Source: Candidatus Nitrosotenuis uzonensis (GTDB lineage Archaea > Thermoproteota > Nitrososphaeria > Nitrososphaerales > Nitrosopumilaceae). Taken from it: a DNA stretch of 64,000 nucleotides. A program made the position numbers and the translations under genes. Below the pieces are notes generated by a model that was not told the DNA's origin, did not search any database, and saw only the letters and a program-made list of their open reading frames with translations. The stretch is from contig NZ_CBTY010000011.1 in the NCBI RefSeq assembly GCF_000723185.1, positions 163,403 to 227,402 on the forward strand. The letters are read 5' to 3'. Below, piece after piece: positions 1-64,000 of the stretch (position 1 is the stretch's first letter; each line of letters opens with the position of its first letter).

Positions 1-77
1 TTATCTAACGCAAACTTTACTGCAGCTAAATGCCCGAGATGAAATGGCTGAAATCTGCCTATCAAAAGACCGTTCAT
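1..77 (-). CDS. nadM: Nicotinamide-nucleotide adenylyltransferase, 5' end only
   Basis: Only the first 25 codons are present, from an ATG at 77; the rest lies beyond the left edge. The visible N-terminus carries GRFQPFHLGH (residues 7-16), including the HxGH-type nucleotide-binding motif (HLGH) of archaeal NMN adenylyltransferase. The family joins NMN and ATP to give NAD+ in the cytoplasm. The FQPFHLGH wording fits NadM better than phosphopantetheine adenylyltransferase, but the C-terminal part that would decide is missing. It is divergent from the RNA cyclase gene, with a 57-base gap that must hold both promoters. Confidence 0.85.
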   Translation of the reverse strand, partial: MNGLLIGRFQPFHLGHLAAVKFALD

Positions 78-134
78 GCAGTCCTTGATTGCAATTCATT
101 TAAAAAACTATCATGAAATCGAAAATAGCAAACA

Positions 135-1166
135 ATGAACATCCTTGAAATTGATGGATCCTTTGGAGAAGGGGGCGGGCAGATTCTGCGCAGCACTCTT
201 AGTCTTGCATGCATTACATCCACACCAATCAAAATAAAAAACATAAGAAATAACAGAAAGATGCCAGGCCTGCAAGCACAGCATCTTACTGCAGCAAAAA
301 TTCTTGCTAAAACATGTAATGCAAAAACGGATGGACTGCATCTTGGTTCTACATCACTTACATTTGTTCCAGGACAAATGCAGGATGTTTCGATTTCGGA
401 AGACATAGGAACTGCAGGGAGCATTTCTCTGATTTTGCAGGCTGTGATACCAGCTGTTGCCTTGGCAGGAAAAAAACTGCACCTTCAAATCAGAGGAGGT
501 ACTGACGTGCCATGGAGTCCAACCTCAAATTATACCAAATATGTTGTTGCAGAAGCGTATCGAAGAATAGGAATTGATTTTACAATGAAAATAGAGCGCC
601 GTGGATACTATCCAAAGGGCGGAGGACTAGTTGAGGTAATCGCATCGCCTGCCAAGACAGTTTTTCCCATTTGCCTTCAACAAAGAATGCAAAAAGAAGC
701 GCGCATTATATGCAGCTGCACAGAGCTTACCGGTACTATTGAAAAATCCATCAACACTGCAAAGAATATGCTGGAACAAAATGGTTTTTCGGTTCTAATA
801 GAAACAGCTCAGGAGAAGGCGGCCAATAGAGGTGGCTCTGCACTTGTATTTTCTTCAGACCCAAATTCAATCAATGGTGCAGATGAGCTTCTTGATATTC
901 ACAATGAAGACAAATTTACATCAAGATCCGCTATGACATTCATAAATTCTGATTTGGGGGCTGATGTGAATCTCTCTGATATGTTGGTAGTACCCTTGAG
1001 TCTTTGCAACGAGATGTCAATTTTCACCGTAAAAACCATATCAAAACATCTTGAAACAAATCTTTACATCACATCAAAAATTCTCGGCTGCAAATACGGC
1101 ATAGGTAAAATTGATGGCGGGTATGAGGTAAGACTTCAGGGCATCTCAAATGCCCGCATCAAGTAA
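135..1166 (+). CDS. rtcA: RNA 3'-terminal phosphate cyclase
   Basis: A 343-residue protein of normal RtcA length. It converts an RNA 3'-phosphate into a 2',3'-cyclic phosphate through an enzyme-AMP intermediate. The N-terminus has the glycine-rich GSFGEGGGQILR motif (residues 8-19), followed by RGGTDVPWSPT around residue 120. Near the C-terminus, His305 in KHLETN aligns in my reading with the histidine that is adenylylated in bacterial RtcA, so the protein is likely active and not an Rcl1-like relative. The ATG at 135 gives a start directly at the conserved beta-strand. The 3' end overlaps the convergent CopD-like gene by 21 bases. Confidence 0.93.
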   Translation: MNILEIDGSFGEGGGQILRSTLSLACITSTPIKIKNIRNNRKMPGLQAQHLTAAKILAKTCNAKTDGLHLGSTSLTFVPGQMQDVSISEDIGTAGSISLILQAVIPAVALAGKKLHLQIRGGTDVPWSPTSNYTKYVVAEAYRRIGIDFTMKIERRGYYPKGGGLVEVIASPAKTVFPICLQQRMQKEARIICSCTELTGTIEKSINTAKNMLEQNGFSVLIETAQEKAANRGGSALVFSSDPNSINGADELLDIHNEDKFTSRSAMTFINSDLGADVNLSDMLVVPLSLCNEMSIFTVKTISKHLETNLYITSKILGCKYGIGKIDGGYEVRLQGISNARIK

Positions 1167-1643
1167 AGCGGCCACAAACAATATGGCAATGGAGATTACC
1201 ACGGTTGTCTCCCCTACTATTATGATCTTTTTTCGTAATTTGGCAATCTGCACTTCTGAAAGCTGTTTTTGAACTATCTTTTGCTCTACTTCTTTTCGTA
1301 TTATCCTAACATGAGCACCAAATGATATTAAAAGTGCAATGACCAAAATTATCTTAATGACAACCATGATCCCATAGCTTGTTGATAGAAGAAAATCAGG
1401 CCTGAGTATCATCTGGTGCACGTTGAATATGCCAGTGGCAATTAAGATAACCAAGGACGGTATGGCTATCTTGTTAAAACGTCGACCCGCTTTGATCATT
1501 ATCTGCAATCGTTCCTCGACAGTTGGAGCCATTGTCTTTAAGAGCGGAGCAAAAACTATTGCGATAAATAAGGAACCACCAACCCAGATTGCCGCACAAA
1601 CAAGGTGAATCCAAGTAATGATAGCCTGTTCGAGTGCCAACAA
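1146..1643 (-). CDS. CopD-like four-helix membrane protein
   Basis: A 165-residue integral membrane protein with about four hydrophobic helices (near residues 8-30, 55-75, 88-110 and 140-162). The first helix contains HLVCAAIWVGGSLF, the His-containing signature of the CopD / copper-resistance family, whose members sit in the cytoplasmic membrane and are linked to copper handling or haem-like ligands. A copper role would suit an ammonia oxidiser, but no copper chaperone or copper enzyme lies beside it, so the substrate is an inference. The loop between helices 3 and 4 is highly charged. It converges on rtcA with a 21-base overlap. Confidence 0.75.
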   Translation of the reverse strand: MLALEQAIITWIHLVCAAIWVGGSLFIAIVFAPLLKTMAPTVEERLQIMIKAGRRFNKIAIPSLVILIATGIFNVHQMILRPDFLLSTSYGIMVVIKIILVIALLISFGAHVRIIRKEVEQKIVQKQLSEVQIAKLRKKIIIVGETTVVISIAILFVAALLDAGI

Positions 1644-1718
1644 AGCACTGCGTTGGCTTTCAAATATTATCTATTGCAATGGAACGTTTTTTAGTTGTAT
1701 GAATTTGATTACAAATGA

Positions 1719-2213
1719 TTGGTTTCTCAGGGCAGAATGATAATTTATGCAGCAATAGCAGCACTATTAGCAATGCTTGGCGGTATAACCTGGTATGCAA
1801 GTCTTGATAATCCGAAACTTGAGATGGCCGAGCTCAGCTTGGGACAGGTAAAGATAATCAACGTAAACAGCATTGAAAACCGCGCAAATCTTGAGGTTGG
1901 ACTGAAAATAAGAAATCCAAGCGATAAACCATTCACTGTTTCACATATTGATTATGAATTGTTTGCAAACGGACAATCATTGGGCAAAGGACAGTACTCT
2001 GCACAAGATATTCCAATGCCTGGGAGAGCTATATTCAGCTCAAACGCAGAAATCGAACTTCCCAGCATATTCGCACTAGTTCCTACACCTGCAACTTCGG
2101 AACTTTACACGGCAATAATTAGCGGCCAGCCAGTTCAATACACTGTAAAAGGTATTATGGTAGTGGAATCGGCATGGAGCCTGGTCGAAAAGCCGTTTGA
2201 CACATCGCAGTAA
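1719..2213 (+). CDS. LEA14-like (WHy domain) membrane-anchored protein, copy 1
   Basis: A 164-residue protein with one N-terminal membrane anchor (about residues 7-26) and an outside beta-sandwich resembling the LEA14/WHy domain (about residues 40-155). The pattern ANLEVGLKIRNPSDKPFTV with a following YELFANGQSLG is typical: a strand, an N-P pair, then a hairpin. The family is tied to desiccation and stress, but the molecular role is unknown. The start is TTG at 1719; an ATG at 1737 would remove six residues and leave the anchor intact, so either is possible. Two further LEA14-like genes lie at 7768 and 60156. Confidence 0.8.
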   Translation: MVSQGRMIIYAAIAALLAMLGGITWYASLDNPKLEMAELSLGQVKIINVNSIENRANLEVGLKIRNPSDKPFTVSHIDYELFANGQSLGKGQYSAQDIPMPGRAIFSSNAEIELPSIFALVPTPATSELYTAIISGQPVQYTVKGIMVVESAWSLVEKPFDTSQ

Positions 2214-2227
2214 ATAAAAAATTAAGG

Positions 2228-2301
2228 TGGGCCGAGAGAGATTCGAACTCTCGATCACCGCCGTGTCGAGGCGGTATCCTAACCAACTAGACTACCGGCC
2301 C
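2228..2301 (-). tRNA. tRNA-Val (anticodon GAC), with C33
   Basis: A complete 74-base cloverleaf read on the minus strand from 2301. The acceptor stem is GGGCCGG paired with TCGGCCC, the discriminator is A, the D-arm is intact with GG in the loop, and the T-arm is GAGAG/CTCTC around TTCGAAT. The anticodon stem CCGCC/GGCGG is perfect and encloses the seven-base loop TCGACAC, which puts GAC at positions 34-36 (plus-strand 2265-2267). Position 33 is C (complement of G at 2268) where elongator tRNAs almost always have U. No intron is present and CCA is not encoded. Confidence 0.9.
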
Positions 2302-2370
2302 AATGAACTACAAGACTTGGTGTCTACATTATTAATCTTGGTTCTGTTTATTGCATGCAAAAACTGAATC

Positions 2371-2378
2371 TTTAAACT
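2371..2378 (+). promoter_or_regulatory. TATA-like box for bluB
   Basis: TTTAAAC lies about 27 bases before the TTG at 2403. That is the usual distance from TATA box to transcription start in archaea, so the mRNA is probably leaderless and the TTG is the right start. Confidence 0.55.
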
Positions 2379-2402
2379 ACAACTGTAACATGATATAGTA
2401 AA

Positions 2403-3116
2403 TTGAGTGATTTTTCAAACCAAGAAAAGTCTGGCCTCTATAAGGCGATCTACACCAGACGCGATGTAAGATCTCATTTTGTACCAAAACCCATTGACGA
2501 TGAGGTGTTAGCCAGAATTCTGAACGCCGCACATCACGCTCCTTCTGTAGGATTCTCACAGCCGTGGAACTTCATACTAATACGCGACCCTAAAACCAAA
2601 TCACTGGTAAAAGAGTCATTTGAGCAAGAGAAAATCCGATCATCTGAACAAGTTGATGAACAAAAAAAGGAAAAATACCTCTCGCTAAAACTACAGGGAA
2701 TTATGGAATCTGATATCAACATATGCATTACATATGATCCTAGCAGATTCGGCCCGTTTGTAATAGGCAGATCAAGCATACCAGAAACTGGAATCTACAG
2801 CGTTTGTTGCGCAGTACAAAACTTGTGGCTTGCTGCAAGATCGGAACAAATAGGAGTCGGCTGGGTTAGTATACTCTCAAATGAAGCACTCAAGCAAATA
2901 CTCGGACTTCCAGAACACATAGTTCCAGTAGCATACTTGTGCTTAGGGCACGTCAATGAATTTGCAGAAAAACCTGATCTGGAGACCGCCAACTGGCTTC
3001 CACGCCTTGAACTCAAAGATGTTGTATATTTTGAGACTTGGGGTCAAACACATAGTCCAGCCTGGAACAAGATACACGATCTGGTTCGTACTAACCTTGA
3101 TTACGCTTTTAAATGA
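2403..3116 (+). CDS. bluB: 5,6-dimethylbenzimidazole synthase (BluB)
   Basis: A 237-residue flavoenzyme of the nitroreductase fold. BluB breaks down reduced FMN with oxygen to make 5,6-dimethylbenzimidazole, the lower ligand of vitamin B12. The BluB-specific markers are RRDVR (residues 19-23), PSVGFSQPWNF (47-57) and the later YSVCCAVQNLWLAA segment; the overall length and the loss of a normal NAD(P)H site pattern also fit. The start is TTG at 2403, supported by a TATA-like box 27 bases upstream. The gene lies between two tRNA genes and away from other cobalamin genes; cobJ is 10 kb to the right. Confidence 0.92.
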   Translation: MSDFSNQEKSGLYKAIYTRRDVRSHFVPKPIDDEVLARILNAAHHAPSVGFSQPWNFILIRDPKTKSLVKESFEQEKIRSSEQVDEQKKEKYLSLKLQGIMESDINICITYDPSRFGPFVIGRSSIPETGIYSVCCAVQNLWLAARSEQIGVGWVSILSNEALKQILGLPEHIVPVAYLCLGHVNEFAEKPDLETANWLPRLELKDVVYFETWGQTHSPAWNKIHDLVRTNLDYAFK

Positions 3117-3137
3117 ACGACAGGTGAGTTTTTGCAA

Positions 3138-3231
3138 GGGCTTGTAGCGCAGAGTCATTATTGACGCGCAACATGGATAGCGCGGCAGCCTCCTAAGTTG
3201 CAGGTCGAGGGATCGAAGCCCTCCAAGCCCG
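3138..3231 (+). tRNA. tRNA-Arg (anticodon CCT) with a 19-base intron in the D-loop
   Basis: A 94-base gene giving a 75-base tRNA. The acceptor stem is GGGCTTG/CAAGCCC with G as discriminator. The anticodon arm is GCAGC-CTCCTAA-GTTGC, so the anticodon CCT is at 3192-3194. The D-stem GCGC/GCGC is split by extra sequence at 3153-3171. Removing 19 bases restores a normal D-loop that begins AG. The insertion folds as a bulge-helix-bulge: GCGC pairs with a second GCGC, GTCA pairs with TGAC over a TTAT loop, and the bulges are AGA and AAC. The T-loop starts with A where T54 is usual. Confidence 0.88.
3153..3171 (+). other. Non-canonical tRNA intron (D-loop position 15/16)
   Basis: This is the proposed 19-base intron. 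Cutting after the second base of each bulge (AG^A and AA^C), the usual archaeal splicing-endonuclease rule, leaves AGCATGGATA as the D-loop with A14 and G15 in place. Neighbouring cuts are possible because the GCGCA direct repeat flanks the insertion, but they put A at position 15 or break the rule. Confidence 0.75.
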
Positions 3232-3259
3232 CTTTTAATTTAAATACAAAAACAAATTC

Positions 3260-3793
3260 TTGAAATTCGTGAAAATATTAGTAATTTCTGGCAGTCCAAG
3301 GAAAACAGCAAACACACAAGTCATGATGAAGTTTGTTTACGAATATGCAAAATCTAAAAATCCTGATACAAAGTTCGTCAATCTCTCTGAAGGCGGAATC
3401 GACTATTACCGTGGCCCAAACGAAAATTACTCGCAAACAACGATGCAAGCTGCAAAGGATATCATGGAAGCTGATGTCTGGCTTGTTGGCTCGCCGATTT
3501 ACAACTCGTTTTTCAGCTCTGCACTGAAGAATCTGTTTGAATTTATAAACTACAAAAGCACCGCCGGAAAGACAGCAGGCCTTGCTATATTAGCGTCAGG
3601 AAATATCGGCTTTACTAACGTACAGACGTTACTGACGCAATTAATGAGTTATTTCCGCGTGGTAACAAATCCAAAGGCAGTTTACATGACTGCGGATATG
3701 ATACAAGATGGGCAGATTACAGATGAAGAACAAAAAACACGACTAAAAGAACTAGTGGATGAAACTATACTTTTAGCTTCTAGGCCGAAGTAG
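3260..3793 (+). CDS. NADPH-dependent FMN reductase / flavodoxin-fold oxidoreductase
   Basis: A 177-residue protein of the NADPH-dependent FMN reductase family, a cytoplasmic flavodoxin fold that transfers electrons from NAD(P)H to FMN or quinones. The phosphate-binding loop GSPRKTANTQ (about residues 11-20) binds FMN phosphate, and VGSPIYNSFFSSALKN (about 75-90) is the second family motif that contacts the flavin. The start is TTG at 3260; GTG at 3269 is an alternative that begins MKILVISGS. The 3' end overlaps the convergent secreted-protein gene by 14 bases. It could supply reduced FMN to BluB one gene upstream, which is an inference from proximity only. Confidence 0.85.
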   Translation: MKFVKILVISGSPRKTANTQVMMKFVYEYAKSKNPDTKFVNLSEGGIDYYRGPNENYSQTTMQAAKDIMEADVWLVGSPIYNSFFSSALKNLFEFINYKSTAGKTAGLAILASGNIGFTNVQTLLTQLMSYFRVVTNPKAVYMTADMIQDGQITDEEQKTRLKELVDETILLASRPK

Positions 3794-4181
3794 AACCCTT
3801 ATCCAAATACACGACTTTGAATATTTTCACTACGTAGTCGCCTTCAAAAATCTTAGTTATCTTGCCATTTGTTACATCAACTACCCTGAATCTGTACTCA
3901 TAACTGCCATCGTCGTTCACATCAGTCTGTGCAAAATGAACTGCTTCTCCATTCTTGAAGAACTGAATTATAACAGGATGCCCTTCGACAGGATTTGCAA
4001 TCTTACCCTCTACAAAGCCCCATGGTAGCCTGTTATTAGATGGTGCATGGAACTGCGTAATGGTTTTCTCAAGTCCGATCTCTGAATTAAGCGGCATGAT
4101 TGTAGTTTCCGCAAATGCAGATGCCGACAATGCTGCAACAAGAACCATACTTGCAAGCGCGGCCTTTAAAATCATCAGCAA
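3780..4181 (-). CDS. Small secreted protein of unknown function
   Basis: A 133-residue protein with a clear signal peptide (residues 1-24, ending SASAFA before ETTIMP). The mature part is about 108 residues, beta-rich, with a repeated strand-turn character (PVIIQFFKNGEAVHF, DDGSYEYRFRVVD, GDYVVKIFKVVYLD), which suggests a single extracellular Ig-like or carboxypeptidase-regulatory-like domain of the kind found in thaumarchaeal cell-surface proteins. I do not recognise a specific family. It is a single gene, convergent with the flavin reductase by 14 bases. Confidence 0.75.
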   Translation of the reverse strand: MLMILKAALASMVLVAALSASAFAETTIMPLNSEIGLEKTITQFHAPSNNRLPWGFVEGKIANPVEGHPVIIQFFKNGEAVHFAQTDVNDDGSYEYRFRVVDVTNGKITKIFEGDYVVKIFKVVYLDKGSTSA

Positions 4182-4229
4182 TCATTTCCGTCAGTCAAAT
4201 ATTAAGATGACGTATCAATTATTCTATAC

Positions 4230-4346
4230 ATGAATGACGCATTATTAAATGACGGTTGCGTTTGTAAATGCCATTTTGGCGGAGCGGTAAGCTGCCCAGG
4301 ATGTAAGCGACACCACCGTATGGGCGGATGTAAGCACTGTCAATAG
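4230..4346 (+). CDS. Cys-rich 38-residue microprotein
   Basis: A small open frame from ATG 4230 to TAG 4346. It encodes 38 residues with seven cysteines (10, 12, 14, 22, 25, 34, 37) and five histidines and fills the gap between two minus-strand genes. The spacing CxCxC, CPGC and CxxC is what a two-site zinc protein would use. It ends one base before the stop of the neighbouring minus-strand gene. No named family is recognised; coding potential is inferred from the ordered cysteines and its neat fit in the gap. Confidence 0.6.
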   Translation: MNDALLNDGCVCKCHFGGAVSCPGCKRHHRMGGCKHCQ

Positions 4347-4347
4347 G

Positions 4348-4821
4348 CTACTTGCGTTTTCGTTCTTTTGCAGCTAGGACCTTCAGATTTGCAAGCTCTG
4401 CCTTTAATGCCTCTATCTGTACCAGAGTCTCCAAGTTTGCAATCTCTGCTCGCAGCTTAGTAATTTCATTATCCTTGAGCTTTACTTGATCCTTAAGCTC
4501 ATTCAAATCGGCAGTAAACGACTCTTTGAATTGTTTTAATTCTTCTACAGATACTGACACAGGCGGGTGTGTTACTAATTTAGCCGAGCTTTTTTTTTCG
4601 TCGTGCGAGTGACTCTCGTGGCTATGAGAACTGCCCCATTTGTGCGCATAATCTGCACTTTTTTGAGCAATCCAACAAATAAAAGCCAAAAACCAAGTTA
4701 CTACTGCAGATACAAGTAATAGTTGATGCAACGCGTCTGGCATAACGAAATACATTCCAGTTAAAAACGCGGCAAAGGCAGACACAACCACCGTAGCTAA
4801 GTGATTGCCAAGATAACCCAT
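4348..4821 (-). CDS. Two-helix membrane protein with His-rich linker and coiled coil
   Basis: A 157-residue protein with two transmembrane helices (about residues 8-28 and 33-53), a cytoplasmic-looking histidine/serine linker (HSHESHSHD near 65-75), and a long C-terminal coiled coil (about 93-150) rich in Glu, Leu and Lys with heptad spacing. The His-rich linker could bind metal, but that is speculative. I do not recognise a family. It lies directly after the Cys-rich microprotein gene on the opposite strand. Confidence 0.7.
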   Translation of the reverse strand: MGYLGNHLATVVVSAFAAFLTGMYFVMPDALHQLLLVSAVVTWFLAFICWIAQKSADYAHKWGSSHSHESHSHDEKKSSAKLVTHPPVSVSVEELKQFKESFTADLNELKDQVKLKDNEITKLRAEIANLETLVQIEALKAELANLKVLAAKERKRK

Positions 4822-4897
4822 AATTTAGTGCAACCTACAAGTCGAATATAACAGTAGTGTTAGTTTTCAGAATAATAAAAGAAAAGATAAACGAATT

Positions 4898-5134
4898 TTA
4901 TTCGTCTTTCTCTTGATTCGCTAATAATTCTGCTTGTGGGACCTCAGACTGTAAAATCTTAATCTTTGCCAGTAACTCATTTCTTAGATCGCGTGCGACT
5001 CGTCTTACCGTTGGTCTTGGAACCCCAAGCTCTTCAACAACCTTTGAGTAAATGTCTTGTTTGTCAGTCAGCCCCTTTTCAAGATAAGAATTGATTGCCT
5101 GTTTGATGACGGTGCTTTGGTTTGTGCGATTCAC
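4898..5134 (-). CDS. Small helix-turn-helix DNA-binding protein
   Basis: A 78-residue protein. Residues 28-52 (IYSKVVEELGVPRPTVRRVARDLRN) read as a helix-turn-helix with the recognition helix over RPTVRRVARD; the N-terminal half is helical and the tail is acidic. Such proteins are common as small nucleoid-associated or regulatory factors in Thaumarchaeota. The ATG at 5134 is 24 bases from the centre of a strong TATA box, so the transcript is probably leaderless. Target genes are unknown. The 232-base gap to the cyclophilin gene holds this promoter and the cyclophilin promoter and no convincing gene. Confidence 0.75.
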   Translation of the reverse strand: MNRTNQSTVIKQAINSYLEKGLTDKQDIYSKVVEELGVPRPTVRRVARDLRNELLAKIKILQSEVPQAELLANQEKDE

Positions 5135-5153
5135 AACCTGTAATTTTTCTCGT

Positions 5154-5163
5154 TCTATATAAG
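5154..5163 (-). promoter_or_regulatory. TATA box for the small HTH gene
   Basis: On the minus strand this reads CTTATATAGA, centred about 24-25 bases before the ATG at 5134, as expected for a leaderless archaeal transcript. Confidence 0.6.
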
Positions 5164-5335
5164 ACTATAACTTTACATGCCGAAAAATTGTGATATTGTT
5201 TGAACTACAAAAAATTATTATACACAAAAATTTCTGGTACTCTAGTTCAATTCACGGTTGAACCGATTGCGATATCCGCAGACATTGTAATTTTTGCAAT
5301 TTACTTTCCAAATAATCCATCAATGAATAGCAAGA

Positions 5336-5345
5336 CTCTTATGAT
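5336..5345 (+). promoter_or_regulatory. TATA-like box for the cyclophilin gene
   Basis: CTCTTATGAT is centred about 26 bases upstream of the TTG at 5367 and supports that start. Confidence 0.5.
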
Positions 5346-5366
5346 AAGAACGAATCTTGGCAGTAA

Positions 5367-5846
5367 TTGACAACTGCCACAATTGAAACCAAGTTTGGGA
5401 AAATTATATTTAAATTACTACCAGATATTGCGCCTGAGACTGTCAGGAATTTTGTTAGCTTGGCTCAATCGGGATTCTATGATGGCACCAAATTCCATAG
5501 GGTAATCCCGGGATTTATGATTCAGGGAGGCGATCCCAACACCAAAATGCCTGACAAGAGCAAATGGGGGTTTGGAGGACCAGGCTATACAATCAAGGCA
5601 GAATTTAACTCCCGCTCACATCTGCGCGGCATAGTTTCTATGGCAAGAGCAGCAGATCCTAACAGCGCAGGCTCACAGTTTTTCATAGTTACCACAGACA
5701 GCACATTTCTGGACAGGCAATATACCGTTTTTGGTGAAGTGATTGAAGGCATGAATGTAGCTGATCTGATAGTGAACCAGCCACGCGACAGAAACGACTG
5801 CCCACTTGACGAGGTAAAAATGTCCAAAGTTATCATCTCTGAATAG
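5367..5846 (+). CDS. Peptidyl-prolyl cis-trans isomerase, cyclophilin type
   Basis: A 159-residue single-domain cyclophilin that catalyses cis-trans isomerisation of prolyl bonds during protein folding. The active-site segment FHRVIPGFMIQGGDP (residues 43-57) supplies the catalytic Arg45, Phe50 and Gln53, and AGSQFFI (101-107) is the second motif. There is no signal peptide, so it is cytoplasmic. The start is TTG at 5367 with a TATA-like box 26 bases before it. The downstream secreted-protein gene follows after 13 bases in the same direction and may be cotranscribed. Confidence 0.95.
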   Translation: MTTATIETKFGKIIFKLLPDIAPETVRNFVSLAQSGFYDGTKFHRVIPGFMIQGGDPNTKMPDKSKWGFGGPGYTIKAEFNSRSHLRGIVSMARAADPNSAGSQFFIVTTDSTFLDRQYTVFGEVIEGMNVADLIVNQPRDRNDCPLDEVKMSKVIISE

Positions 5847-5859
5847 AGGTAAAATCACA

Positions 5860-6750
5860 TTGAAACAAATCGTATTTGCACTGGTGATCATATCGCTGCT
5901 CTCCAGTATGGCATTTGCACAAGAAATCAGCTTTGGCAAACCTGCAATTCAAACGGTAAAAATAGAAATAGATGAAAAAGGAAATGCTCACGTCACACAT
6001 ATAGTAGAAAAAAGTTCTAGCTCGCAACAACTCGAGCTGATCAGTAGTAATTTTACAAACCTGTCAGTTAGAGACGAAAAGGGTGGTTCTGCAGAATATG
6101 CGGAAACCGGAGGTGATAAGACAAGCCTTTTGATCTTACCTTCACAAAACAAGGTTTTAGTCGAATACGATCTTGAAAACGTCGTTGCTGAAAAAAACGG
6201 CTTCTGGAAATGGGATTACAGGTATGTTGCAAGCACCTCCTTCTTTTTGCCAAATAGCACTGATACAGTATTTGTCAATTCGAACCCTATCCTACTAAGA
6301 GAAGTGGATGGCATTAGATGTCATGGATGTCAAGTAAAGCTGGAATATGGCATGAAAAGTTTGGAACAAACGCAAAAAATAACTTGGGAAGGAAAAATCT
6401 TTGATGTAATAATCTCTACAAACGGAAAAATCTCTAAAGTAAAACTTGATCAGGCAAACAAAATGCTCAGCCTCGATGTAATGGAAAAAGACCAGTATGT
6501 CACACTGGTAATTCCTAAAGAACTACTCTGGAACCCGTACGAAGTGTTTCTAAACGATAAGAAGATTCCAACACACGAATTCTATCAAACCGAGGATATG
6601 GTCTGGCTCAACTTTAAGACAAACAGCACTGGTAAGGTGGATATCGTTGGGGTGTCGGTAGTACCTGAATTCCCATTTGCCGCGGTGCTAGTTCTTGGGG
6701 CTGCAATGATTATAGCAGCAAAACTCTCTGGAAAACTCAGTCTCCACTAG
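5860..6750 (+). CDS. Secreted membrane-anchored protein with PEF-type C-terminal signal
   Basis: A 296-residue exported protein. Residues 1-20 are a signal peptide ending MAFAQ. The body is beta-rich and has one CxxC pair (RCHGCQ near 152-157). The C-terminus has PEFPFAAVLVLG followed by a hydrophobic helix and a short basic tail, which resembles the PEF/PEFG-CTERM sorting signals described in archaea, here with Pro in place of the Gly of PEFG. The protein is probably held at the outer face of the membrane. The start is TTG at 5860, 13 bases after the cyclophilin stop. Function unknown. Confidence 0.75.
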   Translation: MKQIVFALVIISLLSSMAFAQEISFGKPAIQTVKIEIDEKGNAHVTHIVEKSSSSQQLELISSNFTNLSVRDEKGGSAEYAETGGDKTSLLILPSQNKVLVEYDLENVVAEKNGFWKWDYRYVASTSFFLPNSTDTVFVNSNPILLREVDGIRCHGCQVKLEYGMKSLEQTQKITWEGKIFDVIISTNGKISKVKLDQANKMLSLDVMEKDQYVTLVIPKELLWNPYEVFLNDKKIPTHEFYQTEDMVWLNFKTNSTGKVDIVGVSVVPEFPFAAVLVLGAAMIIAAKLSGKLSLH

Positions 6751-6892
6751 AGCCGCATGAACAAAACCCATATTCATCGATTCTAACATTGCAAACTGGA
6801 CATTTTTCTCCATAATCTACCTCCCATGGTTCCTTGCCAAATAATCTGTAATGATCATCAATCTCAATAGGAATTTCTCGTTTTTTTACCAT
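6737..6892 (-). CDS. 51-residue zinc-ribbon microprotein
   Basis: ATG at 6892 to TGA at 6737, 51 residues. The C-terminal part has CPVC (residues about 34-37) and CSCG (about 45-48), a plausible four-cysteine zinc ribbon, preceded by a charged N-terminus with REIPIEIDDHYRLFG. It overlaps the end of the secreted-protein gene by 14 bases in convergent orientation, and a second zinc-ribbon gene begins 72 bases to the right on the other strand. No named family is recognised. Confidence 0.65.
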   Translation of the reverse strand: MVKKREIPIEIDDHYRLFGKEPWEVDYGEKCPVCNVRIDEYGFCSCGSSGD

Positions 6893-6963
6893 CAATCATT
6901 TTGATTTTTAATTAATAATAAATATTCAAACGCCTTAAATTAACAAAACTTGATCCAACAATC

Positions 6964-7152
6964 ATGAAATGTGATTGCGGATGTCACTGTATAAGATGCA
7001 AAAGCACCGACCTTGAATCATTTCAAGTGGGAAACGTTGAACAAGACGGATATTTTGACATGCATCATACATGCAACAGTTGCGGTGCACACTTTGATCA
7101 TCTTGATGGAACAATCTTTGTAAAGTGTCCAATTTGCAAATTTAATGTTTAG
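6964..7152 (+). CDS. 62-residue Cys-rich zinc-ribbon protein
   Basis: A 62-residue protein with nine cysteines: CDCGCHCIRC at the N-terminus (residues 3-12), CNSC (about 37-40) and CPIC (about 55-58). Two treble-clef or ribbon zinc sites can be drawn with cysteines and the HH pair near residue 34. Such proteins are often adaptors or nucleic-acid binders, but no function can be assigned. The ATG at 6964 follows an AT-rich stretch. It overlaps the convergent gene at 7149 by four bases. Confidence 0.7.
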   Translation: MKCDCGCHCIRCKSTDLESFQVGNVEQDGYFDMHHTCNSCGAHFDHLDGTIFVKCPICKFNV

Positions 7153-7634
7153 CTTATCAACTGTTCTTTGAAATAGTATGTTTTGCTTTCTTGTATGTTC
7201 TTTGCCAAATTCTTGTTAAAGGCAAGTCGTGCAAGTGCCTTTGATACCTCTAGCGGGCTTGCAACCCATCCATGATCGCGAAGCTGCTCTACTGTTTCAA
7301 GAACAGTTCGCGGCTTGGCAAAAAAAGAATCTCTCTCCAGCATCTCTATTTTGCCTGGAATCTCGCTTTCTGTTATCGGAATGGGGGCAGTAAACTCGGG
7401 TTCATGAAACTCTACATCCTTTAATGTTTTAAGATAGTCAAGATTCTTTTGATACGTTGAGCTTATCTCTTGTGGAAGAGAAAAGTGATCTTCTTCTACT
7501 ATCTTTGCAGTGTTATCGCCCAAAGTTCTAGCAAGCTCAGAAATCACTTGTGTTGCAGAATCATTATCAATGTAAAAGTCTCTGGACTCGATTTCTACCT
7601 CATTTTCTCCAAATCTGAGCCGGATCTTGGCCAT
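7149..7634 (-). CDS. Conserved-looking cytoplasmic protein of unknown function
   Basis: A 161-residue soluble protein. The N-terminus reads as a beta-hairpin (KIRLRFGENEVEIESRDF), followed by helices and an acidic linker rich in Glu and Pro (about 75-95). The last 60 residues (TVLETVEQLRDHGWVASPLEVSKALARLAF) look like a winged-helix-type helical module. No family is recognised. It is a single gene, convergent with the zinc-ribbon gene by four bases. Confidence 0.7.
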   Translation of the reverse strand: MAKIRLRFGENEVEIESRDFYIDNDSATQVISELARTLGDNTAKIVEEDHFSLPQEISSTYQKNLDYLKTLKDVEFHEPEFTAPIPITESEIPGKIEMLERDSFFAKPRTVLETVEQLRDHGWVASPLEVSKALARLAFNKNLAKNIQESKTYYFKEQLIS

Positions 7635-7767
7635 TTATAATAAAATAAGCGGGTTTTGATTTATTCTGCTAGCTTAACGTCGCTTGAAGATCGGATCAAA
7701 ACTTTTACACATATTATCAGAAAATTTTTTGCCATTGAGCACAAAAGGCAACTATTAATCAAAAATC

Positions 7768-8211
7768 GTGCGCAAAAAGATAATCATAGCAATTATAGTA
7801 GTTGTTGTTATAATCGGCTTTGGCTACAGCCAATATGCTTCAGCCCTGCAGATCAACGCCAAGATAGTAGAAAGCAAACTCTTAGAAAAAACAGAGCGTG
7901 GATCACTTTACAATCTTGAACTAGAATTTAACAATCCTTCATTGCTTGTACTAAATGCAGGCAAGACTGAATTCACAATAGAAGCAAACGAAAAATTGCT
8001 TGGAGGAGGAGATCTTGATCCATTCTTGTTGCCCGCACTTGGCAAAGCTACCACTTCAGGAACCTTTCTGAGAGAACAACAGGCAGATGATAACTCTAAA
8101 GTAAAAATCTCTGGAGTGACCAAGTATCAACTACTATTTGCGTCAATCGATATTCCGTTTACATATTATCCTACATACGAACAGACTAGAGGATTTATAC
8201 AAGACTCGTAA
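7768..8211 (+). CDS. LEA14-like membrane-anchored protein, copy 2
   Basis: A 147-residue protein with one N-terminal transmembrane helix (about residues 4-20, very rich in Ile and Val) and a beta-sandwich (about 28-135) with the LEA14-type strand LYNLELEFNNPSLLVLNAGKTEF, including the N-P pair. It is a relative of the proteins at 1719 and 60156, with little sequence identity outside the core. The start is GTG at 7768. The fold is probably on the outside of the membrane. It is followed after 12 bases by the PfkB kinase on the same strand. Confidence 0.75.
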   Translation: MRKKIIIAIIVVVVIIGFGYSQYASALQINAKIVESKLLEKTERGSLYNLELEFNNPSLLVLNAGKTEFTIEANEKLLGGGDLDPFLLPALGKATTSGTFLREQQADDNSKVKISGVTKYQLLFASIDIPFTYYPTYEQTRGFIQDS

Positions 8212-8223
8212 TTTTTCAAATCA

Positions 8224-9117
8224 TTGCTAACAGTTTTCGGTTCTACCGCACTAGATACAATCCGGACTCCTACTAGGGTACTAAAAGATGTACTTGGAGG
8301 TGCAGCAACATTTGCTGGAATTTCTGCAAGCTTTTTTGTCGATACAGGATTGATAGCAGTTGTAGGCACTGACTTTCCAAAAAAATACCGCAATCTTTTG
8401 TCTCGATATCTTGATCTATCTGGATTTGTGACACAAAAAGGAAAGACCTTCCGTTATGATGGAAGCTATGATGATACACTCAGCAAACGTACCACAAATA
8501 AAACGGAGCTAAACGTGCTAGGTCAATTCAAGCCTATTGTACCAGAAAAGTATCGCAAATCCGAGTTCGTGTATCTGGCAAACAACGATCCAGACCAAAA
8601 CTCTTCTCTAATTAAAGAATTTGATAACGTCAGATTCTCAATGTGTGATACCATAGAATATTGGATTGCCACAAAACGTGCGTCTGTAATTAAGATGATC
8701 AAGACTGTCGATGCGGTGGTCATAAACGATGAAGAAGCAAAACTACTCACAAAAGAACACAATCTGATAAAATGCGCAAAAAAAATGATGAGCTGGGGAG
8801 CAAAATACGTTATAATAAAAAAAGGAGAACACGGTTCACTTCTTTTCGTAGAAGACATCATCTTTCCGTCTGTTGCATTCTCACTTGAAGATATAGTAGA
8901 CCCGACCGGAGCTGGTGATTCTTTTGCAGGCGCAATGATCGGTTACTTGGCAAACAAGAGAAAAACAAGTCTTTCCGAAATAAAAAAAGCCGTCATATAT
9001 GGAAACGTGCTAGGTTCATTTGCAGTTGAAAAATGGGGACTGGACGGACTTACAAAAATCACAAAAAAGCAAATCGAAAAAAGAGTAAAACAGTATCAAA
9101 ATATGGTTGAGTTCTGA
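8224..9117 (+). CDS. PfkB-family (ribokinase-like) carbohydrate or nucleoside kinase
   Basis: A 297-residue kinase of the ribokinase superfamily. The substrate-binding LGGAATFAG (residues 24-32), the NDEE motif (168-171) and the C-terminal DPTGAGDSFAGA (226-237) with catalytic Asp232 and the anion hole are all present, so it should be active. It phosphorylates a sugar or nucleoside hydroxyl with ATP; the exact substrate cannot be read from the sequence. In archaea, relatives act on nucleosides, ADP-ribose-derived sugars or fructose. The start is TTG at 8224, 12 bases after the LEA14-like gene. Confidence 0.88.
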   Translation: MLTVFGSTALDTIRTPTRVLKDVLGGAATFAGISASFFVDTGLIAVVGTDFPKKYRNLLSRYLDLSGFVTQKGKTFRYDGSYDDTLSKRTTNKTELNVLGQFKPIVPEKYRKSEFVYLANNDPDQNSSLIKEFDNVRFSMCDTIEYWIATKRASVIKMIKTVDAVVINDEEAKLLTKEHNLIKCAKKMMSWGAKYVIIKKGEHGSLLFVEDIIFPSVAFSLEDIVDPTGAGDSFAGAMIGYLANKRKTSLSEIKKAVIYGNVLGSFAVEKWGLDGLTKITKKQIEKRVKQYQNMVEF

Positions 9118-9149
9118 AAGGTTATAGATTAGGACCCTAGAATCAATTC

Positions 9150-9479
9150 ATGGATAGACTTGATTCTATTTTCTCGATGCAAAAAGGTCTTGCAGAAATG
9201 ATGAATTTGGATAGATATCCAAAAGATGCTGAAGGAAGAGTCTCAGCTTTGTGTACTGCCATAATACATGAGGCAGTTGAACTGCAGCGCACTACCAACT
9301 GGAAATGGTGGAAGAAACCAACACAATTTGACGTTGATGAAGCAAAGGAAGAGCTCATCGACATTTGGCACTTTGTAGTTCAAGCATCACTTGAGCTAAA
9401 CCTCACGCCAGACGACATACTTGAAGAATATAAGAAGAAAAACCAGATAAATAGAGACAGACAGAAAAACGGCTACTAA
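9150..9479 (+). CDS. Dimeric all-alpha dUTPase (MazG-like NTP pyrophosphohydrolase)
   Basis: A 109-residue protein of the all-alpha NTP-pyrophosphohydrolase superfamily. The metal-binding helices show EAVELQ (about residues 37-42) and EEAKEEL...DIWHF (about 63-75), with a Trp-rich insert between them (TTNWKWWKKP), which is typical of dimeric dUTPases. Hydrolysis of dUTP to dUMP prevents uracil in DNA. The ATG at 9150 is 26 bases after a TTATAG box, so a leaderless transcript is likely. It overlaps the convergent MtrA-like gene by four bases. Confidence 0.82.
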   Translation: MDRLDSIFSMQKGLAEMMNLDRYPKDAEGRVSALCTAIIHEAVELQRTTNWKWWKKPTQFDVDEAKEELIDIWHFVVQASLELNLTPDDILEEYKKKNQINRDRQKNGY

Positions 9480-9940
9480 ATCAGCGACTGTATCTCTTGA
9501 ATGCTGGTAATGCCTATCCTGTCAACAATTCTTATCTGCTTTTGAAAAATCGAAATCTCCAATTCTGATACTGACAGAAATGGGTTAGGGCTGAGTGAGT
9601 TTACTATCCTTCCATTCTCATCTATTCCATATCTATGTGCTAGCAAAAGTGAGTGGCCTGCTCTATGCCCTGCTACATCCTTGCCACAAAGAACGAGTGT
9701 AGTAATATTCGGACTTTTGTTTATGCTGCGTATGAGGGCATCAATTCCTTTATTCTCTGATAGCAACCTACCTGCAACTGCCACACGTCTTATCACATCG
9801 GATTCTGCTATCTCTCTGAGAAGACCCATACTGGACAAGGTGCATATTGCTGTACTGGAGCGAGGATCCCCGTAAAAAACATCTTCACGTATGGGCAAAA
9901 CCGCCTTGCAAATCTGACCTGCAATATCTAGTAGATTCAT
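9476..9940 (-). CDS. Stand-alone MtrA-like corrinoid protein
   Basis: A 154-residue protein like the soluble domain of tetrahydromethanopterin S-methyltransferase subunit A. Segments that match are FYGDPRSSTAICTLSS, VAGRLLSENKGIDALI and CGKDVAGHRAGH, ending with GIDENGRIV. His92 in VAGH corresponds to the histidine that ligates cobalt in methanogen MtrA (His84). The C-terminal membrane anchor of methanogen MtrA is absent, and no other mtr subunit is present. It may carry or transfer methyl groups through a cobamide, but the partner is unknown. It overlaps the aminotransferase start by four bases, so the two genes are likely cotranscribed. Confidence 0.8.
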   Translation of the reverse strand: MNLLDIAGQICKAVLPIREDVFYGDPRSSTAICTLSSMGLLREIAESDVIRRVAVAGRLLSENKGIDALIRSINKSPNITTLVLCGKDVAGHRAGHSLLLAHRYGIDENGRIVNSLSPNPFLSVSELEISIFQKQIRIVDRIGITSIQEIQSLI

Positions 9941-11019
9941 ATCGTTTTACGCATTATCTTTGCCATCCTCTGCAGATCTTTCTGTTTTACCATAGGTTGG
10001 ACAGGGAGAGAAAGCACGTTTGCAGCCGCCCATTCTGTATTTGGCAGTTTGATCTTCTTTGCATAATATGGAGTCTTGTGTACTGGTGTTGCATAATACA
10101 CAGCAGCTCCCACACCACCTTCATTGAGCGCCTTCATCATCTTATCACGCAATTTTGTTGCAATCGTGTAAAGATACCAATTTACTTTTACGCCCTTTCT
10201 TTCGCTTGGCAAAACTATATCCAGTCCTGAAAGCAGCTCAGTGAGAATCTTTGCGTTTTTTTGCCTTGCTCTCAAAAAGGCAGGAAGCTTTTTCATTTGT
10301 ACCTTTGCTATTGCCGCATTAATTTCCGGTAATCTGAAATTTAATCCCAAAACTCGCGTATCATATCCGTGTACCATTCCGTGGTTTCTTATCATAAGCA
10401 GCTTTTCCCAAATATTCTTATTTGATGTGACTATGACTCCGCCCTCGCCCGACGTCATCACCTTTGCTGCGTAAAGTGAAAAACAGCCTATCTCTGATAA
10501 CGTACCTGTCTGCCTTCCCTTATACGTTGAACCCATCGATTGTGCAGCGTCCTCTATAACAGCGATGTTATTTTTGCTCGCAATCTCGGAGATCTCATCC
10601 ATGTATGCTACATTGCCATACAAGTGAACTGGAATTATTGCCTTGGTTCTACGCGTGATCTTTTTTTTAAGATCTGCCGGGTCCATAGTATAGTTCTCTC
10701 TTAAAATGTCGACAAAGACAGGTTTTGCACCTACAGATACAACTGAATTGGCAGTAGCCACAAATGTAAAGGACGGAAGCAGAACCTCGTCTCCTTGCTT
10801 TATGTCAAGAGAATATAGCGCGGCCTGCAGGGCGGCAGTTCCAGAGTTGACAGCTACGGCATATTTTGATTTTATAAAAGAGCAAACCCTTCTTTCAAAC
10901 TCACGAACATTCTTCCCACCAAGATTTGCAGATGATGTCAATCCGCCGCTTCTGAGCACCGAATTTACTTCCGCCACCTCTTCCTTTCCAAGATATGGGA
11001 GGTTTACGGGAATTTTCAC
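9937..11019 (-). CDS. DegT/DnrJ/EryC1/StrS-family PLP aminotransferase
   Basis: A 360-residue PLP enzyme of the sugar aminotransferase family. The PLP lysine is Lys186 in SLYAAKVMTSGEGG, and the aspartate that pairs with the PLP nitrogen is in IEDAAQSMG (Asp157). GTAALQAAL (60-68) is the phosphate-binding segment. The family transfers an amino group from Glu or Gln to a keto-sugar nucleotide, usually for cell-surface glycans, yet no nucleotide-sugar or glycosyltransferase genes are nearby. The ATG at 11019 places the conserved IPVNLPYLG at the N-terminus. The downstream MtrA-like gene overlaps it by four bases. Confidence 0.9.
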   Translation of the reverse strand: MKIPVNLPYLGKEEVAEVNSVLRSGGLTSSANLGGKNVREFERRVCSFIKSKYAVAVNSGTAALQAALYSLDIKQGDEVLLPSFTFVATANSVVSVGAKPVFVDILRENYTMDPADLKKKITRRTKAIIPVHLYGNVAYMDEISEIASKNNIAVIEDAAQSMGSTYKGRQTGTLSEIGCFSLYAAKVMTSGEGGVIVTSNKNIWEKLLMIRNHGMVHGYDTRVLGLNFRLPEINAAIAKVQMKKLPAFLRARQKNAKILTELLSGLDIVLPSERKGVKVNWYLYTIATKLRDKMMKALNEGGVGAAVYYATPVHKTPYYAKKIKLPNTEWAAANVLSLPVQPMVKQKDLQRMAKIMRKTI

Positions 11020-11100
11020 GAGACTGTCTTTTCATGCTGTGCTAATAAACCTGTCAACATCTTTGATGATTTTTATAGCTAAAACAGATTCTGACGTAAC

Positions 11101-11673
11101 ATGCGCTCAAACCACCTGCAGGAAAATGACCCTGGATACAAGGTTTTTCTTTACATATTCTATGTCTGTGCCTTCATGATGGCGTCCATAACAATCTACG
11201 GAGCATACGCAATGATCCAGGAGTGGCAGGAAAACGGAACATACGTGATGGGTGAGGTGCTAGTAAAGACTGAATTTCCGTTCCCACACTTTGCCAAGCT
11301 CATTACATGGCTGTTCTTTGCCTGCATAATTGGTTGGTATTGCGTGTCAAGAATAGGATGGAAAAAGGCGGTAAGACTGTACTCTTGGAAGATGGCGTTA
11401 CTGCAACTGATGTTATTGGGGTTTGCGATAATCTGTCTATATGAGGTGCTGTACAACTTTACAGTTCTTAACGCACACATCGGAGCTGGAATACGAGATG
11501 GCCAGCTACCTGACATCGATTATCTGACTGTCGCATATCCTGATCCGAACAGACCATGGAACCTGATATTTGCCACCAAGATCTTCCTTGTTGGATTCCT
11601 GATTTCAGCACACGCGTTTTATCTTAGCACAAGACCTCGAAAGTCGCTAGATGAGCTGGAATCCCAAAGCTAG
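11101..11673 (+). CDS. Four-helix membrane protein of unknown function
   Basis: A 190-residue integral membrane protein with four predicted helices (about residues 15-38, 60-80, 95-118 and 160-180) and a large loop between helices 3 and 4 (VLNAHIGAGIRDGQLPDIDYL). It has no named motif. The pattern is close to small membrane proteins found with respiratory or ammonia-oxidation genes in Thaumarchaeota, but nothing here fixes a role. The ATG at 11101 follows a TATA-like TTTTATAGC about 27 bases upstream. TyrRS begins 33 bases later on the same strand. Confidence 0.75.
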   Translation: MRSNHLQENDPGYKVFLYIFYVCAFMMASITIYGAYAMIQEWQENGTYVMGEVLVKTEFPFPHFAKLITWLFFACIIGWYCVSRIGWKKAVRLYSWKMALLQLMLLGFAIICLYEVLYNFTVLNAHIGAGIRDGQLPDIDYLTVAYPDPNRPWNLIFATKIFLVGFLISAHAFYLSTRPRKSLDELESQS

Positions 11674-11706
11674 CTTTATAGAGATTGGAGCAGGAGTCCA
11701 AACGAA

Positions 11707-12750
11707 TTGGATGTTGCAGAGAAGGTCGAGCTGATTGCAAGGTCGCCGACCGAGGAAATTGTAACAAGGGAAGAGCTTACACAGTTACTTGAAACAAACT
11801 CCAAACCAAAACACTACATAGGACTTGAAATATCCGGCTTTTTACATCTTGGCAGCCTGATAAGCACCGGCTTTAAAATCAACGATTTTCTAAAGGCCGG
11901 GATCCAATGTAACGTCTTTCTTGCAGACTGGCATACATTGATCAACGACAAACTCGGGGGAAATTGGGACACAATATCCCGAGTCTCCAACTATTATGAA
12001 AAGGCCTTCAAGCTTGTATGTCCTGGCGTGCAGATAATACGTGGAACCGAGTTGTACGAATCCAAAAAAGACTATTGGAAGGATCTAGTTCAGTTCACAA
12101 AACACATGACGCTTGCAAGAACCATGCGTACATTGACAATAATGGGAAGATCTGAAACGGAAGAAAAAATTGAGCTTGCCAAGCTGTTTTACCCACCGAT
12201 GCAAGCTGTTGATATACACGCCATGGAGATAGACATAGCTCATGCGGGCATGGATCAGCGTAAAATACACATGTTAGTGCGCGAAATCTTTCCAAAAATG
12301 AAATGGAAGGTCCCAGTCGCAGTTCATCACAGTCTCCTGCCAGGCCTTACCGAGCCTGCACCTGCTGATCAAGATGGTGCAGGAACGAAAATGAGCAAGT
12401 CAAAACCTGCGTCCGGCATTTTCATACACGATACTGACGAGGAAATTAAATCCAAAATCAAGAAGGGATGGTGCGAGGCAGGAAACATAGGAAACCCGAT
12501 TTTGCAAATAGCCAAACATATTGTATTTCACCAGTTCTCTGAGATTACCGTTGAAAGGCCAGAAAAGTTCGGCGGAAATGTGACATATTCGGATTATTCC
12601 CAAATTGAATCAGACTTTGGCACAGGCAAGCTACACCCAACTGATCTGAAACAAACTGTAGGAAACTATTTGGTCAAAATCATAGCACCCATAAGGGACA
12701 GCCTTAGGATGGACGAGGATCTGTACAGTGCAATAAAGAACAGTGTCTAG
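11707..12750 (+). CDS. tyrS: Tyrosyl-tRNA synthetase, archaeal type
   Basis: A 347-residue class I synthetase that charges tRNA-Tyr. The HIGH-equivalent is HLGS (residues 47-50) and KMSKS is at 228-232, both intact. The length and the lack of a C-terminal S4 domain match the archaeal/eukaryotic type. The start is TTG at 11707 (MDVAEKVELI). The last four bases overlap the convergent cobJ gene. Confusion with TrpRS is unlikely because of the FLADWHTLIND and MDQRKIHMLVRE segments. Confidence 0.95.
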   Translation: MDVAEKVELIARSPTEEIVTREELTQLLETNSKPKHYIGLEISGFLHLGSLISTGFKINDFLKAGIQCNVFLADWHTLINDKLGGNWDTISRVSNYYEKAFKLVCPGVQIIRGTELYESKKDYWKDLVQFTKHMTLARTMRTLTIMGRSETEEKIELAKLFYPPMQAVDIHAMEIDIAHAGMDQRKIHMLVREIFPKMKWKVPVAVHHSLLPGLTEPAPADQDGAGTKMSKSKPASGIFIHDTDEEIKSKIKKGWCEAGNIGNPILQIAKHIVFHQFSEITVERPEKFGGNVTYSDYSQIESDFGTGKLHPTDLKQTVGNYLVKIIAPIRDSLRMDEDLYSAIKNSV

Positions 12751-13526
12751 GCAGGAGTGCTTTCCAGATTGTATTTTGACGTGTAGCCCCTCGGGTTTAT
12801 CATCAAATTCTTAAAATTATACGTTGAAGAGTTGCCTATGATCACAGTGCTTATCATACCGAGCTGATCAGAATACTTTTCCATGTTTTCCAAGTCAGTC
12901 ATCACAATTGTCTGGGAATCCCTGTATGCTCCCTTTATGATTGCTACCGGCGTTGTTGGTTTTCGGTACTTGAGAAGTAACTTTCGTGTGTCTTGCAGCT
13001 GATGTATTCTTTTCTTACTTGCCGGATTGTAAATTACAATCACATAATCTCCCTGCGCTGCAGCCTCAACCCTCTTTACTATGATATCCCATGGAACCAG
13101 AAGATCGCTCATGCTTACCACGGCAAAATCCGTCATAAGCGGCGAGCCTACAAGTGATGCGCAAGAGTTCAGTGCGGAAACTCCCGGTACGATCTCAACA
13201 TAAAGTCCATTGTCAGGCTCCCAACCCGATTCGGCTAAAATCTCATATATCAAGCCAGCCATACCATAAATTCCAGGATCTCCGCTTGAAACAAGAGATA
13301 CTATCCTTCCTTCTCTTGCCAAATCAATGCATTGTTTTGCACGTTCAACCTCCTGTGTCATGGCGTATCGGTGAATCTCTTTTCCCTTGATAAGATCCTC
13401 TACCAGACTAACATAGGTATCATATCCTACTATGGTATCGCTTTCCTCGATTACCTGTTTTGCCCTGAATGTCATATGATCATGACTGCCGGGGCCGACA
13501 CCAACAATGTAGAGTTTTCCTTCCAA
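12747..13526 (-). CDS. cobJ: Precorrin-3B C17-methyltransferase
   Basis: A 259-residue S-adenosylmethionine-dependent methyltransferase of the CobJ/CbiH group, which methylates C17 and contracts the corrin ring in cobalamin synthesis. GVGPGSHDHMTFRA (residues 9-22) is the opening strand-loop, SSGDPGIYGMA (about 80-90) and EIVPGVSALNSCASLVGSPL (about 111-130) are family motifs. The enzyme is cytoplasmic. It is a single gene, convergent with tyrS, away from other cbi/cob genes in this window apart from bluB. The oxygen dependence of the surrounding pathway cannot be judged from this gene alone. Confidence 0.92.
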   Translation of the reverse strand: MEGKLYIVGVGPGSHDHMTFRAKQVIEESDTIVGYDTYVSLVEDLIKGKEIHRYAMTQEVERAKQCIDLAREGRIVSLVSSGDPGIYGMAGLIYEILAESGWEPDNGLYVEIVPGVSALNSCASLVGSPLMTDFAVVSMSDLLVPWDIIVKRVEAAAQGDYVIVIYNPASKKRIHQLQDTRKLLLKYRKPTTPVAIIKGAYRDSQTIVMTDLENMEKYSDQLGMISTVIIGNSSTYNFKNLMINPRGYTSKYNLESTPA

Positions 13527-13552
13527 GCGATCCTAATCGATTGCCAAGTAAT

Positions 13553-14986
13553 TTATCCTTTATTGGATACAAGCGGACAGTTCATTACGTAATCACTACT
13601 TAGAGGTCTTGCCAAGGTGACATGAATGGATCCTTCTGATTTTTTGTTGTTAATGTCTGCTACAGTTTCCAAAACCAATGCATCCTTTGCATTCTTCCAC
13701 TCTACTATTGAAACCCGGCATAGCGGCACGTAACTCTGATCCGTTATCACATCAAGTACACTTTGCTGGAATCCCAAAGGCCCAGTACCCTTTATTCCAT
13801 TCTTGAACTGATACATATCTGAAAATACCTGTGCCGCAAGAGCATTTGCAAGCTTGGGCACTGTGGGAACTCCGATAGCCTGAGCAGGGCCTGCAGGTGT
13901 TGCATCTGGTATGATGTAGTAGATGGCTCTCCCGTCCAGACCCCACGCTCTATGTGCAACAAAAACCACCTTCTTTGAATCCTTGTTTATCTCTATTACC
14001 TGGCCGTTGTCGTATGGAGCATAATTGATCTGTGTAGCATTCTTTAACAACAATTGACCTCCAGGCCAGACTACCTGGGGTGCATTGATTGTGATATTGG
14101 AATTTGCGATTGTAATTCTACCGGCCTTTTGGGCCTTTAACACTTCGTCTGCAGAATCAAGAATTTGGGCCTTTTGCCCAGATTTCCATGATACAAAAGA
14201 GATGCTCCGAAGCGGACTGTATTTTTCAGGCTGCGCTGGCGTGCTCAAGAATACTTCGCCCTGAAAGCCGTATACACCTTCTCCTTTTACTCCGTTTGTA
14301 AACACGTACACAATATCCTGCGATGATGCAGGCGTCCACCTTAACTTTGGCGTGAATCTAACATCGGAACCGTGAACAGATATTTTCTCTGCCACAGTCT
14401 GATTGCTGGAATCCGTTATGATATAGTATACAGAGTTCTTTTCAAAAAAACCTACACGCATTGGGATTGTTGTAGTTACATGTGGCTGTGGTAGACTAAA
14501 TGACCGCTCTTTGATATCAAGCGTCTGCATTATTACTTCTGTTGGTTGTCCTCTCACCCAGCCATCAACACTCACAGTTACAGTGAATGGGTTATCCGAT
14601 TGAAATCCCAGAGCGGACCCTGTGAATTCTAATGTGTCAGCACTTTTTGGAGGTTCCAGTTTTGTGATGCCATAGATAGTACTGCCATCAACACTCCATG
14701 TGGGCTGCCCCTTCGAATCATCCCTTGCGATCTCATGTAATACTATCACTTGAACAGGATCGCTTGCAGCATACGTCAGAGATCCCGTGTAGAGACTTCC
14801 CTTGTTTGGGGCAAGTATGAGTGCAAACTGCTCCCTGCCTGCAGCAGGATCCAAAGATGATGTTATGGTTTTTGTAAACTGGATCTTAGATTGTGGCTTT
14901 GCAACTACCAACTGGTCGGAGAAAACTGACAATAAAACGGCAGAAACTGATAATGCGACAAGCACGCCAACTACAAGCTTTCTCAA
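13553..14986 (-). CDS. Secreted protein with an internal domain duplication
   Basis: A 477-residue exported protein with a signal peptide (residues 1-29, ending QLVVAK). At least two copies of a similar module are visible: YVFTNGVKGEGVYGFQGEVF (about 226-245) and MYQFKNGIKGTGPLGFQQSV (about 391-410), each followed by an acquisition-like stretch, RSISFVSWKSGQKAQILDSADEV and RVSIVEWKNAKDALVLETVAD. This duplication suggests two homologous beta-rich domains in the C-terminal two thirds. No transmembrane segment follows, so it is probably cell-surface or periplasm-like. Function is unknown. The ATG at 14986 heads a typical Sec leader. Confidence 0.75.
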   Translation of the reverse strand: MRKLVVGVLVALSVSAVLLSVFSDQLVVAKPQSKIQFTKTITSSLDPAAGREQFALILAPNKGSLYTGSLTYAASDPVQVIVLHEIARDDSKGQPTWSVDGSTIYGITKLEPPKSADTLEFTGSALGFQSDNPFTVTVSVDGWVRGQPTEVIMQTLDIKERSFSLPQPHVTTTIPMRVGFFEKNSVYYIITDSSNQTVAEKISVHGSDVRFTPKLRWTPASSQDIVYVFTNGVKGEGVYGFQGEVFLSTPAQPEKYSPLRSISFVSWKSGQKAQILDSADEVLKAQKAGRITIANSNITINAPQVVWPGGQLLLKNATQINYAPYDNGQVIEINKDSKKVVFVAHRAWGLDGRAIYYIIPDATPAGPAQAIGVPTVPKLANALAAQVFSDMYQFKNGIKGTGPLGFQQSVLDVITDQSYVPLCRVSIVEWKNAKDALVLETVADINNKKSEGSIHVTLARPLSSDYVMNCPLVSNKG

Positions 14987-15015
14987 CGTAGTCTATTTCC
15001 CAAAAGCCCTTTAAG

Positions 15016-16416
15016 TTAGTTACTTGCTAGCTCAAACTCATCGTGTAATGCTTGCACCGCTGCCTGGCAGTCGCTGTCTTTGACTACAAACGCCAAGTTA
15101 AGCTCGGATGATCCCTGTGCTATCATCACAACGTTTACCCCATTTCTTGCAGCTGCCCCAAAAACCTTTGATGCCACCCCGACAGTACCACGCATTCCAG
15201 ATCCAATAAGTGCTATGATGGAAACATCGGTAGTAACGTCAATTTTCTTTATCATCTTTCCCAGCAGATTCATTTCAAGTGTATTGACAGCTTTGTCCAA
15301 GTCCTGTTTTTTGACCACTATTGTAATGCTTGATTCTGAAGGGCTTTGTGATATCATCATAATGTTGATGCCGGCCTTGGCTAAGGTTGAAAATATCGTG
15401 GCAGCGGTTCCAGGAGCTCCTACCATGCTTCCTCCCCTCATATCGATAAGGCCATTGTGGCGTATGACGCTGACGCACTTGACAGTCCTCATTGTATCCT
15501 CACTTGGATTGGCAGTGACCAACGTTCCAAGATTATCCACATTGAAACTATTGCGAATTCTCATAGGAATCTTTTTGCTCAAAAGCGGCTCAAACGATCT
15601 TGGATGTATCTGCTTTGCTCCAAATAAGGCCATCTCCATTGCCTCAACATATGATACCTCTGGAATCACCTTTGCATCCTTTACCATCTTTGGATCCGCG
15701 GTCATAAGACCATCAACATCACTCATAAGCCAGACCTCATCTGCCTTCACACAAGATGCAATTATGGTTGCAGTGTAATCCGAACCTCCCCTGCCGAAAG
15801 TGGTTATGTGCCCGTGCTGATCAGCTCCTGCAAACCCGCCTATGACTGGAATGATTTTCTTTGTCAGCAAAGGTTCTATCTTTGAGAGAACCCTGAGCCT
15901 AGTAGTGTCCATAAGCGGCTTTGATGAGCCAAAATTAGAATCTGTCACAATTCCGGCCTCCTTTCCTGTCAGTGCAACCGATCTTGATTTCATATCAATC
16001 AATACAGCTGAAACTATCTGAATGGATAGACGCTCACCAAAAGAGATCAGGTAATCTAATGATCTTGGAGTTACTTCTCCCAACAAGGAAAGTCCATGAA
16101 GCAGACCTTCGAGCTCACTCAGATCCAAATCAAGCTTTTGTAAAAGCTGCTTCCTTGTCTTTGATCCCATTACAGAATCTCTGGCAATCTGGTAGTGTTG
16201 CCTCTTTAATTTTGCAAGTTTGGCTTTTGCCGCATCTTTGTTTGCCTTTTGTATGTGTCCTGAAATATCTAAAAGCTGGTCAGTAACATCGTTTATTGCA
16301 GAACAAACTACTATTACTTGATTATTCTTACTTGTGTTGTGGATGAATTTAGCAACTTCTCTTATCTGTTTTGCAGTTGCAAGCGATGTGCCACCAAATT
16401 TTACTACTATTCTCAA
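15016..16416 (-). CDS. lysC: Aspartate kinase
   Basis: A 466-residue aspartokinase that phosphorylates aspartate in the first step to threonine, methionine, isoleucine and lysine. The N-terminal kinase signature is VVKFGGTS (residues 4-11). GRGGSDYTATI (about 229-239) is the second catalytic motif, and the C-terminal 150 residues hold two ACT domains (GAPGTAATIFSTLAKAGINIMMI and the later GVASKVFGAAARNGVNVVMI) that bind the feedback amino acid. It starts with ATG at 16416, 35 bases from the PCNA stop, and could share a transcript with it. Confidence 0.95.
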   Translation of the reverse strand: MRIVVKFGGTSLATAKQIREVAKFIHNTSKNNQVIVVCSAINDVTDQLLDISGHIQKANKDAAKAKLAKLKRQHYQIARDSVMGSKTRKQLLQKLDLDLSELEGLLHGLSLLGEVTPRSLDYLISFGERLSIQIVSAVLIDMKSRSVALTGKEAGIVTDSNFGSSKPLMDTTRLRVLSKIEPLLTKKIIPVIGGFAGADQHGHITTFGRGGSDYTATIIASCVKADEVWLMSDVDGLMTADPKMVKDAKVIPEVSYVEAMEMALFGAKQIHPRSFEPLLSKKIPMRIRNSFNVDNLGTLVTANPSEDTMRTVKCVSVIRHNGLIDMRGGSMVGAPGTAATIFSTLAKAGINIMMISQSPSESSITIVVKKQDLDKAVNTLEMNLLGKMIKKIDVTTDVSIIALIGSGMRGTVGVASKVFGAAARNGVNVVMIAQGSSELNLAFVVKDSDCQAAVQALHDEFELASN

Positions 16417-16451
16417 TTCAGATGTCCTCTTGTTTCTAAACCTTAAATGCT

Positions 16452-17195
16452 TTAACTTTCCACTCTCGGCGCAAGATAGAAGTGAATTCGTCCCATGTTC
16501 GCAACTTTGAATTCTATCCTAAGGGGCTTGGCAGACGAGTATTCGCATACGATAGAGCCTGATGCCGTGCCTACTGCCTTGACTATCGGATTGAGATACT
16601 CAAGGCTATACGTTCCGGTGCTTTCCTCCTTTACAGAAATCTCAGATAGCTCATCCTGCTGTTTTTGCAAAGAGATCAGCACCTCTCCAGAGTCTCCTTT
16701 GCCGGAAAATTCTGCTTTGTCCTGTGTCGTCTTTATTGTAAGATAATCTGAGACTACTTGCACATCGCCTAATATCTTGTCAAATAGCGTGCTTCCAAGA
16801 CTGATCTTCGTATCGTATGGTATTTTCGGCAACGGTGTGTCTGTAGCTGAGCTTTCGATGAGCCTCATTTTGTACTGTTTGTTCTTTCCTATTATAATCT
16901 CAAGCAGAGTGTCTACAATGCTAATGGTTATGCTGTCTGTTTTGTCTGCACGTTTGATCAGCTTTGAAAATTCATCAATTCTTACGCCAAATTTGATATC
17001 TCCATCGCATTCATATTTTTCAAATGCTGAGTTTGGCCAAGAAATATCAATTAACGCAACATGGGATGGATCCATACCGCGAAAAGAAATTCCTTCAGCG
17101 GTAGCCTCGAAAGTAGCTTCTTCCACAAGAGTTGAAATGGCAGATAAAATCGCCTTCCATTCATCCGAACCGCTAGTTTTAGCTGAGAAGACCAA
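16452..17195 (-). CDS. pcn: DNA polymerase sliding clamp (PCNA)
   Basis: A 247-residue PCNA with the usual archaeal length. It forms a ring around DNA and tethers polymerase, ligase and FEN1. The N-terminal half has GISFRGMDPSHVALIDI (about residues 35-51), the C-terminal half has KPLRIEFKVANMGRIHFYLAPR, which contains the inter-domain and PIP-binding region. It sits first, in gene order, after rpo11 and tfs on the same strand, an arrangement that couples replication and transcription factors. The gap to tfs is 39 bases. Only one PCNA gene is visible in this window. Confidence 0.96.
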   Translation of the reverse strand: MVFSAKTSGSDEWKAILSAISTLVEEATFEATAEGISFRGMDPSHVALIDISWPNSAFEKYECDGDIKFGVRIDEFSKLIKRADKTDSITISIVDTLLEIIIGKNKQYKMRLIESSATDTPLPKIPYDTKISLGSTLFDKILGDVQVVSDYLTIKTTQDKAEFSGKGDSGEVLISLQKQQDELSEISVKEESTGTYSLEYLNPIVKAVGTASGSIVCEYSSAKPLRIEFKVANMGRIHFYLAPRVES

Positions 17196-17234
17196 AGCTA
17201 ATTGAGTTGTCTTTATGCTTCCAGTTAAACGTTA

Positions 17235-17531
17235 TCACGCATAGTTGCGCCATGTGTGATTGCATTTTGTGCATCGGTAAAACTGAGTTGTCGGCTCATC
17301 AGCACTTCTGGTCTGCAACATCCACCATACTGCCTCTGTATGACCGCATTTCTCACAGTCTATTTTTATTGTGGGTAGCGCTTCTTTTCCATCGTTTTCC
17401 TCAAGAACTGTGAACGACTTGTCCATCTCCGCATTTTCCTTTTTTGCCTCTTGCTTTTCTGTTTCAGAATAACCACATTTGGAACAAACACCCTTCTTTA
17501 GGCGTATGCCGCACTTGGGGCAAAATTGCAT
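17235..17531 (-). CDS. tfs: Transcript cleavage factor TFS (TFIIS/RPB9-like)
   Basis: A 98-residue two-ribbon zinc protein. Ribbon 1 uses Cys4, Cys7, Cys16 and Cys19; ribbon 2 uses Cys59, Cys62, Cys87 and Cys90. The acidic pair Asp78-Glu79 in TRSADEP is the residue pair that reaches the RNA polymerase active site and drives cleavage of backtracked RNA. An ordinary RPB9-only subunit would lack it, so cleavage activity is expected. It lies directly after rpo11 with a zero-base gap and before PCNA. Confidence 0.94.
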   Translation of the reverse strand: MQFCPKCGIRLKKGVCSKCGYSETEKQEAKKENAEMDKSFTVLEENDGKEALPTIKIDCEKCGHTEAVWWMLQTRSADEPTTQFYRCTKCNHTWRNYA

Positions 17532-17813
17532 CTAATCACCTTTTAGTTTTGAGTGAATTAGTTTTTTGAGCTCTGATGTGATTCCGATCGCCGTCTCGGT
17601 AGCCTTTATGATCTCTTTGAGCGGGCTTCCCTTTGAAGCATTTACACGCATCCAATACTCGTTTGTCAGAGGATGTCTGAGAATAACACCGGCAAAGTCA
17701 ACCTGCTGATCCTTTAAGAGCTCATGTTGAACTATGTACAAAGTTCCAATATCGGAGCCCTTGAGCGAGAGGTTTGCTTCCTTCGATGAGGATTTTTGCA
17801 ATTGTGCGTTCAT
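17532..17813 (-). CDS. rpo11: RNA polymerase subunit Rpo11 (L)
   Basis: A 93-residue small RNA polymerase subunit that pairs with Rpo3 to form the assembly platform. Features are the helix ELLKDQQVDFAGVILRHPLTNEYWMRV (about residues 32-58) with the conserved HPL and the C-terminal helix. The start is ATG at 17813. It is followed immediately by tfs, so RNA polymerase subunit, cleavage factor and clamp are read as one unit. A longer N-terminus than usual (about 20 residues) precedes the conserved core. Confidence 0.9.
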   Translation of the reverse strand: MNAQLQKSSSKEANLSLKGSDIGTLYIVQHELLKDQQVDFAGVILRHPLTNEYWMRVNASKGSPLKEIIKATETAIGITSELKKLIHSKLKGD

Positions 17814-17855
17814 TAGCGGAAAACCACTTATTGTGGATATAAATCATGATGCATT

Positions 17856-18392
17856 ATGGGAAGCGAAAAGACGTTCATACCGCAAGTAGGCCTTGCTCTG
17901 GACAAACCGGAATATGGCATAAACGATGATGTTACAGTAAGAGTGACATTTTCAATACAAGGAGCATTAAGAGAAAATTTTAATGAAAAAAACTGGACTG
18001 ACTCTTACAACAAATACGATAACCTGTTTAAGCTAAAGTATGGGATAAAGCTGTTTTCTGGAGGTTTTAGAAAAAAAGAACTAAAGCAAATAGACACCTA
18101 TCGTAAGGCGTCCATGTTCTGGACAAGAAATCCCAAACTTGTCAATCCAATGCAAGAAAAGCGCGTCTGGGTACAGGTTGCAAAAAACTTTGAGCCGTTC
18201 ATCCGACTTACGGAAGAAGAAGTGAGGGCAGAGCTGTTCGATTTTGAAGAAAAGGTAACATTCAAGGCATCTGAGCTTGGAACGGGAACGCATAAAATCG
18301 GAGCTGAAGTTTATTCATCTTGGCAAAAACACCATTTCACGGAACCTGGTGATGCTAAATCTGCAAATGAAATAGAAATAACTGTCAGATAG
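17856..18392 (+). CDS. Beta-rich cytoplasmic protein of unknown function
   Basis: A 178-residue soluble protein without signal peptide or membrane segment. The sequence opens with VGLALDKPEYGINDDVTVRVTFSI, an Ig-like strand pattern, and ends with GTGTHKIGAEVYSSW and NEIEITVR, so the two halves look like one beta-sandwich with a charged helical insert between (about 40-120). It is divergent from rpo11 with a 42-base gap. I do not recognise a family. The small gene at 18422 follows on the same strand after 29 bases. Confidence 0.7.
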   Translation: MGSEKTFIPQVGLALDKPEYGINDDVTVRVTFSIQGALRENFNEKNWTDSYNKYDNLFKLKYGIKLFSGGFRKKELKQIDTYRKASMFWTRNPKLVNPMQEKRVWVQVAKNFEPFIRLTEEEVRAELFDFEEKVTFKASELGTGTHKIGAEVYSSWQKHHFTEPGDAKSANEIEITVR

Positions 18393-18421
18393 CATATATT
18401 CAAGATCAATCGGAAATAAAC

Positions 18422-18574
18422 ATGGCAAAATATGATGGGTTGCTGGGTCAACCAGTGCTTGAAGTGGAAGAACCTGACGCAGAAGGTGGCGTCACACTGA
18501 TCTTCAAAGACAACCGATTTCTGTTTATCAAAGTAGTTGATGGTAAAATAGAAACCATATCTATTCCAGAATAG
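18422..18574 (+). CDS. 50-residue small protein
   Basis: ATG 18422 to TAG 18574, 50 residues. It shows a coding-like pattern with no low-complexity stretch: LLGQPVLEVEEPDAEGGVTLIF then RFLFIKVVDGKIETISIP. This reads as a small all-beta protein of four or five strands, acidic overall. It lies 29 bases after the preceding gene on the same strand and ends just before the convergent phosphatase gene. No family is recognised. Confidence 0.6.
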   Translation: MAKYDGLLGQPVLEVEEPDAEGGVTLIFKDNRFLFIKVVDGKIETISIPE

Positions 18575-18583
18575 ATAACTACC

Positions 18584-19081
18584 TCATCTCTGTTTTAGAT
18601 ATTTTTCATACATAGACACTGCAATTTCTTGGGACTCTGACTGGATTGATCCCGGCCTTTGCTCTCTTACTTTTTCTATTGCTTCTTTTGCGTCCATGTT
18701 CTCATATTTGATAAGATAGCTGGCAAGAATGGTTCCAGTTCTTCCAATTCCTGCAGCACAGTGAACCATCACCGGTTCCTTGTTTTTTATTCTATTATGT
18801 ATGAACTCGACTGCAGAATCTATCCTGTCAATGTCTGGCGCGGTAAAATCTTCTGTGGGCACATGAAGATATTTGACGCCATCTAACCACGAAGCAGGCA
18901 GCCCCTCCTCGGTCATCGTGACAATGGATTTTACTCCTTGTTTTTGGATCCAGACAATCTCTTCATAACTTGTGGGCATGCCTGAGCCAGCAAGTTTGTT
19001 GTCAATCAACCATGAAAAGTTAGTGGGCCTCTTTGCAATCTTGCCGTGAATTTTGCGCCAAAGGTTTCCAGGTTTGCTCAT
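18584..19081 (-). CDS. Dual-specificity/tyrosine protein phosphatase
   Basis: A 165-residue phosphatase of the Cys-based superfamily. The signature HCAAGIGRTG spans 107-116 with nucleophile Cys108 and phosphate-binding Arg114, and the general acid probably comes from TEDFTAPD (about residues 76-83). It removes phosphate from Tyr or Ser/Thr of proteins in the cytoplasm. The targets are unknown. The length and motif fit the archaeal small DSP group. The ATG is at 19081. It is divergent from amrS with 119 bases between. Confidence 0.88.
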   Translation of the reverse strand: MSKPGNLWRKIHGKIAKRPTNFSWLIDNKLAGSGMPTSYEEIVWIQKQGVKSIVTMTEEGLPASWLDGVKYLHVPTEDFTAPDIDRIDSAVEFIHNRIKNKEPVMVHCAAGIGRTGTILASYLIKYENMDAKEAIEKVREQRPGSIQSESQEIAVSMYEKYLKQR

Positions 19082-19168
19082 TTCTATCCTTGTCGAATTC
19101 TCAGATATTTAGTTAATCATATTCTATGAACCTGAAAGACCTCAAGAGCTTGGATACCATAATGTACT

Positions 19169-19177
19169 CTTTATATT
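19169..19177 (+). promoter_or_regulatory. TATA box for amrS
   Basis: TTTATATTA is centred about 27 bases before the TTG at 19201, which fits a leaderless transcript and supports that start. Confidence 0.65.
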
Positions 19178-19200
19178 AGAAAAGAGCGTAACAGTACGGT

Positions 19201-20259
19201 TTGAGCAGAGAAGCAATTTTGTATGAGAAGCTGCCTGAAGACAAAGTACGCTGCACTGCCTGTGCAAGATACTGCGAAATAGGTAAGGGTCAGATAGGGC
19301 TGTGTGGAATAAGAGCAAACACTGGAGGCAGATTGGATCTGCTCTCATACGGAAAAGTCATTACTGGAAATGTAGACCCAATTGAAAAAAAGCCCGTAGT
19401 TCACTATATGCCAGGAACTAGAATATTTTCAATTGCTACAACTGGCTGCAACTGGCTGTGCAAGTATTGCCAGAACTATGACATCTCACAGCGTAGAAAA
19501 ATCGAGGGAGTTGATATGACCCCTGAACAAGTAGCACAGATTGCAGTAGAGCGTAACTCACAAGGCATAGCGTATACATATAACGAACCGTCAATTTTTA
19601 TCGAATTTGCACGGGATTGTGGAATTGAAGCTCACAAAAAGGGACTCTTTAACATCTTTGTCTCCAACGGATATGACACGCCACAATCAGTAAGGATGAT
19701 GAGTGAATTTCTTGACTGCATAACAGTTGACTTTAAGGGAAGTGCGGAACCACAATTTACCAGAAAGTACATTGGGATTCCAGACCCCAAACCAATCTTT
19801 GATACACTAATCGAAATAAGGGACAGAACAAAGATCCATGTAGAAATAACCGATCTCATAGTGCCGCAGGCCGGTGACAGCCAAGAACACGCAAAAAAAC
19901 TTGCCAAATTCTTGTATGATAATTTTGGATCTGAGATTCCAATTCATTTTCTGAGATTCCATCCTGATTATAAGATGATGGAATTCCCACCAACACCGAT
20001 TAAAACACTGGAAAAACATTACGAAATTGCCAAAAAAGAGGGACTAGATTATGTCTACATAGGCAATTTACCCGGACATCCATATGAACACACTTACTGT
20101 CCTGGCTGCAATAAGATCGCAGTAGGTAGATACGGATTTGATATTACATCTTGGAATCTTGATAAAGACAACAAATGCAATACATGCGGGCACAAAATCC
20201 CAATCACAGGATCATTGGATCCAAATTACAAGCGCAACAGATTCCAGCTTGTTGTCTAA
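19201..20259 (+). CDS. amrS: AmmeMemoRadiSam-type radical SAM enzyme
   Basis: A 352-residue radical SAM protein. The SAM cluster ligands are Cys83, Cys87 and Cys90 in CNWLCKYC. An N-terminal cysteine set (Cys18, Cys21, Cys25, Cys35) looks like the second metal site of the pyruvate formate-lyase activase-like AmrS family, and the C-terminus adds CPGC (about 315) and CNTC (about 335). AmrS proteins usually occur with an AmmeMemo protein (Memo/AMMECR1); neither is in this window. The substrate is unknown. The start is TTG at 19201, supported by a TATA box 27 bases upstream. It converges on the cyclase-family gene. Confidence 0.9.
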   Translation: MSREAILYEKLPEDKVRCTACARYCEIGKGQIGLCGIRANTGGRLDLLSYGKVITGNVDPIEKKPVVHYMPGTRIFSIATTGCNWLCKYCQNYDISQRRKIEGVDMTPEQVAQIAVERNSQGIAYTYNEPSIFIEFARDCGIEAHKKGLFNIFVSNGYDTPQSVRMMSEFLDCITVDFKGSAEPQFTRKYIGIPDPKPIFDTLIEIRDRTKIHVEITDLIVPQAGDSQEHAKKLAKFLYDNFGSEIPIHFLRFHPDYKMMEFPPTPIKTLEKHYEIAKKEGLDYVYIGNLPGHPYEHTYCPGCNKIAVGRYGFDITSWNLDKDNKCNTCGHKIPITGSLDPNYKRNRFQLVV

Positions 20260-20897
20260 AATGCGATTGCTCGCACAGGCGAACCGGTAGCGTTCTGCAA
20301 TTTGAGGGGAAATGCAGCAAGATTAAAGGTGGAACCTTTTATCTTGGATAAATTGCAGAGATTCTCCAAAATCAGCACATTACCTTTTAGCAGTATGTGA
20401 TGTGCTGAAAATTTTTTATTTGAACCTACGTCAATACTAGGAGAGTCTATTCCGACCAGATTCGTCTTCTTTGACACAAGGTATCTGGAAGCCGACTCAG
20501 AAAGCCCGGGATTTTCTTCAAAAAATCCAGATCTACCAAGATTACTATTCCATCCTGTTGCAAACACTATCGTTGAGCCGTTCTCAATTCTGCCAAACTC
20601 TCTTTCGTAGGATTTTATGTCAGACTTTGTAATCGCATAGTTAGGTTCTGCATGTATTCTGATGAGCCTTGAGCTGCGCAGAAATCTTCCCGGATCCAAC
20701 TGGTGGATTTTTTTCCCACGTGGTAGAAAGTGAAACGGTGCGTCTACATGCGTGCCTGCATGAGAGCTCAAAAATAGCAGCTCCAGATTGTAGCCATCTT
20801 TTCCCAATTCTTCCCACGGAATGAAAAATGGTGCAGGTGAGCCAGGAAAACTGGGAGTTTTTTCGGATATTGCAAGTGTAAGATCTACTGATTCCAC
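20256..20897 (-). CDS. Cyclase-family metal hydrolase (kynurenine formamidase-like)
   Basis: A 213-residue protein of the cyclase family. The metal-binding motif HAGTHVDAPFHF (about residues 65-76) is the family signature and gives the His/Asp zinc ligands. Members hydrolyse amide or lactam bonds such as N-formylkynurenine, but the substrate in this organism is not shown by context, since no tryptophan-degradation genes are visible. The start is ATG at 20897. It overlaps amrS by four bases in convergent orientation. Confidence 0.82.
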   Translation of the reverse strand: MESVDLTLAISEKTPSFPGSPAPFFIPWEELGKDGYNLELLFLSSHAGTHVDAPFHFLPRGKKIHQLDPGRFLRSSRLIRIHAEPNYAITKSDIKSYEREFGRIENGSTIVFATGWNSNLGRSGFFEENPGLSESASRYLVSKKTNLVGIDSPSIDVGSNKKFSAHHILLKGNVLILENLCNLSKIKGSTFNLAAFPLKLQNATGSPVRAIAF

Positions 20898-20973
20898 AAA
20901 AATACTTGCTACCGACTAGTATTTTTTCATGATCAAATATATTAAATAGATCTCAGTTAGAATAAACTCTACC

Positions 20974-21234
20974 TTGCCTATCGCATTCATTCTCCTGAAC
21001 TCTGATCTTGGCTCCGATCAAGAAATAGTTACCAAGATAAAGGAAATTCTAAGTGTTGAAAAGGGGCTCAAATTTGAGGTACAGGGGGTCTATGGGATAT
21101 ATGATATTGTGGTAAAAATAGAGGCAGACAACGCAGATCATCTCAGAAGCGTAATTACAAACAAAATAAGAAAAATCGACAAAGTCCAGTCGACTCTTAC
21201 CATGATGGTAATAGAAGAACAGGGAAGATCATAG
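20974..21234 (+). CDS. Lrp/AsnC ligand-binding (RAM) domain protein without HTH
   Basis: An 86-residue stand-alone regulator-of-amino-acid-metabolism (RAM) domain, the effector-binding half of Lrp/AsnC proteins. The fold reads as beta-alpha-beta: IAFILLNSDLG, the helix SDQEIVTKIKEIL, then VEVQ-type strands GVYGIYDIVVKIEA. There is no DNA-binding helix-turn-helix, so it may bind an amino acid and modulate another protein. The start is TTG at 20974. It overlaps the convergent aminotransferase by six bases. Confidence 0.82.
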   Translation: MPIAFILLNSDLGSDQEIVTKIKEILSVEKGLKFEVQGVYGIYDIVVKIEADNADHLRSVITNKIRKIDKVQSTLTMMVIEEQGRS

Positions 21235-22395
21235 GCGCCTTATCTTATCAATCACAGCTTGAATCTCTGAATCGGTATTAAAAAAATGCGGAGAAGCACG
21301 CACAATCTTTAACTCAGATATCTCGCGCAGAGCAACAACCACATTCTGTTTCTCTAGTTTCTGGACTACATCTGATGACTTTTGGCCTTCGATGGAAAAT
21401 GATACTATGCTTGTCCGTTCCTGCGGATTCTCAGGCCCGTACACCGTAATGCCTGGAATTTTTCTCAACTCATCTCTCATTAAATTTGCCAATCTGATTA
21501 TCTTGTCCCTGATATTCTGCAACCCTATGTGCATCAGAAGAGAAATTGAACTCTCAAGTCCTGCAATTGCAACAAAATTTCTATAACTTGCTTGAAACTT
21601 GTCTGGAATGTCCTTGTATGCAAGCTTGTCCGTATCATAAGCTATGGCTGACTCTCCAGCCAGATATGTGGGCTCCAAAAGCGCCGCTACGTCTTTTTTG
21701 CACACAAATATCCCAATACCCATAGGGCCACAAAGCCACTTGTAACCGTTAAACGCCATAAACCCATATCTGGCCTTGCCAAAATCATAATCTCCAATAC
21801 AACCTACTGTCTGTGCAGTGTCGACAAAGTACGGAATTGCTTTTTCTTCTAAAATCTTTCCAACTGTATCTATTGGTAGTATTGCTCCAGTGTTATACAA
21901 AGCATGGCTCAGGGCAACAAGTTTTGTGTTATCATCCAGAAGATTCTCAAATTCTGATATCTGAAAAAAACCGTTCTGATCATGACTGATATTTCTAATT
22001 TGTATTTTCTTTCCAAGACGCAGCCAGGGAAAATAATTTGCATGATGCTCATGTGTGGTTCCCCGTATTACGATGTTGGAATCTCTATCAAACTCTAATC
22101 CATTTGCAACAAAATTAATCCCTTCGGTCGTGCTCTGAGTTAGAACCACTTCTTCCTTTCTGCATCCTACCAGCCTTGATATGGTGTCTCTGAGCCTAGA
22201 GGTCTTTTCTGTTAATACTGCTGCAAAATCCAGTGAATCGGGACCAAGACTATTGTATTGAAGCATAAAATCAGTCATGGCTTTCATGCTCTGAATGGGA
22301 ATCAACGAAGATGAAGCGCTGTTCAGATAAATCCTATCTGACTTGACAAACGACTGAGAAACAAACTCTTGATCCAAATTAATTTTATACCTCAC
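21229..22395 (-). CDS. Class V aminotransferase (cysteine desulfurase-like)
   Basis: A 388-residue PLP enzyme of aminotransferase class V, which includes cysteine desulfurases and related lyases. The PLP lysine is Lys219 in FNGYKWLCGPMG, and Asp192 (YFVDTAQTVG) contacts the ring nitrogen. QSTTEGINFVA (87-97) and the HEHHAN segment near 115-120 are also characteristic. Whether it is a true desulfurase is open, because I cannot place the flexible active-site Cys loop and no SufBCD genes are nearby. The start is ATG at 22395, divergent from the RecA-fold gene with 16 bases. Confidence 0.82.
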   Translation of the reverse strand: MRYKINLDQEFVSQSFVKSDRIYLNSASSSLIPIQSMKAMTDFMLQYNSLGPDSLDFAAVLTEKTSRLRDTISRLVGCRKEEVVLTQSTTEGINFVANGLEFDRDSNIVIRGTTHEHHANYFPWLRLGKKIQIRNISHDQNGFFQISEFENLLDDNTKLVALSHALYNTGAILPIDTVGKILEEKAIPYFVDTAQTVGCIGDYDFGKARYGFMAFNGYKWLCGPMGIGIFVCKKDVAALLEPTYLAGESAIAYDTDKLAYKDIPDKFQASYRNFVAIAGLESSISLLMHIGLQNIRDKIIRLANLMRDELRKIPGITVYGPENPQERTSIVSFSIEGQKSSDVVQKLEKQNVVVALREISELKIVRASPHFFNTDSEIQAVIDKIRRL

Positions 22396-22411
22396 CGGAT
22401 CTCCATAGCTG

Positions 22412-23020
22412 TTGCATAAAAATCAGAGGGGTCATCCAGTCGAAGAAATACTCAAAATTCTTTCCAGCCAAACTCTTAACTCAATCTCATTTGATGATGC
22501 CGTGGCAAAAACATATTTTTTTCACAAAATATCCATGCTCTTGCGGATTCCGACATTATATTTTGACTTTGATATGCTCTACAGTGGATATACAACATCT
22601 GGAATTTTGGAGAAGGGTGAGAGCACAGAAATAATAGTTCCAACAGCTGATAGAATAAAAGAAGATCTGGCAGCAGGCGTTGAAAAAATATCGTTAAATA
22701 AGTATCTGGTAATTTTTGATTCGCTCAACGGATTTTTTACAATGCTAGATCAAAAAGACGCGGGCAGGTTGGTCAATAGTATGGTAATGTTGCTTGCCAG
22801 TGCAGGAAGATACAGTTCATCCACAATTCTAATTGGCAGTATTTCAAAATTCAGGGAAGGCCAAGGATGGATCTTGTCAGCTCTTGGAAGACGTGTCATT
22901 GAAATTGAGAAAATGAATATCATCTCTGTAAAAAAACAAGAATCATATTTCCAACTGTCCCTAGTGGATCATAACAATTTTACAAAATCCTCAATTCAAT
23001 TCGATCTGGATGCAATGTGA
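22412..23020 (+). CDS. RecA-fold-like protein lacking a visible P-loop
   Basis: A 202-residue protein. The second half resembles a RecA/KaiC-type core: YLVIFDSLNGFFTML (about residues 104-118) looks like a Walker B strand with Asp, followed by the helix RLVNSMVMLLASAG and the strand TILIGSI. A Walker A GxxxxGK(S/T) loop is not present at the N-terminus, so ATP binding is doubtful. It could be a regulatory or structural relative. The start is TTG at 22412. No named family can be assigned with confidence. Confidence 0.6.
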   Translation: MHKNQRGHPVEEILKILSSQTLNSISFDDAVAKTYFFHKISMLLRIPTLYFDFDMLYSGYTTSGILEKGESTEIIVPTADRIKEDLAAGVEKISLNKYLVIFDSLNGFFTMLDQKDAGRLVNSMVMLLASAGRYSSSTILIGSISKFREGQGWILSALGRRVIEIEKMNIISVKKQESYFQLSLVDHNNFTKSSIQFDLDAM

Positions 23021-23136
23021 AATCGACTTGACGCGTTCTACTCTATAACACCGTTAAAAATTTCCTAACGCCGTTATAATTGGTAATTTTTAGGGAAATT
23101 ATATTAAGATCCAAAAGGTAGTTAGTTTGATAAAAA

Positions 23137-23436
23137 ATGCCAGTAGCAATTTTACCAGACATTGGTGAACAAATGTGCATTGGATGCGCACTCTGCGTTG
23201 AAATCTGCACAAGCTTGGGACCAGATGTACTTAGAGTAAAACCAGTAGAAGGCTGGAAGAGAGGTAAGGCATTTGTCTTTTATCCAGAAAGATGCATCTC
23301 CGACGGAGCATGCATTGGCGTTTGCCCAACAAAGGCAATCTTCTGGATGAGACCAATGGACTTCACAGTAGGTCAACCAGTTCCTCTATACAAGAATTCA
23401 GTCTTCGTTAAGGGCTGGACTGAACTTATCGATTAA
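23137..23436 (+). CDS. Two-cluster ferredoxin with an Asp in place of one cluster cysteine
   Basis: A 99-residue ferredoxin. The first motif is C14-x2-C17-x2-C20-x3-C24, giving a normal [4Fe-4S] site. The second is C53-x2-D56-x2-C59-x3-C63-P, in which Asp56 takes the place of a cysteine, as in the Pyrococcus-type ferredoxin. It probably has one [4Fe-4S] and one [3Fe-4S] or Asp-ligated [4Fe-4S] cluster and carries electrons in the cytoplasm. The ATG at 23137 follows a TATA-like AAATTATATTAAG with a short leader. An 11-bp stem hairpin overlaps the stop codon. Confidence 0.9.
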   Translation: MPVAILPDIGEQMCIGCALCVEICTSLGPDVLRVKPVEGWKRGKAFVFYPERCISDGACIGVCPTKAIFWMRPMDFTVGQPVPLYKNSVFVKGWTELID

Positions 23437-23460
23437 GTTCAGTCATCAAAAATTTCTTTT
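23418..23460 (+). terminator. Rho-independent-like terminator after the ferredoxin gene
   Basis: An 11-bp perfect inverted repeat (GACTGAACTTA at 23418-23428 and TAAGTTCAGTC at 23434-23444) with a five-base loop is followed by a T-rich run ending TTTCTTTT. The stop codon TAA is at 23434-23436, so the hairpin starts inside the coding region. Confidence 0.7.
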
Positions 23461-23514
23461 TATAATCTATCTCTAGAGGATACTTTATTCAAGCGTACTG
23501 CTACAACATTTTGC

Positions 23515-23958
23515 TTGATCAGTATCCAAAACGCATCTAAAAAACACATGAATGCAATACTCGAACTGCTAGTTGAGCTTGGCAGACCCGCACCTGCAAA
23601 CAAATCAGAAAAAATCCGATTTGAAAAGATGATCGTAGCGTATATCTCAAATAAAGACAAGATGCTGCTTGTCGCACGCGAGAACTCCAAAATAGTCGGG
23701 CTGGTAAGCATTGTGCTGATGGACAGATTAAACCAGGTCGGAAAAGAGATGTACATACCGGAGCTCATAGTATCGTCCAAATACCGTGGAAGGGGAGTTG
23801 GAAGAAAGCTTGTCAATCAATGTGTAAAAATTGCAAAAAGCAACAATTGTTTTAGAATACGACTTGAATCAGGATACGCAAGAACGTCATCTCATAAATT
23901 TTACAAAAAACTAGGATTTGAGGACTATGCCCTCACTTTTAAAAAAATCTTAGGCTAG
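23515..23958 (+). CDS. GNAT-family N-acetyltransferase
   Basis: A 147-residue GNAT acetyltransferase that uses acetyl-CoA to acetylate an amine. The acetyl-CoA pyrophosphate-binding motif is [15 protein letters not shown] (about residues 88-102), preceded by the strand EMYIPELIV. It has the usual length with no extra domain; the substrate, which could be an amino acid, a protein N-terminus or an antibiotic, is unknown. The start is TTG at 23515. It is convergent with the CDC48 gene and overlaps its end by nine bases. Confidence 0.85.
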
Positions 23959-26076
23959 TGAGGTTGCAACTGCAGGTGACCTCACTTTTTTTATTGCATT
24001 TTCCAAGTCTTGATGAGTTATCTTGATGTCTTTGTATGATTGCACTTCCCCACTAACATGTCGTTTCAATGCGCTTATTGCAGCTCTGCTACATACGGCA
24101 GCAATCTCAGCTCCGGTGTATCCGTCTGTAGCTTCTACAAGCTTGTCGATATTCACATCTTCTGCAAGTGGCTTTCTTCTTGTGTGAATCTCAAAGATAT
24201 GCTTTCGTCCTGCCGCGTCAGGTCTTGGTACTTCGATGATCCTGTCAAATCGTCCTGGCCTGAGAAGTGCCGAATCAACGATATCAAGCCTGTTTGTCGC
24301 TCCTATCACTAACACGCCGTGCAGCTCTTCAAGTCCGTCAATTTCGGTTAGTATTTGGGATACTACGCTCTCCGTCACATGCGATGAATCACCTCCACCT
24401 CTTTTTGGGATAAGGGCATCTATCTCGTCAAAGAATATGATACATGGGGATGCTTGTCGTGCCTTTCTGAATACTTCACGTACTCCCTTCTCGGATTCTC
24501 CTACCCATTTTGATAGTAGCTCAGGACCTTTGACACTGATAAAGTTGGACTCGGTCATCTTTGCTAGGGCCTTTGCTATCAAAGTCTTTCCAGTTCCTGG
24601 AGGACCATGCAACAAAATCCCCTTTGGCGGTGATACGTCAACATACTTGAATGCTTCCTTGTGTTTTAACGGCCACTCAACTGCTTCCTTCAATTCTTCC
24701 TTGAGCGATTCTAGTCCGCCTACTTCGTCCCATGTTACATTCGGTATCTCGACTAGCACCTCTCTCAATGCGGATGGTTTTACCTCCTTTAGCGCTTCTT
24801 TAAAGTCCTCATCAAGAATCTTTATCTTTTGTAGTATCTCGGAGGAAATCTTTTCCTGATCCAAGTTGATTTCTGGCAGAATCCTCCTAAGTGATCTCAT
24901 TGCAGCTTCTTTTGCTAATGCTTCAAGATCAGCTCCCACAAATCCGTGCGTTATTCTGGCAATCTGTTCTAGGTTCACTTTTTCGTCAACTGGCATACCA
25001 CGTGTGTGTATGTTGAGAATTTCAAGACGTCCCTCTTCATCTGGTATTCCAATTTCTATCTCCCTATCAAATCGCCCTGGCCTTCTTAGTGCAGGATCTA
25101 TTGAATCGGGCCTGTTTGTAGCAGCAATTACCACTACCTTGCCTCTTGATTTCATTCCATCCATTAGCGTGAGAAGCTGTGATACGACTCTTTTTTCTAC
25201 CTCTCCTGTAACCTCGTCACGTTTTGGTGCAATCGAATCAATCTCATCAATAAAGATGATACTGGGTGTGTTCTCCTCGGCCTGCTTGAATATCTCTCGC
25301 AGTCTCTCTTCTGATTCCCCATAGTATTTGCCCATTATTTCGGGCCCAGAAATAGACGTAAAGTGAGCATTTGTCTCTCCAGCTAGGGCCTTTGCAAGTA
25401 ATGTCTTACCGGTTCCTGGAGGACCGTATAATAAGACCCCTTTAGGCGCCTCTATGCCGATCTTATCGAAAATCTCTGGATGACGCATTGGAAGCTCTAC
25501 CATCTCGCGTATCTTCTGTACCTCCTTTTTAAGACCACCCAAGTCATCATATGTAATTCTTGGAATCGTGTTGTCCATAGCCTGTGTCATAGAGCCTAGT
25601 ACGAACTGTGTTCTTGGAGTAACAATAACAGGTTTTGATGGGCTAGTGGAAGTGACTATAAGCTGGGTCTTTCCTCCAAGGTGGGTGTTTACTATTACGG
25701 TATCTCCGGTCGTAAAAACATGTCCTTCATAAAGTGTAGACATGTATTCCTGTAGGCCTTCCACCGACATTTTTTCCACCGGAGATAAGACAATTTTCTC
25801 GGCTTCGGCGGCATTTACTGTCTTTACTTGCACTTTCTCTCCTATAGCTGCCCCTATGTTATGTCGCGTTAATCCATCAATACGTATTATTCCAGAACCA
25901 TAATCATCTGCAGATCCCGGCCAGATCTTAACGTGAGTCTTCTTGTTGGCCAAAAGCTCAACAATCTGCCCTGTGTGCCAATCATTATCCTTTACTATTT
26001 TCGGGTCAATTACAGCTATTCCCTTTCCAACATGTCTCTGTGATATCTCGTCGATTTTTAGTATTATCTCGCTCAT
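23950..26076 (-). CDS. cdc48: CDC48/VCP-type AAA ATPase
   Basis: A 708-residue two-ring AAA unfoldase. The N-terminal substrate-binding domain (about residues 1-180) holds the double-psi barrel and the CDC48_2 module. D1 and D2 each have a Walker A GPPGTGKT (near 217 and 490), Walker B with DEID, and arginine-finger RPGRFDR (near 330 and 605). Both rings look catalytically complete. It extracts and unfolds proteins for the proteasome in the cytoplasm. The ATG at 26076 is preceded by GGTGAT eight bases upstream. It lies 16 bases after the hsp20 stop and is probably cotranscribed. Confidence 0.96.
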
Positions 26077-26083
26077 TTAATCA

Positions 26084-26097
26084 CCTAAAAATTTAGG
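26084..26097 (-). promoter_or_regulatory. Hairpin over the ribosome-binding site of cdc48
   Basis: On the minus strand this reads CCTAAATTTTTAGG, a palindrome whose 3' half contains the GG of the GGTGAT ribosome-binding site of cdc48. Folding would pair CCTAA with TTAGG around ATTT and hide part of the site. Confidence 0.45.
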
Positions 26098-26590
26098 AGA
26101 CCTCCACGGTCTTACCCTTTGGTTTGTCTTCTTTTTTGAGTCGGAATTGAACTTCCAATATTCCGTTAGTGTATGATGCCTTTACAGAGTCAACATCTAT
26201 CTTATTTCTGATGGGTATGGTTGTATGGTATTTTCTGTCTCCCTTTTCTGCGTCAATGTTTACCTTATTGCCTTCTACTACTACCTTGATATCGTTCTTT
26301 TCAACTCCGGGCATTTCTGCTACTAACTTGAGGACTCCCTCCTTTTCATCCACCAATGTGTCAACCAGTGGCTCTCTTGCGTCTGCTGTCGGCAGTAGGC
26401 TTGGTTTTATGTTTCCGTACTCCCTTACTTGCGGCTTGCCATCAGGCCCAACGGTTACTGTGTATCCGTAATAATATGGTCCTACGGTCTTGCCGTCGGC
26501 TCTTTTGATACTCTCAAAGACATCATCAAAATCCATGAAAGACCTTGACATTCTCTGAAAGAGCCTATCGAATTCTTCATCTAAGAACAT
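26093..26590 (-). CDS. Hsp20 small heat-shock protein
   Basis: A 165-residue small heat-shock protein. The alpha-crystallin core (about residues 75-155) has KLVAEMPGVEKNDIKVVVEG and the closing NGILEVQFRLKKED; the tail ends in the VEVS-type motif. It holds unfolded proteins for refolding. The ATG at 26590 has GGTGA about ten bases upstream and a TATA box at 26626-26636. It is the first gene of a unit with cdc48, which ties protein holding to unfolding and degradation. Confidence 0.93.
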   Translation of the reverse strand: MFLDEEFDRLFQRMSRSFMDFDDVFESIKRADGKTVGPYYYGYTVTVGPDGKPQVREYGNIKPSLLPTADAREPLVDTLVDEKEGVLKLVAEMPGVEKNDIKVVVEGNKVNIDAEKGDRKYHTTIPIRNKIDVDSVKASYTNGILEVQFRLKKEDKPKGKTVEVS

Positions 26591-26603
26591 GTAATATTCA
26601 CCT

Positions 26604-26621
26604 ATAGATTGTAATATCTAT
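26604..26621. promoter_or_regulatory. Inverted repeat in the leader of the hsp20-cdc48 unit
   Basis: ATAGAT-TGTAAT-ATCTAT is a perfect 6-bp inverted repeat just downstream of the minus-strand TATA box and near the expected transcription start. It could be a repressor site for the heat-shock unit. Confidence 0.4.
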
Positions 26622-26625
26622 TACA

Positions 26626-26636
26626 TTATATAAATT
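26626..26636 (-). promoter_or_regulatory. TATA box for hsp20-cdc48
   Basis: The minus strand reads TTTATATAATG here. The expected start lies about 25 bases downstream and leaves a leader of roughly 15 bases that carries the GGTGA ribosome-binding site. Confidence 0.55.
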
Positions 26637-26649
26637 TTTATGATATTTG

Positions 26650-26657
26650 TTTATATC
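26650..26657 (+). promoter_or_regulatory. TATA box for the gene at 26678
   Basis: TTTATATC is centred about 25 bases before the ATG at 26678. This suggests a leaderless transcript, divergent from hsp20. Confidence 0.55.
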
Positions 26658-26677
26658 ATTACATAAGGCTATTATAT

Positions 26678-27361
26678 ATGACATATGATAATGTTATCGT
26701 GAGAACATCGAATCTATCTGTGCCGGAAGTAGTTCGCGAGATAATAACCAGAAACCGTTCCATATACGACTGCATGAAAATGGACGTGATCAACTATACT
26801 GCACTTGCAGTCAAAATTCAACCTGATGTTGAAAAGCAGTTAGGCAACCCCGTAAATCTGAACACGATAGTTGTAGCCATCAAGCGATATGCCGATTCGT
26901 TCGTAGAAAAGGAGGATGTAAAGACAGAATCCGTGCTCAAAAACGCAAGGCTTTCACTAACTGACGGCATTCTCGATATCAAGTTCTCGTCAAGTGATAT
27001 TCAAGATGATCCTGCCTCGATACTTGGCAAGTTTGAACAGTATGATTCTGATTATGAGTTTTTCAAGCTGGCCGACTCGACGGTTAGAGTGTTAACTGAG
27101 GATCTAGCGGACATTAGGAGGATGTTCGAGTCTCTTCCCTCTGCTAAAAACATAGTCAGTACAGGTCTTGCAAAAATAAAGATCCGCATATCTGCTGACC
27201 AAAATAGGTCTGATGCAGTATCATATGTGGCAGAAATTCTGCATGATAACGGGATAGAGCTGCAGAACGCGTACTTTTCGCAAGATGACATAATCCTTAT
27301 CCTAAAGGAACATGATGCCTCAAAAGCATATGAGGTTCTGAGGGCAGAAATATCTAGGTAA
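26678..27361 (+). CDS. Protein of unknown function, possible ACT-like domain
   Basis: A 227-residue soluble protein. It alternates strands and helices: VIVRTSNLSVPEVVREIITRN at the N-terminus, then a long helical middle, and the C-terminal KIKIRISADQNRSDAVSYVAEILHDNGIEL (about residues 169-198), which resembles an ACT/RAM small-molecule-binding fold, ending with DIILILKEHDASKAYEVLRAE. A regulator is possible but no DNA-binding segment is certain. It is divergent from hsp20-cdc48, and a TATA box sits 25 bases from its ATG. Its 3' end abuts the convergent gene at 27362. Confidence 0.7.
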   Translation: MTYDNVIVRTSNLSVPEVVREIITRNRSIYDCMKMDVINYTALAVKIQPDVEKQLGNPVNLNTIVVAIKRYADSFVEKEDVKTESVLKNARLSLTDGILDIKFSSSDIQDDPASILGKFEQYDSDYEFFKLADSTVRVLTEDLADIRRMFESLPSAKNIVSTGLAKIKIRISADQNRSDAVSYVAEILHDNGIELQNAYFSQDDIILILKEHDASKAYEVLRAEISR

Positions 27362-27682
27362 TTAAACGCCTAGGGTCTCTGCTTTTGATATTTCCAGAAA
27401 GACCTTATCGCCAACTGACACGCCAAGGTCCTTGTATTCACGCATGTCAAGCTTTATGCTAGTCAGACCGCCAGGCATTCCAAACGCTCCTCCAGAAAGC
27501 ATCTTGTTGAGGCTCTTCATCATGTCATCCATGTTGGAAAAACCCATAACCCCAGAACCAAACGGGGACTGGGGGAAAGATTGACTTTCCTTAAAATCCT
27601 TGGTAGGGGACAAAGATAACACTACATATGGTGCCCCGTCAGGCGCCGCATCGATACGCACTACGACATACTCTTTTTTCAT
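27362..27682 (-). CDS. Small protein of unknown function with Gly/Met-rich middle
   Basis: A 106-residue protein. Strands at both ends (EYVVVRIDAAPDGAPYVVLSLSP and TSIKLDMREYKDLGVSVGDKVFLEI) frame a flexible middle (about residues 38-72) rich in Gly, Met, Ser and Phe. The end pattern DLGVSVGDKVFLEI is typical of small OB- or barrel-like folds. Nothing more specific can be said. It ends one base from the stop of the convergent gene at 27361. Confidence 0.7.
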   Translation of the reverse strand: MKKEYVVVRIDAAPDGAPYVVLSLSPTKDFKESQSFPQSPFGSGVMGFSNMDDMMKSLNKMLSGGAFGMPGGLTSIKLDMREYKDLGVSVGDKVFLEISKAETLGV

Positions 27683-27762
27683 GAAAAATAGGTCTTTTTG
27701 TGATATTTTAATTATGGTGTTGCAATTCTTACCGTAACAGCATGCCTGCTATCGCTAATCAA

Positions 27763-27771
27763 ACATTATAT
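27763..27771 (+). promoter_or_regulatory. TATA box for the NDH-2 gene
   Basis: ACATTATATC is centred about 26 bases before the GTG at 27794 and supports that GTG as the start of a leaderless mRNA. Confidence 0.55.
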
Positions 27772-27793
27772 CAACAGAATTTGAAGTAAATAG

Positions 27794-29146
27794 GTGACAA
27801 AGAAAAGAATTCTGGTCTTGGGCGGTGGTTTTGCGGGTGTAGAATGCACGCGCAGGCTGGAATCATATTTCAAACATGATTCTGACGTTGAGCTAGTGCT
27901 AGTATCTGAGGACAACTTTCTTTTGTTCACACCAATGCTGCCTCAGGTGGCATCTGGCATGATAGAGACGCGCCACATAATAATACCGATCAGGACAATA
28001 TGCAAGAAAGCGACGTTCTACGAGGGGAGAGTCAAGAACATAGACCCATACGGGAAGCGCGTTACACTTTATGGCACGAACGAAAAGCGTGGTATCTCCC
28101 TTGATTATGATTATCTGGTTGTGGCGCTGGGAAGCCAGACCAATTTCTTTGGCAACCAGTCGGTCGAAACTTATGCGTATACTATGAAGACACTCAATGA
28201 TGCAGTCGTGTTGCGAAACCGAATAATAGACATGCTAGAGCAAGCAGAAAACGAGACTGATCCGATACTCAAACAATCATTACTGACATTTGTTGTAGTA
28301 GGTGCCGGCTTTGCGGGAATAGAGACGGCTGGAGAGATGCTAGATTTTTTACATGACGCAAAAAAACACTATCCGCATATCTTGGAGCAAGACATCAGAG
28401 TAATTATTCTTGAAGCTCTCTCTGTAGTCCTGCCAGGATTCTCAGACAAGCTTGCCAAATTCACACGCGACAAACTGATACAGAGGGGGATCGAGATAAG
28501 ACTTAACACACTTGTGGTCAACTTTGACGGTTCTGAAGTGATAATAAAAAACGCCACAGATCCTTCAAAAAATCCCGTAAAGGAAATCACTCTTGATTCC
28601 ATACAGACCAAGACGTTGATATGGACAGCTGGTGTTACACCTGTGGATACAATCAAAAACTCTTCTTTTAAGACTGACAGGGGTAGAGTAATTGTAAATG
28701 AATATCTTGAGGTACCAGACTTTGCCGGAACGTTTGTTGTAGGGGACTGCTCACTTACAATTGATCCGAACACGGGAAAACCATACCCGCCAACTGCCCA
28801 GAACGCAGAAGCTGAGGCAAAGATTGCTGCATACAATCTATATGCTGACATCAAGGGACACAAGAGGAAAAAGATAGATTATGTGTCAAAGGGTCAGATG
28901 GCGATCATAGGCAAAAGAACTGCGATTGCGCAGCTAGGCGGCCTGAATATTTATGGGATAGTAGCATGGTGGATCTGGAGAACGGTGTATCTTCGCAAGA
29001 TTCCAAAACTGAACAAAAGACTCAGAGTCATACTTGACTGGACGGCAGATCTTTTCTTTGATAGGGATATTTCCAGACTGAAAATTATAAGAAGAGAGCA
29101 ACCGGTGGATTACAAGGAATTAGACGAAGTGGATGATGTCTGGTAA
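27794..29146 (+). CDS. Type II NADH dehydrogenase (NDH-2), FAD-dependent
   Basis: A 450-residue flavoprotein of the pyridine nucleotide-disulfide oxidoreductase family, NDH-2 type. It has an N-terminal FAD site LVLGGGFAGVECTRRLE (about residues 6-22), a second nucleotide site VVVGAGFAGIETAGEMLDFL near 172, and the flavin-binding GTFVVGDCSL near 310. NDH-2 passes electrons from NADH to quinone without pumping protons and is anchored to the inner membrane face by its C-terminal amphipathic part. The start is GTG at 27794, with a TATA box at the right distance. It is a single gene. Confidence 0.92.
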   Translation: MTKKRILVLGGGFAGVECTRRLESYFKHDSDVELVLVSEDNFLLFTPMLPQVASGMIETRHIIIPIRTICKKATFYEGRVKNIDPYGKRVTLYGTNEKRGISLDYDYLVVALGSQTNFFGNQSVETYAYTMKTLNDAVVLRNRIIDMLEQAENETDPILKQSLLTFVVVGAGFAGIETAGEMLDFLHDAKKHYPHILEQDIRVIILEALSVVLPGFSDKLAKFTRDKLIQRGIEIRLNTLVVNFDGSEVIIKNATDPSKNPVKEITLDSIQTKTLIWTAGVTPVDTIKNSSFKTDRGRVIVNEYLEVPDFAGTFVVGDCSLTIDPNTGKPYPPTAQNAEAEAKIAAYNLYADIKGHKRKKIDYVSKGQMAIIGKRTAIAQLGGLNIYGIVAWWIWRTVYLRKIPKLNKRLRVILDWTADLFFDRDISRLKIIRREQPVDYKELDEVDDVW

Positions 29147-29160
29147 AAACTGCCTAATCT

Positions 29161-29289
29161 CTAACTTGGACCATAAGTCTTTCTGAACTCACATTTGGTG
29201 CAATACAATTCCTTCTTGTCCACTCCATCATCTGTTATATCCTGAATTTCCAAATGCGAGCCACATTTTGGACAAAATACAAAAGGCAT
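29161..29289 (-). CDS. 42-residue zinc-ribbon microprotein
   Basis: ATG 29289 to TAG 29161. The ribbon is CPKCG (residues about 6-10) with CTKCE (about 31-35), a spacing like the N-terminal ribbon of TFS/RPB9-type proteins, and a basic tail. No other domain is present, so it may bind RNA, DNA or RNA polymerase. It is convergent with the NDH-2 gene with 14 bases between the stops. Confidence 0.68.
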   Translation of the reverse strand: MPFVFCPKCGSHLEIQDITDDGVDKKELYCTKCEFRKTYGPS

Positions 29290-29367
29290 ATCATGTGAAA
29301 CTACACCGACTTTATTTATCTGGAATGATCAAATCTAATTAAAAGCTGATAGCTAAGCTAAAAAGCT

Positions 29368-29389
29368 GAAAAATTTTTAAAAATTTTTC
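29368..29389. promoter_or_regulatory. Palindromic core promoter of the 34-residue micropeptide
   Basis: A perfect 22-base palindrome made of A5T5 twice, closed by G and C. Its centre is 27 bases before the ATG at 29406, exactly where a TATA box should lie. Being symmetric, it could start transcription in both directions. Confidence 0.5.
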
Positions 29390-29405
29390 CAATTAATTAT
29401 ACATC

Positions 29406-29510
29406 ATGATAAAAAATCCCATTAAGAGCCTAACCGCAAAATATACCGTAGCTGTAATGGGAGCTTTATCTGTGCTGATGCTCTCATTTGGTTACGTGTC
29501 TGCTTTCTAG
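29406..29510 (+). CDS. 34-residue membrane micropeptide
   Basis: ATG 29406 to TAG 29510. The 34 residues start with a basic stretch (MIKNPIKSLTAKY) and go on to one hydrophobic helix (TVAVMGALSVLMLSFGYVSAF, shown in part), so it is a single-pass membrane peptide or a signal-peptide-like leader. A hairpin terminator follows the stop directly and a palindromic TATA-like element lies 27 bases upstream, so it forms a complete transcription unit of about 120 bases. The function is unknown. Confidence 0.65.
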   Translation: MIKNPIKSLTAKYTVAVMGALSVLMLSFGYVSAF

Positions 29511-29511
29511 A

Positions 29512-29531
29512 GGCGCTTATGCGCCATTTTT
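29512..29531 (+). terminator. Hairpin terminator after the 34-residue micropeptide
   Basis: GGCGC-TTAT-GCGCC is a perfect 5-bp stem with a TTAT loop, followed by ATTTTTTATT. It begins two bases after the stop codon. Confidence 0.75.
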
Positions 29532-29602
29532 TATTCATTTTATGACAATATTCAAAATGTTGAACAGAGCTTTTATAATGGATTTTTAGATCTGGTTGAG
29601 TA

Positions 29603-29767
29603 ATGGGTCTATTTAACAAAAAGGACGATGCAAAGGAAACAAAATGCAAAACATGCGGATTAGAATTACATGATCCTGAACGCCTGCAAAGACATATCAA
29701 AAAAGCACACGGACACCTGCCTGCCAAAAAGATGGAACCTGGAAGCGGCGATGGCGGCCTCTGGTAA
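29603..29767 (+). CDS. 54-residue C2H2 zinc-finger microprotein
   Basis: ATG 29603 to TAA 29767. A classical finger C15-x2-C18-x12-H31-x4-H36 (CKTCGLELHDPERLQRHIKKAH, in part) is the only domain, with a basic N-terminus and a Gly/Pro-rich tail. Such a short single-finger protein may bind DNA or RNA weakly or act as an adaptor. It is on the same strand as the micropeptide at 29406, after that gene's terminator, so it probably has its own promoter. Confidence 0.75.
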   Translation: MGLFNKKDDAKETKCKTCGLELHDPERLQRHIKKAHGHLPAKKMEPGSGDGGLW

Positions 29768-29845
29768 CTGACTACACAAATCGTCATCCTGCGTTGACAC
29801 TGGAAATCTTTGGTCAAAACTTTTGGATAAAAAGTGTTTTAGAGT

Positions 29846-29994
29846 GCGACGACGAGGAAATGGTACAACCCAATGCCGGGGGGCAATTTGGGCGTAGAAT
29901 GCAGCGGCATGGTAATCCAATGCATTCCTCAGACTTTTGGATCCTATCCGTTCACCTACGGACGAGCTCAATCTGAGTATCCTCGTTTCGCCGC
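29846..29994 (-). ncRNA. Structured RNA candidate of unknown family (about 149 nt)
   Basis: Read from 29994 to 29846 on the minus strand, the sequence closes on itself: GCGGCGA plus CGAGGA pairs with TCCTCG plus TCGTCGC, 13 base pairs with a two-base bulge, and a G-U pair that is only allowed on this strand. Inside are CTCAGA/TCTGAG, the hairpin TCCGT-AGGTGA-ACGGA, GAATGCA/TGCATTC, and CCCAA-AT-TGCC-CCCC-GGCA-TTGGG. A TATA-like CTTAAATATAA is 22-24 bases upstream, and a run ending CACTTTTTATCC follows the end. It does not match the core motifs I know for RNase P, SRP RNA or 5S rRNA. The remaining intergenic sequence here (29768-29845 and 29995-30087) shows no gene. Confidence 0.6.
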
Positions 29995-30009
29995 ATATTA
30001 TACGTCGAA

Positions 30010-30021
30010 ATTATATTTAAG
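30010..30021 (-). promoter_or_regulatory. TATA-like box for the structured RNA
   Basis: The minus strand reads CTTAAATATAAT, about 22-24 bases upstream of the first paired base at 29994. Confidence 0.5.
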
Positions 30022-30087
30022 GAAGGGTTTGAATTTCACGTAGCGGCATATCCAGTAGGGAGACGCTTCTGGTCCTAACCTATCATC

Positions 30088-30477
30088 TTAATAGTGGGTA
30101 TAGTCACCGTGTAATTCGTTCTCAAGTTTCTCGATAATGTCCATTTGTCCGCCCTTGTTATCTATGCTAACCAAAAGCAAATGTGCATCACCAAGCGGCA
30201 TGGTGACTCGCCTTAGCTTATCGTATACTGCAAGCACATACCTTCCTTTCCCTATCTTGTGTGCAAGCTTTGCCCTGATCTTCCAAGAATTCACCGAGTA
30301 CTTTAGCGATTCTTGGGTTTCTTCCTCTGTAAGTAGATTTGTTACATCCCTTCTTTTTGCAGAACAGACAACATTTGCATTCATATCGCATATTCGTGCG
30401 TGCCTGATATTTTCGTCAAGATCCATTATCCTATCCAACAGATGCTCAAAATCCATTTGGCAGTATTCTATGGTCAA
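30088..30477 (-). CDS. Roadblock/LC7-like small protein
   Basis: A 129-residue soluble protein. A first helix (DFEHLLDRIMDLDENIRHARICD) is followed by strands (ANVVCSAKRRD), a helix with the TEEETQESLKYSV stretch, and the closing strands GRYVLAVYDKLRRVTMPL and HLLLVSIDN. This alpha-beta order suits the roadblock/LC7 or DUF-type sensor fold seen repeatedly in Thaumarchaeota. The assignment is from pattern only. It ends with an acidic helix. The ATG is at 30477. Confidence 0.65.
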   Translation of the reverse strand: MTIEYCQMDFEHLLDRIMDLDENIRHARICDMNANVVCSAKRRDVTNLLTEEETQESLKYSVNSWKIRAKLAHKIGKGRYVLAVYDKLRRVTMPLGDAHLLLVSIDNKGGQMDIIEKLENELHGDYTHY

Positions 30478-30500
30478 AATTTGTTAAAAAGATTCTCATT

Positions 30501-30766
30501 TTACTTTAGTGATTCTAGAATATCTAGATCAAACTCCAAATGGCCGTTCTTTTTTATCGATCTGAGTAGACCATGAATGCTACGTATCAATAGTCATCCT
30601 CTAGCAGCATCCAAGTAAGGCCTATCAGATCCTTGCCTGTTATGGTTACATTGGTTGGTAAGTCAAGACGTGTTCCTGAAGCATTTGCGCCCTTTTTTAC
30701 TGGTGATGCTTTGACCAGATTCTTTGCAGGCTCGGGCTGCCCTTTTACGATTTGTATGGTTGACAT
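30501..30766 (-). pseudogene. Small gene with a probable frameshift
   Basis: From ATG 30766 a frame runs for 59 residues and stops at 30587 with WMLLEDDY. Another frame continues without a break from just before that stop to TAA at 30501, reading LIRSIHGLLRSIKKNGHLE and so on for about 29 residues, which looks like a natural helical end. The natural product may be about 90 residues long and split by a one- or two-base change, either a real frameshift, a sequencing error or a programmed slip. A longer start, MPQSGVHY at 30817, is also possible. No family is recognised. Confidence 0.5.
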
Positions 30767-30873
30767 GCATTGAGTTACGTATGCAATTATATCATAATGT
30801 ACCCCGCTTTGCGGCATGCCTTCTTGCAAGTCTACGATGAAAATTTGAATAGAGGACAGACTCAAAATAGACC

Positions 30874-32316
30874 ATGAATGTAGAGGTACTGCAAAGGAGC
30901 ATACGGGGCAGGGTTTTCTCGGACAGGCAAACACTTGAAAACTATTCGGTAGATTCTAGCCTATATCAGATAAGACCTTCTCTCGTGGTTGTTCCAAAAA
31001 CAATCAAAGACATAATCAAGACGCTATTGTTTGCAACTAAAAACAAACTTTCAGTAACTCCACGTGGGGGTGGCACGGGGCTGGTCGGAAGTGCTCTCAA
31101 CAGCGGAATAATAATTGACTTGCGTAACCTTGATAGAATTAGGATTTTTCAAAATCATGTGGAAGTCGGAGCTGGTGTCCACAAAGGAAGATTAGATCAA
31201 ATTCTGGAAAAACACGGAAAATTTCTTGGACCCAATCCATCGGTTGGACCGTATTGTACAATAGGAGGCATGATTGGAACTAACGCCAGCGGAAGTAGGT
31301 CTCTTAAATATGGCAGCACGATAGACAATCTTCTTGAAGTTACAATGATAACGGCAAGCGGCAAGATGCTTAAGCTTCCATCAAGAACAAGACTTGCGCA
31401 ATCAGTAGTCAAACTGGCAAGGCAGGTTGACAGACAAAAATATCCTCAAGTATCAAAAAATTCATGCGGATACAGACTTGATGCTGTTTCCAATATCTCG
31501 GAAACCCAAAAAATAATTGCTGCATCAGAAGGGACTCTTGGAATTGTTGTATCTGCAAAACTGCGTATATATGATCTTCCAAAGAAAAGAATACTTGTCA
31601 TCTTAGGATATGAATCCATAAAAGAAGCAGCTATTGACTGCCAGAAAATCGTAAAGCTTAGACCATCTGCTCTAGAATTTGTCGATCATAACACAATGAA
31701 GAATATTACAGCCAGATTTCCACATGAAATAAAATGCCTCTTGTATGTAGAGTTTGATGCCAATACAGGAAGGAATGTTTCCTTGTTATCAAATATAATA
31801 GCAGGACAAATTCTTTACAAGTTTAGCGACAAAAAATCCATAGCAAAATGGTGGACAGCCAGAAATTCGGCATTATATTTTAGCCTGAAAAATCTTCTTT
31901 CCAGCAAAACACTTCCTCATATAATTGAGGATGCTACGGTTCCCCTGCATAGTCTAGCTGACCTTCTATTGCTTGCAGAAAAAACAGCAAGAAGATATGG
32001 CGTCAGATTGGTAATGTATGGTCATGCAGGAAATGGGAATATCCACATACGTCTTGCATCCAAAAACAAATGCAAAAAAACTATCAACACCATTGCCAAA
32101 GAGTTCTTTACTCAGGTCATAACCATGAAAGGGACCATAACTGGCGAGCACGGTGATGGCATCGCCCGCACAAAATTCGTTAGAATGCAATATGGACACA
32201 GGACATACGAGCTATTTTACAAACTTAAAAACGAGTTTGATCCGCACAACCTGTTAAACCCACAGAAAATAGTTCTGGCAAGACATTCTAGGGGTAGACA
32301 GCAACTTCTTCTTTGA
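30874..32316 (+). CDS. FAD-binding oxidoreductase (GlcD / D-lactate dehydrogenase-like)
   Basis: A 480-residue flavoprotein of the FAD-linked oxidase family (PCMH-type FAD fold plus C-terminal cap). PRGGGTGLVGSA (about residues 63-74) and the IGGMIGTNASGSRSLKYG loop (about 129-146) hold FAD. Near the C-terminus, GHAGNGNIHIR and the GTITGEHGDGI motif with its two His residues form the catalytic site. Members oxidise glycolate, D-lactate or related 2-hydroxyacids, passing electrons to quinone or an iron-sulfur partner; no GlcF-type partner is adjacent. It overlaps the tiny zinc gene at its 3' end by 29 bases. Confidence 0.92.
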   Translation: MNVEVLQRSIRGRVFSDRQTLENYSVDSSLYQIRPSLVVVPKTIKDIIKTLLFATKNKLSVTPRGGGTGLVGSALNSGIIIDLRNLDRIRIFQNHVEVGAGVHKGRLDQILEKHGKFLGPNPSVGPYCTIGGMIGTNASGSRSLKYGSTIDNLLEVTMITASGKMLKLPSRTRLAQSVVKLARQVDRQKYPQVSKNSCGYRLDAVSNISETQKIIAASEGTLGIVVSAKLRIYDLPKKRILVILGYESIKEAAIDCQKIVKLRPSALEFVDHNTMKNITARFPHEIKCLLYVEFDANTGRNVSLLSNIIAGQILYKFSDKKSIAKWWTARNSALYFSLKNLLSSKTLPHIIEDATVPLHSLADLLLLAEKTARRYGVRLVMYGHAGNGNIHIRLASKNKCKKTINTIAKEFFTQVITMKGTITGEHGDGIARTKFVRMQYGHRTYELFYKLKNEFDPHNLLNPQKIVLARHSRGRQQLLL

Positions 32317-32413
32317 AGTTTGGCAGGCCATACGTACATTCAATTGAACAGTATCTTGTATCAGTCGGCATACCAATCAAAGGCCTTCCACAGGCTCTAC
32401 ATTTGCTTTCCAT
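32288..32413 (-). CDS. 41-residue zinc-ribbon microprotein
   Basis: ATG 32413 to TAG 32288. CRAC (residues 5-8) and CSIEC (22-26) form a likely four-cysteine zinc site: the start reads MESKCRACGRPLIG and the end contains TRYCSIECTYGLP, which is like the FYVE- or MYND-type small ribbons. It overlaps the FAD oxidase by 29 bases on the opposite strand. A longer frame from 32470 exists, but the ATG at 32413 puts the Cys pair next to the start. Confidence 0.62.
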   Translation of the reverse strand: MESKCRACGRPLIGMPTDTRYCSIECTYGLPNFKEEVAVYP

Positions 32414-32487
32414 AATTGAGATCCTGACCGTAAATCTATAACCTGTTATGATTCTGAAATGAACAGACAACCAAACTGGGATAATAT

Positions 32488-34014
32488 CTATCTCACAAGG
32501 CCAAAAATTATGCCAATAGTGGAAAAGACACTTCCTATTTGTTCTAAAATACCCTGTTCGGTCTTTTCTACAATCTGCTCACGCATTTCTGGCTCCGGCT
32601 CGTATTCAATTAAAACGGGTTCTTCTATTTGTTCTGCAATTTGCGCCTTGACCATGATTGTCTCTGATTGTTTGGATTGCGCTCTTTCCAGATTGGTCAG
32701 TGTCACAGAATAGTTGGGGTCTATAGCAAGAACCTTTCTGTACGTTGAAATCGCATCATCAACACTGCCAAGGTGCATTAGCAAATTTGCCTTGTTATTA
32801 AGAGCTGGTATGAACTTTGGATCAATTTCCAATGCGGCATCATAATATGCAATTGCATTACTGTATTGACCAAGCTTTGCAAGAGCAGAACCTTTGTTTG
32901 AGTAAATCTCCGCTCGATTTGGAGTGATTAGGAGAGCAGCATCAAAATAAGATATTGCCTGCTCATACTTACATAACCTCATCAATGCAGGACCCATGCC
33001 GTCATAGTACACCAAGGAGTCTCTGAATTCACTCGTATCACAGTTCAGCGTGATCTCATTTAGCATCTTGCCTAACTCTTCATCATGAACAGTTAGATTG
33101 TCGGCATATCTGAAATCATCCTCAATTCCAACATCTGACTTGTGCTCTGTAGGTTTGGTTTCTGAAGGTATGGGGCGGGTGATTTCTTTTCCATCTTTGT
33201 TTGAAATTGGTTCGGTTTCGGTTTTTGGAGTATTTTCCGGTACTTGTTTATCGGCATTACTTACAGTTTCATTAGATGACGGCTTATCGTTTTGCACTGG
33301 GATATCTGCATTCATTGCTGTCTCAAGAAAGTCAAATGTGGTGACCAGTTTTGTATTTGCATAATGTGCCTTGACAGAATACGTGCCAAAAGTTTTGAAG
33401 TTGATTCCACTCTTTGCCAAAAATTTGGCTGAAAAATTCAAATTCTGGTCTATCTCTGCGGTGTAAAAGCTGGCAGGAGAACCGTCTGGATTGTAAATGC
33501 CCACAAGCACAGTTGGTTCTGCAATAGCAGATACCGTTCCAGTGATCATAATGAATTCATCAGTATGGTATGAATTCTTATCTGCTTTCAGGCTTGTTAC
33601 CTCAGGTATTATCTTTGAAGGTGGTAATACTGGCTCATTATTAGTCTGATCTGAAAATACCTCAAAAACAGTAAATGCACTGTTCTTGCCATAATCTACC
33701 GTAATCAGATAAATGCCTGTCTTGTCATAAAAAGGAGAATCAAGCGTAACTATTCTAGTAAACGTGCCATCGTTTTCTATTTCTACATTGTTTGCAGACA
33801 GAATGTCTCCGTCTGGATCAAATATGCTCATTGCAATAACTGGCATTTTCCAGTTCGGCACATGTCCTGAAATTATCATCACATCACCTGTAAAATATGC
33901 CTCTGCGTCAGTTTCTAGTGTTATGATCTCTTCGGCAAATACTGGAACCGTAACAAACAGTATTGGCATCAATACTAGAATTGAAGGTAGTAGCTGCCCT
34001 CTCCTAGGGTCCAA
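32488..34014 (-). CDS. Secreted protein with Ig-like domains and TPR repeats
   Basis: A 508-residue exported protein. Residues 1-28 are a signal peptide (ends VPVFA). Two Ig-like domains follow (about 33-120 and 140-230), each with the TDEFIMITGTV / FTGDVMIISGHV pattern. A Thr/Pro/Glu-rich linker (about 233-300) leads to three TPR units (about 310-425), the clearest being SYFDAALLITPNRAEIYSNKG and AIAYYDAALEIDPKFIPALNNKA. The C-terminus is amphipathic. It may organise an envelope complex. The start is TTG at 34014, with a TATA-like TTAAATA 27 bases upstream. Confidence 0.82.
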   Translation of the reverse strand: MDPRRGQLLPSILVLMPILFVTVPVFAEEIITLETDAEAYFTGDVMIISGHVPNWKMPVIAMSIFDPDGDILSANNVEIENDGTFTRIVTLDSPFYDKTGIYLITVDYGKNSAFTVFEVFSDQTNNEPVLPPSKIIPEVTSLKADKNSYHTDEFIMITGTVSAIAEPTVLVGIYNPDGSPASFYTAEIDQNLNFSAKFLAKSGINFKTFGTYSVKAHYANTKLVTTFDFLETAMNADIPVQNDKPSSNETVSNADKQVPENTPKTETEPISNKDGKEITRPIPSETKPTEHKSDVGIEDDFRYADNLTVHDEELGKMLNEITLNCDTSEFRDSLVYYDGMGPALMRLCKYEQAISYFDAALLITPNRAEIYSNKGSALAKLGQYSNAIAYYDAALEIDPKFIPALNNKANLLMHLGSVDDAISTYRKVLAIDPNYSVTLTNLERAQSKQSETIMVKAQIAEQIEEPVLIEYEPEPEMREQIVEKTEQGILEQIGSVFSTIGIIFGLVR

Positions 34015-34128
34015 TTCAGCTTCGCATGGCTGCTATTTTGTATTTAACAATCTCGTAGGAATTGTACTTGCTTTTTTTATATGATTGAAACAAATAATCA
34101 AACATAAGTGACCTCATAGTGGATATAG

Positions 34129-34914
34129 GTGCTATTGCGAATTCGTAAAGCAAAGACGAGCGATAAAGAATCAATATTGAAATTTTGTCAAGACACATTT
34201 TCTTGGGGTGACTATATCCCATCCGTCTGGGATGCGTGGTTAAAGGATGGAGGATTGACCGTAATTGAAAATGATAACGAGCCGCTGGGCATGTGTCACC
34301 ATGATTTCCTAAAAAATCAAATCTGGATTGAAGGATTGCGAGTAAATCCTAGTTTTAGGCGCAGAGGCCTTGCAAGCAGGCTCGTAAGATACTCTGAAAA
34401 AATTGCCAAACGTAGAAACTGCACTGTGTCACGGATGCTAATAGCACAAGAAAATAGAAAATCTCTAAAGATGGCAAAATCCCTTGGATACATAATTGAG
34501 AGCAGATGGTGGCTGTACTATGCTAAACCTAGAAAAAGAAAATCTAAAGCAATCACAGTCTCAAATCCAACTTGCGTGAAAGAATTTGCTTTTCAGACGT
34601 TTACAGAATCTTGGAGATGGTACGAGCTTGACCGGCACATAATAAGACGACTTGTCAGAAATGGAAGAATAATTGCATACAAAAATGCAATTGGAATATG
34701 GAACAAATCTAATATTGATGATTGCATAGTGCAGCTTGGATATCTGCAAGGCACAACATCTGCAATACAGGAAATTATCAAATTTATTCAAAATAAAGGA
34801 TATCTTCTGAAAGCAAGAAAAATCCAAATACTTGTTTCAGATCCTGTTGATCTTAGAGCAAAGACTGTCAATAAAATGATGCCATTTTATCTTTTGAAGA
34901 AAGATTTACTTTGA
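34129..34914 (+). CDS. GNAT-family N-acetyltransferase
   Basis: A 261-residue acetyltransferase with a GNAT core in its first 150 residues: strands MCHHDFLKNQIWIEGLRVNPSFR lead into the acetyl-CoA motif RRRGLASRLVRYSEK (about 82-95). The C-terminal 110 residues are a separate beta-alpha domain of unknown origin. The substrate is not known. The start is GTG at 34129, with TTG at 34135 as an alternative. It overlaps the convergent helicase gene by nine bases. Confidence 0.82.
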   Translation: MLLRIRKAKTSDKESILKFCQDTFSWGDYIPSVWDAWLKDGGLTVIENDNEPLGMCHHDFLKNQIWIEGLRVNPSFRRRGLASRLVRYSEKIAKRRNCTVSRMLIAQENRKSLKMAKSLGYIIESRWWLYYAKPRKRKSKAITVSNPTCVKEFAFQTFTESWRWYELDRHIIRRLVRNGRIIAYKNAIGIWNKSNIDDCIVQLGYLQGTTSAIQEIIKFIQNKGYLLKARKIQILVSDPVDLRAKTVNKMMPFYLLKKDLL

Positions 34915-36789
34915 AACTCCCTCACAGGCCTCAATAAACCATTTTGGAAGATCTTTTTTCTGGTAATAGATCATCCTCTCGGCCTTGGAATCTAGTACAT
35001 AAGTTGTGGCGTAATCTTGCATGTGTCTGACGCTTCTGCCTGCCATCTGCAAAAGACGATATGCGGATTTTAGAAAGTATCTACGGTGGTCTGACTCTGA
35101 ATCATATATCTTCTTCATACGTAGGTCGTCTACTGTTGGATAGTATGGAGCTTTTACAATGATCTGAAATCTGCTGTCGTCATCTGGAAGGTTCACACCA
35201 GATTCTAGTCCAGGTGAGATGAGAACGGAGTTTTTTGAGCTTTTATGCGATTCCAGTATCTCATATTTGTCCTGACCCCTAAAAATCGGTAAAAGTCTTT
35301 TTTTATTCTCATCTGAGATGTTTTGCAATATGTGCTCCATTTGAGAGTAACTTGTAAGCAAAATCACTCCACGCTGCTCTGATCTTATTTTCAAAATAGC
35401 CTCAATTTGTGATATAATGCTGTTTGAGAGAGCATCTGATGCCTCAACATAGTCTGTCTTCAAAAATATGATCTTCCTGTTCTGAATAGGGATATTGGAA
35501 TCCTCATCGATAAAATATACTTCATTTTCCTTAAATCCAGTCTCCTTGCAAAAAAGCTCAAGATTAATTGTCGCCGACATGAACACTGTCAAATCAAAAC
35601 CGGATGTGAGATCTTCAATAAACCAATCTATCTTCCATGGCTTTATTGTCACTTCATCAAAGTTATGCGATTTATCATCTTTTGATTGAATATCTGTTAT
35701 GATATAATTCTGGTCTGATGAATGCAGTCCTTTTTGTAATGTTTTTATTTTTGTAGAATAATTTTTCAAATCATTCAAAACAAAATGGTTTACAAATCTA
35801 TGATCGTTTTTACAACTTACATGATCTTTGCATTTTAAAAATTCCTTGCTTTTTATGTATTCCCGAACCTTAGAACAGCTTGCACAATCAGTTTTCATTT
35901 TCAAACCGTGTTTTAAGCAGCTTGCGTGTTTTTTGATATGCTGCTCTGATTGCAATTCTAATGTGTGTTCCGCACATACTTTTATGATGGCCTCACGCAT
36001 CTTGTAGCTCTCGGAAATAGAATCTACATAATTTTTAATCGATTCTAGTCTTGACGTGGTTGAAAATTTTGGCATGTCGACTCCAAGTATGGCACCATAA
36101 AACCCGGAAAGATTTATCGCAAGCTGGTTTGATATCTCTTCATCAAGCTCATGAGCCTCATCGCATACAAGCAGCTTCCTTTTTGGCATCTCTTCATCAG
36201 ATAAAAGATGGGATAGGTACGATGCGTACGAATACACTGCAAAACTAGCCCTCTTGCCGATTTCTATTTGGTCGTAATATTGACACTTTCTTGGCATATC
36301 ATGGCCCTGGATTGTCTCTGCTATAGTACCTCGTCTTTGTACAGTATATGCGTCAGATTCCGGTTTGTATTGACAATCATTACAATATCCTTGAGTACAG
36401 TCAAAGACACGATTTGACTGTTCGCACAAAAACCGCTTCTTACCACGTATCGTGTTGACAAAACCAAACTCTTTTCTGTACTGATCCTGTAAGAGTACAG
36501 TAGACGTAAGAATTGTGGCAGATCTAAAATATAATGCGAGGGCCATGGCAATCCAGGATTTCCCAGTTCCGGTAGGGGCCGATAGTAGTATCTTTTTGTA
36601 ACCAAGTCCAATTGCGTATTGGATTTTTTTGATTACATCGCGTTGTTTTTGAGTAGGTTCTTTTCCAACAAACTCTCCTACCAAATCCAACGCTTCATTG
36701 AGCGAAATAGGTTCTCTTACTTTTCTCAAATTGACTTCTCGTGGACTTGTGCTGGTTCGTATTCTATTTCCAGCAGAATCAAACTGCAA
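34906..36789 (-). CDS. XPD/DinG-type DNA helicase with an extra Cys/His-rich insert
   Basis: A 627-residue superfamily 2 helicase. Walker A is APTGTGKS (71-78), the DEAH box is at 210-213 and the C-terminal motif VI is QMAGRSVRH. Cysteines 122, 131, 136, 139 and 169 sit where XPD and DinG hold a [4Fe-4S] cluster. A second Cys/His-rich block (Cys272, His275, His284, His288, Cys291, His294, Cys302, Cys305, Cys320, His323, Cys326, His330) is inserted after the DEAH half and looks like an extra zinc module, which is unusual. It probably unwinds DNA 5' to 3' in repair. The ATG at 36789 has a TATA box about 27 bases upstream. Confidence 0.88.
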   Translation of the reverse strand: MQFDSAGNRIRTSTSPREVNLRKVREPISLNEALDLVGEFVGKEPTQKQRDVIKKIQYAIGLGYKKILLSAPTGTGKSWIAMALALYFRSATILTSTVLLQDQYRKEFGFVNTIRGKKRFLCEQSNRVFDCTQGYCNDCQYKPESDAYTVQRRGTIAETIQGHDMPRKCQYYDQIEIGKRASFAVYSYASYLSHLLSDEEMPKRKLLVCDEAHELDEEISNQLAINLSGFYGAILGVDMPKFSTTSRLESIKNYVDSISESYKMREAIIKVCAEHTLELQSEQHIKKHASCLKHGLKMKTDCASCSKVREYIKSKEFLKCKDHVSCKNDHRFVNHFVLNDLKNYSTKIKTLQKGLHSSDQNYIITDIQSKDDKSHNFDEVTIKPWKIDWFIEDLTSGFDLTVFMSATINLELFCKETGFKENEVYFIDEDSNIPIQNRKIIFLKTDYVEASDALSNSIISQIEAILKIRSEQRGVILLTSYSQMEHILQNISDENKKRLLPIFRGQDKYEILESHKSSKNSVLISPGLESGVNLPDDDSRFQIIVKAPYYPTVDDLRMKKIYDSESDHRRYFLKSAYRLLQMAGRSVRHMQDYATTYVLDSKAERMIYYQKKDLPKWFIEACEGVSK

Positions 36790-36827
36790 TGATGAGTGGC
36801 AAAAATGATTTCCTTATATTTGTAGAC

Positions 36828-36866
36828 TGAATGAATTCAAGCTAACCAAAGCTTAGCGTTCATTCA
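36828..36866. repeat. Inverted repeat between divergent promoters
   Basis: TGAATGAA (36828-36835) and TTCATTCA (36859-36866) are perfect complements, and inside them AAGCT and AGCTT pair again around AACCAA. The element lies directly upstream of the helicase TATA region on one side and of the small zinc gene at 36905 on the other. Confidence 0.7.
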
Positions 36867-36904
36867 ATAAAGATATTGATATCAAACTACTCCGTATCGA
36901 AATC

Positions 36905-37033
36905 ATGAAAGCAAAATTTGCAACCTCATGCATAGCATGCGGAGACAAGATTTCACCTGGCAAAGAGATCGCTAAAAATGAACAGGGCAAGTGGGTTCAC
37001 AAACACTGTGCACCGGAAGATGAGCTTCTATAA
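36905..37033 (+). CDS. 42-residue zinc microprotein
   Basis: ATG 36905 to TAA 37033. CIACG (residues 9-13) and the HKHC (32-35) give a C-x2-C and H-x2-C pattern that can hold one zinc ion, with two basic strands between (SPGKEIAKNEQGKWVH). The gene is divergent from the helicase. It could be a PARP-type or ribosome-associated zinc peptide; no family can be assigned. Confidence 0.7.
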   Translation: MKAKFATSCIACGDKISPGKEIAKNEQGKWVHKHCAPEDELL

Positions 37034-37093
37034 GCTATTCTCTGACTATTTTTGATGCTAATCATTTTATTGGAATAATGCATATGTTATGCG

Positions 37094-38665
37094 TTGATTG
37101 AAAATGAAAACACGTGGTTAAAGGCAATACAAAATAAGACAACTGACGAATTTCATAAAAAATTCGATCAAGCACTCGAATCATTAAAAAATGAGCTTGG
37201 AAAAACATACCCGCTTATAATCAACGGCAAAGAGATTAAATTCGATCAAACGTTCGAAGTGCGTTCACCATCAGATACATCAATCATACTAGGAAAATTC
37301 CCACTCGCAACCAAAGAACATGCGGATCAGGCAATTCTTGCGGCAAAAGAGGCATTTCATTCATGGAGCCAGACCCATTACACAGAACGTGTCAAATTAT
37401 TCTTCCAATTAGCTGACAATTTCTCCGCACAAAAATTCCGTCTTGCGGCAATCATATCAATGGAAAACGGCAAGAACAGACTGGAGGCTATGGGTGAGAT
37501 TGACGAAACAATCGACTTTCTACGATTTTATGCTGATCAACTTGACACAAATCAAGGCTTTGTAAAACCCACAAAAAGCGCAAATCCCAACGAGAAAACT
37601 CAGTCAGTTCTAAAGCCTTACGGCGTATGGGGGATAATTCCCCCATTTAATTTCCCGTCTGCAATTGCGATAGGCATGAGCAGTGGAGCTCTGATCACTG
37701 CAAATACAGTTGTACTCAAACCTGCAAGCGATACACCAATCTCGGCATTCCAATTTGTTGATGCAATATATAGAAAAATCCCTGCAGGCGCAATTAATCT
37801 GGTAACAGGCAAAGGAAATATTGTCGGACAAGCTATAATTGAAAACCCAGATGTTTCTGGAATTGCATTTACGGGTTCAAAAGAGGTTGGCATTTCTGGA
37901 TTCAGAACATTTACACGTGATTTGCCAAAACCATTCATTTCTGAGATGGGCGGTAAGAATCCTGTTATAGTTACAAACTCGGCAGATCTTGAAAAAGCTA
38001 CAGACGGCGTCCTGCGTGCTGCGTTCGGATATGGCGGTCAAAAATGTAGCGCCTGCTCAAGAGTGTATGTGGAAAAAAATATCGCAAACCAATTTTTAGA
38101 AAGACTAGTCTCAAAAACAAAGCAACTCAAAATAGGACTGCCATGGGAGAAGGATACCTATCTTGGACCTGTAATTAACGAGAATGCAAGAAAAAAATAT
38201 GAAAAGGCAGTTGAAGAGGCAAAAAAAGATGGCAAGATAGTTTTCGGCGGCTCAGTGCTAAAAGATGGGCAATACCAACGTGGGTATTACGTGCAGCCAA
38301 CCATTGTAACAGATCTTCCAAAAAACCACCATCTGATAAAAGAAGAACTGTTCCTGCCGTTCCTATGCGTTCAGGAATTTGAGAACTTTGATGATGCAAT
38401 CAAGCAAGCAAACGATTCGGAATATGGACTCACTGCCGGCATATTCAGCCAAGACAAAAAACAGATCGACGAGTTCTTTTCAAAGATTGAGGCAGGTGTA
38501 ACATATGCGAACAGGGCACAGAGCGCAACTACAGGGGCTGTAGTGCAAGCGCAACCATTTGTAGGATGGAAGAGCTCCGGCATTTCTGGCAAGGGTGCGG
38601 GAGGAGCGTACTATTTGACACAATTTCTGCGTGAGCAGACACAAACCATCTGCAACGAAACATAA
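37094..38665 (+). CDS. 1-pyrroline-5-carboxylate (L-glutamate gamma-semialdehyde) dehydrogenase
   Basis: A 523-residue aldehyde dehydrogenase of the P5CDH subgroup. It oxidises glutamate semialdehyde to glutamate with NAD+ in proline and arginine breakdown. PPFNFPSAI (about 183-191) is the cofactor loop, the catalytic Glu lies in ISEMGGKNP (about 284-292) and the nucleophile Cys in GQKCSACSR (about 317-325). The length over 500 with the N-terminal helical extension suits P5CDH. The start is TTG at 37094, 26 bases after TTTTAT, so a leaderless mRNA is likely. It is a stand-alone gene. Confidence 0.9.
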   Translation: MIENENTWLKAIQNKTTDEFHKKFDQALESLKNELGKTYPLIINGKEIKFDQTFEVRSPSDTSIILGKFPLATKEHADQAILAAKEAFHSWSQTHYTERVKLFFQLADNFSAQKFRLAAIISMENGKNRLEAMGEIDETIDFLRFYADQLDTNQGFVKPTKSANPNEKTQSVLKPYGVWGIIPPFNFPSAIAIGMSSGALITANTVVLKPASDTPISAFQFVDAIYRKIPAGAINLVTGKGNIVGQAIIENPDVSGIAFTGSKEVGISGFRTFTRDLPKPFISEMGGKNPVIVTNSADLEKATDGVLRAAFGYGGQKCSACSRVYVEKNIANQFLERLVSKTKQLKIGLPWEKDTYLGPVINENARKKYEKAVEEAKKDGKIVFGGSVLKDGQYQRGYYVQPTIVTDLPKNHHLIKEELFLPFLCVQEFENFDDAIKQANDSEYGLTAGIFSQDKKQIDEFFSKIEAGVTYANRAQSATTGAVVQAQPFVGWKSSGISGKGAGGAYYLTQFLREQTQTICNET

Positions 38666-38694
38666 TTTGGTTTAATTTCAATTTAATCAAACCT

Positions 38695-38702
38695 CTTATA
38701 GA
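38695..38702 (+). promoter_or_regulatory. TATA-like box for the beta-propeller transcript
   Basis: CTTATAGA is centred about 27 bases upstream of the ATG at 38724, which is the first codon of a 16-residue upstream frame and not of the main gene. Confidence 0.5.
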
Positions 38703-38723
38703 TTTTCATTAGTAATTGATCAG

Positions 38724-38774
38724 ATGACATATACGCAAACCTTAACTGTCAACTGGGAGCCTCGGTTGTATTGA
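38724..38774 (+). CDS. 16-residue upstream peptide overlapping the beta-propeller start
   Basis: MTYTQTLTVNWEPRLY is read from ATG 38724 to TGA 38774. A TATA-like box lies about 27 bases before the ATG, and the stop overlaps the TTG of the next gene in TTGA. This is the geometry of a translated leader with coupling to the main gene. The evidence is position only. Confidence 0.4.
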   Translation: MTYTQTLTVNWEPRLY

Positions 38775-40969
38775 ACATCAAAATATTGATAGGAGTAATT
38801 ACTGCAATAGCTGTAGCAGGAATATTGGGAATATACATTGCGTTAAGCCCGTCGAATCAACCTCAAACTCCGTACACAATACCGCCACAGATCTTCGATG
38901 AGCCAAAGATCGTATCCATTGATGACACACAACAGGTAAGAAAATTCGAGTCTTACGACGAGCTAACAAAATTCCTTCAGAGTGCGCAATCTCTTAACAA
39001 TCAATACGCCATTTATGAAAGTCCCGTTCACGGAGGTATTGTAAGGACTGGATCACAATGGAACAGTGGCGTCCAGATGGAGCTTGACTCGCAGCTAACA
39101 CCCAGACCATCCCTTCCTCCACATGATGCAAATGCTCCGAGCCGAGCTGACTTTCCATCATATTCGACCACTAACATCCAAGTCCAAAACGTGGATGAGC
39201 CAGATTTTCTAAAAAATGATGACAAATATGCATACATCGTATCTGGAGATAAACTGACAATAATCGAAGCATATCCAGCAGAATCTGCAAAAATCATCCT
39301 CAAAATAGGACTTGATATTCCGCAAGGACAGTCACTTCAGAATATCTTCCTAAACAAGGACAGACTGGTGGTATTTTATCAAGATTATAAGGAAACAGAG
39401 TATATTCCGGAATATGGATTTACCCCTACCAAAATTTACGCATCACTCTCACATGCAGTAATAATAGATGTGACTGACAAAGAAAACCCCAAAATCCTAA
39501 AAGATTACTCTATCACTGGCTATTATAACAATGCACGAATGATTGGTGATAGTGTCTATCTGATTACTACAAACGACGTCAATTATCCAAGACCAATCGT
39601 ACCACTAATACGCGAAAGTTCCGGCATAATGATTACACCCGACGTGTTTTATTTTGATAATCCAGAACAATACTATAACTTTAACACAATTACTGCTTTT
39701 GGCATATTCAACGAGACAATAAATGCGGAGACCTTCCTTATGAGTGGCGCAGGAACAATCTATGTCTCGGAGAGCAACATATACATCACATATCAGAAGA
39801 ACATTCCATACAACTACTACAGAACCCTAGAACAAGACAGGTTCTTTAATGCCATAGTTCCTGCACTTCCGCAAGACGCACAAAATAAAATCAAGGCTGT
39901 CATGGCAGATTCCACATTAACACACCAAGAAAAATGGAATCGCGTATCTGATATTCTGCAAGAAACATACAACAAATTGTCATCATCGGACAGATCATCT
40001 CTTTTTGAAAAAATCCAAAATGCGATAAATGACTATGATACAAAAGTGCAACAGGATACATTCAAGACAGTAGTACATAAAATTGCAATAGATGGCACAA
40101 ACCTCACTTATGTTGCAAAAGCGGAAGTTCCTGGCAGACTACTCAACCAGTTCTCAATGGATGAATCTGGCAACAGGTTCAGGATTGCCACAACTTCAGA
40201 ATTCTGGGGCACCCGCAATTACATGTACAACAATGTGTACGTACTTGATGCCAATCTAAGACAAGTGGGAGCACTTGAAAAGATTGCACCTGACGAATCA
40301 ATCTATTCTACCAGATTCATGAATGATAGGCTCTACATGGTAACATTCAAGAGAATCGATCCGTTCTTTGTAATAGATCTCTCAACAGATTCACCCAAGG
40401 TGCTTGGGGAACTAAAGATTCCTGGTTACTCTAACTACTTGCATCCATACGACCAGAATCATGTAATAGGAATAGGCAAGGAAACAAAGGAAAACCAGCA
40501 CGGTGGAATCGAGACGCTTGGAGTTAAAATCTCATTATTTGACGTAACAGATGTCAGACGTCCAGTCGAACTTGATGTTGTTACTATAGGAAAACAAGGA
40601 ACCGACTCGGAAGTTCTCTCTGATCACAAGGCGCTTTTGTTTGACAAGGAAAAAGGTATACTCTCAATACCGATATGGGAACAGGAACATGATTACGCAC
40701 CAAACAGGCAGTATGTGGAACCTAAAATATGGAGAGGCTTTTATGCATTCAACGTAAATACTGTAGACGGTTTTACATTAAAGGGGAAAATCACCCACTT
40801 TAACTCAACCGGCTATGATTACTATATGGGCAGCAGGTCATTTTACATTGGAGATGTTCTATACACTGTAAGCTCCAATCTAATGAAAATGAATGATTTG
40901 TCCGACATGCATGAAATCAATCAGCTGAAATTCAGGGACGAGGCAAAGATAATCCGCTACATAGACTAG
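38771..40969 (+). CDS. Secreted beta-propeller protein
   Basis: A 732-residue protein with an N-terminal membrane anchor or signal (residues 1-25) and a large C-terminal beta-propeller of the Beta_propel family. Blade-like repeats contain SGDKLTIIEAYP, LTYVAKAEVPG and RIATTSEFWGTRNYMYNNVYVLD. Between them is a helical insert (about 365-430) rich in Gln and Asp. The propeller faces the outside. The role is unknown in archaea; related proteins occur as secreted single genes. The start is TTG at 38771. Confidence 0.85.
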   Translation: MNIKILIGVITAIAVAGILGIYIALSPSNQPQTPYTIPPQIFDEPKIVSIDDTQQVRKFESYDELTKFLQSAQSLNNQYAIYESPVHGGIVRTGSQWNSGVQMELDSQLTPRPSLPPHDANAPSRADFPSYSTTNIQVQNVDEPDFLKNDDKYAYIVSGDKLTIIEAYPAESAKIILKIGLDIPQGQSLQNIFLNKDRLVVFYQDYKETEYIPEYGFTPTKIYASLSHAVIIDVTDKENPKILKDYSITGYYNNARMIGDSVYLITTNDVNYPRPIVPLIRESSGIMITPDVFYFDNPEQYYNFNTITAFGIFNETINAETFLMSGAGTIYVSESNIYITYQKNIPYNYYRTLEQDRFFNAIVPALPQDAQNKIKAVMADSTLTHQEKWNRVSDILQETYNKLSSSDRSSLFEKIQNAINDYDTKVQQDTFKTVVHKIAIDGTNLTYVAKAEVPGRLLNQFSMDESGNRFRIATTSEFWGTRNYMYNNVYVLDANLRQVGALEKIAPDESIYSTRFMNDRLYMVTFKRIDPFFVIDLSTDSPKVLGELKIPGYSNYLHPYDQNHVIGIGKETKENQHGGIETLGVKISLFDVTDVRRPVELDVVTIGKQGTDSEVLSDHKALLFDKEKGILSIPIWEQEHDYAPNRQYVEPKIWRGFYAFNVNTVDGFTLKGKITHFNSTGYDYYMGSRSFYIGDVLYTVSSNLMKMNDLSDMHEINQLKFRDEAKIIRYID

Positions 40970-41043
40970 ATTTTTCAGATACCTAGTACTCATTATCTTC
41001 AGAACACCCATCTGAAGATCTACAGTTGATAAACATGAAGATG

Positions 41044-41052
41044 CTTTTATAG
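41044..41052 (+). promoter_or_regulatory. TATA box for the acyl-CoA dehydrogenase gene
   Basis: TTTTATAGT is centred about 25 bases before the GTG at 41073, which supports that start over the ATG at 41094. Confidence 0.5.
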
Positions 41053-41072
41053 TAAATCGGCTGTTTTGCACT

Positions 41073-42323
41073 GTGTATTCGAATTTATCTCAGATGAATT
41101 TTGATCTGACACAAAAGCAAAAAGATCTTCTACAAAAAGTTGATCTTGCATGCAAGAAGATTCGTGACAATGAAGAGAAATCATACCTTGAAGAAAAACT
41201 AAACGAACTGGTAATCCCGGAATTTGCCAAGATTGGAATGTTGGGTTGTCCAATATCAAAAAAGTACGGAGGTCTTGGTTTTGATATCACAACGTACACG
41301 CTCGCTCTGGAAAGAATAGGAAGAGAAGGTAGCTCACTGAGAACGTTCTTTTCTGCACACATATCAATAGGCCAAATGGTCTTACAGGGATGGGGAAATG
41401 AGGAACAGAAAAAGCGTTATCTACCACATACGGTCTCTGGTAGGTCTGTAATGGGATTCGCTCTTACGGAACCGGAGGCAGGCAGCGATCCTGCATCACT
41501 ACAAACAAAATTCGTAAAAAAGGGCGATAACTATATCTTGAAAGGAAAAAAGCATTGGGTCGGCAATGGAACGTTTGCCAAAGTGATAATAACTTTTGCA
41601 AAAGATAAAGACGGTAAGATATCCGCATTTCTAATTGATTCTGATTCTTCTGGCTTCATTGTAAAAGAGATGAAAAACAAGATGGGCCTGCTAACAGTAA
41701 AAAATGCCGAAATCACTTTGCAGGATTGCGTAGTTCCAAAAAATAACCTGCTTGGTAAACTTGGAGACGGGCTTAACATCGCCTTTTCTTCGCTTATTGA
41801 TGGAAGATTGAGCGTGGCTGCAGGATCTCTGGGAGTTATGCGTGACTGCATGGATGAATCAATATCTTATGCAAAACAAAGACGGCAGCATGGCTCTGAG
41901 CTAGCAAAAAAACAGCTAATCCAGCAACATGTTGCAAAAATGGCAATAAACCTTGAAAGCGCAAGATGGCTCGTATACAAGGCTGCAGATTCGCGCCAAA
42001 AACTACACGATTATGTAGAACGATTCAAAGTCATAACAAAATCATGGTCTTCCAAACTCAACCGAAAAAATCTACAATATTCAACACTACGATCGAACGC
42101 TGACAACTTGGCGTCAATTGCCAAATTTCATGCAAGCAACGGTGCCTTTGATTCATCAAACCGAGCAGTACAAATATTTGGTTCCGAAGGATACAAAAAA
42201 ACCACCCGAGTTACAAGACACTTTCTTGACTCAAGAGCAATAATAATCTATGAAGGTGCAAACGAGGTATTGGAAATGAAAATTGCACTTCATCAACTAG
42301 GAGACAAATATCGTTCTTACTAA
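41073..42323 (+). CDS. Acyl-CoA dehydrogenase
   Basis: A 416-residue FAD enzyme of the acyl-CoA dehydrogenase family. FALTEPEAGSDPASLQT (about 127-143) is the FAD-binding signature, the middle beta-domain is intact, and IIIYEGANEV near residue 390 carries the catalytic-region Glu. It oxidises an acyl-CoA to the enoyl-CoA; in Thaumarchaeota these enzymes may serve the 3-hydroxypropionate/4-hydroxybutyrate cycle or amino-acid breakdown. The stretch FKVITKSWSSKLNRKNLQ (about 312-329) is unusually charged. The start is GTG at 41073. It abuts the convergent class III aminotransferase by one base. Confidence 0.9.
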   Translation: MYSNLSQMNFDLTQKQKDLLQKVDLACKKIRDNEEKSYLEEKLNELVIPEFAKIGMLGCPISKKYGGLGFDITTYTLALERIGREGSSLRTFFSAHISIGQMVLQGWGNEEQKKRYLPHTVSGRSVMGFALTEPEAGSDPASLQTKFVKKGDNYILKGKKHWVGNGTFAKVIITFAKDKDGKISAFLIDSDSSGFIVKEMKNKMGLLTVKNAEITLQDCVVPKNNLLGKLGDGLNIAFSSLIDGRLSVAAGSLGVMRDCMDESISYAKQRRQHGSELAKKQLIQQHVAKMAINLESARWLVYKAADSRQKLHDYVERFKVITKSWSSKLNRKNLQYSTLRSNADNLASIAKFHASNGAFDSSNRAVQIFGSEGYKKTTRVTRHFLDSRAIIIYEGANEVLEMKIALHQLGDKYRSY

Positions 42324-42324
42324 A

Positions 42325-43548
42325 TCACAGCGCACTACACGATTCATGTATTACTGATATTCCTTCGTTTACCTGCTCTTCATTGATTATGAGTGGGGGG
42401 ATTATTCTGATAGCTTTCTGCCCTGCACCCAATGCCAATATACCGTGTCTGAACATACTCAGAAGTACTGCATCTCTCCTTTCCTTTGACTGGCATTCTA
42501 TGCCTATCATCAAACCTATTCCACGAACATCCTCTATTCCATTTTTTCCACACAATTCAGAAATTCCGTTTTTTAAAACTGTGCCCATCTTTATCGCATT
42601 TTCTAACAGTTTTTCCTTTTCTATTACCTGTATCGTTTTTGCTCCTACTGCCATATCTATCCTGGCGCCTCCGCCCCACGTGCTTGATATGACGCCTTTT
42701 TCAGTGGGTTCTAATTCCACTCGGAATCCGGTTGCACCAACCTGTAGAGCTTTTGCCATACTCATTATGTCTGGTTCTACACCATAGTGTTCAAAAGCCC
42801 ACCATTTGCCAGTATGCCCTAAACCTGACTGTACCTCATCTAGGATGAGTGGTACGCCATATTTTGTAGCAAGCTTTCGTAGATTCTGAATGAATTTTTT
42901 TGAAGCGATCGAATACCCACCTTCCCCCTGAACCGTTTCACTTATGATGAAAGCCACCTTATTCTCTTTTAGAATATTTTCTGCAGAATTGATTTCAGGA
43001 TCGTCATCTGTTATACAAAATTTTATTCTCAACACGGGAAGCTCAGGGAAGTTCGTTTTCTGTACTGGCTTGCTTGAAGTAAACGTCAGGGCGCCAAGCG
43101 TTCTTCCATGGAATGCATTTTTACAAGATACACCGGGAAGCGGACCCATCTTGCGGTATGCGATTTTTATCGAGTTTTCAACTGCCTCAGCTCCACTGTT
43201 TATCAAAAACACTTTGAAACCTCTAGGCAGGATTGATACTAATCTCTCTGCTAATGCAGCGTGCTCTTCCGAGTAAAAATCTTGTCCTGCAATCTTATGG
43301 GCTCCATTATTAGAGTATTCTTTTAGAACCTGTAGAATCTCTGGGTGAGAGTATCCTAAAGGACAAGAGCCCACATTTGATGTAAAATCTAGGAACTCGT
43401 TGCCGTCTACATCTTCAATAACGCAGTCATGACCACCCTTTATCACTAGTGGATAGACAAAAGTTGAATCATACGTGTGCTTTTTTGTAATCTCGATAAT
43501 CCTTGATGCTTTCGGTCCGGGCGGGGCAATCCTAATGTGGTGTTTCAC
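42325..43548 (-). CDS. Class III aminotransferase (GABA/ornithine-type)
   Basis: A 407-residue PLP aminotransferase of class III, the group containing GABA, ornithine and acetylornithine aminotransferases. The PLP lysine is in DIMSMAKALQVG (about residue 264), GAEAVENSIKIA (about 118-129) is the phosphate-binding segment, and the LILDEVQSGLGHTGK motif (about 224-238) gives the ring-nitrogen Asp. The exact amine donor is not visible. It is adjacent to the acyl-CoA dehydrogenase, convergent. The start is ATG at 43548. Confidence 0.9.
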   Translation of the reverse strand: MKHHIRIAPPGPKASRIIEITKKHTYDSTFVYPLVIKGGHDCVIEDVDGNEFLDFTSNVGSCPLGYSHPEILQVLKEYSNNGAHKIAGQDFYSEEHAALAERLVSILPRGFKVFLINSGAEAVENSIKIAYRKMGPLPGVSCKNAFHGRTLGALTFTSSKPVQKTNFPELPVLRIKFCITDDDPEINSAENILKENKVAFIISETVQGEGGYSIASKKFIQNLRKLATKYGVPLILDEVQSGLGHTGKWWAFEHYGVEPDIMSMAKALQVGATGFRVELEPTEKGVISSTWGGGARIDMAVGAKTIQVIEKEKLLENAIKMGTVLKNGISELCGKNGIEDVRGIGLMIGIECQSKERRDAVLLSMFRHGILALGAGQKAIRIIPPLIINEEQVNEGISVIHESCSAL

Positions 43549-43601
43549 ATAGTATTGTACACTTTATCGAATAAAAACAAATCATGAAATATTACGGAAA
43601 A

Positions 43602-44846
43602 TCAAATACTAGCTTCTAATTTCCTTTCTATGTGTTTTCGTATGAATCTGACAATCTCAGATTTTTCTTTTCGTGCAGATCTCTTTACCTTTCCTGAGCT
43701 ATCTATGATAAGAACCCTGTTTAAGCGGGGATTTCTTTGATATTCTGTACCTACATCATTTGCAACTATCAGATCTGCATTTGATTCTCTCATCTTCTTC
43801 TTTGAAGAGTCTATGAGAAGTTTAAGGGGAACGTTTGCTTCCGCTTTGAATCCCACCAGAAAAACGTCATTTTGCATTTTTTTCACATGATCAATTATTT
43901 TCGGGGCCTTTTGTAGTCTTATTATCAGCTCTTTTTTTGCACTCTTAATTTTGGCTTTATTCGGAGTTAGCGTATAATCCGCAGCTGCTGCAGCCATGAT
44001 CACTATATCGAATTTCCTTCTCAACTGTCCTTTTACGGCATCAAACATCTGGTTTACGGTTCGCACACGTATGACTTTGGCTCCTTTCGGGGGTTCTTCC
44101 ATGCCTGGACCGTAAACAAGTGTGACAGATGCTCCAGCAGAAATCATCTCTCTTGCAAGCAGTATTCCTGTCGCGCCTGTGCTCTGGTTGGTGATGACAC
44201 GTATGGGATCAATAGGCTCAACAGTTGGACCGGCTGTGATCAGTATCCGTTTACCTGAAAGGATAGACGAGTGACCAAATTTTTGTAGCACATATTCTAA
44301 AACACCCTCTGGTTCGGCCGCCTTTGCTTTTCCTTCTACCATGTTTGGTGTTATGAACTCTATTTTGTCTTTGAGGAATTTCATGTTGCGGAGGACTGCG
44401 GCATTTTCATACATCGCTTTATGCATGGCCAACGCCATTATTATTGGAATTTTGGCCCCAAAACCCACAGTTAATACGGTTGATACAGGTGTATCATCAA
44501 TTCCGTTTGCAAGCTTGCCCAAAGTGTTAGCAGTAGCTGGATACACTAGGATGAGATCTGCCTGTCCATAGTCGGCAAGCTTGATGTGTTCAAGATCTCC
44601 AGTAAGCTTGGTAATCACTGCATTCCCTGTGGCCCATTTAAAATAATCAGGCTGGATAAGCTTTGTTACAGCTTGACTTGCAACGCAAGTAACATGTGCA
44701 CCGTGTCTCATAAGAAGTCTTGCAAGTTCAATTGACTTGTATGCAGCAACACTTCCGGCCACACATAAAATGATTTTCTTGCCTGACAGATGCGTTCCGT
44801 ACGATTCTACTATATCCAATGATGGATGTTTTCTCTTAGCTTCCAA
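43602..44846 (-). CDS. coaBC: Bifunctional phosphopantothenoylcysteine decarboxylase/synthase
   Basis: A 414-residue CoaBC (Dfp) enzyme. The N-terminal flavoprotein half makes 4'-phosphopantetheine: ILCVAGSVAAYKSIELARLL (about residues 26-45) starts the fold and VYPATANTLGKLANGI (about 100-115) contacts FMN. The C-terminal half (about 200-400) is CoaB, which joins 4'-phosphopantothenate and cysteine with CTP: ILITAGPTVEPIDPIRVITNQSTGA is its nucleotide motif. It is the last gene of the CoA operon. It overlaps panB by 11 bases. Confidence 0.94.
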   Translation of the reverse strand: MEAKRKHPSLDIVESYGTHLSGKKIILCVAGSVAAYKSIELARLLMRHGAHVTCVASQAVTKLIQPDYFKWATGNAVITKLTGDLEHIKLADYGQADLILVYPATANTLGKLANGIDDTPVSTVLTVGFGAKIPIIMALAMHKAMYENAAVLRNMKFLKDKIEFITPNMVEGKAKAAEPEGVLEYVLQKFGHSSILSGKRILITAGPTVEPIDPIRVITNQSTGATGILLAREMISAGASVTLVYGPGMEEPPKGAKVIRVRTVNQMFDAVKGQLRRKFDIVIMAAAAADYTLTPNKAKIKSAKKELIIRLQKAPKIIDHVKKMQNDVFLVGFKAEANVPLKLLIDSSKKKMRESNADLIVANDVGTEYQRNPRLNRVLIIDSSGKVKRSARKEKSEIVRFIRKHIERKLEASI

Positions 44847-45675
44847 TTTTCCTAATCAACTTGTCAAGCTCGACTCTATCCATGGAGAACCAGTTCTCTT
44901 CTGCAGGAAATTTGCCTGATTCCACCTCTGACTTGTAGCTTGTAACTGCCTTTGTTATCTGCTCTGATAAAGAAAGATACTGTTTTACGAATTTAGGCTT
45001 TATTTTTTCATACATTCCTAGCATATCATGAATCACTAACACTTGGCCATCACAAAACCTTCCTGATCCTATACCTATAATCGGAATAGAAACCGACTCT
45101 GAGATTATCTTGGCAACCTCAGCTGTTACCATTTCTAAGACGATTGAAAAGACTCCTGCTTCTTCTAGTGCTTTTGCATCCTCAATTAGTGTGACTGCCG
45201 TCTCTTCTGTCTTTCCCTGTACCTTGTAGCCTTGTGATAGGGTGGTAGTTTGAGGCTGGAATCCTATATGTCCCATCACAGGAATGCCTGTCTCTACTAT
45301 TGCAGATATGGTCTTGGAAACAACCTTTCCGCCTTCCAACTTTACAGCATCTGCTCCAGCCTTGACCAATCTGCCGGAATTTGCGATGGCATCAGAAATG
45401 CTTGCCTGATACGACATAAATGGCATGTCGGCCACAACTAGTGAGCTCTGTCTTGCGCGTGCTACTGCTTCTGTAAACATGATCATCTGCTCCATAGTTA
45501 CTGGTACCGTATTCTCATAACCTAGCATCACCATGCCTGCACTGTCACCTACCAACAGGATGTCTATGCCTGTCCTCTCACACAGAGATGCTAAGGTATA
45601 ATCATATGCCGTAATTACAGATATTTTCTGTCCTAGCTTTTTCTTTTCGATTATGTCCTTAACTGATTTATGCAT
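44836..45675 (-). CDS. panB: 3-methyl-2-oxobutanoate hydroxymethyltransferase
   Basis: A 279-residue PanB that makes ketopantoate from 2-oxoisovalerate and methylene-tetrahydrofolate (or the archaeal pterin analogue). LLVGDSAGMVMLGYENT (about residues 40-56) supplies the Mg-binding Asp, and GGKVVSKTI (about 115-123) and the EMVTAEVAK segment near 180 follow. In archaea panB often lacks a bacterial-type panC partner, as here, where the next steps are done by the archaeal kinase/synthetase pair upstream. It overlaps coaBC (11 bases) and the synthetase gene (8 bases). Confidence 0.95.
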   Translation of the reverse strand: MHKSVKDIIEKKKLGQKISVITAYDYTLASLCERTGIDILLVGDSAGMVMLGYENTVPVTMEQMIMFTEAVARARQSSLVVADMPFMSYQASISDAIANSGRLVKAGADAVKLEGGKVVSKTISAIVETGIPVMGHIGFQPQTTTLSQGYKVQGKTEETAVTLIEDAKALEEAGVFSIVLEMVTAEVAKIISESVSIPIIGIGSGRFCDGQVLVIHDMLGMYEKIKPKFVKQYLSLSEQITKAVTSYKSEVESGKFPAEENWFSMDRVELDKLIRKIGS

Positions 45676-46408
45676 GGTTGGCCTTCCTTGTCAAGTTGTC
45701 TCGTATCTCAAGTATGGCATCAGAGAGATTCTTCTTGTTGTCGAATTTTACTTTCGACTGATTTTTCCTGCATTCTAAAATCAGATTTCTAATTCCACGT
45801 ACTATGTTGTCCACTATTGTAATATCCGCTGTCTGTGCCGTTCTTGACAAAGGATTGAGATCAAAGGTAATCACTTTTTTTCCTGCATTCTTGAGAGCCT
45901 GTGTTCTATCTCCATCTTCTAGCGGAACTAAAACCACGTCAGCTGAATAAATCCCATTCACATCCACAATCCTTCTGGCGCTATCTAGGCCGGAAATGCG
46001 GATAGAGTTTTTCTTATTTAACCCCAAAATTTGTACTGCGCCGTTCTTTTTCAGCACTCGGTGGATCTTCCGCTTTCTTTCCTCGCTTGAATAAAACAAA
46101 TTCACCTCGATTTTTGCTTCCGTTGCCTTGGCCAATTGCACTATTTCCTTAGGGCACAGTCCTGCAACATTCCCATTTACAGAAATTACAGGATTCTGTG
46201 CGTGCATTAGCATAAAAGCTGCAGCCTTTGTTGCCTTTTTTGCACTCCTTGCAGTTTTCTCTCCCAGCAGGTAATCAAACGCCTCACCTCTGCCATGAGC
46301 CATCAGGCCCTCTTTAGCGACCAATCCATCATCGAATGCGGCCACAAGCTTCTCCCTAATGTATAGTGATTGGGCCCGGGGATGGGATTTTGGAATTGGT
46401 GATTTCAT
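45668..46408 (-). CDS. Archaeal 4-phosphopantoate-beta-alanine ligase (phosphopantothenate synthetase)
   Basis: A 246-residue enzyme of the archaeal PPS family. It condenses 4-phosphopantoate with beta-alanine using ATP to give 4'-phosphopantothenate. Markers are IPKSHPRAQSLYIREKLV at the N-terminus, GLMAHGRGEAFDYLLGE (about 34-50), PVISVNGNVAGLCP (about 72-85) and VVLVPLEDGDRTQALKNAGK (about 169-188). This replaces the bacterial pantothenate synthetase/kinase order. It overlaps the pantoate kinase gene by four bases and panB by eight, which indicates one operon. Confidence 0.93.
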   Translation of the reverse strand: MKSPIPKSHPRAQSLYIREKLVAAFDDGLVAKEGLMAHGRGEAFDYLLGEKTARSAKKATKAAAFMLMHAQNPVISVNGNVAGLCPKEIVQLAKATEAKIEVNLFYSSEERKRKIHRVLKKNGAVQILGLNKKNSIRISGLDSARRIVDVNGIYSADVVLVPLEDGDRTQALKNAGKKVITFDLNPLSRTAQTADITIVDNIVRGIRNLILECRKNQSKVKFDNKKNLSDAILEIRDNLTRKANHA

Positions 46409-47304
46409 TTGCCTAACAATCTTGCCCCAGAATCGTCAATTTTTGACTTGATAATAATGCCATCTGAATACTTGTCCAATACATTAATGACCATATCTTC
46501 TTGTTCTGGTGGAACAAGACTGAAAATTGTTTCACCAAACAACGCAACTCCACATCTTATCCCATTTGCCCTAAGATCATCTATTACTTGTTGCATTCTG
46601 GGAGTTATGATGTTTACATATTTTGCAAATTCTACGGAATGATCATGGAATTCGTCGATACTATGAGTCTTTTCAAGACTAGTGACCATTTTCCCACCAA
46701 GACCGTTTATTGACGATAATCGTTCCTTTAGGAATTGTTTTGTAGAAATAGACGAAAAACAGATCATGACCGCTGAATATGCGCCAATAGGTAGTTTTTT
46801 TAGCTGACCTATACCCGGGGCGCCCTCCTTTACCCTGATTTCAAATCCTCCATGATATGATGCAAGAACGTCACCAAGTCCTGTTTGGCACATAACTTCA
46901 GCCTTGTGTGCTATCTGCCCCAACTGTTCCTTTGAGAATCCCATATTGAATGCCTGGTTTAATGCATATGACAATGATAATGCAACAGCGGCAGAACAAC
47001 CCAGTCCGTAGCCTACCGGCACTTTGATCTCATGATTTACATGCACAAAATAATTTCCGTTAACATGTCTTAGGAATTCTCTGATTACAAATTCTGATAC
47101 TTGGGTATTGTCAGGCTTGTAGCCGCTAACTGAAATACTAAAATCGGAGAATTCGGCATCTTCAACGCTAACCGTGGTAGTCACCCCTGTCTGTATTGAA
47201 AAACCTGCACCTATTGAGCCCTGAAATTCAGGCCTCAGCTCCCTGTTTACCTCTGCCTTGAAGAATCCAGTTACATGTGCCGGTGAGAATGCAACCCCTC
47301 TCAT
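46405..47304 (-). CDS. Pantoate kinase (GHMP family)
   Basis: A 299-residue GHMP kinase of the archaeal PoK type, which phosphorylates pantoate before beta-alanine is added. It begins RGVAFSPAHVTGFF, has the substrate-side GSIGAGFSIQ (about residues 29-38) and the phosphate-binding PVGYGLGCSAAVALSLSYAL (about 94-113). It is the first gene of the CoA operon. The ATG at 47304 lies about 27 bases downstream of a TATA box at 47326-47336, so the operon mRNA is likely leaderless. Confidence 0.93.
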   Translation of the reverse strand: MRGVAFSPAHVTGFFKAEVNRELRPEFQGSIGAGFSIQTGVTTTVSVEDAEFSDFSISVSGYKPDNTQVSEFVIREFLRHVNGNYFVHVNHEIKVPVGYGLGCSAAVALSLSYALNQAFNMGFSKEQLGQIAHKAEVMCQTGLGDVLASYHGGFEIRVKEGAPGIGQLKKLPIGAYSAVMICFSSISTKQFLKERLSSINGLGGKMVTSLEKTHSIDEFHDHSVEFAKYVNIITPRMQQVIDDLRANGIRCGVALFGETIFSLVPPEQEDMVINVLDKYSDGIIIKSKIDDSGARLLGK

Positions 47305-47325
47305 CTGATCCGAATTTAAATTTGA

Positions 47326-47336
47326 ATAAAAATATA
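47326..47336 (-). promoter_or_regulatory. TATA box for the coenzyme A operon
   Basis: The minus strand reads TTATATTTTTA, centred about 27 bases before the ATG at 47304. Confidence 0.6.
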
Positions 47337-47370
47337 AGAATATGGCTTAAATTAATTAAATTGATTTAAA

Positions 47371-48348
47371 TTGACTAAATTCATCAGACGCCTACAAAGA
47401 ATAGGAAGCAGCATACTTGTTTCTCTTCCCAAGGAATGGGTTGAAGCACACAAGCTTGACAAAAGCATGGAAATCGAACTAGAAACAAACGAGAACACAA
47501 TATCCATCACTGCAAACAAGACGGAAAGACCGTCAAAAGAGGTGGTGATCTCATATCCGCTACCAGAAAATGAGAACATTGTGGCGGACATAACTGGGGC
47601 GTATTTGCTCGGATATGATATCATCAGAATCAAAGGCAAGTCGATAATACCTGTGGAGGATCGTGAAAAAATTCGAAATTCAATGAGAAGATTGGTAGGC
47701 ATGGAGATAGTCGAAGAAGATTCTTCTAACATCAACGTGCAGTTTCTTTTGGATGCAACAACTCTAAGTCCTGAAAAGATCCTAAAACGAATAAGCTCGA
47801 TCGCACTTGGAATGTTCAACGATGTTTTGGTCGCACTAACATCAGATGATAGATCAAATCTACAGACCATGTCAAATAGAGATGATGAAGTGGACAGACA
47901 GTACTTTCTGCTTGTCAGGCTTATACGTAGTACGATGATAGATAACCGTCTGGCATCTGCATTCAGACTTGAGAACATAGATGTTCTAGACTACAGAATA
48001 GCTGCCAACGTACTTGAGACTGCCAGCGATACAATAGTGGAAATCGCAAATTCCGTACTAAACACAACTCTGACAAGATCTGATTTGAAGAAAATTTATG
48101 ATATAACAAAAGATATTGAAGCAATACACAAAAAATCAATTGATGCATTTATTGCACAAGACAGGCATCTTGCAATCGAGGCAATATCAGGATATAGAAA
48201 ATTCCAGAAAAAGATCTCCGATATCAGATCATCAATAGAACAAAAAAATCAGTTGCAGATAGACTTTCTTGATCTTATCTACATGTTCGAGCGTGTGTCA
48301 AGATCGTGGGCAGATATCGCAGATCTTGTTAAACCTGTATATTACTAG
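47371..48348 (+). CDS. PhoU-domain regulator with N-terminal AbrB/SpoVT-type domain
   Basis: A 325-residue protein. An N-terminal AbrB-like swapped-hairpin domain (RIGSSILVSLPKEWVEAHKL, about residues 11-30) is followed by PhoU-type helical bundles (about 100-320). Such proteins occur as regulators of phosphate transport in archaea. There is no phosphate transporter gene next to it here. The start is TTG at 47371; the region before it is AT-rich and shared with the CoA operon promoter on the other strand. Confidence 0.85.
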   Translation: MTKFIRRLQRIGSSILVSLPKEWVEAHKLDKSMEIELETNENTISITANKTERPSKEVVISYPLPENENIVADITGAYLLGYDIIRIKGKSIIPVEDREKIRNSMRRLVGMEIVEEDSSNINVQFLLDATTLSPEKILKRISSIALGMFNDVLVALTSDDRSNLQTMSNRDDEVDRQYFLLVRLIRSTMIDNRLASAFRLENIDVLDYRIAANVLETASDTIVEIANSVLNTTLTRSDLKKIYDITKDIEAIHKKSIDAFIAQDRHLAIEAISGYRKFQKKISDIRSSIEQKNQLQIDFLDLIYMFERVSRSWADIADLVKPVYY

Positions 48349-48860
48349 ATCTTACCTTTTTTTGCCAGAAAAGTCAGCACGGCACATATTGTTTTGGAAT
48401 CTATGATTTTTCCCTGTTTTATCATGTTGACCAATTTTTTCATGTCCATCTTGACCACTGACATTATCTCGTCATCGTCTAGCGCCTGACCGCTGATCTT
48501 CCTTACGTTTTCTGCCACAAAGCAGTGTATTGCCTCCTTGTTGTATCCTACTGATGGATAATACGTAAGAAAGTGTTTCATCTTCTTTGCTACATGTCCA
48601 GTCTCTTCCTGAATTTCTCTCATGGCGCATTCAAGTGGTTTTTCGCCCTTTTCTAGAGTACCTGCAGGAATCTCAAGCACGTATCCGTGTGGAAATCTGT
48701 GCTGTTTCACCAAAAGCACTTTACCTGTCTCATCAAAGGCAAGTATTGCAGCAGCGCCACGGTGTTCTATGACCTCTCGCTTTATCTTTCTGCCATTTAC
48801 TGACAGTTCGTATATTGAAAGGCCCAAGATCTTTCCATCATAGATGGTCTTCTTTTTCAT
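48345..48860 (-). CDS. Nudix hydrolase (ADP-ribose pyrophosphatase-like)
   Basis: A 171-residue Nudix enzyme. The Nudix box runs 67-90 (Gly67, Glu73, Arg81, Glu82, Glu85, Glu86, Gly88) and is complete, so hydrolysis of a nucleoside diphosphate linked to another group is expected. The N-terminal half (IKREVIEHRGAAAILAFDE) and the ending are like ADP-ribose pyrophosphatases. The start is ATG at 48860. It overlaps the regulator gene by four bases, convergent. Confidence 0.92.
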   Translation of the reverse strand: MKKKTIYDGKILGLSIYELSVNGRKIKREVIEHRGAAAILAFDETGKVLLVKQHRFPHGYVLEIPAGTLEKGEKPLECAMREIQEETGHVAKKMKHFLTYYPSVGYNKEAIHCFVAENVRKISGQALDDDEIMSVVKMDMKKLVNMIKQGKIIDSKTICAVLTFLAKKGKI

Positions 48861-48906
48861 CCGTTTTTCTAAAAGATAATTCCACTTAATATGTCTCTAT
48901 GACTGT

Positions 48907-49752
48907 CTAGTCTACAGGATCTGTGTGATTTCTTCCATATTTGATGTTCAACTCGTTATTCACCTTGTGCATATCTGATTGTTTGATGGCCGCTTTTTCA
49001 TAAAACGCCTTCCTTGCATCATGTGCGGTTCCATTACTATCTAGTACCTGCTGCATTGCAAGAAGCCCTTCTCTTGTCTTGGCCTCGGTAAAGTTGAATT
49101 GGCCCCAATAAATGTCTTGAACGGTAGCGTCAATCTGTGATACAAAAGCCGCAAATACATTTCGTGGTTTGAATGGATCAAACTGGTCTATCCATTCCTG
49201 TAGATCATTTAACAATGCGATATTAGCTAGCTCACGTTGTTCTGCAAGCATCTTCTGTCGCTCCTCAATTTCCTTTAGCTTTTTTTGCATCTGTGCTTCC
49301 TTCTGTTTGTTTTGTTCTATGCTTTCAATAATTTTCAACGCCGTAGGATCCTCTCTTAGCTTGGTTGCGGTTACAACTTTGAATCCATATTCATTTGGCT
49401 CTCCATTTTGTACCGTATTATTTACAAAAAATGATGTGTTTGCATAACTTGTCTGGTAGCCGTCTTTGTAAGCTTTTATGCTTACCGTAAACTTGTTTTC
49501 TTCTGGCATGCTTGGCAGCTCATATACAAATACGCCGTTGTTATTGGTGGTTGTCTCGGCAGTTCCGAATGGAGTATTAATCTGCACAGTGGCTCCTTCT
49601 ATCGGTTGCATTTGTTTCCCTTTGATGGTACCGGTAATACTGGGGGTTACGTCAGTTTCCATATGTACACTAATAACGAGTTTTTCGGCCGTTTGAGCGT
49701 CTGCAATACCAACTATGCCTGCAAGCATGAAAATCAGAAGGAAAAATCTCAT
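48907..49752 (-). CDS. Secreted protein with carboxypeptidase-regulatory-like domain and coiled coil
   Basis: About 281 residues from the ATG at 49752, which gives a signal peptide MRFFLLIFMLAG...ADA. The mature part opens with a beta domain of the carboxypeptidase-regulatory type (TGTIKGKQMQPIEGATVQIN, then EENKFTVSIKAYKDGYQTS), followed by a charged coiled coil (about 145-185 of the mature protein). A longer frame starts 17 codons upstream, but a TATA-like TTATTTTAAGG about 29 bases before 49752 favours the shorter start. Function unknown. Confidence 0.75.
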   Translation of the reverse strand: MRFFLLIFMLAGIVGIADAQTAEKLVISVHMETDVTPSITGTIKGKQMQPIEGATVQINTPFGTAETTTNNNGVFVYELPSMPEENKFTVSIKAYKDGYQTSYANTSFFVNNTVQNGEPNEYGFKVVTATKLREDPTALKIIESIEQNKQKEAQMQKKLKEIEERQKMLAEQRELANIALLNDLQEWIDQFDPFKPRNVFAAFVSQIDATVQDIYWGQFNFTEAKTREGLLAMQQVLDSNGTAHDARKAFYEKAAIKQSDMHKVNNELNIKYGRNHTDPVD

Positions 49753-49984
49753 TTTTTGGCCGTCCGTATTTTCTACCTTAAAATAATGAATCGATTTTTT
49801 CACAGCTCATTGTTTAAAGTATGGAGCTTGTGTAATTTGACGATTTTTTTTATTAAATTCATCTAATTTTCAAATTATTGGAAATTCTAACAAGGTTTTT
49901 TCAAGACTTTTTTTCTAATCAAAATTTATATAAAAACTCTATAAATTCGTGAATCTTTTAGCGTGGTTACTTGACAAATCGCAA

Positions 49985-50908
49985 CTATTTTACACTTTGA
50001 TATGTCAGATGTAGTCTGTTCGATGCCTCTGCGGTCTTTATTGCATTGTTTATCCATCTCTGCGGCAAAATAATCTGTCTTGGTATGAACAGATCTGCGG
50101 TGGCCACTCCATTCACACTACGGATCTTCTGTGTTATGTTATCCAATTCGAATATGTTGTTACTATAACAGAATAACACAATCTGATTCTTTGCAATGAA
50201 CGGTTTTTGTAAAAACGCACTAGAAAAACTCTTTTTTAACTGATTCATGGTGCTGACAAGATCGTCTTTTATCCATACCAATACTGCAAAAGGTATGTAC
50301 TGACCAAATTTTTCCGGATCATAAACTAATGTGAACTGTATGGCTTCATCATCCTGTAATTTCTTTAACGATCTGGTTATCGTCTTAGTGGATAGCTTGG
50401 TAAGCTTTGATAGATCTTCAATCTTCAGCTGAGGATCTTTCATCAAATAACGAATAATCTCAAGATCCGTCTTTGTAAGATCAGATCGTATGCCGGGATT
50501 TTCAGCTTCAAAAATGTTCAATATTCTTACATCGCGCATAAGATTTTTGGCCAGCTCTATTTTCTGTTCCACATCCTCTTTTACAACAATGGCACAGACA
50601 GTGATCCCTCCAACACATGGAACCACAAAGAACGGCTCGCCTATCAGTCCGACCTGTTTTAAAATTTTGGCCACATCTTGACCCGTCGTAACCACATACA
50701 AAACATTGTATCCCAAAACCGTTGGTTCTATTTTTAATGCAAAGTTTTCTATAATCCTGTTCTCAATCATGCGTGCGATTCTTGATTTTACAGCATTCCC
50801 GGAAATTCCTATTTTATTGCCAATTTGCCTGTCTGACTCGCGACAGTTATCAAGCAGAGAACTAAGGATTTTCAAGTCTATATTGTCCAATTTGTCATGA
50901 TTAGGCAT
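49985..50908 (-). CDS. Lrp/AsnC-family transcription regulator with two HTH units
   Basis: A 307-residue regulator. The N-terminal HTH (DLKILSSLLDNCRESDRQIGNKIGISGNAVKSRI, in part) is typical AsnC. A second HTH (DLEIIRYLMKDPQLKIEDLSKLTKLSTKTI) lies near 150-180, so the protein has two HTH-effector halves. The effector is probably an amino acid but not known. A 17-base palindrome overlaps its own TATA region, which suggests autoregulation. It is divergent from the ABC exporter operon, with 98 bases in between. Confidence 0.88.
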   Translation of the reverse strand: MPNHDKLDNIDLKILSSLLDNCRESDRQIGNKIGISGNAVKSRIARMIENRIIENFALKIEPTVLGYNVLYVVTTGQDVAKILKQVGLIGEPFFVVPCVGGITVCAIVVKEDVEQKIELAKNLMRDVRILNIFEAENPGIRSDLTKTDLEIIRYLMKDPQLKIEDLSKLTKLSTKTITRSLKKLQDDEAIQFTLVYDPEKFGQYIPFAVLVWIKDDLVSTMNQLKKSFSSAFLQKPFIAKNQIVLFCYSNNIFELDNITQKIRSVNGVATADLFIPRQIILPQRWINNAIKTAEASNRLHLTYQSVK

Positions 50909-50920
50909 CAGTTTCTTATT

Positions 50921-50937
50921 AAAGAATACTATTCTTT
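50921..50937. promoter_or_regulatory. Palindromic operator for the Lrp/AsnC regulator
   Basis: AAAGAAT-ACT-ATTCTTT is a perfect 7-bp inverted repeat, 17 bases in all, overlapping the minus-strand TTTTTATAAAAG box of the regulator gene. Lrp-type proteins bind palindromes of about this length, so this may be the autoregulatory site and may also reach the exporter operon. Confidence 0.6.
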
Positions 50938-51006
50938 TATAAAAATGTCTGAAATATTCAAAATTTATAGCTAATACATTAAATATCAGACTATTTTAGT
51001 ATCTCT

Positions 51007-52194
51007 GTGGACTATAGGATACAGCTGGCCAAAAGAATGCTGGCCAACAAAAAGGGCAGTCTGATCGGCGCTGTTCTTGCAGTCTCAATTGGAATTCTAG
51101 TAATACATGTCAATTTTGTAATATTTCAGGGATTATACGATGCAATCATCAGGGATCTATCAGATTATCGCTTTGGTGATGTAAGAGTAACAGACGAAGA
51201 ATCCTTTATCACAAAATCCGACATATTTTTGGTAAACTGGTTTGAGCGTATACCATATGTAGAAGCTGCATCGCCAAGAATGCAATCAAGCGCTTCAATA
51301 AACTCTACAAAATGGGGCGTGCGAGTGGAAGAGTTTAGAGTTCCAGTAGTCGGAGTCGATCCTTTCCGTGACCCACGAGTATCTACAGTATATCAAACCG
51401 TAATTGACGGACAGTACGTCTTCTCAAGAAATTCCGTGGTACTAGGATCATCAGTTGCACGTGATCTTGGAGACTTGCAGGTAGGTGATGTAATAAAGAT
51501 CAAAATAACTGACAGATTCGGAGTTGACAGGGTACGACAATTTCTTGTTTCTGGAATAGTACGCTCACCTGGAGGACAGGGCTTGGATACTAGCATCATA
51601 ATCCATATTGACACATTGCGTGACATGATGGAACGGCAAGGGGAAACTGGAGAAATTCTAGTCAAGCTAAACGATAGAAAAAAAGCCGATGAAGTAAAGA
51701 ACTACTTTCTGACGACGTTTCCAAATGATGATTTTATTGCAGAGACAATAGAAGAATCCGCAGAGCAAGCCTTAAGCGGTTTCCGTTCAGGAATCGCGAT
51801 GATCAACATGATTGGGTACTTTGGTATGATGTCATCTGCTTTTGCCGTAGTGACAATTCAGATGATGCTGGTGTCAAGCAAGACACGCGAGGTCGGAATC
51901 ATGCGAGCCATAGGGGCCAAAAGAAAGGACATTCTAATTATATTCATAGTACAAGGCATGATTATTGGCGCTATGGGTGCAAGCGTGGGAACTGCCATGG
52001 GTCTGGGATACACATTTTATGCAAAGGAATCAAAAATGTCCTTCCAAGGCAGTATACCTTTAGAGGTAAGCTATGATTGGCCTAAAATTATCCAGACTGC
52101 TCTTATGGCGTTTGGTCTTGCCGTGATGGCTTCAGTATATCCATCATTCAAGGCCACGAAACTTCAACCTGTGGAGGCAATGCGTTATGTCTGA
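51007..52194 (+). CDS. ABC transporter permease (MacB/FtsX type)
   Basis: A 395-residue permease of the MacB/LolCE type: an N-terminal membrane helix (about residues 20-42), a large extracytoplasmic domain (about 43-260) and three C-terminal helices (about 262-290, 312-340, 358-382). It opens MDYRIQLAKRMLANKKGSLIG. With the ATPase next to it, it likely exports or mechanically moves a substrate such as a lipid, peptide or surface protein. The start is GTG at 51007; it overlaps the ATPase gene by eight bases. Confidence 0.88.
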   Translation: MDYRIQLAKRMLANKKGSLIGAVLAVSIGILVIHVNFVIFQGLYDAIIRDLSDYRFGDVRVTDEESFITKSDIFLVNWFERIPYVEAASPRMQSSASINSTKWGVRVEEFRVPVVGVDPFRDPRVSTVYQTVIDGQYVFSRNSVVLGSSVARDLGDLQVGDVIKIKITDRFGVDRVRQFLVSGIVRSPGGQGLDTSIIIHIDTLRDMMERQGETGEILVKLNDRKKADEVKNYFLTTFPNDDFIAETIEESAEQALSGFRSGIAMINMIGYFGMMSSAFAVVTIQMMLVSSKTREVGIMRAIGAKRKDILIIFIVQGMIIGAMGASVGTAMGLGYTFYAKESKMSFQGSIPLEVSYDWPKIIQTALMAFGLAVMASVYPSFKATKLQPVEAMRYV

Positions 52195-52897
52195 TATGGT
52201 ATTGGAAGTCAAAGACCTGAACAAAATCTACGGAGAGGGAGATACCCAAGTGCATGCACTCAGAGACATATCATTCACAGTAAAAAAAGGAGAGTTTTTA
52301 CTGATTGTCGGAAGTTCAGGTTCTGGCAAATCCACATTACTAAATATGATTGGATTGCTTGACAAACCTACAAGCGGGAAGGTATTCGTAGACGGTGTAA
52401 ACACTACAAAGCTGAGCGACAGCAAGCTTTCCTCATTTAGAAACTCAAAGCTCGGGTTCATCTTTCAATTCTCTAACCTTCTGGCAGATCTAACTGTGCT
52501 TGAGAACGTACTGCTTCCAAGAAGCATACAACACACGGATCAAAATGCCATGTCGGAGGCAATCACATTACTAAAGGCAGTCGGCTTGGAAAAACAAATG
52601 CACAAGCGTGCTAACAAAATTTCCGGAGGACAAGCACAACGAGCTGCAATTGCGAGGGGCTTGATCAACAAACCTTCAATAGTGCTGGCAGATGAGCCCA
52701 CTGGAAATCTTGATTCTGTAACTGCTGACACTACAGTACAATTGATGAAATCTATGGCAAAAAAACTCAATCAAACATTCATCATCGTTACTCACGACAG
52801 ACAACAATTTGGAGATGTGGATAGAGTGATCACAATAAGAGACGGCAGAGCGTTTGAAGGAGAGGATATTCCGCCAAAAATGGAAGTGACAGCATGA
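52187..52897 (+). CDS. ABC transporter ATP-binding protein
   Basis: A 236-residue ABC ATPase of the LolD/MacB group. Walker A is GSSGSGKST (about residues 39-47), the signature is ISGGQAQR (about 143-150) and Walker B is IVLADEPTGN (about 162-171). It drives the permease encoded just upstream. It overlaps the permease by eight bases and the following gene by four, so the three are translated as an operon. Confidence 0.96.
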   Translation: MSDMVLEVKDLNKIYGEGDTQVHALRDISFTVKKGEFLLIVGSSGSGKSTLLNMIGLLDKPTSGKVFVDGVNTTKLSDSKLSSFRNSKLGFIFQFSNLLADLTVLENVLLPRSIQHTDQNAMSEAITLLKAVGLEKQMHKRANKISGGQAQRAAIARGLINKPSIVLADEPTGNLDSVTADTTVQLMKSMAKKLNQTFIIVTHDRQQFGDVDRVITIRDGRAFEGEDIPPKMEVTA

Positions 52898-54198
52898 AAA
52901 AACTAATTCTTACAGTATTTGCTGCGATCTTGGCAATTCAGATTGGATCCGTATATGGACAACTGGGCTCTGACAAGTCACCGTTTGATAGAAATTTTGC
53001 AGATGTTAAATTTCTTGACGCATATTTTGGAAGACCTAATGAGAAAATAGAAGTCACTCCGGGAGACAAAAATGTACCATTTACTGTTGTATTTGCTAAT
53101 GTAGGATCACAGGATATTACTGGAATAAAAGGACAACTGCAAATGCCAATTGGATTTGCTCCATCTGATGGAAAGGGAGCACTTATTCTGGCAGATAGCG
53201 ACTCTGAAGCAATAGCTGGAAAGCACTTTTCGCTAACGTTTTTTGTAAATATAGACGAGCATGCTCCAATACAACAATACCCTGCATCCGTAAAGCTTGA
53301 CTATTCCAGACTACGTGAGGCTGGACAGCGAACGTCTTTCTTTGATTTCAAATTCAAGGTAACCGGCGAGAGTATACTTAACATGAAAGCAGTTGATCCA
53401 GTTTTGACCTCATTGAAAAACAACAAGGTTACAGTTGAAATCACAAATGCAGGCACAGCTCCAATGTCCAGTGTAAAAATCGTTCTACAAAATACACAGA
53501 CTGCGCTTAGCAGTACTACGACATCTATTACAAACATGGAAAACGTAGTGTTTGATCAGAGCAAGTGGACTCTTGGAACCATCAACCCGAAATCTACAAA
53601 ATACTTTACCTTCCATGTGTACATACCGGAAGGAGTGCGTGGAAACACCCTGAGGGCAATAATGGATGTGACTCATTTTAACGCGCACGGTGATCAGGTA
53701 AACACACAAAGATCCGTCGACTTTTTCATAAACGGCTTAATTGATGCAAGAATCTACAACATAGGTGTAATCAAACTAGGAGAAAAGCAGACTGTGATAG
53801 GCGAGGTCATAAATGAAGGAAATGTAAACGCCTTGTTCTCGTTTGTCACGCTTGAACCTCTTGATGGCTCGAATCTAAAGCCACAAACTCAGTTCATAGA
53901 CGAGCTTGAGACTGATTCACCAGTGCCGTTTAACATTCCGATTGAATTTGACGGTGAGCCAAAGTACGGTGATCACAAAGTCAAGATAACGGTGCGTTAC
54001 AAAGACAGCATGCGACAAGAACACTTGATAAGCGAAGAAGCAACCATCACACTGGAGAACACCGCCAAAGCCCCAGAGCCGTCTGTATCTGATTACATGC
54101 CTGGCATGATCGTCGTCATAGTTGCAGCTATAGTAGGTACAGTAATTTACAAGAAAATCAAAAGGAAAAAAGAAGTAACGTCTGAGCCAGAATCATAA
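52894..54198 (+). CDS. Secreted membrane-anchored partner of the ABC exporter
   Basis: A 434-residue exported protein. Signal peptide (residues 1-22, ending VYGQ), a series of beta-sandwich domains with CARDB/COG1361-like pattern (FTVVFANVGSQDITGIKGQL, VTVEITNAGTAPMSSV, TVIGEVINEGNVNALF), and a C-terminal membrane helix (YMPGMIVVIVAAIVG) followed by a basic tail. It sits outside on the membrane and probably collects or hands over the exporter's substrate. The start overlaps the ATPase stop by ATGA. Confidence 0.82.
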   Translation: MKKLILTVFAAILAIQIGSVYGQLGSDKSPFDRNFADVKFLDAYFGRPNEKIEVTPGDKNVPFTVVFANVGSQDITGIKGQLQMPIGFAPSDGKGALILADSDSEAIAGKHFSLTFFVNIDEHAPIQQYPASVKLDYSRLREAGQRTSFFDFKFKVTGESILNMKAVDPVLTSLKNNKVTVEITNAGTAPMSSVKIVLQNTQTALSSTTTSITNMENVVFDQSKWTLGTINPKSTKYFTFHVYIPEGVRGNTLRAIMDVTHFNAHGDQVNTQRSVDFFINGLIDARIYNIGVIKLGEKQTVIGEVINEGNVNALFSFVTLEPLDGSNLKPQTQFIDELETDSPVPFNIPIEFDGEPKYGDHKVKITVRYKDSMRQEHLISEEATITLENTAKAPEPSVSDYMPGMIVVIVAAIVGTVIYKKIKRKKEVTSEPES

Positions 54199-54206
54199 AT
54201 TAGAGT

Positions 54207-54668
54207 CTAGCGTACTATCATTACAGGACACTCTGCAAGCTCGGACACCTTTCTACTTACGCTACCTAATGCCCTGAGTCTACCGAATCCTGTCAATCCC
54301 TGACTGCCCATTACCACAAGCTCCACCTTTTTCTTCTTGGCAAATTTAAGAATCACGTTGACTGGAGAGCCTACAACTATTTCATAATCCGCACACACAT
54401 CTTTTTCCTTGCATTTAAGAACCGCATCGCGAAGCACCAAGTCAATTTTGGAAAACGCACCCTTGAGATATTTATCTAATTTTTTACCTTCTCCACTTCC
54501 AGGTTTGAGATAAAATCTAGAAGGTGCAACAGTGAGTGCATCTACGACTGTGAGAAGATACAGATCAGAGCCAAACATACGTGCAATTTCCAGTGCCTCT
54601 GTCAATGCCTTTTTAGAATATTTTGAATTATCATATGGCACAAGGATTGTCTGGTACTTCTTACCCAT
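54207..54668 (-). CDS. Universal stress protein
   Basis: A 153-residue UspA-type protein from the ATG at 54668. It starts KYQTILVPYDNSKYSKKALTEAL (about 4-26) and ends with VVMGSQGLTGFGRLRALGSVS, the ATP-binding loop (G-x2-G then G-S). Members bind ATP and respond to stress. A longer frame begins at 54758, but a TTTATAC box about 25 bases before 54668 supports the shorter start. It lies after the ABC operon, convergent. Confidence 0.9.
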   Translation of the reverse strand: MGKKYQTILVPYDNSKYSKKALTEALEIARMFGSDLYLLTVVDALTVAPSRFYLKPGSGEGKKLDKYLKGAFSKIDLVLRDAVLKCKEKDVCADYEIVVGSPVNVILKFAKKKKVELVVMGSQGLTGFGRLRALGSVSRKVSELAECPVMIVR

Positions 54669-54825
54669 GATAGTGTGTATTGATTTTTGTATAAATACAA
54701 TATGTGCGAATCTAGTTAGGTCCACCAATACGTTTCCTTTGGATCGAATTCGGTCCATATCTTACGCACACAATTATAACAACCCAAAGATCAAATTATA
54801 TCCAATCTGCTGCCTAACTGATTAA

Positions 54826-55218
54826 ATGGCAGCTGGCGAAATCGAGGTTCCAAAGGAAGTGCGACCACTCATGCTCAAAGACGCAAAAGAAACAAAGCTT
54901 GGTCACAGAAACGGTGCAATCAGGCAGTATAGATACGGGAACCTGCATATTCGAGAATACAAGGACAAATATCTAGTACATATGGATAAAGTTGATCCGC
55001 TAAGTGATCCGTTGGGGCACCTGATATTTGATGCCCCAGAAGTGTTTATCGGACTTGTAAGCGCGGCACTGGGAGGAACAAAGATAGCATCCTACATATA
55101 CAACAATTCCAGAAAATCCAAAAAGGACAAACAGATTGCAGTAGCCGCCGCATTGGCATCATCACTAGTTACAGGATATGTAGGATACAAACTCACAAAA
55201 AAAGTAAAGAACAGCTGA
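54826..55218 (+). CDS. Protein upstream of the UbiB kinase, unknown function
   Basis: A 130-residue protein with a basic, soluble N-terminus (about 1-70) and a C-terminal hydrophobic stretch (about residues 100-125: AVAAALASSLVTGYVGY), so it may associate with the membrane. The stop is 10 bases before the UbiB ATG on the same strand, so it is probably cotranscribed and could be a partner of that kinase. No family can be assigned. Confidence 0.72.
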   Translation: MAAGEIEVPKEVRPLMLKDAKETKLGHRNGAIRQYRYGNLHIREYKDKYLVHMDKVDPLSDPLGHLIFDAPEVFIGLVSAALGGTKIASYIYNNSRKSKKDKQIAVAAALASSLVTGYVGYKLTKKVKNS

Positions 55219-55228
55219 TGGGGAGGTA

Positions 55229-56785
55229 ATGAATATTTCATTAATTAGAACAATCAACGTGCTTGTAAAACTTGTCCCAATAATTCTCACGCTCAGAAAA
55301 GACAGACGAGAATGGGTGCGACAGGAGGGTAAAAACATTGATCACGAAAAGTTTCAAAAGCATGCAAGAAAAATCCTTAACACGTTTGTTTCGCTTGGTC
55401 CAGTATACATAAAACTAGGCCAGTGGCTTTCATCTAGGGCCGACATTCTACCGCAGCCCTATCTTGAAGAGCTTGCAAAACTGCAAGACGATGTGCCGGC
55501 GGCCCCATTTGATCAGGTAAAACCAATCATAGAAAATAGCCTTGGCCCTATAGATGAGACCTTCTCGTCAATTAACGCTACGGCCGTATCTGGCGCATCT
55601 TTAGGACAGGTTCATCTTGCAAAAATAAAGGATCAGGAAGTCATTGTCAAAGTAAAACGACCCGGAATCGAGCAGCTAATCCAGCAGGACATCAAAGTCC
55701 TAAAAAAAGTAATTCCATTTGCAATACGATTCATAGACCCTAACCTGCGCTTCTCGGCACAATCCATGCTGGCCCAATTCATAGAGACTATACACGAAGA
55801 GCTCGATTATTCAATAGAATCATCCAATCTCAAAAAAATAAGGCAAAACCTTCGCAGGCATGATAAGGTCATAATTCCCCAAGTATACGATGACTACTCC
55901 TCAAAAGACGTACTGACTATGGAGTACATCCCCGGTATCAAAATAACGAATATCGAGGATCTGGATAAGAAAGGAATAGACAGACAAAAGATCGTAATTG
56001 ACGTGCACAAGGTGTTTTTTACCATGCTCCTGCGCGATTCGATATTTCATGCAGACCCACATCCTGGCAACATCTCGATATCTGATGATGGCTCTCTGAT
56101 CCTCTACGACTTTGGAATGGTAGGGAAAATCGACAAGGAAACAAGAATGAAACTAGTCCGCCTCTATCTTGCGCTTGTTGAAAAGGATCCGGCAAGAACC
56201 GTAAATGCAATGAACGATCTTGGAATGCTTACTCCTGACTTTAACCGCTCAATAATAGAGCAAGGAATCGACCTTTCAATCCGTACTATGCACGGACGGA
56301 AGCCGGACGAGATGGAAGTAAAGGCACTCATGGAGCTTGCAAACAAGACCATGGCAAAATTCCCATTCATGCTGCCCAAGAATCTGGCGCTTTACATGAG
56401 GATGAGCTCAATCATAGAGGGAATATACAAGACCCACAAGGTCGATTTCAAGTTCGTCAAAGTTCTCAAAGGCATACTGGAAGAAGAACAGCTCATCAAA
56501 GACGCCTACATTGAAGAAATAAAATACTCATTTACACGTTTTGCCAAATCACTTGATGCAACAATTTCGATAGCCCCAGAGCTGAAAAAATTCATTGAAG
56601 AAAATAGATCCCTCCAATTAAACGCAAAGCCAAAAAACAACACACTGTTAGCAGGAAGCATCCTCTCATCCTCGATTTTCATAGGCTCCTCACTCCTATA
56701 CTCATCAAATCAAACTGCAGCTGCCGCAGGCATGCTCGGCTCGCTTGTAATAATGGGAATATTTGTTATCTTCAGAAAATATTAG
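55229..56785 (+). CDS. ABC1/AarF/UbiB-family kinase-like protein
   Basis: A 518-residue protein of the UbiB/ABC1/ADCK family. The family motif YIKLGQWLSSRADILP (about residues 53-68) and the ATP loop SGASLGQVHLAKIKDQEVIVKVKRPG (in part, about 124-148) are present, and HADPHPGN is the catalytic segment near 270. It ends with two transmembrane helices (about 465-515). In other organisms the family supports quinone synthesis; an ammonia oxidiser uses menaquinone-like carriers, so a quinone or lipid role is an inference. Confidence 0.9.
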   Translation: MNISLIRTINVLVKLVPIILTLRKDRREWVRQEGKNIDHEKFQKHARKILNTFVSLGPVYIKLGQWLSSRADILPQPYLEELAKLQDDVPAAPFDQVKPIIENSLGPIDETFSSINATAVSGASLGQVHLAKIKDQEVIVKVKRPGIEQLIQQDIKVLKKVIPFAIRFIDPNLRFSAQSMLAQFIETIHEELDYSIESSNLKKIRQNLRRHDKVIIPQVYDDYSSKDVLTMEYIPGIKITNIEDLDKKGIDRQKIVIDVHKVFFTMLLRDSIFHADPHPGNISISDDGSLILYDFGMVGKIDKETRMKLVRLYLALVEKDPARTVNAMNDLGMLTPDFNRSIIEQGIDLSIRTMHGRKPDEMEVKALMELANKTMAKFPFMLPKNLALYMRMSSIIEGIYKTHKVDFKFVKVLKGILEEEQLIKDAYIEEIKYSFTRFAKSLDATISIAPELKKFIEENRSLQLNAKPKNNTLLAGSILSSSIFIGSSLLYSSNQTAAAAGMLGSLVIMGIFVIFRKY

Positions 56786-57166
56786 TTATTCTATTGAAAT
56801 CTGCTTGCCATTTTTCACAATGGGAATTCTGAGGGTAAGTACCCCCTGAACAAGCTTTGCAGAGATGACATCATCATCCTTTACTTGCACTGGAAGTGGA
56901 ATCTTTTTGTCAATTACGCGCGGCCTTTGCTTGTATACTGGATTCTCCGTCCGGGTCTCGTGTTTTTCTGCTGTAACGGACAAAATATTCTTATTCAGAG
57001 TAAGCCTTATGTCCTTCTTGTCAAACCCAGGCAGATCTATTACAGCAATCAGAGAATCATCTTCCAAATACATGTCGACAGGAGGTAAAACAAATTCGTA
57101 GAATTCGCGCGATTTATTTCCTATCTCTTTAGCTACCTCTTTTGCCATGTAATTTACTATGCCCAT
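56786..57166 (-). CDS. Hsp20 small heat-shock protein, copy 2
   Basis: A 126-residue protein from the ATG at 57166. The alpha-crystallin core includes MYLEDDSLIAVIDLPGFDKKDI (in part) and closes with KLVQGVLTLRIPI. A frame from 57241 adds a hydrophobic extension, but a TTTATAAC box about 27 bases before 57166 and the position of the core support the shorter product. It is a second, shorter Hsp20 relative of the one at 26093. It converges on ubiB (stops one base apart) and is divergent from tmk, with 74 bases between the two starts. Confidence 0.88.
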   Translation of the reverse strand: MGIVNYMAKEVAKEIGNKSREFYEFVLPPVDMYLEDDSLIAVIDLPGFDKKDIRLTLNKNILSVTAEKHETRTENPVYKQRPRVIDKKIPLPVQVKDDDVISAKLVQGVLTLRIPIVKNGKQISIE

Positions 57167-57240
57167 TTTATCCAGATCACCGTTTTTAGTTATAAATTTT
57201 GATAGTTTTATAATCACTGCTAGTAACCCCAATACGTACA

Positions 57241-57825
57241 ATGATTATTGTAATTGAGGGAAGTGACCAGGCAGGGAAAAAAACCCAATCTATGATGCTG
57301 ACAAAAGCTCTCAAAAAAAGAAAGATAAAGACCAAAGTGTTCAGCTTTCCAGATTATACAACTCCACTTGGAAAGGAAATAAACAAGTTTCTTCATGGGA
57401 AAAGAAAATTTCCCCCACAGGTCATACATTGCCTTTTGGCAGCAAATAGATGGGAAAAGGCAGATCAGATTAGAAGGGCTCACGAACAAAACTCTATTCT
57501 TGTCATGAATCGTTATTATCAATCAAATCTTGTCTACGGTGCCGCAAATGGCCTGAGCATAAAGTGGCTTGAAGGCCTTGATGACGGCCTCCCAAAAGCC
57601 GATCTTGTAATAGTTCTTGACGTCTCGCAGCTAGAATCTTTCAAGCGCAAAAAATCAAACAGAGACAAATTTGAAAAAGATACCGAGTTTCTCAAAAAAA
57701 TATCTCTTACATACAGGAAATTGGCAAGAAAATACGGCTGGCATCTAGTGGACGCATCAAAAACAAGAGAGCAGGTACATCAATCTGTGATGGGAATAAT
57801 CTCCAAAAAGCTGGCACGACTATGA
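57241..57825 (+). CDS. tmk: Thymidylate kinase
   Basis: A 194-residue dTMP kinase. The P-loop is GSDQAGKKT (residues 7-15) and the substrate segment LVMNRYYQSNLVYGAANG (in part) includes the DR-type motif. It makes dTDP from dTMP. The gene overlaps the HD-domain gene by four bases, and the three genes tmk, HD protein and pyrH form a nucleotide operon. Confidence 0.93.
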   Translation: MIIVIEGSDQAGKKTQSMMLTKALKKRKIKTKVFSFPDYTTPLGKEINKFLHGKRKFPPQVIHCLLAANRWEKADQIRRAHEQNSILVMNRYYQSNLVYGAANGLSIKWLEGLDDGLPKADLVIVLDVSQLESFKRKKSNRDKFEKDTEFLKKISLTYRKLARKYGWHLVDASKTREQVHQSVMGIISKKLARL

Positions 57826-59051
57826 CTGTACTAGACATCATTGATCCAATACACGACTTTATCCGCGTCTACGAAACGGAACTGAAGATAATCGACTCAC
57901 CAATATTCCAGAGGCTAAGGCGAATCAGACAACTTTCAGGCGCACATCTGACTTATCCGAGCGCACAGCATTCAAGATTTGAGCACTCACTTGGCGTCAT
58001 GCATGTGGCAGGACAAGCAGCGTCAGCTCTTAAAGAAAATGGATTTTTGGACTCTGACCAGGTTGCAGATATCCGGCTTGCAGCTTTGCTACACGATATT
58101 GGCCACGGACCGTTTTCACATCTTTTCGAAGAAGTTCTACAGGAAAAAAAGAAAATATCTCACGAAGATCTAGGTAGGCGTCTCATACTAGACTCTGAAA
58201 TAGGGGACATACTATCAAAATCGGGATTTAACAAAAAACTCATTGTAAAACTTGCCTTTGGCGATCCCAGATATCGATTCGTTAACGAGATAATCTCAGG
58301 ATCACTATCTGCTGATATGATGGATTATCTGCAACGTGATGGCTACTTTACTGGAGCAGAACATGCAAAAATAGATCACAAAAGAATCATCCAATCTCTT
58401 GATGTCTACAAAAGCAGACTCGCACTGGACAGATCCGCATTGTATTCCTTTGAGTCAATGATATTATCGAGGTATCAAATGTTCAAGGCCGTATATTTTC
58501 ACAAAACGGTGCGCTCCGCCGAAGTTATGATGCTTGAGGCAATCAGACTTGCAGACAAGAGCGTTGGATTTACCTCACTTGATCTTGACGAATACGTCAA
58601 GCTTACTGACGAGTTTGTCGTGTCAAAAATTCTCTCTCTACCTGAGAACAACGAGAATCTGAGGAGAGCAAAAAAACTTGCACAAGACTACCAGAACAGG
58701 AGATTGTTCAAGTGCGTTTTCGAACGAATTATGACACAAAAAGATCTCAAATCAAAAGAACCTTTACGAGACAAGATTGCAAACAAATCAAAAATCAACA
58801 AAAACGATGTATTTGTGGACACATCGACAACGTCCTCATTACCACTCACACCATCAAAAGAAAAAACAAAATCGATCACGCTTATAGCAAAAGACTCTGG
58901 CAAGTCGATAGCAAAGGAAATACCGTTCTCCAAAATACCTGTTGTCGCCTCAATGGCAGAATCCATGAACATACTGAGAGTGTATACTACTGCCCAGTAT
59001 AGAAAAAAAGTTGAAATTGCAGCAAACTCGATTCTCGGTGGTCAGAAATAA
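57822..59051 (+). CDS. HD-domain phosphohydrolase (dGTPase-like)
   Basis: A 409-residue protein. The metal ligands are in the HSRFEHS segment (His50 or His55 region) and [12 protein letters not shown] (His91-Asp92, His95, His100). DPIHDFI at the start and the LRRIRQLSG pattern are typical of dGTPase-like or SAMHD1-like proteins, which hydrolyse dNTPs to nucleosides. The C-terminal 110 residues are variable and basic. It is read with tmk (4-base overlap) and pyrH (start overlaps its last base), so dNTP control is plausible. Confidence 0.9.
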
Positions 59052-59728
59052 TGAAAAAAAGAATAGTCATCAAACTGTCTGGCAAGATATTTGGGATGGA
59101 AAACAATGAAAAACTACTCAAAAACTATGCCGAGTTCTTGGTCAAAATAAGCAAAATCTGCCAGCCTGTAGTGATTGCAGGTGGAGGAAAGATAGCGCGT
59201 CATTACATCTCACATGCAAGGTCTTCCGGAGCTGACGAGTCAACCCTGGATGAGCTTGGAATCGAAGTATCAAGGCTTAATGCAAAACTTTTGATATATG
59301 CACTAAAAAACAAGGCATACCCACACCCGCCAACCACTCTGCCAGAAGTACGACACGCAGTAGACAGCGGCCTTATAGTAGTCTGCGGAGGATTGCATCC
59401 GGGGCAGAGCACGAATGGAACTGCCGCTCTCATCGCAGAAAAAATAGGCGCAGTGGAATTCCTGAACGCGACAGACGTTGATGGAATATATGATTCTGAC
59501 CCGAACAAAAATCCCAAGGCAAAAAAATTCAAGCGAATCGAGCTAAGAAACCTGCGGAACCTACTTGTACACGAAGATTCCGTTGCAGGCGGCTATGATC
59601 TGATGGATATTGTTGCCCTAAAGGTAATCGAGCGTTCCAGAATAAAGACGCGCGTTATCAAGGCAGATATACCAATAATTGAAAAGGCAATCAAAGGCCA
59701 AGCAGTAGGCACCGAAATAATCCTCTAA
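59051..59728 (+). CDS. pyrH: UMP kinase
   Basis: A 225-residue archaeal UMP kinase of the amino acid kinase fold. [10 protein letters not shown] (about residues 6-15) begins the fold, [13 protein letters not shown] (about 41-53) is the UMP-side loop, [39 protein letters not shown] (in part) gives the substrate and ATP contacts. The ATG at 59051 overlaps the last base of the HD gene. The gene ends with a short overlap with the convergent gene at 59725. Confidence 0.95.
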
Positions 59729-60078
59729 TCTGGCTTGTTCTGTACTGTAGGATACTGCTCCGTCCATATCTCTACATGATCGCCAGCATACTCTTCGATT
59801 CCAGAGTCACGCGCTTTTTTGAATATGTTCATTGCAGCTTCCCTCTCAAGAGGCTTTGATTGGGCCTTCGTGTACCCGTCTCCGTCAACTAGAATTGTGA
59901 CATACCCATCAACTGTCTTGATCACGGCAACAAAATCCTCTTCTCCAACAGGAACGAACTGTCCATCTTTTTTCTTTGTAGTCAAAGTTAGCATCGCAAA
60001 ACCACACAGATTGAAAAGCGTCATCTGTGATTTGTTTGCCCTTTCTTTACCTATTCTTACGGCTTGGAAATACTGCAC
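59725..60078 (-). CDS. Small protein of unknown function
   Basis: A 117-residue cytoplasmic protein. The middle is beta-rich ([21 protein letters not shown]), and the end has a helix and the stretch [12 protein letters not shown]. The GTG at 60078 is 27 bases from a TATA-like box at 60102-60108, so the full frame is preferred over ATGs at 60024 or 59994. No family is recognised. It overlaps pyrH by four bases and is divergent from the LEA14-like gene. Confidence 0.7.
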
Positions 60079-60101
60079 AAATAATTTTCAAAGAATTAAC
60101 A

Positions 60102-60108
60102 CTATAAG
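60102..60108 (-). promoter_or_regulatory. TATA-like box for the gene at 59725
   Basis: The minus strand reads CTTATAG, centred about 27 bases before the GTG at 60078. It supports that GTG as a leaderless start. Confidence 0.55.
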
Positions 60109-60125
60109 CATTTTCGGCCCTAACG

Positions 60126-60131
60126 TTTATG
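60126..60131 (+). promoter_or_regulatory. TATA-like box for the LEA14-like gene at 60156
   Basis: TTTATG is centred about 27 bases before the TTG at 60156 and faces away from the box at 60102-60108. Confidence 0.45.
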
Positions 60132-60155
60132 ACATACAAAATACACAATTGATCA

Positions 60156-60701
60156 TTGAATCCCAGAATAACTCTTGCGATAATTGCAGCAGGGATGGCT
60201 GGAATAATAGGAATCATAGCATTTTCTGGGTCACAACTAATCAACGATGTAACAGAAGAGGGCCTAGGCACTATTCCCTCTTCACCAATAACTGTTATAC
60301 CTCTCGAGCCGCAACTTGAAAAAATCCAAGTACTATCGGTGAACGAAGAAGAAGCTACAATTAAGATCACATTCAAGATAACAAATCCGAACTACAAATC
60401 AGCCCTACTTCACGTGGTGAAATATCACCTATATGCAGATGATAAGAGAATCGCTACGGAAGAAATAGGAGACCGTGCGGAAGGAATGGTAACTGGCTCT
60501 AACTACTTTACGATTCTTCGAGATTCGCCACAAATGCTGGATGATACAATAATCCTCAAAAACATGGGTGGAGATCCACAATTCTGGTCCTCGCTTTCAG
60601 CAGGAAACATCAAATGGAGGGTGGACGGCGAGCTATACTTTAACCTCAGCTCAATGACAAGCGGGCACGAAAACATCGTCCAATTCGAGTTCACGTACTA
60701 G
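60156..60701 (+). CDS. LEA14-like membrane-anchored protein, copy 3
   Basis: A 181-residue protein with one N-terminal membrane helix (about residues 7-25) and a LEA14/WHy-type beta-sandwich (about 55-178): ATIKITFKITNPNYKSALLHVVKYHLYADDKRI is the characteristic strand-NP-strand pattern, with a long N-terminal linker before it. It is related to the proteins at 1719 and 7768. The start is TTG at 60156, with a TATA-like box at the right distance. Confidence 0.78.
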   Translation: MNPRITLAIIAAGMAGIIGIIAFSGSQLINDVTEEGLGTIPSSPITVIPLEPQLEKIQVLSVNEEEATIKITFKITNPNYKSALLHVVKYHLYADDKRIATEEIGDRAEGMVTGSNYFTILRDSPQMLDDTIILKNMGGDPQFWSSLSAGNIKWRVDGELYFNLSSMTSGHENIVQFEFTY

Positions 60702-60740
60702 ATCGTTTAGATTAAACAAACACAGCTTTAGTTTAGTTTT

Positions 60741-61331
60741 TTGCCAATCCAATTGGTGCTAAGCCAATATTCCATAGATAATCTGGTAAGATCAGCCCAG
60801 TTTCTTGCAGATCTCACAAAGACGCTAAGTTCTGAAATTTCTGCCATGGAGCGAATCAAAGCAGACGTGGTCTTGCAGCAGCGTGAAACCCACAAACAAG
60901 GCATGCTGGTAAGAAAAATGACTGACTATCTCTCCGATGAGCTTGGAAGAATAGAGATGAGTCTTAATGACAACGCATCCCATTCACTGAACAAAAAACT
61001 ATCAAACTTGAATGAAACGGAAACAAAACTGCGACTGCTACGGGGACGACTAGACGAATTTGTCAGCAACGATGATGCAGAAAACCTCAAAAAATCCGAC
61101 ACTACTTTGGTAAGCGATCTTAAGCGTTATGAGGCATTTCTACTTGATCTGACAAGCATGCTCAATGAGAAAATACCTCAAATCGAAAGGATCACAGACA
61201 GAGCAAGAGCAGAAACACGGGAAGCCCAGCAGCAAAAACTACTACTCAAAGAAATGACAGACCTGTTCAATACCGAGCTTGAGGAGCTTGATTCGGCATT
61301 CTGTGAGATACGTGGCAATACCGTATCATAA
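60741..61331 (+). CDS. Coiled-coil protein with an internal repeat
   Basis: A 196-residue all-helical protein. Two similar halves are visible: FLADLTKTLSSEISAMERIKADVVLQQRETHKQGMLVRKMTDYLSDELGRIE (in part) and FLLDLTSMLNEKIPQIERITDRARAETREAQQQKLLLKEMTDLFNTELEEL (in part), so it seems to be a duplication of a coiled-coil hairpin. No membrane segment or catalytic motif is present. It could be a scaffold or a chemotaxis-like helical protein. The start is TTG at 60741. Confidence 0.75.
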   Translation: MPIQLVLSQYSIDNLVRSAQFLADLTKTLSSEISAMERIKADVVLQQRETHKQGMLVRKMTDYLSDELGRIEMSLNDNASHSLNKKLSNLNETETKLRLLRGRLDEFVSNDDAENLKKSDTTLVSDLKRYEAFLLDLTSMLNEKIPQIERITDRARAETREAQQQKLLLKEMTDLFNTELEELDSAFCEIRGNTVS

Positions 61332-61391
61332 AATATTAAAATTGTGATATTTTGCTCAAATAAAAAAAATTTTAGAAAAATTATATAAAAT

Positions 61392-61523
61392 ATGACTGGA
61401 CTAGCCAAGCAAATGGCAGAAGCATCATTGGCAGCCTATGGCTCAGTAATTGGGGTTGGCATCGCACTGGCAGTAGTATTATTTGCGCTGCGAGGAAAGG
61501 GCCATCCAGAATCATTAGAATAA
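61392..61523 (+). CDS. 43-residue membrane micropeptide
   Basis: ATG 61392 to TAA 61523. It encodes MTGLAKQMAEASLAAYG, then one long hydrophobic helix (about residues 18-33) and a basic tail (RGKGHPESLE). AT-rich tracts (AAAAATTATATAAAAT) lie upstream and a hairpin terminator begins at the stop codon, so it is a separate transcription unit. It is like the 34-residue peptide at 29406. The function is unknown. Confidence 0.65.
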   Translation: MTGLAKQMAEASLAAYGSVIGVGIALAVVLFALRGKGHPESLE

Positions 61524-61542
61524 GATCACAAGATCTTTTTTT
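61522..61542 (+). terminator. Hairpin terminator after the 43-residue micropeptide
   Basis: AAGATC-ACAA-GATCTT is a perfect 6-bp stem with a four-base loop, followed by a T-run TTTTT. Its first two bases are the last two of the stop codon. Confidence 0.72.
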
Positions 61543-62188
61543 ACTTATTTTTCAGACCAAATAACTCTGTGAGTGAGAACTGTTTTCCTTCATTTCTTTT
61601 GATGTAACAACGCTCGTAATACTGGCACTGGGTGCATTCCGCAGAAGGCTCCAGTATAGGCACCTTTCTTTCGCCTACCAGATTGCTAAAAACGCGTACT
61701 CTTCTGATTACTTCCTCAAACATCTTTTTCTCCTTTGCTGATACGAATGATGTCTCAGAACCATCACCTGTAATGTATATTATAACGCCATCCTGCTTTC
61801 CTGATATCCACATGCAGGCATTAAGATACAGAATGTCAGATGCAAAAGGTGTCTCAGGCGCAATGGAGACGGTCTTGAAGACTATGACAATATCATCAAC
61901 TATCATATCTGACTGGCCCTTAAGCTTGATGTCTTCAATTGCAAATTCGGCCATCTTTGAGCCGTAAGGAAGCTTTCTTATCAGACCGCCAAACAGATTG
62001 CCAAATCCTTTAGTCTCTGGCTCTAGCCTTTCGAATCTGTCATAATATGAGCGTCTCATACAACGTGTCACCTCGTGAAGATATATGGTCTTGTTATCTG
62101 CAGGTTCTGCAACCTGTAGATCGACTTCCTTTGTTATAGCATCGGCAGCGCTTGTGATTGTTTTCCTGTAATCGCGATCACCCATCAT
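61541..62188 (-). CDS. Cas4-like (RecB-fold) Fe-S protein with altered nuclease motif
   Basis: A 215-residue protein like Cas4/RecB-type Fe-S nucleases. Cys43 near the N-terminus and Cys185, Cys188 and Cys194 (CTQCQYYERC) at the C-terminus are the usual four ligands of the Fe-S cluster. GQSD is intact, but the segment where the family has (D/E)xK reads IVIVFKT, so the acidic residue before the lysine is a valine, and the QhxxY motif reads SDILYLNAC. The nuclease may be inactive or act as a structural or binding protein. There is no CRISPR array in this window. Confidence 0.8.
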   Translation of the reverse strand: MMGDRDYRKTITSAADAITKEVDLQVAEPADNKTIYLHEVTRCMRRSYYDRFERLEPETKGFGNLFGGLIRKLPYGSKMAEFAIEDIKLKGQSDMIVDDIVIVFKTVSIAPETPFASDILYLNACMWISGKQDGVIIYITGDGSETSFVSAKEKKMFEEVIRRVRVFSNLVGERKVPILEPSAECTQCQYYERCYIKRNEGKQFSLTELFGLKNK

Positions 62189-62198
62189 ATGTGTTCAC

Positions 62199-62435
62199 TC
62201 AGCTCAGCAGCCTTGTCAAAAATCTTGAAATTCTATCGGAAAATGCAAGAGCCACAAAATGTAAGCCAAATCCGACTATGGCACCAACTAGAAGATTTGA
62301 AGTAGTAAAATAAATTCCCAAAAACACGCCTAGCGCAGGCAATGTCAGGACCAATGCCAAAAAGGTGCTAACCCAAATGGTGTTAACTATTGCATCAGCA
62401 GTAAGCTCGGACTTTTTCTTATGAAGCCTGATCAT
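62199..62435 (-). CDS. Small two-helix membrane protein
   Basis: A 78-residue protein with two membrane helices (about residues 21-45 and 48-68), a basic N-terminus (MIRLHKKKSEL) and a basic C-terminus. It lies between ATP synthase subunit C and the Cas4-like gene, both on the same strand, and may be in the ATP-synthase transcript. A role beside the ATP synthase is an inference from position only. Confidence 0.7.
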   Translation of the reverse strand: MIRLHKKKSELTADAIVNTIWVSTFLALVLTLPALGVFLGIYFTTSNLLVGAIVGFGLHFVALAFSDRISRFLTRLLS

Positions 62436-62470
62436 CGATGGGGTTACTCATATTGCACTATATAACTGGA

Positions 62471-63520
62471 TTATTCTTCCTGTTCCACTATTAGCCTTGA
62501 CATGGTCGTTTGCGGCGGTATCTTCTGCTCTACTGCAAACGCAATTGCCGCAATATTTCTTACCTCATACAACGTAAGCTTTGTTATTCCAACTATGGTG
62601 GAAAAGCTAAACATCTTGGTAAACGACCTGTTGACTGCCTTGTAGATTGCCATCTCAAAATTGTGCTCAAACTGTGATACTGCCTCAATTTCGTTATCTG
62701 TCTGCGGGACCAAATCCTTGTATCGTGTGGTTGCAAGCTCATCAAGCACGCTCTTTACAGAATCAGATGATATCATCTTGCCTAACAGATCCTTTGGCAC
62801 GCTCGGTGTATGAGTTACGATCAGATTCTTTATCTGCTCCTCGTCCAGTCCCCAGAACTTGCCTCGCAGAATTGATAGTATGTTGTAAAAATCAATATCC
62901 ATACCGGCAAGCCTGATAAGGTCACGATCACGAGAGTTTCTGACGGCCCTGCCTAACTGCTGATACAAAATCTTGTCCAAAAACACATCGAATACCTGGA
63001 TGTTTTTTTTCTCATTGTACACTGCAATTGATTTGGCAACCTCATCGCCGAACTCAATTGCTCCAAGTGATGCTACTGCCTCCTCAAGATCTTTTGAGAC
63101 AAGCGCCTTTACAATTACATCGCGCTGTCCTATCAACTCCTCTGCATGCAGATTCAGGTGCGGCTCTATTTCCTCCTGTGTCTTTCCTAACGCCTTTCCC
63201 TTTAGGATTACCTTCAGATTCGATATTAGAAATTTCAAGTAATAGGCATCCAAAACGTCTGACTTGCCAGCAGTACTTGCAATGGAATAATGAATTTCGG
63301 CAAGCTCACTACGCAAGGCAGATTCTATGCCAGCCGCTGTGTACGGCTTGGAAACCTTGGAAACGGCGTCAGCATATTTGGTATTCTTTATCCTTGTTAT
63401 CAGCTCATCAAGGTCGCGTGCTTCGGCCAAAGTCTGAAGCTCGGATTTTGAGAGCAGTTTGCCTCTTTGGCTAAATGACTTGACAGAGGCAAATACCTTC
63501 TGCGATCCACCAGAACCCAT
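62471..63520 (-). CDS. atpC: A-type ATP synthase subunit C
   Basis: A 349-residue subunit C (d-like) of the A/V-type ATP synthase, which links the peripheral head and the rotor at the membrane. It is a nearly all-helical protein with the YAVSKVSKPYTAAGIESAL and YYLKFLISNLKVILKGKALG (in part) segments and the DIDFYNILSILRGKFWGL pattern. The family's repeated three-fold helical structure fits the length. The ATG at 63520 begins MGSGGSQK. The remaining ATP synthase genes are outside the window. Confidence 0.93.
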   Translation of the reverse strand: MGSGGSQKVFASVKSFSQRGKLLSKSELQTLAEARDLDELITRIKNTKYADAVSKVSKPYTAAGIESALRSELAEIHYSIASTAGKSDVLDAYYLKFLISNLKVILKGKALGKTQEEIEPHLNLHAEELIGQRDVIVKALVSKDLEEAVASLGAIEFGDEVAKSIAVYNEKKNIQVFDVFLDKILYQQLGRAVRNSRDRDLIRLAGMDIDFYNILSILRGKFWGLDEEQIKNLIVTHTPSVPKDLLGKMISSDSVKSVLDELATTRYKDLVPQTDNEIEAVSQFEHNFEMAIYKAVNRSFTKMFSFSTIVGITKLTLYEVRNIAAIAFAVEQKIPPQTTMSRLIVEQEE

Positions 63521-63574
63521 TGTTTTGGCTCCTATTTCAAATGGATTTTAATGTTTGGGGATTATGCACGTGAT

Positions 63575-64000
63575 TTAGCTGATACCCTTCAGAAAATTCA
63601 GCGTCTTTTCCTTCTCAGTTTTTGGCATGGATGCAAAGCTTTCCAAAAACTCCTTCTGAATCAGAATTGTTTCATCTGATGCCTCAAGAAACCGCCTCTT
63701 ATCCAGCGGCAAAAGCTCTATCCTTCCATCACAATATGCTTTCACATATGCCTTGAACAAGGAATAGGCAAATCTTGGGACGAACCTTACCAACGTCATA
63801 ATCTGCTCCTCAAACTCGCTGTCGTGATTCTTTGCCGCAGAGAAAAACTTCTCAAGTATTTTTTCCCTGCCGATTATCTCATCAAGCGATAACGAGACTA
63901 AAAGGCCACTTTCAGTCAATGCGTAATATGGCATGCCCTTTTCTTGTAAGGCCTTGGGGCCCCTCTTTAGTGGCAGCCTACCAGCTTCACTTACTATGCC
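63575..64000 (-). CDS. Partial gene, winged-helix-like protein
   Basis: The gene runs in from the right edge, and no start is visible; 141 residues are read. The first part, GIVSEAGRLPLKRGPKALQEKGM then YYALTESGLLVSLSLDEIIGREK, looks like a helix-turn-helix with a wing. It is followed by a helical segment. The neighbouring atpC gene lies 55 bases downstream on the same strand. The identity cannot be fixed. Confidence 0.7.
   Translation of the reverse strand, partial: GIVSEAGRLPLKRGPKALQEKGMPYYALTESGLLVSLSLDEIIGREKILEKFFSAAKNHDSEFEEQIMTLVRFVPRFAYSLFKAYVKAYCDGRIELLPLDKRRFLEASDETILIQKEFLESFASMPKTEKEKTLNFLKGIS

Follow-up and report, generated by a model that had tools for sequence, protein, structure and literature searches.

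A probable stand-alone structured RNA gene with its own TATA promoter in Candidatus Nitrosotenuis uzonensis and relatives from one archaeal family

The 64,000-nucleotide stretch of DNA analysed here (the window) contains, at 29994-29846 on the minus strand, 149 bases that can close upon themselves as a structured RNA, which raises the question of whether this element is a gene in its own right and, if so, of what kind. The gap that holds it measures 941 bases and is bounded by an oxidoreductase gene at 27794-29146 on the plus strand, which from its sequence we take to be a type II NADH dehydrogenase, and by an ORF at 30088-30477 on the minus strand. A 54-aa ORF in the same gap (29603-29767, plus strand) has a weak C2H2 zinc-finger match and was not found in the first set of related loci compared. 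We conclude that the element is very probably a stand-alone gene for a non-coding structured RNA with its own TATA promoter, belonging to a family confined, as searched, to one archaeal family. At the level of sequence, this reading draws on a conserved fold, a conserved promoter spacing, and the presence or absence of the RNA as a unit.

The minus strand of the element folds at -61.9 kcal/mol (z -4.88), a value equalled by none of 200 dinucleotide shuffles, whereas the plus strand of 29846-29994 reaches -55.2 kcal/mol (z -3.0). With energies corrected for GC content, the locus ranked third (z -3.07) among 2554 segments of 150 bases covering both strands; a frame placed exactly on the element gives a residual-energy z of -4.3, which is a selected figure. 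The original prediction had described a closed minus-strand fold with a 13-bp terminal helix, a 6-bp helix and hairpins, and had named the minus strand as the gene; refolding agrees with the former, and z is lower on the minus than on the plus strand. The layout comprises a terminal helix (P1) and three hairpins, one of which bears stacked upper helices, including one of 6 bp. P1 has 13 pairs (7+6), one of them G-U, and a 2-base bulge; its outer 7 pairs (GCGGCGA/TCGTCGC) are peculiar to the window's genome, and the part conserved in relatives is ACGAGGA/TCCTCGT. A candidate pseudoknot (CCAA/UUGG) was rejected, its pairs being invariant and free of covariation. The features, all on the minus strand, are as follows.

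30088-30477, minus strand: 129-aa ORF, a distant relative of a DUF6659-like protein, outside the RNA gene.
30001-30021, minus strand: promoter element CTTAAATATAATTTCGACGTA, made up of the TATA box at 30021-30013 and a conserved GACGTA; the same element precedes homologues.
29846-29994, minus strand: structured non-coding RNA, probable mature extent (fold z -4.88, homologues, covariation).
29980-29994, minus strand: 5' strand of P1, with the conserved core AACGAGGA at 29987-29980.
29928-29977, minus strand: hairpin P2 with its upper extension P2b (double changes C-G/U-A and A-U/U-G).
29906-29928, minus strand: core motif GGAAUGCAUUGGAUUACCAUGCC, in relatives GGAACGCCUUGGACU..., strongly conserved across relatives.
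29897-29927, minus strand: hairpin P3 with the conserved apical loop GGAYUACCAUGCC (double changes C-G/U-A and U-G/A-U).
29864-29896, minus strand: hairpin P4, in which a single base is bulged (C-G/U-A double change in a homologue).
29846-29858, minus strand: 3' strand of P1, with the conserved core TCCTCGT at 29858-29852.
29829-29833, minus strand: T-run (T5), a probable archaeal terminator.

BLASTN of the element against 200 genomes of the archaeal family returned only the self-match, so a covariance model was needed. A model built from the window's single sequence (R1) matched four genomes from two other genera; three matches span the full length (E 2.9e-12 to 5.3e-14), and the fourth is truncated where its contig ends. 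These relatives keep the terminal helix GACGAGGA/UCCUCGUC (with a G-U pair in one) and the three hairpins, and retain, with few changes, the string CCAAAGUUCURAGGAACGCYUUGGACUACCAUGCC. The refined model (R2) recovered the same genomes along with weak full-length matches, several of which had the common terminal helix. We then ran a pattern specifying only the terminal helix, with a spacer of 88-118 bases, on the family's 250 genomes; it yielded 13 matches in 12 genomes, whereas the reversed control pattern matched once. Each of the 13 has an upstream TATA box at similar spacing together with the core GGAACGCCUUG or a variant, although the query specified neither feature.

A compact branch of about 115 bases emerges from ten of these matches (nine if the second copy in genome G012 is left out), and the model made from this branch (R3) matched 27 genomes in four genera, every match running end to end. 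The window branch occurs in genera g1, g13 and g20 and the compact branch in g3, g12, g14 and g15, so that the two combined account for at least seven genera, all in one archaeal family, with intact copies in about 28 of 250 genomes. The window's genus was represented by 16 other genomes, all of which lacked the RNA. Beyond the family, neither a class-wide search with the window-branch model nor an order-wide one with the compact model turned up anything convincing, and the weak matches L051, L053, L055 and L056 were judged to be chance. Exact core patterns of the window branch found nothing among viral contigs; a looser helix pattern matched 13 such contigs and the compact-core pattern one, and these were rejected, being backed by neither model.

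In the window, a TATA-like box CTTAAATAT lies at 30021-30013 on the minus strand, and the promoter pattern, which was written from this RNA family, has a single match within three mismatches in the window, an exact one. In 24 of 26 intact copies, including those at unrelated loci, the TATA box starts 28-30 bases ahead of P1. The window copy has a distance of 34 to the conserved part of P1 because its P1 carries extra outer pairs; position 29994 lies 27 bases past the box. One copy, L091, has a weaker TATA match, GTTAAGTAG, at 29, which the best-match rule of our script skipped, and L084, in GC-rich surroundings, retains CTTAAGTAT and GCGTATA. Archaeal TATA boxes are centred about 26-27 bases before the transcription start. 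Taken together with that usual position, the spacing from box to P1 fits a predicted start at or beside the first base of the terminal helix. The original prediction had pointed to an upstream TATA-like box and a T-run after the end, and both are present where it had placed them.

The two branches likely, rather than certainly, form one family; the reservation arises because their inner hairpins differ. Promoter and spacing, terminal helix and core motif are common to both. Across branches the models do poorly: R3 scored at chance level on the window branch, and R2 was weak on the compact branch (best 18.9 bits). The second G012 copy (L057, also listed as L054) is intermediate, matching both models weakly (20.4 and 23.8 bits), and both G012 copies share AAAGUUCUGAGGAAMGCCUUGGACU. 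These two copies, L048 and L057, lie about 40 kb apart on contig C8 of G012 and differ in internal structure. Local alignment of the interiors was matched by 3 of 1000 shuffles for L048-L070 and 5 of 1000 for window-L089, against 144 of 1000 for window-L070 and 939 of 1000 for window-L084; interior similarity between branches thus depends on the pair chosen. A compact-like core was also sought in the window branch by forcing UGG/CCA pairs. In most of four window-branch folds the pairs came out unclear, and forcing cost 2-10 kcal/mol of stability in all of them, so this core was not adopted for the window branch.

We examined what surrounds the RNA in other genomes. In g12, g15 and g14 it lies behind a gene that, named from its sequence, is presumably an aldehyde dehydrogenase, and g12 and g15 have a convergent hemerythrin-domain gene on the far side of the RNA. 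Among 30 g12 loci fetched via the hemerythrin gene, ten have the RNA, one has a decayed copy and 19 lack it; the spacing between the two genes is 573-632 with the RNA, 570 with the decayed copy and 438-535 without, so that RNA-less sites are about 40-150 bases shorter. Presence, decay and absence at a single g12 site identify the RNA gene as accessory. Loss in g12 appears more likely than gain, judging from the site, because g14 and g15 share it. Decayed copies number four in all (L090, L093, L095 and L096, around 1501-1630); in these the terminal helix is eroding, as is the TATA box in most, and L090 is at the conserved aldehyde-dehydrogenase site. Copies in other genera occupy other loci.

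This conserved site is one ground for the likeliest of the alternatives, which is that the element acts in cis as a 3' UTR or antisense regulator of an adjoining gene. At the common site the aldehyde dehydrogenase gene precedes the RNA and runs in the same direction; a small acidic ORF converges on the RNA, the two overlapping at their 3' ends; the g12 P1 3' strand reads as acidic codons of that ORF; and the neighbourhood is conserved in g12 and g15 and, on the dehydrogenase side, in g14. However, the overlapping acidic C-terminus is not conserved, the copies in the window, g20, g13, g3, L084 and L091 adjoin other genes, and intact copies are preceded by a TATA box at a fixed distance; we therefore regard a cis element as improbable. 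A riboswitch or cis leader was rejected, since the downstream genes are convergent at L042, L043 and the g12/g15 site and the next ORF in the window is on the opposite strand. The exception is L091, where the RNA (1501-1628) lies 123 bases ahead of a same-strand gene (1751-2272) that reads from its sequence as a presumed multicopper oxidase. By similar assumptions from sequence, the RNA at L057 follows a plastocyanin-like gene and that at L089 is near another multicopper-oxidase-like gene.

Three mutually unrelated loci have related 129-aa proteins encoded within about 500 bases of the RNA: the window (30088-30477, minus strand), L048 (1906-2295, minus strand) and L089 (2077-2466, plus strand). 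One of these proteins is a sub-threshold match to DUF6659, and a search of the window's genus gave only 1-6 genes for such proteins per genome. The proximity, noticed after the fact, may be chance or may hint at a partner.

Compensatory changes in homologues had been proposed as a check on the fold, and they were found in both branches. In the compact branch (28 sequences), double changes occur in 25 of 42 pairs, against 9.6 in shuffles (none of 500 as high) and 6-14 pairs in slid controls, with 91.7% of cells paired; these figures come from an alignment that was fitted to its model and so leans to structure, and from a shuffle control that ignores relatedness. In the window branch, where the five sequences include three closely alike from one genus and the P2b register differs in the window, double changes occur in 5 of 42 pairs, against 2.4 in shuffles (14 of 500 as high) and 0-1 in slid controls, with 96.8% of cells paired.

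The same alignments bear on whether the window branch encodes a short translated ORF, K(V/S)LR(N/S)ALD(Y/S)HAxxFYA, seen in four copies. None of the four interrupts the frame, and third positions vary slightly more (variable columns by codon position number 2, 5 and 6), as a coding sequence might give. Yet the start (ATG, ATG, ACG, TTG) and the stop vary, the copies diverge after FYA, and the third-position changes fall mostly on compensated stem positions; the compact branch has 12, 7 and 8 variable columns at codon positions 1, 2 and 3, together with in-frame stops. Because start and stop are not conserved, and the codon pattern is either absent or explained by compensated pairs, a coding function seems unlikely from these comparisons, and this particular ORF very much so. 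Equally hard to credit is a small mobile element of the MITE type, whose terminal inverted repeats would form the helix: a terminal inverted repeat, patchy presence and differing loci are what it predicts, but the promoter is conserved outside the 'repeat', the site is stable across genera, the internal helices covary, and the RNA is single-copy in the window's genome and in nearly all carriers (G012 has two copies). That the element is an inverted repeat arisen by chance in a GC-rich spacer, as its GC content of 54% against 41% in the window might suggest, can be dismissed in view of covarying homologues in other genera.

Having favoured a stand-alone RNA gene, we asked whether it belongs to a known family. 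The element matched none of the 4227 models of Rfam 15 at gathering score (the best, LPR69, reached 12.7 bits where the cut-off is 40), and over the RNA in nine homologous loci the only hit was ceN106, at 22.8 bits against 60. ARAGORN and RF00005 found tRNAs or tmRNA elsewhere only, none at the element. Archaeal RNase P RNA (RF00373) is likewise a closed structured archaeal RNA, but its single match in the window's genome is elsewhere (C8:52718-52994, 168 bits). Archaeal SRP RNA (RF01857) and 5S rRNA resemble the element in that a terminal helix joins the 5' end to the 3' end; their models do not match it, and their length and conserved letters are unlike its own. The original prediction's view that there is no likeness to RNase P, SRP or 5S RNA thus agrees with the Rfam models. 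A box C/D guide RNA was rejected on inspection of 24 compact-branch copies, in which GAUGAC is not kept (AUUAAC, AUUGAC) and no CUGA is conserved; as for box H/ACA, ACA occurs in some copies and is missing in g15 and L084. Complementarity to, or mimicry of, the genome's own 23S rRNA was at shuffle level. Another orphan archaeal RNA, the 229-nt Tan1 of marine Thalassoarchaea, has a predicted complex fold (PMC5069720); compared by description only, it differs in phylum and length. Searches of the open-access literature found no earlier description of the element. Homologues, covariation and promoter spacing support the earlier reading of an undescribed small RNA, 'undescribed' referring to Rfam 15 and open-access text. 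We regard the RNA as a new family among the stand-alone structured ncRNAs, a kind already known, and a prior description is possible.

How might such an RNA work? Its own TATA promoter would drive transcription from the beginning of the conserved terminal helix, or from a few bases ahead of it, to the T-run, and the RNA would probably act in trans, given that the genes beside it are not the same in every clade. The closed helix P1 may serve as a stable scaffold displaying a near-invariant core, which in the compact branch is an asymmetric internal loop, C[GU]CC[UG] / UGA, and in the window branch a GGAAYGCNUUGGAYUACCAUGCC hairpin. On either side of the compact-branch loop, the adjoining pairs (A-U, A-U, C-G, U-A) are nearly invariant while outer parts of that hairpin covary, which is the appearance expected of a binding site. 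We tentatively suggest that P1 presents the core to a protein, which would be sequestered or recruited by the RNA in a regulatory and dispensable role, though this proposal is less probable than not. Our working analogy is with bacterial 6S RNA, Y RNA and other protein-binding RNAs, which combine a stable closed helix, a conserved internal loop and action in trans; in Rfam, no model of these matched the element or its homologues. That the core controls a general machine such as RNA polymerase or the ribosome, as bacterial 6S RNA does, is a more doubtful idea still, for an RNA restricted to one family and repeatedly lost; if true, it would represent a new class of archaeal ribonucleoprotein RNA.

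The Nitrosopumilales are major ammonia oxidisers, and to our knowledge very few regulatory RNAs are known from them. With an alignment, a promoter, identified carriers and natural non-carriers at the same site, the expression of this RNA, its partners and the effect of its loss are directly testable.
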